Positions 1 through 24,309 of a stretch of 24,309 bases of DNA are shown here, in pieces. The stretch spans positions 1-24,309 of IMG/VR virus record IMGVR_UViG_3300025659_000023; one strand, written 5' to 3'. Source of the DNA: a virus. Under the pieces are notes generated by a model. That model had not been told where the DNA came from. It made no database searches and saw nothing but the letters and a program-made list of their open reading frames with translations. The position numbers were made by a program, and so were the translations under genes. Each line of letters starts with the position of its first letter. Position 1 is the stretch's first letter.

Positions 1-1
1 T

Positions 2-301
2 AAATCAAAAACAACAACAACAATTAACAAAGGGGATAGGTTACCAAAGAGAGTTTTAGACTTCAAGCAACAAAGAGGATTACACCCAACCCAAAAACCC
101 GTTGCTCTAATGGAATATCTCATCAAGACCTACACCAACGAAGGCGAAACGGTCTTAGACTTCACAATGGGTTCAGGAACTACTGGAGTAGCATGTAAAA
201 ACTTAAATAGAGATTTTATAGGTATAGAATTAGATAAAGATTATTTTGAGATAGCTAAAGAAAGAATCGAAAAACATACTACACAAGAAAGATTATTTTA
301 A
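2..301 (+). CDS. DNA methyltransferase, C-terminal part (gene begins before the window)
   Basis: The frame is open from the left edge, so this is the last 99 residues of a longer gene. It has the HPTQKP element and then VLDFTMGSGTTGVAC, the S-adenosylmethionine-binding motif I. Finding motif I at the C-terminus fits the beta class of amino-methyltransferases (N6-adenine or N4-cytosine), whose catalytic DPPY lies near the N-terminus, here outside the window. It ends with RIEKHTTQERLF, identical to the end of the next gene, and its last 44 bases belong to a 60-bp repeat shared with that gene. The next start lies 11 bases downstream, behind AAGGAG, so the two are probably co-transcribed. Target sequence unknown. 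Confidence 0.85.
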   Translation, partial: KSKTTTTINKGDRLPKRVLDFKQQRGLHPTQKPVALMEYLIKTYTNEGETVLDFTMGSGTTGVACKNLNRDFIGIELDKDYFEIAKERIEKHTTQERLF

Positions 302-317
302 GGAGAAATAAAATGAA
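258..317 (+). repeat. 60-bp exact direct repeat, copy 1
   Basis: Identical base for base to 1226-1285. It spans the last codons of one methyltransferase, its stop, the AAGGAG ribosome binding site and the first five bases of the next reading frame (ATGAA). It probably marks a duplication or recombination between adjacent methyltransferase genes. Confidence 0.9.
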
Positions 318-1269
318 ACTCTATAAAGGTGACTGTTTAGAAGTTATGGATAGAATGATTGCTGAAGGCGTTAAGGTTGATGCTATTATTACAGACCCTC
401 CTTATGGAACTACTGCTTGTAAATGGGATTCAATTATTCCTTTTAATGAAATGTGGGAAAGATTAAACAAATTAATTAAACCGAATGGAGCAATAGTTTT
501 ATTTGGCAGTGAGCCTTTTTCGAGTGCTTTAAGAATGAGTAATATAAAGAATTATAAGTATGATTGGGTTTGGGAGAAGAATAATGCAGGAAACTTTCAA
601 TTAATAAAATATCAACCATTAAAAATACATGAAACCATATCAGTGTTTTATAATAGAACGCCTAATATGGAATTTGCTAATATTATGATTGAAAATATAA
701 AACGACTAAATTTGAAACAAATAGATGTTTCAAAATTAGAACTTTCAAGAACAGGTGGAATAACAGGCTGGGTTACAAATAAAATGAATGGGTCTCAATT
801 ACCAACAGAATATCAATGGAATAAAATATGTAGTCTATTTGGTATTGAAAATAAATATAATGAGATACTATCATCTATAAAAAAGATAACATATAATCTC
901 GAACTTGATAAAATCAATTTGGTGTTATCAAATAAAGGTAAAGCAGGAACATTAGGGCATTTAGCAAGTGAAAGTAAAAGAGAAACATATATTCAAGATA
1001 AAACAGGTTATCCAAAAAGTATATTAAAATATAATAGAGAAAATGGGCTACATCCAACACAAAAACCAGTAGCACTTATTGAATATCTTATTAAAACCTA
1101 CACAAACGAAAACGAGTTAGTCTTAGACTTTACAATGGGAAGCGGAACAACAGGAGTAGCTTGTGTTAATACTAACCGTAATTTTATAGGTATTGAGCTT
1201 GATGAAACATATTTCAACATTGCAGAAGAAAGAATCGAAAAACATACTACACAAGAAAGATTATTTTAA
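313..1269 (+). CDS. Beta-class DNA amino-methyltransferase
   Basis: A 318-residue enzyme predicted to methylate adenine N6 or cytosine N4 in DNA. Catalytic motif IV is TDPPYGTT (D28-Y31), HPTQKP is at about residue 247 and motif I (FTMGSGTTG, GSG at about 276-278) is near the C-terminus: the circularly permuted beta order. The middle (about 105-200) is the likely target-recognition region and contains NGSQLPTEYQWNKIC. This region is closely matched in the cassette methyltransferase at 11048-12091 (NGSQLPTKEQWFKIC), so these two are the closest pair in the window. The start is backed by AAGGAG 8 bases upstream. It follows another methyltransferase of the same class. No nuclease lies beside it, so it is more likely a protective orphan methylase than half of a restriction system. 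Confidence 0.9.
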   Translation: MKLYKGDCLEVMDRMIAEGVKVDAIITDPPYGTTACKWDSIIPFNEMWERLNKLIKPNGAIVLFGSEPFSSALRMSNIKNYKYDWVWEKNNAGNFQLIKYQPLKIHETISVFYNRTPNMEFANIMIENIKRLNLKQIDVSKLELSRTGGITGWVTNKMNGSQLPTEYQWNKICSLFGIENKYNEILSSIKKITYNLELDKINLVLSNKGKAGTLGHLASESKRETYIQDKTGYPKSILKYNRENGLHPTQKPVALIEYLIKTYTNENELVLDFTMGSGTTGVACVNTNRNFIGIELDETYFNIAEERIEKHTTQERLF

Positions 1270-1285
1270 GGAGAAATAAAATGAA
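1226..1285 (+). repeat. 60-bp exact direct repeat, copy 2
   Basis: Second copy of the 258-317 repeat, covering the end of the second methyltransferase, its stop and the ribosome binding site. Here the site precedes only a 19-codon reading frame, as expected if a downstream gene has been lost or a gene end has been copied. Confidence 0.9.
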
Positions 1286-1340
1286 GATATATATAATTAA
1301 TTACGGAATTGAGAAGAAAGAAATAGAATGTTACGCTTGA
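1281..1340 (+). CDS. Possible 19-residue peptide
   Basis: ATG to TGA frame starting MKIYIINYGIEKK, preceded by the AAGGAG site contained in the 60-bp repeat. No family recognised. It may be a real micro-protein, or a remnant left when the repeat formed: the ribosome binding site is duplicated material, so it is weak evidence for this frame. Confidence 0.25.
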   Translation: MKIYIINYGIEKKEIECYA

Positions 1341-1375
1341 GGAGCGGATGGATGCGAAAAAACTTAAAATAAAGC

Positions 1376-1404
1376 TTGACTTATATAGCTTTTATGTTGT
1401 ATAT
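1376..1404 (+). promoter_or_regulatory. Promoter, repeated phage class (copy 1)
   Basis: TTGACT at 1376-1381, exactly 17 bases, then GTATAT at 1399-1404, followed by TTTA. The block is almost the same at 3140, 4581 and 15539. The sequence after it (TATAAGAAATGAGAGATAAAT) recurs after copy 3, so promoter and 5' leader were copied together. Likely start of transcription near 1411, reading into the 60-residue gene and the phosphoesterase. The TTG and TATATTTA elements also come close to the Bacteroidota housekeeping promoter (TTG ... TAnnTTTG). Confidence 0.75.
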
Positions 1405-1460
1405 TTAGGTATAAGAAATGAGAGATAAATTTCAAATTAACAAACGGAGTGAGAAATAAA

Positions 1461-1643
1461 ATGTACGAAGTAATGCCATACGGTGGATGGGCAAGAACAC
1501 CAGAAGAAATAAAGAAAGCCAAAAAGTTTTGGTATAGATGGAAATTACATTCTATACGATTGTGGTCTGCAACAAAATACGGTGGATTGGATTTAGGAAT
1601 CTTATTTGACTTTATATTAAATAGGAGAATAACTTTCTCATGA
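1461..1643 (+). CDS. Hypothetical protein, 60 residues
   Basis: Small basic protein beginning MYEVMPYGGWARTPEE, rich in Trp, Tyr, Lys and Arg, with no membrane segment or motif I can name. The ATG at 1461 is preferred to an in-frame GTG at 1449, because GGAG at 1446-1449 then serves as ribosome binding site. It is the first gene after promoter copy 1, which suggests early expression. Function unknown. Confidence 0.6.
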   Translation: MYEVMPYGGWARTPEEIKKAKKFWYRWKLHSIRLWSATKYGGLDLGILFDFILNRRITFS

Positions 1644-1674
1644 AATATAAAATAAAGTCGTAAATTAAAAGGTT

Positions 1675-2334
1675 ATGAAAAAGTTACAAATAGTAGCATT
1701 AAGCGACTCACACAACGCTACCAAACGAGTGGAGATACCAGATGGAGATATTCTTATCCACGCTGGTGATTTTTCGTTTCAAGGCAAATCATTAGAAATT
1801 CAAGATTTTATAGAATGGATGAAAGAACAACCACATAAACATAAATTATGGATTGCCGGAAATCATGAGCTGGGGATAGAAGATTTTCCCGATAACGCAG
1901 AAGTCGTAGATAAAGAAACTGGAGCAACTTATATTCATGATAAAGTAGTAGAGGTAGAAGGACTTAAATTCTTCGGGAGTAATTTCACACCAGAATTTAA
2001 TAATTGGGCATTTGGATTAACAGATAGACAATCGAAAATCTTTTGGGAAAATGCTCCCGAAGCAGATGTAGTAGTTTGTCATGGCCCACCACATACAATT
2101 TTAGATTCAGTAACACCAGAGTATAAATATAAAAGACCACTTGGGTGTAAACACTTTTTAAGTTACATAGAGCGAGTTAAACCTAAAGTAACAATTTTCG
2201 GGCACATACACGGTTCAGGCGGAATGCATAAAACGATAGAATGGGATGATGGTAGTAAAACAGAATGTTATAATGTATCGGTTATGAATGAACAATATCA
2301 ATTAACAAATCCATCAACCATCATAGAAATATAA
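1675..2334 (+). CDS. Calcineurin-like metallophosphoesterase
   Basis: 219-residue cytoplasmic protein with the full set of metal-binding motifs of the calcineurin-like phosphoesterase fold: DSH at residues 11-13, GD in ILIHAGDFS, GNHE in WIAGNHELG, CHGPP, and GHIH in TIFGHIHGSGG. These coordinate a di-metal centre that hydrolyses phosphodiesters or phosphomonoesters. The short compact form resembles the UPF0046/MPPED-type small phosphoesterases found in bacteria and phages. Substrate cannot be told; 2',3'-cyclic nucleotides or nucleic-acid ends are possible. The start has AAAAGG just upstream. A lipoprotein gene follows after AAAGGAG. Confidence 0.88.
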   Translation: MKKLQIVALSDSHNATKRVEIPDGDILIHAGDFSFQGKSLEIQDFIEWMKEQPHKHKLWIAGNHELGIEDFPDNAEVVDKETGATYIHDKVVEVEGLKFFGSNFTPEFNNWAFGLTDRQSKIFWENAPEADVVVCHGPPHTILDSVTPEYKYKRPLGCKHFLSYIERVKPKVTIFGHIHGSGGMHKTIEWDDGSKTECYNVSVMNEQYQLTNPSTIIEI

Positions 2335-2347
2335 AAGGAGAAATAAA

Positions 2348-2449
2348 ATGAAGAAATTACTTAAATTTGTTATATTGTTGTCGTTATTAGGGTGTGAGAC
2401 TCGAATTGGACACACAATATCACAAAATGATGAATCAATTAGTTCATAA
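2348..2449 (+). CDS. Mini-lipoprotein, 33 residues
   Basis: Starts MKKLLKFVILLSLLGCETRI: a two-lysine n-region, a hydrophobic core and a clean lipobox (LLGC, Cys16), so a signal-peptidase II substrate. The mature part would be only 18 residues. A strong AAAGGAG lies 9 bases before the ATG. Its last part overlaps upstream in-frame extensions of the next gene in another frame. Phage lipoproteins of this size sometimes act in superinfection exclusion or as lysis spanins, but nothing here decides. Good signal and ribosome site, unknown function. Confidence 0.55.
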   Translation: MKKLLKFVILLSLLGCETRIGHTISQNDESISS

Positions 2450-2462
2450 AATAGGATTAGAA

Positions 2463-2981
2463 ATGAAAAATAAAGAACACGAAACATTTGAACTAACAGA
2501 AGATGTATTTGCAAGATGGGATAAAGAGAATGAAAAGTGGTATAATAAATACTTTGCAATACCATTTCAAAGATTCATTCAAGCCATTAAAGATTTCCCA
2601 TCTGAAGCAAAATGGTTTTATCAAAGAGGAAGTAGAGGTTGGTCTGATAGGTCAGCTTGGTCTATTGATACTTGGTTGGTAGATAATTTGATTCCAATGT
2701 TAGAGCGATTAAAAATAGACAACCACGGCACACCAATGTCAATGTTTAAAAAGAAAGATGGAGTTGACAACGATGGAAATCCAACTGATGAAGCGAGTAG
2801 ATTAGCAACACAACGGTGGGATAATGTATTGAATGAAATACTTTATGGTTTGAAGTGTGCGAAAAAGATTCAAAATTCGGATTTTGATTATAATGATAAA
2901 AAATTAACAAAAAAACTAAATAATAGTTCTACGCGTTCATTTGAATTGATTGGAAAACATTTGTTTAATTTGTGGGATTAA
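2463..2981 (+). CDS. Conserved phage protein of unknown function, paralogue 1
   Basis: 172 residues. Acidic, Trp-rich soluble protein with conserved blocks DVFARWDKENEKWYNKYF, AKWFYQRGSRGWSDRSAWS, GTPMSMFKKKDGVD and RSFELIGKHLFNLWD. The block RGSRGWSDRSxWSIDTWL resembles the RGYSDEDLW family scattered through phages, which has no known function. The frame can extend upstream to a GTG at 2394, but ATG 2463 has AGGA 6 bases upstream, avoids most of the lipoprotein overlap and matches the N-terminus of the second copy at 7775. A 71-base stretch (2481-2551) is identical to 7826-7896, so the duplication is fairly recent. Confidence 0.75.
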   Translation: MKNKEHETFELTEDVFARWDKENEKWYNKYFAIPFQRFIQAIKDFPSEAKWFYQRGSRGWSDRSAWSIDTWLVDNLIPMLERLKIDNHGTPMSMFKKKDGVDNDGNPTDEASRLATQRWDNVLNEILYGLKCAKKIQNSDFDYNDKKLTKKLNNSSTRSFELIGKHLFNLWD

Positions 2982-2990
2982 GTTAAAGAA

Positions 2991-3143
2991 ATGAATAATA
3001 TTAAAGTAGGAATAGACGCATTTAATGATCTTGCTAAATCGCATGGTGCTCATGTTAAAGAAGTTGAGAGATTAGGTAAAGAAGTTGAGAGATTACAAAA
3101 AGAATTGAATAAGTTAAATAAAAAAAGTGAAAAAAAGGCTTGA
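2991..3143 (+). CDS. Small coiled-coil protein, 50 residues
   Basis: MNNIKVGIDAFNDLAKS followed by a Lys/Glu-rich heptad stretch with repeated KEVERL units, typical of a short coiled coil. Ribosome site weak (AAAGAA). Its last codons run into promoter copy 2: the stop TGA lies within the -35 element TTGACT. No family recognised. Confidence 0.5.
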   Translation: MNNIKVGIDAFNDLAKSHGAHVKEVERLGKEVERLQKELNKLNKKSEKKA

Positions 3144-3168
3144 CTTATATAGTGTATATGTTGTATAT
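3140..3168 (+). promoter_or_regulatory. Promoter, repeated phage class (copy 2)
   Basis: TTGACT at 3140-3145, 17 bases, GTATAT at 3163-3168. It shares GTGAAAAAAAGGC upstream with copy 3 and TATGTTGTATATT with copies 1 and 3. Transcription should start near 3175 and read the nuclease-like gene and the Dam-type methylase as one message. Confidence 0.75.
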
Positions 3169-3195
3169 TCAAGTATGAAAAAGAGAAATAATAAT

Positions 3196-3753
3196 ATGAA
3201 ACCAATTACAGTTACATTTAACGATTTTGAAGATTTCGAAACCATAACAGGATTACTTCATGGTAGAAGAATTTCAAGAGGTCTTAAAGTTCAGAAATCT
3301 ATATATGATAATATAAAAAACTCTAATAAACACTTAGAAGTTCATCACGAATATACTATTGATTTACCAAAAGGTGGTCAGAAAAAAACACACGACATTG
3401 ATATAGTTATCGTAGATAAGAATGAAGTTTTAGCTTTTGATAGTAAAAGTAAATCTTTCAACGCCACACAAGACGCTCAAGGTGTTCTTGAAGAGTATCA
3501 AAAGTATATCGGTATTTTAGAAGATTTATTTCCTGATAAAAAAGTTGAATATGGTGTATTAAAAGAGGAGTGGGATAATCCAAATAAAAAGAAAGATAGT
3601 AGATATACCTATATGAACACCAGAGGTGTCAAAGTTTACGATACATATAACTTTATGAAGAATAATTATGGTGTTACTAAAGAAGAATTGATAGGTGGTG
3701 TTAACAATAAAATATATGAAGAAGTAAGGGTTATAAGTGAAACCACTAATTAA
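3196..3753 (+). CDS. Putative PD-(D/E)XK-type endonuclease (restriction partner of the Dam-like methylase)
   Basis: 185 residues from ATG 3196; the frame is open further upstream, but that part is promoter. Residues 67-84 read HDIDIVIV...LAFDSKSK, which fits the metal-binding core of PD-(D/E)XK nucleases: Asp67/Asp69, then an 11-13-residue spacing through two beta strands, then D82-S-K84, with E52 as a possible extra acid. Many type II restriction enzymes have this core. The gene overlaps the Dam-type methylase by 17 bases and shares its promoter, the usual layout of a restriction-modification pair. No sequence family could be named by eye, so the nuclease call is inference; a structural protein or nicking enzyme of the same fold is possible. 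Confidence 0.5.
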   Translation: MKPITVTFNDFEDFETITGLLHGRRISRGLKVQKSIYDNIKNSNKHLEVHHEYTIDLPKGGQKKTHDIDIVIVDKNEVLAFDSKSKSFNATQDAQGVLEEYQKYIGILEDLFPDKKVEYGVLKEEWDNPNKKKDSRYTYMNTRGVKVYDTYNFMKNNYGVTKEELIGGVNNKIYEEVRVISETTN

Positions 3754-4567
3754 ATGGAGTGGTGGTAAGTCGAAAGAGTTACCGGTAGTTCACAAATATA
3801 AACCAACAGAGTTTAATACATATCACGAACCATTTGTGGGTGGTGGTACAGTATGGTTAAATTTAAATAATTCTACGAATGTAGTATCAGATAATTTTGT
3901 AGAGTTAGTAGAGTTTTATAATACTATAAAAGAATATAAACAAGAGTGTATTGACTATATTAATAAAGTTGGACTTGAATATAATAGTATAGATAAATCC
4001 CCATTGACTAAAGATGAATTTGGGGAATTAGGTAAAAAGTATTATTATCATTATAGAGATAATGAATTTACCGAACCATTAGACAAGGCATTAAAGTTTT
4101 ATATATTAAGACAATTATCGTTTTCAGGTATGTTAAGATTTTCAAAAGCGGGCAAATATAATATTCCATTTGGTTGGTATAAGAATATAAAGATATTGGA
4201 TTATGATGATAACTTATATAATCTATTGGATAATACAGATATTATATGTGGAGATTGGAAAAGTGGATTAGGTAATGTTACCAATAATGATTTTGTCTTT
4301 TTTGATCCACCCTACACAAGAAAATTTAAAATCTATTCTCCCTATGGGAAATTTGGTAAGAAAGAACATATTGAATTATCAGAATGGTTTAAATTATCAC
4401 CTTCTAAAAATATGATTATCCTAAATAAAGATGAGTTTACAAATTCACTTTATAAAGATTATATTATAGAAGAATATGATTATAGATATTCTGTACAATT
4501 TAGAGATAGAATGGAACATGAAGATAGTAATACAATACATTTTGTAGCTATAAATTATAAAAAATAA
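3737..4567 (+). CDS. Dam-like DNA adenine N6-methyltransferase
   Basis: 276 residues. N-terminal KWSGGKS (6-12) and EPFVGGGTVW form the S-adenosylmethionine pocket, and FFDPPYT (D190-Y193) is catalytic motif IV: the alpha-class order of Dam, T4 Dam and DpnM. RQLSFSGMLRFSKAGKYNIPFGWY matches the conserved substrate-side region, with the usual N-x-x-F/P-G-W/Y pattern. Dam enzymes methylate GATC or a related site; specificity here cannot be read from sequence. Start is GTG at 3737, inside the end of the preceding gene, with AGGG about 7 bases upstream, so translation is probably coupled. Confidence 0.9.
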   Translation: MKPLIKWSGGKSKELPVVHKYKPTEFNTYHEPFVGGGTVWLNLNNSTNVVSDNFVELVEFYNTIKEYKQECIDYINKVGLEYNSIDKSPLTKDEFGELGKKYYYHYRDNEFTEPLDKALKFYILRQLSFSGMLRFSKAGKYNIPFGWYKNIKILDYDDNLYNLLDNTDIICGDWKSGLGNVTNNDFVFFDPPYTRKFKIYSPYGKFGKKEHIELSEWFKLSPSKNMIILNKDEFTNSLYKDYIIEEYDYRYSVQFRDRMEHEDSNTIHFVAINYKK

Positions 4568-4580
4568 GTGAAAAAAAGGC

Positions 4581-4609
4581 TTGACTTATATACTACTTAT
4601 GTTGTATAT
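4581..4609 (+). promoter_or_regulatory. Promoter, repeated phage class (copy 3)
   Basis: TTGACT at 4581-4586, 17 bases, GTATAT at 4604-4609. The leader after it (TTATAAGAAATGAGAGATAAAT) differs by one base from that after copy 1. It drives the membrane peptide, the SWIM protein and tRNA-Cys. Confidence 0.75.
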
Positions 4610-4635
4610 TTAGTTATAAGAAATGAGAGATAAAT

Positions 4636-4728
4636 ATGAAATTAGTATTATATAGAGTAGCAGAGTTTTTAACCGCATTATTTATGTTTGTAGTTTTTTA
4701 CATTTTCATGGTATTAGGTAATATTTAA
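4636..4728 (+). CDS. Membrane micro-peptide, 30 residues
   Basis: Starts MKLVLYRVAEFLTALFMF and is hydrophobic from residue 11 to the end: one transmembrane helix. First frame after promoter copy 3, with GAGA a few bases upstream of the ATG. Function unknown. Confidence 0.45.
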   Translation: MKLVLYRVAEFLTALFMFVVFYIFMVLGNI

Positions 4729-4731
4729 TAT

Positions 4732-4992
4732 ATGGAACTAATTGATTTATTAATCGAAAAGTTTGATGGTGTTCTCATTGATGAATATGATTGGGAACAT
4801 TATAAGGTGAATGGTAAAAACTACGATATCAGATTTGATAGAAGTAGAATTGAATGGGCGTGTGATTGTAAAGCATTTACTTTCCGACACAAGTTCAAGA
4901 CAAAATATTGTAAACATATTTTGGAAGTTCAAGATAAGAAATTTAAACAAAGGGTAATCAGTAGAGGCCGTGCTGGTGCCAGAGTGGTTTAA
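4732..4992 (+). CDS. SWIM zinc-finger-like small protein
   Basis: 86 residues. WACDCKAFTFRHKFKTKYCKHI (about 42-63) fits the SWIM pattern C-x-C-x(n)-C-x-H, a zinc-binding motif that in other proteins mediates DNA or protein contacts. The rest is short, with an acidic N-terminus and basic C-terminus (KFKQRVISRGRAGARVV). It starts just after the membrane peptide. Its last 23 bases lie inside the tRNA-Cys gene, so tRNA processing would cut the message inside the coding region. The last 8 residues may therefore be non-essential. Confidence 0.65.
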   Translation: MELIDLLIEKFDGVLIDEYDWEHYKVNGKNYDIRFDRSRIEWACDCKAFTFRHKFKTKYCKHILEVQDKKFKQRVISRGRAGARVV

Positions 4993-5043
4993 TGGGGTGG
5001 ATTGCAAATCCATTATTCGTAGGTTCGAATCCTATCCAGCACT
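4970..5043 (+). tRNA. tRNA-Cys (anticodon GCA)
   Basis: Complete cloverleaf: acceptor GTGCTGG pairing with CCAGCAC, 3-bp D stem CCA/TGG with a GTGGTTTAA loop, anticodon stem GTGGA/TCCAT around loop TTGCAAA (anticodon GCA), T arm GTAGG-TTCGAAT-CCTAT. The discriminator base is T at 5043, the identity base of tRNA-Cys. The 3' CCA is not encoded (TCAAA follows), so host nucleotidyltransferase must add it. Overlaps the 3' end of the SWIM gene. Confidence 0.95.
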
Positions 5044-5063
5044 CAAAGGGTGGAATAATATAA

Positions 5064-5303
5064 ATGGGAAATGATATGACAATCAGGGATTTAGTTGAGA
5101 GATTAGAAAGTATAGAAAAAAATGCGGGAGATAATATTCGTGAAGAGTTATCTATATTGATAGAAGATATTATTGAGTTTGATATGCATATGTCAAAAAT
5201 ATTTAAAAACATTAAAAAAGATATTCATAATTTTGAAGAAAAAGATGTTATGGATTTACTATTTAAAGAAGGAATTAAATCTGGTGAAATTGGAGAAGCT
5301 TAA
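5064..5303 (+). CDS. Hypothetical protein, 79 residues
   Basis: Soluble, acidic, helix-rich protein (MGNDMTIRDLVERLESIEK...) with no recognised domain. It starts 20 bases after tRNA-Cys with a GGGTGG sequence upstream; an in-frame ATG at 5076 is an alternative start. Function unknown. Confidence 0.6.
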   Translation: MGNDMTIRDLVERLESIEKNAGDNIREELSILIEDIIEFDMHMSKIFKNIKKDIHNFEEKDVMDLLFKEGIKSGEIGEA

Positions 5304-5321
5304 ATTAAAAAAGGAGAAAAA

Positions 5322-5795
5322 ATGAATTCGTTTGAAAAAAACGGCGGTTATATAGTCAAAAAAGAAACTAATCATTATGGTGGTAAAAACATTCGATATA
5401 TGGATTGTAAACTTTGTGGTGGACAAGTGCGTAATGTTGGTGAAGAAGCCAAATCGGTAATTTGTAATACTTGTTTCAATGGGAGAATGGTAAAACAATT
5501 CCCTGAAACAGCAGACTTTAATGGAAGAACATACAACCCCACAGGTCGTCCAGCAGGATGGCATTGGATGACAGAGTTTGTCGATAAAGATGGTAATGTT
5601 TTTCATAAAGGTAAAGAGATGAAAAAGTTAAAGGGTACATTAAAACCTACTAAGGTTAAACCACCTAAGAAAAGAATTAAACGCCGTACTAAAGATGCGA
5701 TACTTGTAGAAAAGTATAAAGAGAAAAAGAAAGCTTTGAGAAAGGCTTTAAAAAAACAAAAAGATTTTATTAATCACAATATAGATAAAGGATAG
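5322..5795 (+). CDS. Zinc-ribbon phage protein
   Basis: 157 residues. Residues about 30-47 carry CKLCGG...CNTC, two CxxC knuckles of a zinc ribbon. The middle (GRPAGWHWMTEFVDKDGNVFHKG) and then LKGTLKPTKVKPP is a pattern I associate with unassigned proteins of marine T4-like phages. The C-terminal third is strongly basic (KKKALRKALKKQKD), suggesting nucleic-acid binding. Preceded by AAAGGAG. Followed directly by the cold-shock gene (TAG then ATG), so one operon. Confidence 0.7.
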   Translation: MNSFEKNGGYIVKKETNHYGGKNIRYMDCKLCGGQVRNVGEEAKSVICNTCFNGRMVKQFPETADFNGRTYNPTGRPAGWHWMTEFVDKDGNVFHKGKEMKKLKGTLKPTKVKPPKKRIKRRTKDAILVEKYKEKKKALRKALKKQKDFINHNIDKG

Positions 5796-6005
5796 ATGAT
5801 GAACGAAGGTAAAGTAAAGTGGTTTGATTCAAAAAAAGGTTACGGTTTCGTAAACGATGGATCAGACAATCAAGACTACTTTGTACATTTCTCTGAAATT
5901 CAAAGTGATGATTTTAAGACCTTAGATGAAGGTCAAAAAGTCTCATTTGAAATTGGAGAAGGTGCAAAGGGTGCCGTTGCTAAAAATGTTAAAACATTGG
6001 TTTAG
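5796..6005 (+). CDS. csp: Cold-shock domain protein
   Basis: 69 residues, the size of CspA proteins. [15 protein letters not shown] (RNP1-type, K-G-Y-G-F) and DYFVHFSEI (RNP2-type, F-V-H-F) are the RNA-binding surfaces of the five-stranded cold-shock fold. These proteins bind single-stranded RNA or DNA and melt messenger structure; in a phage it may favour translation or antitermination of viral RNA. ATG 5796 or the next codon, ATG 5799, could be the start. Followed by a 12-bp hairpin. Confidence 0.92.
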
Positions 6006-6018
6006 TAAATAACAAAAC

Positions 6019-6044
6019 AATATGGCCATATTTATGGCCATGTT
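6019..6044 (+). other. Perfect-looking hairpin after the cold-shock gene
   Basis: AATATGGCCATA (6019-6030) pairs with TATGGCCATGTT (6033-6044) with one G-T wobble and a very tight loop. No U-run follows (AAAATTAAGGAG comes next), so it is not a classic terminator. It sits just before the AAGGAG of the next gene and could act as a messenger-processing or stability element. Confidence 0.5.
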
Positions 6045-6061
6045 AAAATTAAGGAGTCATA

Positions 6062-6205
6062 ATGGCTAAGAAGAAGAAAAGTTCGTTCCATGAGGAACAC
6101 AATTACAAAGAATACTCATATGAATATCGTGGTAAAACAATTACATTTTGGGCAAAGGATGATACTGATGCCGAATTGTATAAGAAAAAAGTAGGTAAAG
6201 TATGA
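6062..6205 (+). CDS. Hypothetical basic protein, 47 residues
   Basis: MAKKKKSSFHEEHNYKEY... ending KKKVGKV, with an aromatic-rich core (YEYRGKTITFWAKDD). AAGGAG lies 6 bases before the ATG. Its TGA overlaps the next ATG (ATGA), so translation is coupled. No family recognised. Confidence 0.6.
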   Translation: MAKKKKSSFHEEHNYKEYSYEYRGKTITFWAKDDTDAELYKKKVGKV

Positions 6206-6435
6206 GTGGATTTGGAAATCCTAATTTGAGTAATTATATTTACCCTGTCCAAACTTCTGAACAAAGGAATCAAGATCCTCAGGAAGACCCAAGAGTCCAA
6301 GTGAGTGAAATGTTAAAAGGTCCAGTTAGAGGAGAAGGTGAATCTTATGAAGATTATAAGATTCGTATGAAAGTTGAATACAAACTCACACGAGATTATT
6401 TAAAAGGTTATTTACTTCCACAAGGAGATAAATAA
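6202..6435 (+). CDS. Hypothetical protein, 77 residues
   Basis: Soluble protein with a Pro/Gln-rich first half and a second half reading KGPVRGEGESYEDYKIRMK. No domain recognised. Overlaps its neighbours at both ends (ATGA upstream, TAATG downstream), so it is part of one tightly coupled operon with the genes up to peptide deformylase. Confidence 0.6.
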   Translation: MSGFGNPNLSNYIYPVQTSEQRNQDPQEDPRVQVSEMLKGPVRGEGESYEDYKIRMKVEYKLTRDYLKGYLLPQGDK

Positions 6436-6515
6436 TGTTTGAATTTTTAGTAGCATGTTTACTGATTTTCATTGCAGTAAAATTGAGTGATAATAACCGA
6501 CCACCAGGATTTTAA
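6435..6515 (+). CDS. Membrane micro-peptide, 26 residues
   Basis: MFEFLVACLLIFIAVKLSDN: one hydrophobic helix with a short polar tail (NRPPGF). Start and stop both overlap the adjacent genes by one base (TAATG), and CAAGGAG precedes the ATG, which supports real translation. Function unknown. Confidence 0.5.
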   Translation: MFEFLVACLLIFIAVKLSDNNRPPGF

Positions 6516-7162
6516 TGAATAAAGTTATAAATTGTTTTACAGACGATAACCCAGTTATCAATAAAAAATTAAAAGAGGTTTCAGTTGAAGAAGGAATGGC
6601 TATTGCCACAGAATTATTTCAGATACTTAACGAAAGAAAAGACGGTATTGGGTTGGCAGCTAATCAAGTGGGAATTGATGCACAAGTGGCCGTTGTCAAT
6701 GTTCGTGAACCTTTGGTACTCATTAATCCGAAAGTAATTTCAACCGATAATGAGATACCTTATTATGAGGGCTGTCTATCTTTCCCAACGAAAGGTATTC
6801 ACACTAAACGATACGAAACGATACAGATACAAACTGCTCAAGAAGAAAGTGGTTGGGTATTTAGTGGTACACCAAATGGAAATGATGGTAAAGGTAGTTG
6901 GGAAAAAAACGATACACAAGATAATGAATTAAGGTTGTTAGAATCAATATGTGTTCAACACGAAATAGACCATTTAAATGGTATGACTATTATGGATAGA
7001 GAGAATAAACCAAAACCGATAGTAAGTAAAAAATCATATAGTAGAAATGAAATCGTTGGTATCACAAATGGTGATACCTACAAAGAAATTAAATATAAAA
7101 AAGCAAAACCACTTATAGATAGTGGTGAATGGGTAGTATATATAGGAGGCCCAATAACATGA
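6515..7162 (+). CDS. def: Peptide deformylase
   Basis: Removes the formyl group from N-terminal formyl-methionine of new proteins at the ribosome. The three signature motifs are present: GIGLAANQVG, EGCLSFP (metal ligand Cys) and QHEIDHLNG (HExxH, two metal ligands and the catalytic Glu). At 215 residues it is longer than many phage deformylases: there is an insertion between motifs 2 and 3 (ESGWVFSGTPNGNDGKGSWEK) and a roughly 50-residue C-terminal extension (KKSYSRNEIVGITNGDTY...). Phage deformylases are common in marine T4-like phages. Translation is coupled to both neighbours. Confidence 0.93.
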   Translation: MNKVINCFTDDNPVINKKLKEVSVEEGMAIATELFQILNERKDGIGLAANQVGIDAQVAVVNVREPLVLINPKVISTDNEIPYYEGCLSFPTKGIHTKRYETIQIQTAQEESGWVFSGTPNGNDGKGSWEKNDTQDNELRLLESICVQHEIDHLNGMTIMDRENKPKPIVSKKSYSRNEIVGITNGDTYKEIKYKKAKPLIDSGEWVVYIGGPIT

Positions 7163-7320
7163 AAATAGAAACGATAGAAGATATGGATACACAAATGTCA
7201 ATATCGCAATGGGATTTAATAAATGTAGCAGAATCATTTCAACGGAAAGGATTTTACATTGGGGTATTTACTGGACTTGGATTAGTTGGGTTGTTTGCAT
7301 TACTAAGGAATGTGATATGA
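7159..7320 (+). CDS. Small membrane protein, 53 residues
   Basis: Polar N-terminus (MKIETIEDMDTQMSISQW) followed by one transmembrane helix (FYIGVFTGLGLVGLFALL) at the C-terminus. ATG 7159 overlaps the deformylase stop (ATGA) and has TAGGAGG 9 bases upstream; the upstream ATG at 7129 is less likely. Tail-anchored topology; function unknown. Confidence 0.6.
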   Translation: MKIETIEDMDTQMSISQWDLINVAESFQRKGFYIGVFTGLGLVGLFALLRNVI

Positions 7321-7502
7321 GAACAATAAAACTAACCACATTTAATGACCTCGGTGATTGTGATAGACAAGATGTTAATGACCTAATTTCGGCACTCGTA
7401 AGAATGGGTTATGAAGTATGGATGACAGACCATTCCGTTTGTTTTAACTTGGGGAATGAAGATGTAATAAAGGACGAAAAAAATGAAAACAATAGCGATT
7501 GA
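7317..7502 (+). CDS. Hypothetical protein, 61 residues
   Basis: MRTIKLTTFNDLGDCDRQDVNDLISALVRMGYEVWMTDHS..., a small alpha/beta-looking acidic protein. Start overlaps the preceding stop (ATGA), with AAGGAA upstream; a longer frame from 7209 only shadows the previous gene. Function unknown. Confidence 0.6.
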   Translation: MRTIKLTTFNDLGDCDRQDVNDLISALVRMGYEVWMTDHSVCFNLGNEDVIKDEKNENNSD

Positions 7503-7773
7503 AGAAATAGCACCTTACATGAACGAAACTCCGATTTGTGAGCAAACTTTTATTGATTGTGGATTTGAAAGAGTAGATGTTTCGGTGGAAGAAAGTGGTG
7601 ATGAGAAGTTTCATTATTACATATATGAGTTCGGAACTACTTATGACCCATCATTAATTTCGGCAAAGAACTTTACAGGAGTTCAGTTATTTAATGAAGA
7701 ATATAAAACTTGGTATACTGAAGGTGAATTACAACTTTTGTTTATGTTGTTTTTAAAAGAAGAAGAGAAATAA
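7483..7773 (+). CDS. Hypothetical acidic protein, 96 residues
   Basis: Starts MKTIAIEEIAPYMNETPICE and ends in an acidic tail (LKEEEEK-like). No motif recognised. Overlaps the previous gene by 20 bases, with AAGGA 8 bases before the ATG. The next gene starts two bases after its stop. Confidence 0.6.
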   Translation: MKTIAIEEIAPYMNETPICEQTFIDCGFERVDVSVEESGDEKFHYYIYEFGTTYDPSLISAKNFTGVQLFNEEYKTWYTEGELQLLFMLFLKEEEK

Positions 7774-7774
7774 A

Positions 7775-8320
7775 ATGGACTACCCGACAGATTTTAATAA
7801 AAAAAGACCAGGGCCATGGGATGATGAAACATTTGAACTAACAGAAGATGTATTTGCAAGATGGGATAAAGAGAATGAAAAGTGGTATAATAAATATTTT
7901 GTAAGACCACTTCAGAGATTCATTCAGACCATTAAAGATTTCCCATCTGAAGCTAAGTGGTTTTATCAGCGTGGAAGTAGAGGTTGGTCTGATAGGTCAG
8001 TTTGGTCAATTGATACTTGGTTGGTAGATAATTTGATTCCAATGTTAGAACGATTGAAAAACAATAAAATGGGTACACCAATGTCAATGTTTAAAAAGAA
8101 AGATGGAGTTGACAAAGATGGAAATCCAACTGATGAAGCCTCTGTATTGGCAGAACAAAGGTGGGAAAATGTATTGGGTGAAATTATTTATGGATTGAAA
8201 TGTGCAAAGACAATTCAGAATTACGATTACGAAGATAAAGAAGAAGTAAAGAAGTTGACAAAGAGTTCTCGGCGTTCATTTGAGTTGATTGGAAAGCACT
8301 TATTTAATTTGTGGGATTAA
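7775..8320 (+). CDS. Conserved phage protein of unknown function, paralogue 2
   Basis: 181 residues. Second copy of the family at 2463-2981, with the same blocks (FARWDKENEKWYNKYF, WFYQRGSRGWSDRSVWS, MSMFKKKDGVDKDGNPTDEAS, SFELIGKHLFNLWD). The N-terminus differs (MDYPTDFNKKRPGPWDD). Identity falls mostly in synonymous and surface positions outside a 71-base identical block at 7826-7896. GAAGAAGAGA precedes the start. Function unknown; keeping both copies suggests dosage or diverged roles. Confidence 0.75.
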   Translation: MDYPTDFNKKRPGPWDDETFELTEDVFARWDKENEKWYNKYFVRPLQRFIQTIKDFPSEAKWFYQRGSRGWSDRSVWSIDTWLVDNLIPMLERLKNNKMGTPMSMFKKKDGVDKDGNPTDEASVLAEQRWENVLGEIIYGLKCAKTIQNYDYEDKEEVKKLTKSSRRSFELIGKHLFNLWD

Positions 8321-8349
8321 CTCAGGTAAAAGAAAATGAGGAAAAATAA

Positions 8350-8772
8350 ATGATTGACAAAACAATAAAACTAGCTGGTGAGTATCCAAGTGATTTTAAA
8401 CCAACACCAACAGTACTGGAAATCCATCAATATTTTAATGCACATAGTTTTCATAATGGCAGAATGATAGGCGGTAGTAAATCGGTATATAGAAATATGC
8501 ATCCCGATGATTTAATAATATTCAATGCCAATGTATTGATGCCAGGTTATGGTAAAGTATGGTATGGTGATTTAAATCTTACTGAAGATTATTTAGTATT
8601 GAGAGAAATTGCTCAAAATTTAAATACAGATTTATATGTGTTGTGGGAAAGTGATGGACGATTTGGAGATGAGAATAAACCATTTGATGAGTTGATTAAA
8701 AAGGCAGTATGGAATACGGATGAACTTAAACCAACTAAAGAATGGTATAAAAAGAAACGGGAAACTAAGTAA
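8350..8772 (+). CDS. Hypothetical protein, 140 residues
   Basis: Mixed alpha/beta protein, MIDKTIKLAGEYPSDFKPT..., with NVLMPGYGKVWYGDLNLTEDYLVLREIAQ and a basic tail. GAGG lies upstream of the ATG. Its TAA overlaps the next ATG. I recognise no family. The length and composition suit a soluble enzyme subunit or regulator. Confidence 0.6.
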   Translation: MIDKTIKLAGEYPSDFKPTPTVLEIHQYFNAHSFHNGRMIGGSKSVYRNMHPDDLIIFNANVLMPGYGKVWYGDLNLTEDYLVLREIAQNLNTDLYVLWESDGRFGDENKPFDELIKKAVWNTDELKPTKEWYKKKRETK

Positions 8773-8933
8773 TGGCCCGAGATATATTTGGAAATAAAAG
8801 AAAACTTCGTAAAGAAAAAGATTTTAGTTATCAAACATCCGAGTGGGATGTTACTAAAGAGAAAATAAAAATAGTAATACTATTAGCTGTATCTGCAGTT
8901 TTTATGTATTACATAATATTAGGACAAGGATAA
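8772..8933 (+). CDS. Small membrane protein, 53 residues
   Basis: Basic N-terminal half (MARDIFGNKRKLRKEKDFSY) and a single C-terminal transmembrane helix (VILLAVSAVFMYYIIL). Coupled to the gene before it (TAATG). Probable inner-membrane peptide; function unknown. Confidence 0.55.
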   Translation: MARDIFGNKRKLRKEKDFSYQTSEWDVTKEKIKIVILLAVSAVFMYYIILGQG

Positions 8934-8937
8934 TATA

Positions 8938-9207
8938 ATGGCAAGACCAAGAGGACGAGACGCAAGACCGAAATTAGAACCAATCAGAAGGAAGTGTTCT
9001 ACTTGTGGTAAAGTAAAAGTAGTTAAACATAGGAGTTGGAATGTACCAGCTGCTAGTTCAGAATTTAATATACCAACATATAATAAAAACGCTGAACATA
9101 AAAATAGAGAAGACCGTGCTGGCGTAGAGGTTAGAAACTATTGTAGTATTGAATGTTCTGGAGATAGTTTTTTAAACAAGTATACAGAAGAAGACTTTGA
9201 CAGATAA
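8938..9207 (+). CDS. Hypothetical zinc-finger-like protein, 89 residues
   Basis: Basic N-terminus (MARPRGRDARPKLEP), then CSTCGK and, about 50 residues later, NYCSIECSG: four cysteines in two CxxC/CxxxC-type pairs, plausible zinc ligands. The start is 4 bases after the previous stop. Could bind nucleic acid; no family recognised. Confidence 0.6.
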   Translation: MARPRGRDARPKLEPIRRKCSTCGKVKVVKHRSWNVPAASSEFNIPTYNKNAEHKNREDRAGVEVRNYCSIECSGDSFLNKYTEEDFDR

Positions 9208-9394
9208 TGCAAAGAAATCAATCTTTAGAGATGCCGGCGGAGCAGGAAAAGGAGATAGACCAAGAAGTTATTCCACAAAGGAGTGGGGTGATAGGTGGGA
9301 TAAAATTTTTGGTAACAAGGAAGAAGTGGCACGAGAAGAATCTGGGTCAATACATCCATCAAAGACTGAACGAGGAAAATCTAACGATGAATGA
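9197..9394 (+). CDS. Small phage protein with KGDRPR motif, 65 residues
   Basis: GGAGKGDRPRSYSTKEWGDRWDKIFGNK is the pattern of a widespread small phage family (GKGDxPR ... Y...IFG) with no known function, which supports this frame over the overlapping 93-residue frame at 9207. The likely start is TTG at 9197, overlapping the previous gene by 11 bases. It overlaps the next small frame by 8 bases. Confidence 0.6.
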   Translation: MTDNAKKSIFRDAGGAGKGDRPRSYSTKEWGDRWDKIFGNKEEVAREESGSIHPSKTERGKSNDE

Positions 9395-9488
9395 TTTGGA
9401 TGAAGATACAATTAATTTTTTCTTTCAACAATTTAAAATTGATAAAAATATGAAGATGAAACAGACAACGAAGGGTAAAGTGAAATAG
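9387..9488 (+). CDS. Hypothetical peptide, 33 residues
   Basis: MNDLDEDTINFFFQQFKID with a basic tail. The ATG overlaps the end of the previous gene; GAGGA lies upstream. This frame stays open back to 9207, but the upstream part shadows the KGDRPR gene. Function unknown. Confidence 0.4.
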   Translation: MNDLDEDTINFFFQQFKIDKNMKMKQTTKGKVK

Positions 9489-9491
9489 GTT

Positions 9492-9794
9492 ATGTTAAGA
9501 CCGATAGGTGCAAGAGTAGTAGTTGAACACAGAGAACGACAAGAAAAAACAGAGAGTGGAATTATAATACCAGATACAGCAAGAGAAGATGGATTACCAG
9601 ACATAGGAACAATAGTTGCATGTGGTAAGGGTTCGGTAAGTCATATGACAGGAGAAAGAATACCAATGGAAGTTAGTGTTGGTGATGATATTTACTATGG
9701 TAGATTTCAGGCACAAGAACTTGAGTATAAAGGTAAGAAATATTTGATACTTGGTGAACAAGATATTATAGCAGTGATAGAGGAAGAGGAGTAG
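9492..9794 (+). CDS. groES: GroES-like co-chaperonin (Cpn10)
   Basis: 100 residues, normal Cpn10 length. LRPIGARVVVEH begins the beta-barrel; KTESGIIIPDTA is the mobile loop that docks on GroEL through its hydrophobic triplet (here III). GDDIYYGRF and DIIAVIEE finish the fold. It should cap host GroEL, as T4 gp31 does to fold the major capsid protein; no GroEL is encoded in the window. It lies in the translation and folding gene block with peptide deformylase and the cold-shock protein. Confidence 0.93.
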   Translation: MLRPIGARVVVEHRERQEKTESGIIIPDTAREDGLPDIGTIVACGKGSVSHMTGERIPMEVSVGDDIYYGRFQAQELEYKGKKYLILGEQDIIAVIEEEE

Positions 9795-9796
9795 AG

Positions 9797-9859
9797 ATGG
9801 TTGAAATGACAGTTTTTATGGGTGTAGTAATAATATTCCACTTGTTTATTAATGGATAA
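9797..9859 (+). CDS. Membrane micro-peptide, 20 residues
   Basis: MVEMTVFMGVVIIFHLFING, a single hydrophobic helix. GAGG lies just upstream and its end overlaps the next start. Very short, so it could be chance; the coupling on both sides is the main support. Confidence 0.35.
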   Translation: MVEMTVFMGVVIIFHLFING

Positions 9860-10019
9860 AGATTTAACAAAAAAATCTGATTTTGAATCAATAGAAAAAT
9901 TCATAACAGATGTTAAGAGTATTGATATATTAAAAAGAGAGTTAGCTAAAACACCGATTGATTATGATAACATCGGGCCAATACCAAAAAAAAGATTTGA
10001 AAGAAAAACTAAAAAATGA
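9852..10019 (+). CDS. Hypothetical basic protein, 55 residues
   Basis: MDKDLTKKSDFESIEKFITD... ending KRFERKTKK; helix-rich and charged, no domain recognised. Overlaps the preceding micro-peptide and the next gene (ATGA), so it is part of the same coupled run. Confidence 0.5.
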   Translation: MDKDLTKKSDFESIEKFITDVKSIDILKRELAKTPIDYDNIGPIPKKRFERKTKK

Positions 10020-10147
10020 TTTCTAAAGATAATTTAAAAAACAAATTAGAAAAATTGGAGTTGTTAATTGATAAGACTCAACCTGATGAATCAGATAAAG
10101 AACAATTATTTCAACAACATCAAATAGATAATTGTGATAACGGTTAG
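10016..10147 (+). CDS. Hypothetical protein, 43 residues, ends inside the first attC-like site
   Basis: MISKDNLKNKLEKLELLIDK..., likely a short coiled coil. ATGA overlap with the gene before it. Its last codons (AATTGTGATAACGGTTAG) form the outer left arm of the first attC-like hairpin, so the cassette array begins exactly at the end of this gene. Confidence 0.5.
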   Translation: MISKDNLKNKLEKLELLIDKTQPDESDKEQLFQQHQIDNCDNG

Positions 10148-10264
10148 TATATGAGTAGTGGCAGATAGAAAGCACCTACTTATCGTAAAGCAAAAAGTGA
10201 ATAGATAAACAGAAACTTAAAATTAAACAATAACCTGCCATTACTTATATACATTGTTATATAC
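10131..10264 (+). repeat. attC-like site 0 (left edge of the cassette array)
   Basis: Imperfect hairpin. The left arm GTATATGAGTAGTGGCAG (10147-10164) pairs with CTGCCATTACTTATATAC (10235-10252) at 16 of 18 positions, extended outward by AAC (10139) against GTT (10256). The outer boxes are ATTGTGATAACGG (10131) and GTTATATAC (10256-10264). A 70-base loop lies between. Size and layout fit a long attC; it could instead be an attI-type insertion point. Confidence 0.6.
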
Positions 10265-10292
10265 TGTATTGGCGACTTAAAAAGCACAGACC

Positions 10293-10883
10293 TTGAAAAA
10301 ATACAATATAATTTATGCAGACCCTGCTTGGAAGTTTGGAAGTAGATTAGCGAATGGAAATGATAAAAACGGAATAGTAAATTTAAAGCAAGTTAAAATT
10401 GGTGATAATTATACCGTAATGACAACCGATGAAATTTGCAAAATGCCTGTAAAAAATATGACTGCTGATGATGCTATTCTTTTTTTATGGACAACCGATG
10501 CTCACTTGGAAGAAGCAATGAAAGTAATAAACGCTTGGGGTTTTAAATATAAAACGATTGGTTTTACTTGGTTAAAAAAAGAAAAAAGTGGTGTTCAAAG
10601 TTGCTATGTAGGTTTTTGGACGACTAAATGTGGCGAAATATGTCTATTAGCAACAAAAGGCAAAATGAGTAAATATTTAAAAAAACGAAATGTAAGGCAA
10701 TTAGTAGAAGCGGTAAGAGGTAGGCATTCTGAAAAACCAAACGAAGTAAGAAAAAGAATAGTTGAAATGTTTGGAAATGATATTCCAAAAACAGAACTAT
10801 TTGCAAGAGAAAATTTTGACGGTTGGGATGCGTGGGGCAATGAAGTTGAAGACAGTATAGACCTAAGCCAATATTGTATATAA
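10293..10883 (+). CDS. MT-A70-type adenine N6-methyltransferase (cassette 1)
   Basis: 196 residues. MKKYNIIYADPAWKFGS has the catalytic motif of the MT-A70/ParB-associated family as DPAW (D10-W13) instead of the usual DPPW; the Pro-to-Ala form also occurs in this family. ILFLWTT, YKTIGFTWLKK and the C-terminal RGRHSEKPNEVRKRIVEMFG...KTELFAR are typical downstream blocks. Methylates adenine in DNA; short targets such as GANTC or GATC are known for relatives, but the site here is unknown. The start is TTG at 10293 with no ribosome site; the preceding cassette edge is 20 bases upstream. The stop codon (TAA) lies within the R'' box of the next attC-like site. Confidence 0.88.
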   Translation: MKKYNIIYADPAWKFGSRLANGNDKNGIVNLKQVKIGDNYTVMTTDEICKMPVKNMTADDAILFLWTTDAHLEEAMKVINAWGFKYKTIGFTWLKKEKSGVQSCYVGFWTTKCGEICLLATKGKMSKYLKKRNVRQLVEAVRGRHSEKPNEVRKRIVEMFGNDIPKTELFARENFDGWDAWGNEVEDSIDLSQYCI

Positions 10884-11012
10884 CGGAATGCAAATAAGAA
10901 CAGTAAAATTATGAAAGAAAAAATATTAAAAATAGCTGACAAATTACGCAACAATGAAATAACAACAGAGGATGCAGAAACCCTTTTATTGTTTTTATTT
11001 GGTGTTGTACAC
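10876..11012 (+). repeat. attC-like site 1, with a small gene in its loop
   Basis: Outer boxes GTATATAAC (10876-10884) and GTTGTACAC (11004-11012). Inner arms AAATAAGAACAGTAAAA (10892-10908) and TTTTATTGTTTTTATTT (10984-11000) pair over 17 positions with two G-T wobbles. The loop holds most of a 39-codon gene. Length about 137 bases, within the upper range known for attC sites. Confidence 0.65.
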
Positions 11013-11030
11013 TGTATTGCGATTAAATAA
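10911..11030 (+). CDS. Small conserved peptide inside attC site 1, 39 residues
   Basis: MKEKILKIADKLRNNEITTE followed by DAETLLLFLFGV. The pattern (helical, KIADxLRNxxIT, then a leucine-rich end with LFGV) resembles short peptides I associate with Bacteroidota and their phages, none with a known role. The start lies just after the left arm of the hairpin. The end covers the right arm and the R' box, so the protein sequence and the recombination site constrain each other. Confidence 0.6.
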   Translation: MKEKILKIADKLRNNEITTEDAETLLLFLFGVVHCIAIK

Positions 11031-11047
11031 ACTAAAACTTTAATTAA

Positions 11048-12091
11048 ATGACGAAACATAGTAATAATATTTTTTTGAGCGATGGCAAAATGGCTGACGA
11101 TAGGAAGACAAATAACCTATTGTGGTTTGGTAACTGCTTGGAAGAAATGAAACGAATACCAAGTAAAAGTATTGACCTTATTTGTTGTGATTTACCTTAT
11201 GGAACGACTGCTTGTAGTTGGGATACAATAATACCATTTGAAAAACTTTGGAAAGAGTACAAGCGAATTATAAAAGATAAAGGTGTTATAGTATTATTTG
11301 GTTCTGAACCATTCTCTACGCTTTTAAGAGCAAGTAATTTGGATTGGTATAAATACGATTGGATTTGGGAAAAGAATAATGCAGGAAACTTTCAATTGGT
11401 AAATTACCAACCTTTAAAAGTACACGAAAATATTTCTGTATTTTACAATGAAACACCTAATCTTCAATTTTCTGAAATTATGAAAAGCAATATGGAACGA
11501 CTTAACTTAAAACAAATTGACGTTTCAAGATTGCAATTATCTAAAAATGGGAACATAACAGGCTGGGTCGCAAATAAATTAAATGGTTCACAACTACCAA
11601 CAAAAGAGCAATGGTTTAAAATATGTGATTTATTTGGAATAGAGGATAATTATAATGAAATACTAAACTCTGTAAAAAGTGTTACTTACAACTTGGATTT
11701 ACAAGATACAGATATTAAATGTAGTAATAAGGGGAAAGCAGGAAGTTTAGGTCATTTATCATCTGAAAGCAAAAGAGAAACTTATAACCAAACAAAAACA
11801 GGCTATCCAAAAAGTATATTAAAATACAATAGAGAAAATGATTACCACACAACTCAAAAACCATTAGGATTGATAAAGTTTTTTATTGAAACTTACTCCA
11901 ATAAAGGGGAAGTGGTTTTAGATAACACTTGCGGAAGTGATACAACAGGAATAGCAAGTTTTGAACTTGGTAGAAATAGCATAAGTATTGAAAACGATTT
12001 AGATATTTACAAACTTGCTAAAAAAAGAAGGGAAGAAAAAAATATTATTGCGGTTGATATGCACGAAACTTTAATTGATGCACAGACGTAG
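11048..12091 (+). CDS. Beta-class DNA methyltransferase with altered motif I (cassette 2)
   Basis: 347 residues. Catalytic DLPYGTTACSWD at 48-51 onward, then LFGSEPFST, a central recognition region (LNGSQLPTKEQWFKICDLFG), HTTQKP and motif I near the C-terminus. Closest relative in the window is 313-1269, with long matching stretches such as YDWxWEKNNAGNFQL. Motif I reads LDNTCGSDTTGIA: the third glycine of the usual GSG is Asp (D298). That glycine lines the S-adenosylmethionine pocket, so activity may be reduced or lost, or this may be a tolerated variant. The TAG stop directly abuts the R'' box of attC site 2. Confidence 0.85.
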   Translation: MTKHSNNIFLSDGKMADDRKTNNLLWFGNCLEEMKRIPSKSIDLICCDLPYGTTACSWDTIIPFEKLWKEYKRIIKDKGVIVLFGSEPFSTLLRASNLDWYKYDWIWEKNNAGNFQLVNYQPLKVHENISVFYNETPNLQFSEIMKSNMERLNLKQIDVSRLQLSKNGNITGWVANKLNGSQLPTKEQWFKICDLFGIEDNYNEILNSVKSVTYNLDLQDTDIKCSNKGKAGSLGHLSSESKRETYNQTKTGYPKSILKYNRENDYHTTQKPLGLIKFFIETYSNKGEVVLDNTCGSDTTGIASFELGRNSISIENDLDIYKLAKKRREEKNIIAVDMHETLIDAQT

Positions 12092-12172
12092 CAATATTGT
12101 GTACAACGTTAAGGGTATGGTGTCGGTTGCTTTTCGCAACTGCACCATAACCATTGTTGTGCATAGTGCGGA
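12091..12172 (+). repeat. attC-like site 2 (most typical)
   Basis: Outer boxes GTGTACAACG (12099) and TTGTTGTGCAT (12154-12163). The inner stem GGTATGGTG...GTTGC (12115-12130) pairs with GCAAC...CACCATAACC (12137-12152), with bulges and a TTTTC loop. About 65 bases between the box ends: the classic 59-base-element size and unpaired-base pattern. Confidence 0.75.
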
Positions 12173-12196
12173 TTATTAACAGAAAAACTAAATAGA

Positions 12197-13123
12197 ATGA
12201 AATTATACAAAGGAGATTGCTTGATAGAAAGTGATAAAATAGAAAGTGGAAGCGTTGATTTAATATTAACTGATTTGCCTTATGGAACGGTTAAAGATAT
12301 TAAAAATGTAAATCATGGAATGAGTGGAAAATGTGATTGGGATGTTGTAATTGACACAAACGAAATTTATAAAATAGCAAATAGAATATTGAGAAAGGAT
12401 GGTAAAATCATTTTGTTTGCTCAACAACCATTTACAAATGAATTAATAAATAAAGCTATTGAAAATATACCTTTTAATTATAGTATGATTTGGGAAAAAG
12501 ACCACTTTGCAAATGCTTTGACTGCTAAGAAAGCACCTCTAAATTACTATGAAGATGTTTTAGTTTTTAGTAAAGACTATGAAAAGGGAAAAAATATAAA
12601 ACCAACAAATCCTGTTTATGATTATCTAAAAGGTTGCAAAATTGAAAGCGGAATAACTACAACTGAATTTAATTATAAATATTGTGAGTATTCAGGCAAA
12701 GAAAAAAACAAGCATAGAAGTTTGGTTGCAAGATATTGGGAAACATCACAATTTTTAGTACCTACAAAAGAAATATATGAAAACGTTTTGCAACCCACTG
12801 GATTTTTTAAATTACCTTATGAAGAAATGATAAAAATGAATACTTATAAAGGTTCTATTTTTAATTTATGGGAAGGTAAAAAATACAAAAGCAATATTTT
12901 AAAATACAAAAAAGATTATGATGGACACCACCCGACACAAAAGCCTATTTTATTGTTAGAAGATTTGATTAAAACCTTTAGTAATGAAAATGATTTAGTA
13001 GTGGATTTAACTATGGGTAGTGGAAGTACTGGTGTAGCTTGTAAAAACACCAATAGAGATTTTATAGGTATTGAGATGAATGATGAATACTATTATATTG
13101 CTTGTAAAAGAGTAGGATTGTAG
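12197..13123 (+). CDS. Beta-class DNA methyltransferase (cassette 3)
   Basis: 308 residues: MKLYKGDCLIESDKIESGSV, motif IV TDLPYGT (D26-Y29), LFAQQPFTNELI, a variable recognition region (about 140-230), HHPTQKP and motif I VVDLTMGSGSTGVAC (GSG at 274-276) near the end. An intact beta-class adenine-N6 or cytosine-N4 enzyme. The recognition region is unlike that of cassette 2, so the target should differ. Starts 25 bases after the R' box of attC site 2; no clear ribosome site. Its stop (TAG) is 3 bases from the next R'' box. Confidence 0.9.
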   Translation: MKLYKGDCLIESDKIESGSVDLILTDLPYGTVKDIKNVNHGMSGKCDWDVVIDTNEIYKIANRILRKDGKIILFAQQPFTNELINKAIENIPFNYSMIWEKDHFANALTAKKAPLNYYEDVLVFSKDYEKGKNIKPTNPVYDYLKGCKIESGITTTEFNYKYCEYSGKEKNKHRSLVARYWETSQFLVPTKEIYENVLQPTGFFKLPYEEMIKMNTYKGSIFNLWEGKKYKSNILKYKKDYDGHHPTQKPILLLEDLIKTFSNENDLVVDLTMGSGSTGVACKNTNRDFIGIEMNDEYYYIACKRVGL

Positions 13124-13126
13124 TAT

Positions 13127-13151
13127 TATGCACAACATTAGATATGTTGAT
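13127..13151 (+). repeat. Right edge of the cassette array (R''-like box and short stem)
   Basis: TATGCACAAC (13127-13136) is complementary to the R' box GTTGTGCATA at 12156. It is followed by a short stem CAACAT/ATGTTG (13134-13139 with 13145-13150). Much shorter than a normal attC, so this last site looks truncated or replaced by phage sequence. Confidence 0.45.
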
Positions 13152-13469
13152 AATTTAAAGAATCAGCTGAATTTAACTTTAGATGAAAGAGAACATTTAA
13201 TTTACATCATGAGAACTTCAAACAAAGTTTGGAAGATGAGAAATAAAATGTTAGATGGAGATTGGAACTTAGAAGATGTTAAGTTAGATGATATGGAAAA
13301 AGAATTAAGAACTCTTTTACCTAATAATAAGATAGGTGCCATTAAACATTATAGACAAGTTATGATAGACGAATTTGGAAAACAAGTTTCTCTTAGAGAT
13401 TCGAAAGAACGAATAGATAATCTCTGCAGAGAAATGACTTACGAACAAGGTTTAATAATAAACCACTAA
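13128..13469 (+). CDS. Hypothetical protein, 113 residues; start lies in the cassette edge
   Basis: Soluble, charged helical protein, MHNIRYVDNLKNQLNLTLDEREHLIYIMR... with KHYRQVMIDEFGKQVSLRDSKERIDN. No family recognised. Its ATG is part of the R''-like box ending cassette 3 (TATGCACAAC), and no ribosome site is visible. The array may thus have supplied or replaced the original start; internal candidates are rare before Met at residue 28. The next gene follows 17 bases later behind AAGGAG. Confidence 0.6.
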   Translation: MHNIRYVDNLKNQLNLTLDEREHLIYIMRTSNKVWKMRNKMLDGDWNLEDVKLDDMEKELRTLLPNNKIGAIKHYRQVMIDEFGKQVSLRDSKERIDNLCREMTYEQGLIINH

Positions 13470-13485
13470 ACAAGGAGTACAGGTT

Positions 13486-13695
13486 ATGTATTTTGAAACA
13501 CAAGTAATATTTACAGAAGAAATCCCAACAAAGAATGGAGTACGAGAAAAGAAAACTCGTAGAGCATTTTTAGTTGAGTGTGATTCGGTAAGTGTAGCAG
13601 AGTCAAAGGTAAATGGATTGTTAAAAGATTCACCATATCCCTTTGAAGTTAAAGTAGCAAAAGAATCTAAGATTGTAGAGGTAATTGATGCCTAA
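13486..13695 (+). CDS. DUF4494-like protein
   Basis: 69 residues, MYFETQVIFTEEIPTKNGVR... then LVECDSVSVAESKVNGLL and FEVKVAKESKIVEVIDA. The order W/Y-F-E-x-x-V, NG-x-x-K/R, LV...S..EAE, then a final beta strand matches the DUF4494 family of Bacteroidota and their phages, as I know it. No function is known. AAGGAGTACAGGTT precedes the ATG. Overlaps the next start. Confidence 0.6.
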   Translation: MYFETQVIFTEEIPTKNGVREKKTRRAFLVECDSVSVAESKVNGLLKDSPYPFEVKVAKESKIVEVIDA

Positions 13696-13888
13696 TTTAA
13701 CATGGTTTTATTTCCATGTAGGATTAGCACTGATAATAATAATAACTGATGCTAATGGAACATTAGAACCAGCGGTGAATAAATTTGAACAGAAGATTGG
13801 GTTATATACACCACCTGATACTATTGATTCAACACCACCTTATTATATTGAACCAATAGAATCAGATTCAACAGACTGGAGAGTTTAG
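13688..13888 (+). CDS. Hypothetical secreted or membrane-anchored protein, 66 residues
   Basis: Hydrophobic N-terminus (MPNLTWFYFHVGLALIIIIT), then a Pro/Thr/Asp-rich polar tail (TPPDTIDSTPPYYIEPIESD). This fits a signal anchor with a short periplasmic tail. ATG 13688 chosen over the TTG one codon earlier. Function unknown; position beside another membrane gene suggests envelope interaction. Confidence 0.55.
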   Translation: MPNLTWFYFHVGLALIIIITDANGTLEPAVNKFEQKIGLYTPPDTIDSTPPYYIEPIESDSTDWRV

Positions 13889-13890
13889 GT

Positions 13891-14109
13891 ATGGAGCATA
13901 AAATAGATGATTATAATAAAGGTTATTTAATTGGACTAATAATAGTAGCAGTTATTGGTGTTGCATTATTTTTCATACCATTTTGGGCCCTTTGGAATTG
14001 GCTAATGCCTTTATTTGGAGTACCTAAAATAACACTTTTACAGAGTGTTGGGTTATATTTATTATTACGAATTATTTTCTTTCAGACTAATTATACTAAC
14101 AAACAATAA
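13891..14109 (+). CDS. Small two-helix membrane protein (WNWLMP type)
   Basis: 72 residues with two membrane segments, GYLIGLIIVAVIGVALFFIP (11-30) and about 45-63. The middle FWALWNWLMPLFGVPKITLL matches a pattern I know from many uncharacterised small Bacteroidota membrane proteins (WNWLMP-x-hFG-hP-x-I-T). Role unknown. Starts two bases after the preceding stop. The pattern supports a Bacteroidota host. Confidence 0.65.
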   Translation: MEHKIDDYNKGYLIGLIIVAVIGVALFFIPFWALWNWLMPLFGVPKITLLQSVGLYLLLRIIFFQTNYTNKQ

Positions 14110-14119
14110 GGAAAACTTT

Positions 14120-14287
14120 ATGGGCATTAGTATGGTGGAGATTAAAGAAAAATTAGAAAAAGCGTATAACGATGAAAATTGGAGTATCATAGAAGAGTTG
14201 TTAGAAACCTTATCATATGAGATTGAAAATGGTGAAGGTTTATTTGAACAATATAAAGATGATGAAGAAGAAGATTTATGGGGCTGA
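14120..14287 (+). CDS. Hypothetical acidic protein, 55 residues; 3' end overlaps the tmRNA
   Basis: MGISMVEIKEKLEKAYNDEN... ending in EEEDLWG, acidic and helical. ATG 14120 has AAGGAA upstream; an upstream in-frame start at 14045 would lie inside the membrane gene. Its last 8 bases, including the TGA, are the first bases of the tmRNA acceptor stem. Confidence 0.5.
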   Translation: MGISMVEIKEKLEKAYNDENWSIIEELLETLSYEIENGEGLFEQYKDDEEEDLWG

Positions 14288-14687
14288 CATGGAGATCGAC
14301 TGGTGTTATTCGATACTAAAGTGCAGCAGAGTTTGAGTAGACTCTTAAATAAGACTCAACGAAACCTAAATGGCGATACATCGCTACAAGGGTTGGACAT
14401 TGATTGGCATCTAGCCAATGCTGAAATGGGATTCGACAATTTTGTTGCTCCTGTTCAGAATGACCAACCAACTTACGCTTACGCATAAGTTACTGAGTTG
14501 TCTAACACTCGGTCATAAAATAAGTTAGACAAACAACTCTCGCATATGAGTATAAAGATGCACGGAGCTATCCAAAAAAATAGTCGGTGGTTTGTAGGTA
14601 ACTTCTCGGAGGGTAGTAACCTAATAAGCTGTAAATGACTTTGTAAAGAAATCATACAGGACGGGAGTTCGATTCTCCCCAGCTCCA
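14280..14687 (+). ncRNA. ssrA: tmRNA (transfer-messenger RNA)
   Basis: 408 nucleotides. The ends fold as an alanine tRNA: 5' GGGGCTG (14280-14286) pairs with CAGCTCC (14680-14686, one G-U), and the T arm is GGGAG-TTCGATT-CTCCC. The D-like segment ATGGAGATCGACTGGTG follows the 5' end; the discriminator is A14687; CCA is not encoded. The tag reading frame ends ...NDQPTYAYA with TAA at 14486-14488. It probably opens near GCC 14414 (24 codons), but the resume codon cannot be fixed by eye. The stem after the stop (GAGTTG/CAACTC and TCTAAC/GTTAGA) fits the helix 5 and pseudoknot region. tmRNA with SmpB frees stalled ribosomes and tags the product. The ending AYA departs from the common LAA or VAA. 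Confidence 0.93.
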
Positions 14688-14704
14688 CAACTAAGAGGAA
14701 ATGA

Positions 14705-14923
14705 ATGAAAAAAATAAGACATGGTAAATTACCAATTACATTAGAAAGTTCAGATGAATTAACACCTGATTTATTAGAAACAATACAATTGAATTTGATG
14801 TATGATAAAAAGAGAAAAGATAATCACACTGGATGGGAATCCTGGAAAGATGAATATGGAAATTGGGTTAACCCGTACAAAGCGGATAAAAACCAATTAG
14901 AACTTTTCGAGAAAATAAAATGA
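14705..14923 (+). CDS. Hypothetical protein, 72 residues
   Basis: Small polar protein, MKKIRHGKLPITLESSDELT... with WESWKDEYGNWVNPY. AGAGGAAATGA lies before the start, 17 bases after the tmRNA. A possible 15-codon frame follows at 14920 (ATGA overlap), but I do not claim it as a gene. Function unknown. Confidence 0.6.
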   Translation: MKKIRHGKLPITLESSDELTPDLLETIQLNLMYDKKRKDNHTGWESWKDEYGNWVNPYKADKNQLELFEKIK

Positions 14924-14963
14924 TAAAAAAATTGATTTTAACAATGATAGGAGATATTTATCT

Positions 14964-15530
14964 ATGAGTGAATATGATACTTCATATTTGAATAAAATTA
15001 TGAAGAATATAAAAATATATTTTGGAGTTGGAATAATAATGATATTATTTTTCAACACCTTTGTATGGACAGAGCTGTTTGAAAATTATAAAGATTTCCA
15101 TAAGCAAACGCTTGTGGAATTGAGAGATGAGAATAGTAAACTCAAGAACATAGTTCAAGAGTTTAAACTGGAGGGATTGAATGTTACTGTTACAATGTAT
15201 CATCCAGTTTCGTATCAAACTGATTCTACACCGAACATTCTCGCGGATGGAACGCGCATAAGGGTAAATAAAGCTAGTGAATACCGATACATAGCGGTGA
15301 GTAGAAATCTTTTGACACGATATGGTGGATGGTTAAATTACGGTGATTTCATTTATCTCAAAGGAACATCAGGTAAAGATGGTATGTACCAAGTACGCGA
15401 CACAATGAACGCAAGATTTGTAAATCGTATAGACATCTTGGAATCGCCAGGTACACCACCATATAAATACACCGATGCTCAAATTATGAAACACTCTATA
15501 GAGTTAGTTAGTGGAGATCGAGATAGTTAA
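14964..15530 (+). CDS. Membrane-anchored 3D-domain (double-psi beta-barrel) protein
   Basis: 188 residues. The N-terminal cytoplasmic stub is followed by one transmembrane helix (IYFGVGIIMILFFNTFVW, about 18-35), a short coiled coil (about 45-72) and a C-terminal domain. That domain reads VTMYHPVSYQTDSTPN..., ADGTRIR, YIAVSRNLL, YGDFIYLKG, YQVRDTMNARFVNRIDIL. Asp residues in TDS, RDTM and RIDI match the 3D domain (three conserved Asp) found in MltA and RlpA-like cell-wall enzymes. Likely acts on or binds peptidoglycan from the inner membrane, in lysis or against superinfection. AGGAG sits 10 bases upstream. The enzyme role is inferred. Confidence 0.7.
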   Translation: MSEYDTSYLNKIMKNIKIYFGVGIIMILFFNTFVWTELFENYKDFHKQTLVELRDENSKLKNIVQEFKLEGLNVTVTMYHPVSYQTDSTPNILADGTRIRVNKASEYRYIAVSRNLLTRYGGWLNYGDFIYLKGTSGKDGMYQVRDTMNARFVNRIDILESPGTPPYKYTDAQIMKHSIELVSGDRDS

Positions 15531-15538
15531 AATAAAGC

Positions 15539-15567
15539 TTGACTTTTATATAAAAAAAGTCGTATAT
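15539..15567 (+). promoter_or_regulatory. Promoter, repeated phage class (copy 4)
   Basis: TTGACT at 15539-15544, 17 bases, GTATAT at 15562-15567 followed by TTA. It shares AAAATAAAGC upstream with copy 1. Expected start of transcription near 15574, just before a 6-codon frame (MKNTGY, 15575-15595) and the TTG start of the large methylase. Confidence 0.7.
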
Positions 15568-15595
15568 TTAAACAATGAAAAATACAGGTTATTAA

Positions 15596-17137
15596 TTGAA
15601 ATCGTGTTATGAAAAATCAAATATAGCGGATAAGACCAATCCTATTAATATCACATATGATGAATTGCTACACAAAAGTGATTCAGAGATTGATACATGG
15701 ATTGATGAACTTCGTACATATGTTATAACTCAATGGGATGAAAATGGCCAACCTCCAGTCATAGGACAAAATGAGGATACCATTATTTCTAATTGGAAAA
15801 AACTTTTTGGTTACGATGTTAAATCATTCTATACAGAAGATTTAAAAGTAATTAAGAACTTCAATAAATTTGCTTCGGCAGTAAATCAATTCTTTCCAAC
15901 AATGTTAAAAACAAAAATATCAAGTGGAGTTAGTAGTGAAGGTGCTACATCTATATATGATATGTTTAAAGAAGATGATTTACGAGATACTTTTAAAAAG
16001 GCTATGTTGAGAGCTTTGTATAAAGATTCAATGTATAGTTTTAGTAAAAGTATTTTAAAGGATGAAGTGGATAGGAATGTAGGTGAGTATTTAAATTATT
16101 GGAATAATAATGATAAGTATGGAATCACCGTTATACGACAAACCGATAAAACTCCTGTAGATATAAATTCAAAGTATTTGTTATTAAAGGGTAGTGAAGT
16201 ACAAATGTATTTAACGAGTGGAAACTTAACCGAACAGAATGTTCGCACAATAAGTGGTGAGTTAGATAATAGTATTACATTAAAGAATGGTGAGTTACGA
16301 TATTACCATTACTATATAAGAAAGTATAAAAGAAGTCATAAGTTATTTCCTACAGCATTACAAATCTTTAGATTATCATTAGGACAACCCGCGGTTAACT
16401 TTCCTGCATTAACTGCTAAATTCTTATATGAACATTTTACAGAACATATTAAAGATGAGAAGATTACAGTATATGATTGTTCATCAGGATGGGGTGGAAG
16501 AATATTAGGTGCTATGAGTACCGATAGAGATTTACATTATGTAGGAACTGATCCCAATCCAGATAACATTGGACGATATGAGAGAGTAGCTGAATACTAC
16601 AATACTCATTGTTTCCAAAGTAATCCATTTTGGGGGAGAGACAAGCCAAACACTTACGAAGTTTTCCAAGATGGTAGTGAGGTTATATGTGATAACCCTA
16701 AGTTTGATAAATATAAAAATTCGTTAGACTTTGTTTTCACAAGTCCACCTTACTTTAACCGAGAACAATACTCACAAGACGAAAATCAATCGTTCAAGAA
16801 ATTTTCGGCGTACGAAGATTGGCGTGATAACTTTTTAAAACCTACTTTGACAACGGCGTATACTAATCTAAAAAACGATAGGTTTCTTTGTTGGAACATT
16901 GCGGACATCAAGATAGGTGAAGACAAATACATTCCATTAGAACAAGATTCAATTGATATTGTTAAATCACTTGGTGGTGAGTATCAAGGAATATATAAAA
17001 TGTTGATGACACGAATGGTAGGAATCGATACATCAAAAATAAAGAATTCAGTACAAGTAAAGCATCATCCATTACAACGAGGTGGAGATGTTTTTAAATT
17101 TGAACCAATATTAGTATTTTATAAAGGAAAATTATGA
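15596..17137 (+). CDS. Large DNA methyltransferase (TSPPY type)
   Basis: 513 residues. The C-terminal half has a methyltransferase fold: motif I VYDCSSGWGGRILGAM (about 292-307), GTDPNPDNIGRYE, and motif IV FTSPPYF (T382-Y386), as in N4-cytosine and some N6-adenine enzymes, followed by RFLCWNIADIKIG. The N-terminal 250 residues have no recognised domain and may bind DNA or a partner. The first possible start is TTG 15596, directly after a 6-codon frame read from the same message. Only CAGG lies upstream, so initiation may be weak or coupled. The next gene overlaps by 4 bases. Confidence 0.82.
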   Translation: MKSCYEKSNIADKTNPINITYDELLHKSDSEIDTWIDELRTYVITQWDENGQPPVIGQNEDTIISNWKKLFGYDVKSFYTEDLKVIKNFNKFASAVNQFFPTMLKTKISSGVSSEGATSIYDMFKEDDLRDTFKKAMLRALYKDSMYSFSKSILKDEVDRNVGEYLNYWNNNDKYGITVIRQTDKTPVDINSKYLLLKGSEVQMYLTSGNLTEQNVRTISGELDNSITLKNGELRYYHYYIRKYKRSHKLFPTALQIFRLSLGQPAVNFPALTAKFLYEHFTEHIKDEKITVYDCSSGWGGRILGAMSTDRDLHYVGTDPNPDNIGRYERVAEYYNTHCFQSNPFWGRDKPNTYEVFQDGSEVICDNPKFDKYKNSLDFVFTSPPYFNREQYSQDENQSFKKFSAYEDWRDNFLKPTLTTAYTNLKNDRFLCWNIADIKIGEDKYIPLEQDSIDIVKSLGGEYQGIYKMLMTRMVGIDTSKIKNSVQVKHHPLQRGGDVFKFEPILVFYKGKL

Positions 17138-17724
17138 ATAATATATTTATACAAAATGAAATAGATGAATACATTCCTGATGTATTAAAGGAAGATGGTA
17201 ATCCAATGTCTAAATGGAAAATGGAATACAGAGACTTTGTAGAAATGTTTGCTCAGTTTAATGAGTGGTTTGATAAAGAAGAAACTTTATTACATATAGG
17301 ACATAGGAGAACAAATTTACCACCATTGGGTTCTATACACGATAACATATTTTTCAATTCTATGCATTGTATTGATGGTAAAAAATTAAAATCAATACGA
17401 GATGAAATACTTTGGGATTGGTGTCAAGTTGGAGAAGACGCTAACTTTATGTTAGAGTATTTAACACGAGGTTATACAAATAGAAGAACAGATTTATATT
17501 CAGCACATTGGGGTTCATATCAAGATGGTGGATGTTCCGAATACAGAGATGCTGAATTTCATAATAAGGAACATAAAAAATTAATGTCAAGATGGCCAGA
17601 ATATGTGTCGTTAAGAAAAACAATGATGGCACAAGGTCCTGATGGAAATAATATTGGTGAAATAGATGAGTATAAATATAATATGAAAAAGGCTTATAAA
17701 GATTCACAAAAAGAATTAGAATAA
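17134..17724 (+). CDS. Hypothetical protein, 196 residues
   Basis: Soluble protein with Trp-rich, charged sequence (MNNIFIQNEIDEYIPDVL..., FAQFNEWFDKEETLLHIGHRR, AHWGSYQDGGCSEYRD). No family recognised. The ATGA overlap with the methylase suggests a linked role, for example a specificity or accessory subunit; this is inference from position only. Confidence 0.65.
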   Translation: MNNIFIQNEIDEYIPDVLKEDGNPMSKWKMEYRDFVEMFAQFNEWFDKEETLLHIGHRRTNLPPLGSIHDNIFFNSMHCIDGKKLKSIRDEILWDWCQVGEDANFMLEYLTRGYTNRRTDLYSAHWGSYQDGGCSEYRDAEFHNKEHKKLMSRWPEYVSLRKTMMAQGPDGNNIGEIDEYKYNMKKAYKDSQKELE

Positions 17725-17745
17725 CTAATAAATGGAGATTAGAAA

Positions 17746-18525
17746 ATGAAACAGTTAACACCTGAACAAATCCAACAAAATTGGGTTAAACTTCGCGAAC
17801 TATTAAATAATACATTTAGTGGTGAACGATTAGAAAAGTTAAATCAAATGTATGATTACTTTGAAGACAGGATGGTTATGGCACCAGCAAGTGGTAAGGA
17901 ACATTACCACAATGCATTCGTTGGTGGTTATGTAGACCATGTACTTCATGTAACTGATTTGGCTTTAAAAATAAATAAGTTGTGGAAAGACAATGGAGCA
18001 TCAATAAATTATACTGATGAAGAACTTGTTTTCGCAGCTATACATCATGACTTGGGTAAAGTTGGTGATTTAGAAAATGATTATTATACACCAAACGAAT
18101 CAGATTGGCATCGTAAGAATCAAGGATTAATTTTTAAACACAACGAAGACCTTCAGTTCATGACAGTTACAGATAGAGCAATCTTTCTGTTAAATCACTT
18201 TGGAGTTAAGTATTCCGAGTGGGAATATATTGGTTTGAGATTAACTGATGGTATGTATGAAGAAGCAAATAAAGCTTATTATATAGCATATCAACCTGAA
18301 AGACAACTAAGGTCTAACATTGCGTATATCTTACATCAGGCAGATATGATGGCAACTCATATAGAATATGATGAGTGGAAACATGGAGAACAAAAGAGTA
18401 AAGAACAAGTAAACAAAAAAGTCATCAATATCAAAAAGGCAGTTGCAACAGAAGTTGAAACTAAACTTGGTAGTGGGGATAATGCTAAGGATTTATTTGA
18501 TGAATTGTTTGGAGATAAAAAATGA
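17746..18525 (+). CDS. HD-domain phosphohydrolase
   Basis: 259 residues. The metal-binding HD pattern is present: HYHNAFVGGYVDHVLHV (first His), IHHDLGKVGD (H100, H101, D102) and later a His/Asp (LHQADMMATHIEY). HD enzymes hydrolyse nucleotides, phosphodiesters or phosphomonoesters; relatives in marine T4-like phages are uncharacterised. GGAG lies before the ATG. The tail (KDLFDELFGDK) overlaps the next start. Substrate unknown. Confidence 0.82.
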   Translation: MKQLTPEQIQQNWVKLRELLNNTFSGERLEKLNQMYDYFEDRMVMAPASGKEHYHNAFVGGYVDHVLHVTDLALKINKLWKDNGASINYTDEELVFAAIHHDLGKVGDLENDYYTPNESDWHRKNQGLIFKHNEDLQFMTVTDRAIFLLNHFGVKYSEWEYIGLRLTDGMYEEANKAYYIAYQPERQLRSNIAYILHQADMMATHIEYDEWKHGEQKSKEQVNKKVINIKKAVATEVETKLGSGDNAKDLFDELFGDKK

Positions 18526-18782
18526 TATTAGAAATACTATTAGGAGTTACAACAATTCTATCTATAGTACTTGGTTGGACAACATACAATCAATTACAAA
18601 AGGTAGAACGATTAGAAGAGTGGGCAGAAGAATATTCCCAAAAACTAATCGATACTAAAACAACATTGGACTTGTTAGATTCAGAAGGTAAGTTTGAATC
18701 TGATGATGAAATTGGAACTGTATTTGAGGGAATCAAAGATGCAGTTAATGACTTAACCAAATTAACCGAAAAGGATATTTAA
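18522..18782 (+). CDS. Small membrane-anchored coiled-coil protein, 86 residues
   Basis: N-terminal transmembrane helix (ILEILLGVTTILSIVLGW, about 2-19), then a charged helical region (QLQKVERLEEWAEEYSQKL). Coupled to the HD gene by ATGA and 1 base from the sigma-factor gene. Function unknown. Confidence 0.65.
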   Translation: MILEILLGVTTILSIVLGWTTYNQLQKVERLEEWAEEYSQKLIDTKTTLDLLDSEGKFESDDEIGTVFEGIKDAVNDLTKLTEKDI

Positions 18783-18783
18783 C

Positions 18784-19518
18784 ATGCCAAGAAAAGCCAA
18801 GAAGTCTTCACCACGATATTATTTCCATCAAGGAACTGAAAATGCAATCATTCGTCATAATAAGGAAGATAGACCTTATATGAGGGAGAGAATTTATAAT
18901 GAACATATTCGTACACCATTTGAGAAATTAGCAGAGAATATCATCCATACATTTAAGTTTTATTACTTTGATGTACCGAGTGCAGATGTCGTGCATGAGG
19001 TGGTTAGCTTCCTTTATATGAACATGCATAAATTCGCTGAGGGTAAGGGTAAGGCCTTTTCATACTTCAGTATTGTTGCTAAGAATTATTTAATTCTACA
19101 CAATAATAATAATTACAAACGATTAAAACAACACGATAGTGAAGAGGTTACAGATTATCAACGAGATGCAATTTCAGAAGAAAAATCAAAAGAAAATCGT
19201 GAAGTTAAAGTTGAGTATTTAACTCAGTTAGCTGATTACTGGAGAAATAATCTTACTACTGTTTTTAAACGGAAGAAAGATTTAGATGTTGCAAATGCTG
19301 TTGTTGAGTTGATTGATATGAAAGATAATATTGATAACTTCAATAAGAAAGCTCTATACATTATGATTCGTGAAATGACAGATTCTAATACACAACATAT
19401 TACGAGAGTGATTAATGTGATGAAGAAACACCACAATCAGTTACAGAAATCTTATCTTGCTACGGGTTCAATTGAAACTCGGTGGACAGGTAGTTGGTTT
19501 AATCAACCAAAAAGATAA
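18784..19518 (+). CDS. Late-transcription sigma factor, gp55-like
   Basis: 244 residues. The central block FLYMNMHKFAEGKGKAFSYFSIVAKNYLI is the sigma region 2-like signature of T4 gp55-type late sigma factors (KAFSYF...A.N), and HNNNNYKRLKQHDSEE follows as in marine relatives. The N-terminus is basic (MPRKAKKSSPRYYF). It should direct host RNA polymerase to late promoters of the TATAAATA type, which fits its place immediately before the baseplate genes. Ends at a strong hairpin terminator. Confidence 0.82.
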   Translation: MPRKAKKSSPRYYFHQGTENAIIRHNKEDRPYMRERIYNEHIRTPFEKLAENIIHTFKFYYFDVPSADVVHEVVSFLYMNMHKFAEGKGKAFSYFSIVAKNYLILHNNNNYKRLKQHDSEEVTDYQRDAISEEKSKENREVKVEYLTQLADYWRNNLTTVFKRKKDLDVANAVVELIDMKDNIDNFNKKALYIMIREMTDSNTQHITRVINVMKKHHNQLQKSYLATGSIETRWTGSWFNQPKR

Positions 19519-19555
19519 AAAAAAAGGGGGCCATTTACAATCGACCCCCTTTATT
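19517..19555. terminator. Bidirectional rho-independent terminator
   Basis: AAAGGGGG (19523-19530) pairs with CCCCCTTT (19545-19552) over a 14-base loop. Nine A at 19517-19525 give nine T on the minus strand; TTTATTAT follows on the plus strand. It lies between the convergent sigma-factor and minus-strand genes, stopping both. Confidence 0.9.
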
Positions 19556-19572
19556 ATCTATCCGATATAGTA

Positions 19573-19795
19573 CTACTTACGGAATAAACCCACCAACACC
19601 AACAATGCGACGAGTCCAGCGAAACCCGATTCGCCGAAACTGGTTTATGATGGATGTCAGGTTACCTATAACATTAACACCGAAGATACCACTACCGAAT
19701 ATGACTTCGGAAACGGCACCAATGGCTACAAAGGATAAAAGTAAATGAGCAATGTCATCAACCCATCCCCTTACGAGTGCTATGATTTCCTTCAT
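19573..19795 (-). CDS. Small phage membrane protein with an internal frameshift
   Basis: Starts MKEIIALVRGWVDDIAHLLL at 19795 with GGGAG upstream. In the zero frame it ends after 72 codons in a basic, poorly hydrophobic tail (QFRRIGFRWTRR...GGFIP). If one base is skipped at TTT-C-GGC (base 19636), the reading becomes QFGESGFAGLVALLVLVGLF-RK and stops at 19573, giving a 73-residue protein with a second membrane helix. This matches the pattern of related small phage proteins as I know them. Either a +1 programmed frameshift (UUU to UUC slip before rare CGG), a recent mutation or a sequencing error. It is the only minus-strand gene in the window. Confidence 0.75.
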
Positions 19796-19897
19796 GGTTT
19801 TTATCTCCCGTTAGTTATCAATTAGTCGGATTTTATACCCGACAGTAATAACTATTGTATATATTTTAAAATATTAATGGGTATATACAAGTGTATA

Positions 19898-19905
19898 TAT
19901 TTATA
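19898..19905 (-). promoter_or_regulatory. Candidate late-type promoter for the minus-strand gene
   Basis: The minus strand reads TATAAATA, the -10 of T4-class late promoters used by gp55. It lies about 100 bases before the minus-strand gene, in a very AT-rich divergent spacer (19796-19971), so it could be chance. The spacer also has small hairpins GTCGG/CCGAC (19825-19843) and TATATAC/GTATATA (19882-19899). Confidence 0.25.
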
Positions 19906-19971
19906 TATAACTATTTTCTGAACTTTTAATATTTATTATTGAATCAAATTCAATCAAAAATAGGTAATAAT

Positions 19972-20352
19972 ATGGCAATCGATTTTGAAGTTTTCGAGGG
20001 GAAATCCCTTTCAGATGTTTTTAAAGATATTTATGATAATTCAGTAACTAATAAAAAACAGTTAGAAGTGTTGATGAAAGAAGTTGTTGGGTTTATCAAA
20101 GATGGTGATACAGCTGTGCAAATAATTCCAATGCTAAAAGAGTATTTGGAAATCAATGTGAAGAATGATGAACAATTAGTTAAGTTAGCAACAATAGTTC
20201 AGAGGTTGGCTACTGCTGCTAAACAAGGTGATAGTGATGAAGAATTCGGGTTATCTGATAAAGAGAAAGAACAATTGATGACAAGTATAGAACATACTGT
20301 AAGTGAATTACAGGATCATTCGGACAATATAACGGCCAAATTAGATAATTAA
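19972..20352 (+). CDS. Conserved phage protein ahead of the baseplate genes, 126 residues
   Basis: MAIDFEVFEGKSLSDVFKDIYDNS..., helical, with KEYLEINVKNDEQLVKLATIVQRL and an acidic tail. The pattern FEGKSLSDxFKDIYDN recurs, as I know it, in marine T4-like phages without an assigned role. ATG 19972 (AGGTAATA upstream) preferred over the in-frame start at 19939. Only one base from the next gene, so likely a virion or assembly protein in the same late operon. Confidence 0.7.
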   Translation: MAIDFEVFEGKSLSDVFKDIYDNSVTNKKQLEVLMKEVVGFIKDGDTAVQIIPMLKEYLEINVKNDEQLVKLATIVQRLATAAKQGDSDEEFGLSDKEKEQLMTSIEHTVSELQDHSDNITAKLDN

Positions 20353-21492
20353 ATGCCCGTAAAAATGAAAAAGAAAGGTGGTGCTAAATCAGGACCACTT
20401 CAATCTAATAGAATACAAAATGTAGAATCAACGATGAGACTATTTAAACAATTAGTCCAGTCGGAAGAATTTTATGAATTAGAACCAGTAGAAATTTTGG
20501 ATGTACATTTGGATGAGAGTAAATCATCTTTTCCAAAAACATCTGAAGATAAACCAGATTATGCTTTTATTGGTGGGATTCTTGGTAGGTTTGTTTATTC
20601 GGAACAAGGTAAGACAATAGATAAATGTAAAAATTTTAAACCGATGAATCCAAGTATAAACAATTTACCAGCAGTTGGAGAGATTGTGATAGGAGTTCAG
20701 TATCTTGGACAATATTATTATACAACACAATTAAATGTATTTGGTAATCCTAATTTTAATTCACAACATGGAATTAGTAGATTAAAAAGAAAGAACACAC
20801 TTAAATCTTTGTTTGGTTTAGACACACCAAATACAGATGATAAAAGTGCTGAACTTGGATATTATTTAAAGAAGACAAAAGATTCTCGCAAATTATTACC
20901 ACACGAGGGTGATGTAATATTTGAAGGTAGACATGGAAACACTATAAGAATTGGTAGTGATATAAAGAATGAAAATGAAGATTCACCAAACATTATTTTA
21001 AATGTTGGACAAAGTAAAGATGAGTTTCCTGAACCAAAACAACCAGTAGAAGAAAAGATTGATACGGATGGTTCAAGTATTTACTTGACTACAAATCAAA
21101 AATTAGAGTTTACTTCAGGAATAGAAAGTAAAGTAGTTACAGCTCCATATGAGGGTAAAAATATTTTATTAAGTTCGGATAGGATTATATTTAATACTAA
21201 GAACGGTGGAGATATTGGAATGTTTAGTAATAATAATGTTTCAATAGGAGCAGTTAGTGAAGTAGTAATTGAATCACCAGTAACAAAAATTGGTAGTTCA
21301 GGTGCTACTGAACCAATGGTATTGGGGGATAAATTAGAATCGGTGTTGAATGATATTTTAACATTAATAGAAACTGGATTATTAGCACCTACGGGTCCTG
21401 TACAAGTTGTTGCAGGACAACCAATATTACAAAAATTAAAAAGTGCATTAGGTATACCATCAATAAAAAGTCCAAAGAATACGGTAGAATAA
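20353..21492 (+). CDS. Baseplate hub or spike protein, gp5-like
   Basis: 379 residues. The N-terminal 150 has the look of an OB-fold hub (VEILDVHLDESKSSFP..., FIGGILGRFVY, VGEIVIGVQYLGQYYY). EGDVIFEGRHGNTIRIGSD, NIILNVGQ and DGSSIYLTTNQKLEF are typical of gp5/VgrG-type spikes, where short beta repeats build a needle. VIESPVTKIGSSGATEPMVLGDKL is the usual end of such spikes. There is no lysozyme domain. It would form the tip of the contractile tail. T4 gp5 also has a lysozyme part, so this is the simpler form. Confidence 0.7.
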   Translation: MPVKMKKKGGAKSGPLQSNRIQNVESTMRLFKQLVQSEEFYELEPVEILDVHLDESKSSFPKTSEDKPDYAFIGGILGRFVYSEQGKTIDKCKNFKPMNPSINNLPAVGEIVIGVQYLGQYYYTTQLNVFGNPNFNSQHGISRLKRKNTLKSLFGLDTPNTDDKSAELGYYLKKTKDSRKLLPHEGDVIFEGRHGNTIRIGSDIKNENEDSPNIILNVGQSKDEFPEPKQPVEEKIDTDGSSIYLTTNQKLEFTSGIESKVVTAPYEGKNILLSSDRIIFNTKNGGDIGMFSNNNVSIGAVSEVVIESPVTKIGSSGATEPMVLGDKLESVLNDILTLIETGLLAPTGPVQVVAGQPILQKLKSALGIPSIKSPKNTVE

Positions 21493-21493
21493 A

Positions 21494-22012
21494 ATGGCAG
21501 AAAAAATAGGTTGGGAATTATTTAGAGTTGAATATAAAGCAGCCTTAGAAAAGGGTGATGACATTGGTACGGCAATTGCTGATTCATATGATAAAGCAGT
21601 TAAAACCGCGGTACCAGGTATACCATATTTTGGTGGAACACAAAAAGGACAAGGAAGTGCAACTGTTCCAGGAATAATAGTTAAATCACCATTAAAAAAA
21701 TTAATGGCAGGAATGTTAAATATGTGTTTGAAAAACCCATTACCAGTTCCACCATTTTCAGTTGCATTAGATACGGCATTAAAAATATATTGGACAGGAG
21801 CCGTTTCAAGTAATATGTGTGTTGTAGTAGTTCCAGGTGTTACTGGAGCATTTATTGACGCGGAAGGAATGAAAAATAAAAGTGTGGATGATTTTATTGA
21901 TCAATTGATAAAAGCATTTGATACACACGCAAAACAAGTACAGGGGATAGGAGTTCCATTGGGAAATGTACCAACTGTATTTACAGGCTATAAAGTACCA
22001 TCAGGTGCGTAA
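21494..22012 (+). CDS. Putative baseplate-associated structural protein, 172 residues
   Basis: MAEKIGWELFRVEYKAALEK..., with Gly/Pro/Val-rich middle parts (VPGIIVKSPLKK, CVVVVPGVTGAFIDAEG) and a C-terminal region GIGVPLGNVPTVFTGYKVP. No motif recognised. Tightly between gp5-like and gp25-like genes, so it is likely a virion protein; its place suggests a hub or wedge partner. Confidence 0.65.
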   Translation: MAEKIGWELFRVEYKAALEKGDDIGTAIADSYDKAVKTAVPGIPYFGGTQKGQGSATVPGIIVKSPLKKLMAGMLNMCLKNPLPVPPFSVALDTALKIYWTGAVSSNMCVVVVPGVTGAFIDAEGMKNKSVDDFIDQLIKAFDTHAKQVQGIGVPLGNVPTVFTGYKVPSGA

Positions 22013-22023
22013 AGGAGTTAAAC

Positions 22024-22482
22024 ATGACTAAAAAAGACCTTGTAAAAATAATACAAGAAGTAGTACGAATTGAAGTTAAAAAACAGGTTAAACATATATT
22101 TATAACCGAGAAGAAATCTACTTCTCTCAAATCACTTACACAGCCAGTTCGAAAGAAAAAAGTAGTAAAGAAAAGAGAACCAGTACAATATACTGAGAAC
22201 CAAACTCTGAACGATATACTAAATGAAACGGTTGGTTTAAATGAAAAATCACAAGAAATGGATGAGTATCCAACAATGGGTGGTGGTGCATTTGATTCAA
22301 CAAGAGCATCAGAATTATTAGGTTATGGTGGAGATAAACAAACACAACGAGAAGTTGGAGCAGTACAAACTATGAAAGAAGCTGGAGTTTCAGCTAATCA
22401 AGTTCCAGACCATGTACAAGATGCTTTAACAAAGGATTATAGTAAGTTAATGAAACACAATAAGATGAAAAGTAATAGATAA
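22024..22482 (+). CDS. Hypothetical virion-operon protein, 152 residues
   Basis: Basic coiled N-terminus (MTKKDLVKIIQEVVRIEVKK) and KKKVVKKREP, then a low-complexity polar tail with EYPTMGGGAFDSTRASELLGYGG. A similar layout is known to me from unassigned late genes of marine T4-like phages. AAAGGAG precedes the ATG; its TAA overlaps the next ATG. Confidence 0.65.
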   Translation: MTKKDLVKIIQEVVRIEVKKQVKHIFITEKKSTSLKSLTQPVRKKKVVKKREPVQYTENQTLNDILNETVGLNEKSQEMDEYPTMGGGAFDSTRASELLGYGGDKQTQREVGAVQTMKEAGVSANQVPDHVQDALTKDYSKLMKHNKMKSNR

Positions 22483-22928
22483 TGAACACAAGAGATATAA
22501 ACAATCCATCAGTAGCAGCATTAAATGAGGACGAAGATAGTTTTTTCGGATGTACCTTTCCATTAACATATGGAGTAGGTGGTGAGGGATTTTTTCCCCG
22601 CTCAACAACATTAAAAGAACAAGCATCATCTAATATAAAAAATTTATTATTAACACAAAAAGGTGAAAGACTTGGACAACCAGCGTTTGGTAGTGATTTA
22701 CCTGCAATTTTATTTGAACCAGTAACTGGTACTATTGGAGATAAAATTGATAGTGCAATTAGAGAAGCTTTAGCAATATGGTTACCTTATATTACAGCTG
22801 AAAATATTTTTACTATACAGGATGAATCTAATCCTAATCAGGTAACGGTTTCACTTGAGTTTAGAGTAGATACAGATGACCCTGATTCAATTGAGACAAT
22901 GACATTTAATTTTAATACAGGAGGATAG
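22482..22928 (+). CDS. Baseplate wedge protein, gp25-like
   Basis: 148 residues, the size of T4 gp25. FPLTYGVGGEGFFPRSTTLKEQ, then IKNLLLTQKGERLGQPAFGSDLP and LFEPVTGTIGDKIDSAIREAL match the gp25/W-like wedge fold (LLTxxGERxxxPxFGSxLxxxLFEP). This protein bridges baseplate wedge and sheath in contractile tails. It starts at the stop of the gene before it; next start one base after its stop. Confidence 0.92.
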   Translation: MNTRDINNPSVAALNEDEDSFFGCTFPLTYGVGGEGFFPRSTTLKEQASSNIKNLLLTQKGERLGQPAFGSDLPAILFEPVTGTIGDKIDSAIREALAIWLPYITAENIFTIQDESNPNQVTVSLEFRVDTDDPDSIETMTFNFNTGG

Positions 22929-22929
22929 A

Positions 22930-24309
22930 ATGGCCGTCGATTATAATACAAATCAAAAAGTAGAGAAAAAGGAAGTCCAATATCTTGGTAGAGAATTTTC
23001 TGATATAAGAAACAATTTAATGGAATTTGCAAAGACATACTTTCCAAATACATATAATGATTTTAATGAATCAAGTCCTGGAATGATGTTTATAGAGATG
23101 GCAGCATATGTAGGAGATGTATTAGGATTTTATATTGATAATCAATATCGTGAATCATTATTACATGCAGCAGAAGAAAAGAAAAATATTTATAAAATTG
23201 CCCAATCATTTGGATATGAACCGAAACTATCAAGTCCAGCTACAGCAATATGTGATTTTAGTGTAGAAGTTCCATCATTACAAGTTGGAGAAACTTACCA
23301 ACCAGATTTAGATTATGCACCAATATTAGCAGGTGATAGTACATTCTCATCTACTAATGGAACAACATTTAGATTGGCGGATGATATTAATTTTAAAGTA
23401 TCGAGTTCTTTAGATAATATGGATATAAGAGTTTCAAAGTTTGATGAAACCACACCAACACATTTTACATTGACGAAAAAAGGAATTTGTAAATCAGGTA
23501 CTAAAACATCACAAACATTTACTTTTGGTAATGCTACTAAATTCGATAAAATAATTTTAAGTAATAATAAAGTAATTGATATTATGTCAATAACAGATAG
23601 TAAAGAAGAAAAATGGTATGAAGTTCCATTCTTGGCTCAAGATACTGTTTTTGCTTCAATGGAAAATTCTGATAATAATAGTCCTGATTTAACATCATAT
23701 AAAAAGGAATCCCCTTTCTTATTAAAGTTAATTAAAACTGCTAAAAGATTTACAAAGTATGTCCGTAGTGATGGTAAAACAGAAATAAGATTTGGTTCAG
23801 GTATTAGTTCAAATGCGGATGAAGAAATAATTCCAAATCCAGATAATGTTGGTTCATCGTTATCATTGGGTGTTAATAAATTGGATGAATCTTTTGATCC
23901 AAGTAATTTTTTGAAAACCAAAACTTTTGGATTGGCTCCAAGTAATACTACATTAACCGTAACTTATACTTATGGTGGTTCAGTTAAAGATAATGCACTT
24001 TCAGGTACAATTACAAATCTCGATAATGTTAGTTGGACATTTGATGATACAGGATTAAATGGTACAAAAGTAAGTGATATGAAAACAAGTTTAGTTATTA
24101 CTAATGAAGAATCTGCAACTGGTGGTTCAAGTGGAGAGACAAATGAACAAGTTAGACAGAATGCATTAGCATATTTTAATTCACAAAATAGAGCAGTTAC
24201 CAAAGAGGATTATATAATTAGAGTTTATTCATTACCACAAAAGTATGGTAATATTGCTAAATGTTTTATCGTTCAAGATGAACAGTTAGAAGAGAATACA
24301 AAATTGATT
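22930..24309 (+). CDS. Baseplate wedge protein, gp6-like (continues past the window)
   Basis: 460 codons are open to the right edge with no stop. The N-terminus MAVDYNTNQKVEKKEVQYLG, then FSDIRNNLMEFAKTYFPNTYNDFNESSPGMMFIEMAAYVGDVLGFYIDNQYRES, is typical of gp6/baseplate J-like wedge proteins (DFNxSSPGxMxIEMxAYxGDVLxFYxD). Near the right edge, NEQVRQNALAYFNSQNRAVTKEDY is the matching conserved block. It forms the ring that triggers baseplate opening. Full length cannot be judged because the gene is cut. Confidence 0.93.
   Translation, partial: MAVDYNTNQKVEKKEVQYLGREFSDIRNNLMEFAKTYFPNTYNDFNESSPGMMFIEMAAYVGDVLGFYIDNQYRESLLHAAEEKKNIYKIAQSFGYEPKLSSPATAICDFSVEVPSLQVGETYQPDLDYAPILAGDSTFSSTNGTTFRLADDINFKVSSSLDNMDIRVSKFDETTPTHFTLTKKGICKSGTKTSQTFTFGNATKFDKIILSNNKVIDIMSITDSKEEKWYEVPFLAQDTVFASMENSDNNSPDLTSYKKESPFLLKLIKTAKRFTKYVRSDGKTEIRFGSGISSNADEEIIPNPDNVGSSLSLGVNKLDESFDPSNFLKTKTFGLAPSNTTLTVTYTYGGSVKDNALSGTITNLDNVSWTFDDTGLNGTKVSDMKTSLVITNEESATGGSSGETNEQVRQNALAYFNSQNRAVTKEDYIIRVYSLPQKYGNIAKCFIVQDEQLEENTKLI

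Follow-up and report, generated by a model that had tools for sequence, protein, structure and literature searches.

A probable integron-like array of methyltransferase cassettes with reversed polarity in a phage genome

Cassette systems described in phages and bacteria

Phages in which integron sites are on record are few, and the origin of phage cassettes had been open. DNA methyltransferase cassettes in phages without an integrase are known as CALINs from the work of Qi et al. (2023; PMC9892861), so that the presence of methyltransferase cassette clusters in virulent phages is not new in itself. That paper describes the attC sites of the Polaribacter phage P12002L as divergent in direction; a rule of polarity, a recombinase, an attI or a turnover of cassettes in the P12002L group is not mentioned in its accessible text. 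The recombinase-associated acquired interbacterial defence (rAID) loci of Bacteroidales (PMC12247911) are likewise found in Bacteroidota and combine a tyrosine recombinase with an array of short, co-directed genes and conserved intergenic motifs, but the rAID genes follow the recombinase and code for immunity proteins, whereas the cargo here is methyltransferases and, in the relatives that have a recombinase, the cassettes precede it. We looked for matched arms around the genes of a rAID-like plasmid locus (L201) and found none, and the rAID-like plasmid loci were for this reason ruled out as the same system. Spirochaete integrons with a reversed intI (PMC9668308) also depart from the usual arrangement of integrase and array; there it is the integrase gene that is described as reversed, whereas here attI lies upstream of the recombinase as in the canonical arrangement and the cassette genes are reversed.

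The window analysed here is a stretch of 24,309 nt (IMG/VR record IMGVR_UViG_3300025659_000023, positions 1 to 24,309); all coordinates are window-based and all features given lie on the + strand. The region from 10142 to 13136 very probably consists of three mobile gene cassettes belonging to an integron-like system of Bacteroidota phages, in which a tyrosine recombinase recombines at AAC and the genes point toward the recombinase. Like integrons, this system combines a tyrosine recombinase and a neighbouring attI with arrays of cassettes that hold one gene each. Its sites, again as in integrons, fold through R''/R' and L''/L' stems and have AAC/GTT cores, the R boxes covary within each cassette, and cassettes are precisely gained at attI and precisely lost. 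The reversed polarity, the pairing of a phage recombinase with an attI, and natural array turnover were not found described in the open-access literature that we searched.

Three tandem cassettes and their empty site

Cassette 1 (10142-10884, 743 nt) contains a hairpin spacer (10142-10255), a left arm (10256-10273), the gene of an MT-A70 family DNA methyltransferase of 196 aa (10293-10883; Pfam PF05063, E=9.6e-26) and a right arm (10867-10884). Cassettes 2 (10885-12107, 1223 nt) and 3 (12108-13136, 1029 nt) have spacers at 10885-11003 and 12108-12155, left arms at 11004-11020 and 12156-12172, genes of N6_N4_Mtase DNA methyltransferases at 11048-12091 (methyltransferase 2, 347 aa; PF01555, E=1.9e-24) and 12197-13123 (methyltransferase 3, 308 aa; PF01555, E=4.5e-35), and right arms at 12091-12107 and 13120-13136. 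The first-pass annotation had noted that each of the three genes is framed by an inverted repeat, and that the R boxes vary from gene to gene while pairing within their own gene. Both statements hold for the window arms, which pair at 89% around methyltransferase 1 and 88% around methyltransferase 2, those around methyltransferase 3 overlapping a reported 23-nt pair of 83% (12143-12165/13127-13149). All 15,180 GTT/AAC pairs lying 300-2000 nt apart in the window were examined, with a match required over bases 1 to 8 and no more than 4 mismatches allowed in 16; eight pairs passed, and three of these are the cassette arm pairs, which abut in tandem. No Rfam family matched at the array.

As in integrons, the attC-type sites of this system fold by pairing of R'' with R' and of L'' with L', and their arms covary within the same cassette. 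In a covariation test 83.7% of cells were paired, compared with 58.2% after shuffling (0 of 500 shuffles reached the observed value), and among the arms of recombinase loci a 15-nt match with at most two mismatches was seen for 25 of 35 own partners versus 25 of 1184 swapped ones. Unlike in integrons, pairing of the R arms reaches about 15 nt and includes a G.T wobble conserved at position 11, and it is the gene-sense strand that folds better (38 of 39 sites, p=6e-8). Our own covariance model (R1), from whose training set the window and long-loop sites had been kept out, bore out the hairpins proposed in the first-pass annotation at one joint, weakly at a second and not at the third. Its best recombination-site match in the window is site C (12093-12170; 28.4 bits, E=2e-4 over 296 kb), with the order R''-L''-VTS-L'-R'; the spacer of site A (10142-10255), whose L''/L' stem GTATATGAGTAGTGGCAG/CTGCCATTACTTATATAC measures 18 bp, matches weakly (15.1 bits), and site B does not match the model, sites A and B both being long-looped.

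The boundaries of the array could be read from two relatives, L030 and L031, which provide the cassette-free site that the integron reading had called for: the 2,995 bases from 10142 to 13136 are absent from them and a 152-aa phage gene is whole. In the window, the 5' part of this gene (10016-10141, codons 1-42; 122 of 126 positions identical to L030/L031) ends in the AAC target core and meets a stop two codons into the insert, while its 3' part, delimited by comparison with the intact gene, occupies 13137-13469 and has an in-frame ATG at 13128 (ATG CAC AAC) from the last R'' box. By this empty-site comparison, the outer recombining boundaries are the AAC cores at 10139-10141 and 13134-13136, the latter with no hairpin after it, and by analogy the inner ones would be the AAC cores at 10882-10884 and 12105-12107. 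Since the boundary is the AAC 3' of each gene, the unit order is hairpin-GTT-gene-AAC, and each folding site precedes its own gene, so that the cassettes are reversed with respect to canonical integrons. Excision at G/TT at 10256, 11004 and 12156, as first proposed, is thus not what the empty sites indicate. There is no target-site duplication, and the ends and the target have only the 3-nt core AAC in common. We also considered the insertion point as an attI look-alike and dropped this idea on its score against an ungapped attI profile (-29.9, a value equalled or exceeded by about 97% of the AAC sites in the phage); as the target is unlike attI in this profile, it is a secondary site at best.

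Recombinase, attI-like motif and cassette turnover in related phages

The absence of an integrase, remarked on in the first-pass annotation, was borne out, as neither the window nor longer contigs of this phage (42 and 77 kb) yielded a recombinase. The probable recombinase was found via related cassettes, and adjoins the AAC end of the array in L145 and L144. It belongs to a tyrosine recombinase family of about 267 aa, and an attI-like motif, AAC|TATTATATATAC, stands just 5' of the gene in all 35 usable phage-contig loci, where as a rule a cassette of this kind immediately precedes the motif. An attI beside the recombinase gene, with entry of new cassettes, is thus seen in the relatives and not in the window, and related Bacteroidota phages probably carry the recombinase of the cassette system, as judged from these loci. 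The 18 recombinase contigs include five with a terminase (PF03237) and none with Phage_capsid (PF05065).

In contrast to the canonical polarity, where crossover at G/TT occurs 5' of the gene and the gene points away from attI, the AAC side is cut here, the cassettes precede the recombinase gene, and 36 of 39 cassette genes are oriented toward its end of the array. The recombinase also departs from the IntI type with its additional domain near patch III: the gap between aligned blocks is 31 aa compared with 79 in IntI4, the IntI-specific insert (about 48 aa) is absent, and the score against the integron integrase model TIGR02249 is 150-157 bits, under the cut-off of 265. The integron-type methyltransferase array of the first-pass annotation therefore stands as regards the array, the covariation and the empty site, but not as regards polarity, which follows AAC, nor the integrase, as the recombinase of the relatives has no IntI insert.

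Precise cassette excision and insertion, as in integrons, emerged from comparison of natural genomes, namely the empty site of the window and the isolates of Polaribacter phage Freya, whose variation was read from deposited assemblies. Freya isolates differ by losses of whole cassettes (4942, 4100, 3198, 902 and 307 bp) with all five junctions at AAC, and Freya_6 has an additional 472-bp cassette exactly at attI that is absent from Freya_10. The Freya recombinase is only 37% identical to that of L145, so that its activity is extrapolated from homology. These junctions, together with the empty site, ruled out canonical G/TT cassette boundaries. At the level of sequence comparison, we have thus shown an exact empty site, hairpins that pair and covary, a conserved attI-like motif by the recombinase gene, phage isolates that have precisely lost or gained cassettes, and the polarity of the genes.

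Alternative explanations and proposed mechanism

An ordinary CALIN, made of canonical cassettes from a canonical bacterial IntI, cut at G/TT and with each gene upstream of its own attC, would fit the methyltransferase CALINs known in virulent phages including P12002L, the attC2 site of which recombines with attI1 by IntI1 (PMC9892861). The architecture of P12002L is that of the window, and model R1 matches its sites on the gene-sense strand (E=5.6e-5 and 0.016). This explanation is nevertheless improbable: the empty site and the five Freya loss junctions fall at AAC, on the 3' side of the gene, the left end of the array carries a full hairpin and the right end a bare AAC, the better-folding strand is the opposite of that expected canonically, and the recombinase beside such arrays has no IntI insert.

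We give still less credence to three independent small transposons with their own terminal inverted repeats, whether MITE-like or mobilised by an HUH/Y1 enzyme cutting after AAC. Terminal repeats of its own do bound every gene, and insertion behind a short core with no duplication resembles IS200/IS605, but a target duplication is absent, the units adjoin one another exactly, the spacer hairpin outside the repeats covaries, and a tyrosine recombinase with the conserved attI-like motif stands at the array end in 35 of 35 usable loci of its family. Equally hard to credit is a swap of the methyltransferase block by homologous or illegitimate recombination, the repeats being terminators or chance. 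Methyltransferase genes are indeed common modules of phage mosaicism, and many relatives of methyltransferase 3 lack framing repeats; its relatives in phi10:1 and Nekkels do not lie in cassettes. In Freya as in the window, however, the junctions fall exactly at AAC, matched arms change together, and their pairing is not reproduced by partner-swap, shuffle or slide controls; unless the Freya genomes are wrong, their exact cassette-wise variation refutes such a swap.

In the integron-like system that we favour, the free cassette would be a DNA circle with a single folding site, R''(..AAC)-spacer-L''-loop-L'-GTT-R', of which the gene-sense strand would form the hairpin. The reaction is probably performed by the recombinase family of about 267 aa, which would cut the hairpin within AAC and join it to another AAC, be it attI, another cassette site or a secondary site, presumably with exchange of one DNA strand. 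The topology relative to attI would be as in integrons, with the cassette genes directed toward the recombinase. In the window, the target would be a secondary AAC within a phage gene, presumably dispensable, and the recombinase was probably supplied in trans, by the host or a co-infecting phage. The methyltransferase cargo most likely shields phage DNA from host restriction.

It seems likely that Bacteroidota phages encode an integron class of their own, in which the recombinase is compact, Xer/IntI-like and devoid of the IntI domain, attI is of an AAC type, and the cassettes are reversed and read in the same direction as the recombinase gene. This integron would shuffle accessory genes during phage growth, in many cases methyltransferases that counter restriction, and its cassettes would spread in trans, even to phages without a recombinase such as that of the window. 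Bacteroidota phages are now given a recombinase, an attI and examples of natural cassette turnover, and two textbook rules are put to the test, one being the need for the extra IntI domain in such chemistry and the other the orientation of cassette genes away from attI. The Freya 'integrase', annotated as a sign of lysogeny, can be re-read as a probable cassette shuffler, and since isolated phages with array variants exist, a direct test is possible. The cassettes of the window also have counterparts elsewhere: homologous cassettes with the same R box occur in L114 and L122 for methyltransferase 2 and in L008 for methyltransferase 3, and a relative of methyltransferase 1 at 91% lies in a cassette of L033 whose R box is wholly different, yet still matched.

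The array and its empty site

Our analysis showed that this IMG/VR phage fragment, which carries a baseplate wedge gene, contains a tandem array of three methyltransferase genes (MT-A70, N6_N4_Mtase and N6_N4_Mtase, in array order, by family search), each inside its own inverted repeat, with left arms GTTATATACTGTATTGGC, GTTGTACACTGTATTGCG and GTTGTGCATAGTGCGG and right arms that match them. Cassettes 1 (10142-10884), 2 (10885-12107) and 3 (12108-13136) all run in the order spacer hairpin, arm with GTT, gene, arm with AAC. Equally good matching is found in 8 of the 15,180 GTT/AAC pairs of the window, and three of these 8 are the reported pairs, abutting in tandem; the proposal of the first-pass annotation that every methyltransferase gene has its own matched repeat is thus well founded, as is its remark that no integrase is in view, since the window contains none.

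When the gene that follows the array on its right was used as a query, two contigs of the same phage came up with the array in place (L028, L029), together with two relatives in which the site is empty (L030, L031), the kind of relative that the first-pass annotation had proposed looking for. In the latter, window positions 10013-10141 are joined straight to 13137 onward (junction ...AATTGTGATAAC/ATTAGATATGTTG), with flank identities of 122/126 on one side and 323/331 on the other, and a 152-aa gene that is split by the array in the window is open. From this direct junction it follows that the insert of 2,995 bases begins after an AAC (10139-10141) and ends with an AAC (13134-13136), which places the boundary at AAC and not at the G/TT excision points suggested earlier.

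The 119-nt spacer of site B, the folding site of cassette 2 (10885-11003), holds most of a small ORF (MKEKILKIADKLRNNEITTEDAETLLLFLFGV...). A second N6/N4 methyltransferase gene, at 313-1269, has about 75% DNA identity to the cassette 2 gene over part of its length, is without cassette ends and is preceded by a methyltransferase fragment (110-301). The window also encodes a tRNA (Cys) at 4970-5044, on which ARAGORN and Rfam agree, a tmRNA at 14280-14690 by Rfam (75.5 bits, gathering 47) that ARAGORN does not report, a GroES-like chaperonin 10 at 9492-9794 (Pfam E=6e-26), and two paralogous phage genes of about 85% DNA identity (2481-2981 and 7775-8320).

Related cassettes and covariation of the arms

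The methyltransferase families of the window recur as cassettes in other phages. Contig L033 carries methyltransferase 1 at 91%, with an R box wholly unlike the window's (GTTAGGTGTA) yet matched on both sides; in the window too the boxes vary between genes while pairing with their own partner, as claimed earlier. These two closely related cassettes have the same spacer stem, but their R boxes (window 10867-10884, L033 2736-2753) differ wholly on both sides. In L114 and L122, methyltransferase 2 is accompanied by the R box seen in the window but by different spacers, and in L008 methyltransferase 3 likewise keeps the R box that it has in the window; no such repeat frame was found in other methyltransferase 3 relatives, e.g. 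Cellulophaga phage phi10:1. The window's architecture is also that of Polaribacter phage P12002L, in which attC sites clustered with methyltransferases had been reported before. A phage array in L115 (3750-5250) has one R box (GTTACC) common to its sites, and in this it resembles the uniform arrays found in sedentary integrons; the tyrosine-recombinase search found none on this contig.

When 22 circularised sites, with the window left out, were aligned without gaps, 83.7% of cells were paired against 58.2% after shuffling (0/500). This pairing is partly selected by how cassettes and spacers were found; the partner-swap tests are the better controls. Cells changed on both sides numbered 191 against 68.5 in shuffled data, and sliding the partners abolished the pairing signal. 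A covariance model built from these sites, our version of a check proposed in the first pass, gave a mixed outcome for the array hairpins: site C gave a clear match (28.4 bits, E=2e-4 over 296 kb) on the strand that had been predicted, site A was weak and site B was missed, long loops being absent from the training set. The same model matched P12002L, L033, L114, L115 and L122, and did not match the empty-site phages.

A recombinase family, its attI-like motif and cassette turnover

Searching the contigs with cassettes for tyrosine recombinases yielded two (L144, L145), each immediately following the bare AAC with which an array ends and encoded on the strand that carries the cassette genes. 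Among relatives of the L145 enzyme from viral contigs, the motif AAC/TATTATATATAC stands just before the recombinase gene in all 35 loci with usable upstream DNA, usually with a cassette directly before it whose 15-nt arms match each other: these arms have at most 2 mismatches in 25/35 loci, versus 25/1,184 with arms swapped between loci. Of the 32 loci with no more than 4 mismatches, 28 have at position 11 a G in the left arm and an A in the complement of the right arm, a G.T wobble that is conserved on the gene-sense strand. Five of these recombinase-adjacent cassettes encode DNA methyltransferases. The usual test places the recombinase outside the IntI family: it scores 150-157 bits with the integron-integrase model (cut-off 265). 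It is also about 48 residues short of IntI4 between the two conserved halves, and the missing region is known as the IntI-specific domain and regarded as required for activity (PMC9668308).

Isolates of Polaribacter phage Freya from a single host encode a related recombinase, with 37% identity to that of L145. Relative to Freya_10, isolates Freya_1, 2, 5, 8 and 9 are short of 4942, 4100, 3198, 902 and 307 bases, with all loss junctions overlapping by AAC or CAAC, and Freya_6 corresponds to Freya_5 with an added 472-base cassette, which is not in Freya_10 and is placed exactly between AAC and the attI-like ACCCCTATAAC. The differences (L202-L208, L213, L214, which is Freya_6, L215 and L216) consist of exact cassettes and lie upstream of a gene whose annotation is that of a lysogeny integrase; the original Freya paper mentions this integrase only as a sign of temperate potential and does not use the words integron or cassette. 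In Polaribacter phage Danklef_1 (L197, 2741-3037) a small cassette (GTTGTGTGTAGTACG / GTTGTGTGTAATACT) directly precedes a shortened integrase gene.

Polarity, probable mechanism and relation to known systems

The phage cassette system works like an integron, with an attI, folded cassette sites, gain at attI and loss between sites. Methyltransferase cassettes in virulent phages are already known; in the open-access papers searched we found no account of reversed cassettes, of phages with this pair of recombinase and attI, or of Freya isolates gaining and losing cassettes. Among Bacteroidota arrays that have a tyrosine recombinase, rAID comes nearest, but its genes lie downstream of the recombinase and include immunity genes; no matched arms were found at a rAID-like locus.

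The polarity is reversed with respect to canonical integrons. The insert has a full hairpin at its left end and a bare AAC at its right end, which sets the order of elements given above for the three cassettes, whereas a canonical cassette at a secondary site would be expected to leave a bare GTT on the left and a full site on the right. Folding agrees with this reading: when the window sites are joined as in a circle, the gene-sense strand gives -21.2, -17.3 and -22.9 kcal/mol versus -17.7, -13.7 and -18.9 for the other strand, and it is the more stable in 38/39 cassettes (Wilcoxon p=6e-8). For canonical integrons, it is the bottom strand that recombines more readily (PMC9892861). The longest ORF is directed toward the recombinase end in 36/39 cassettes, with its stop codon mostly 1 or 11-16 nt from AAC; cassette genes are thus reversed relative to attI in comparison with canonical integrons.

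Most likely, the gene-sense strand of the cassette site folds and the recombinase cuts the folded site within AAC, joining it to attI, to a further cassette or to a secondary AAC; we infer that the exchange is single-stranded and that the methyltransferases have an anti-restriction role. In the window, the array would have entered the phage gene at a secondary AAC. This target does not resemble attI, and the tyrosine-recombinase search found no recombinase in the window's phage, so the enzyme was probably supplied in trans. An in-frame ATG (ATG CAC AAC) supplied by the last R'' box (13128-13136) may allow the severed 3' part of the split phage gene to remain expressed.
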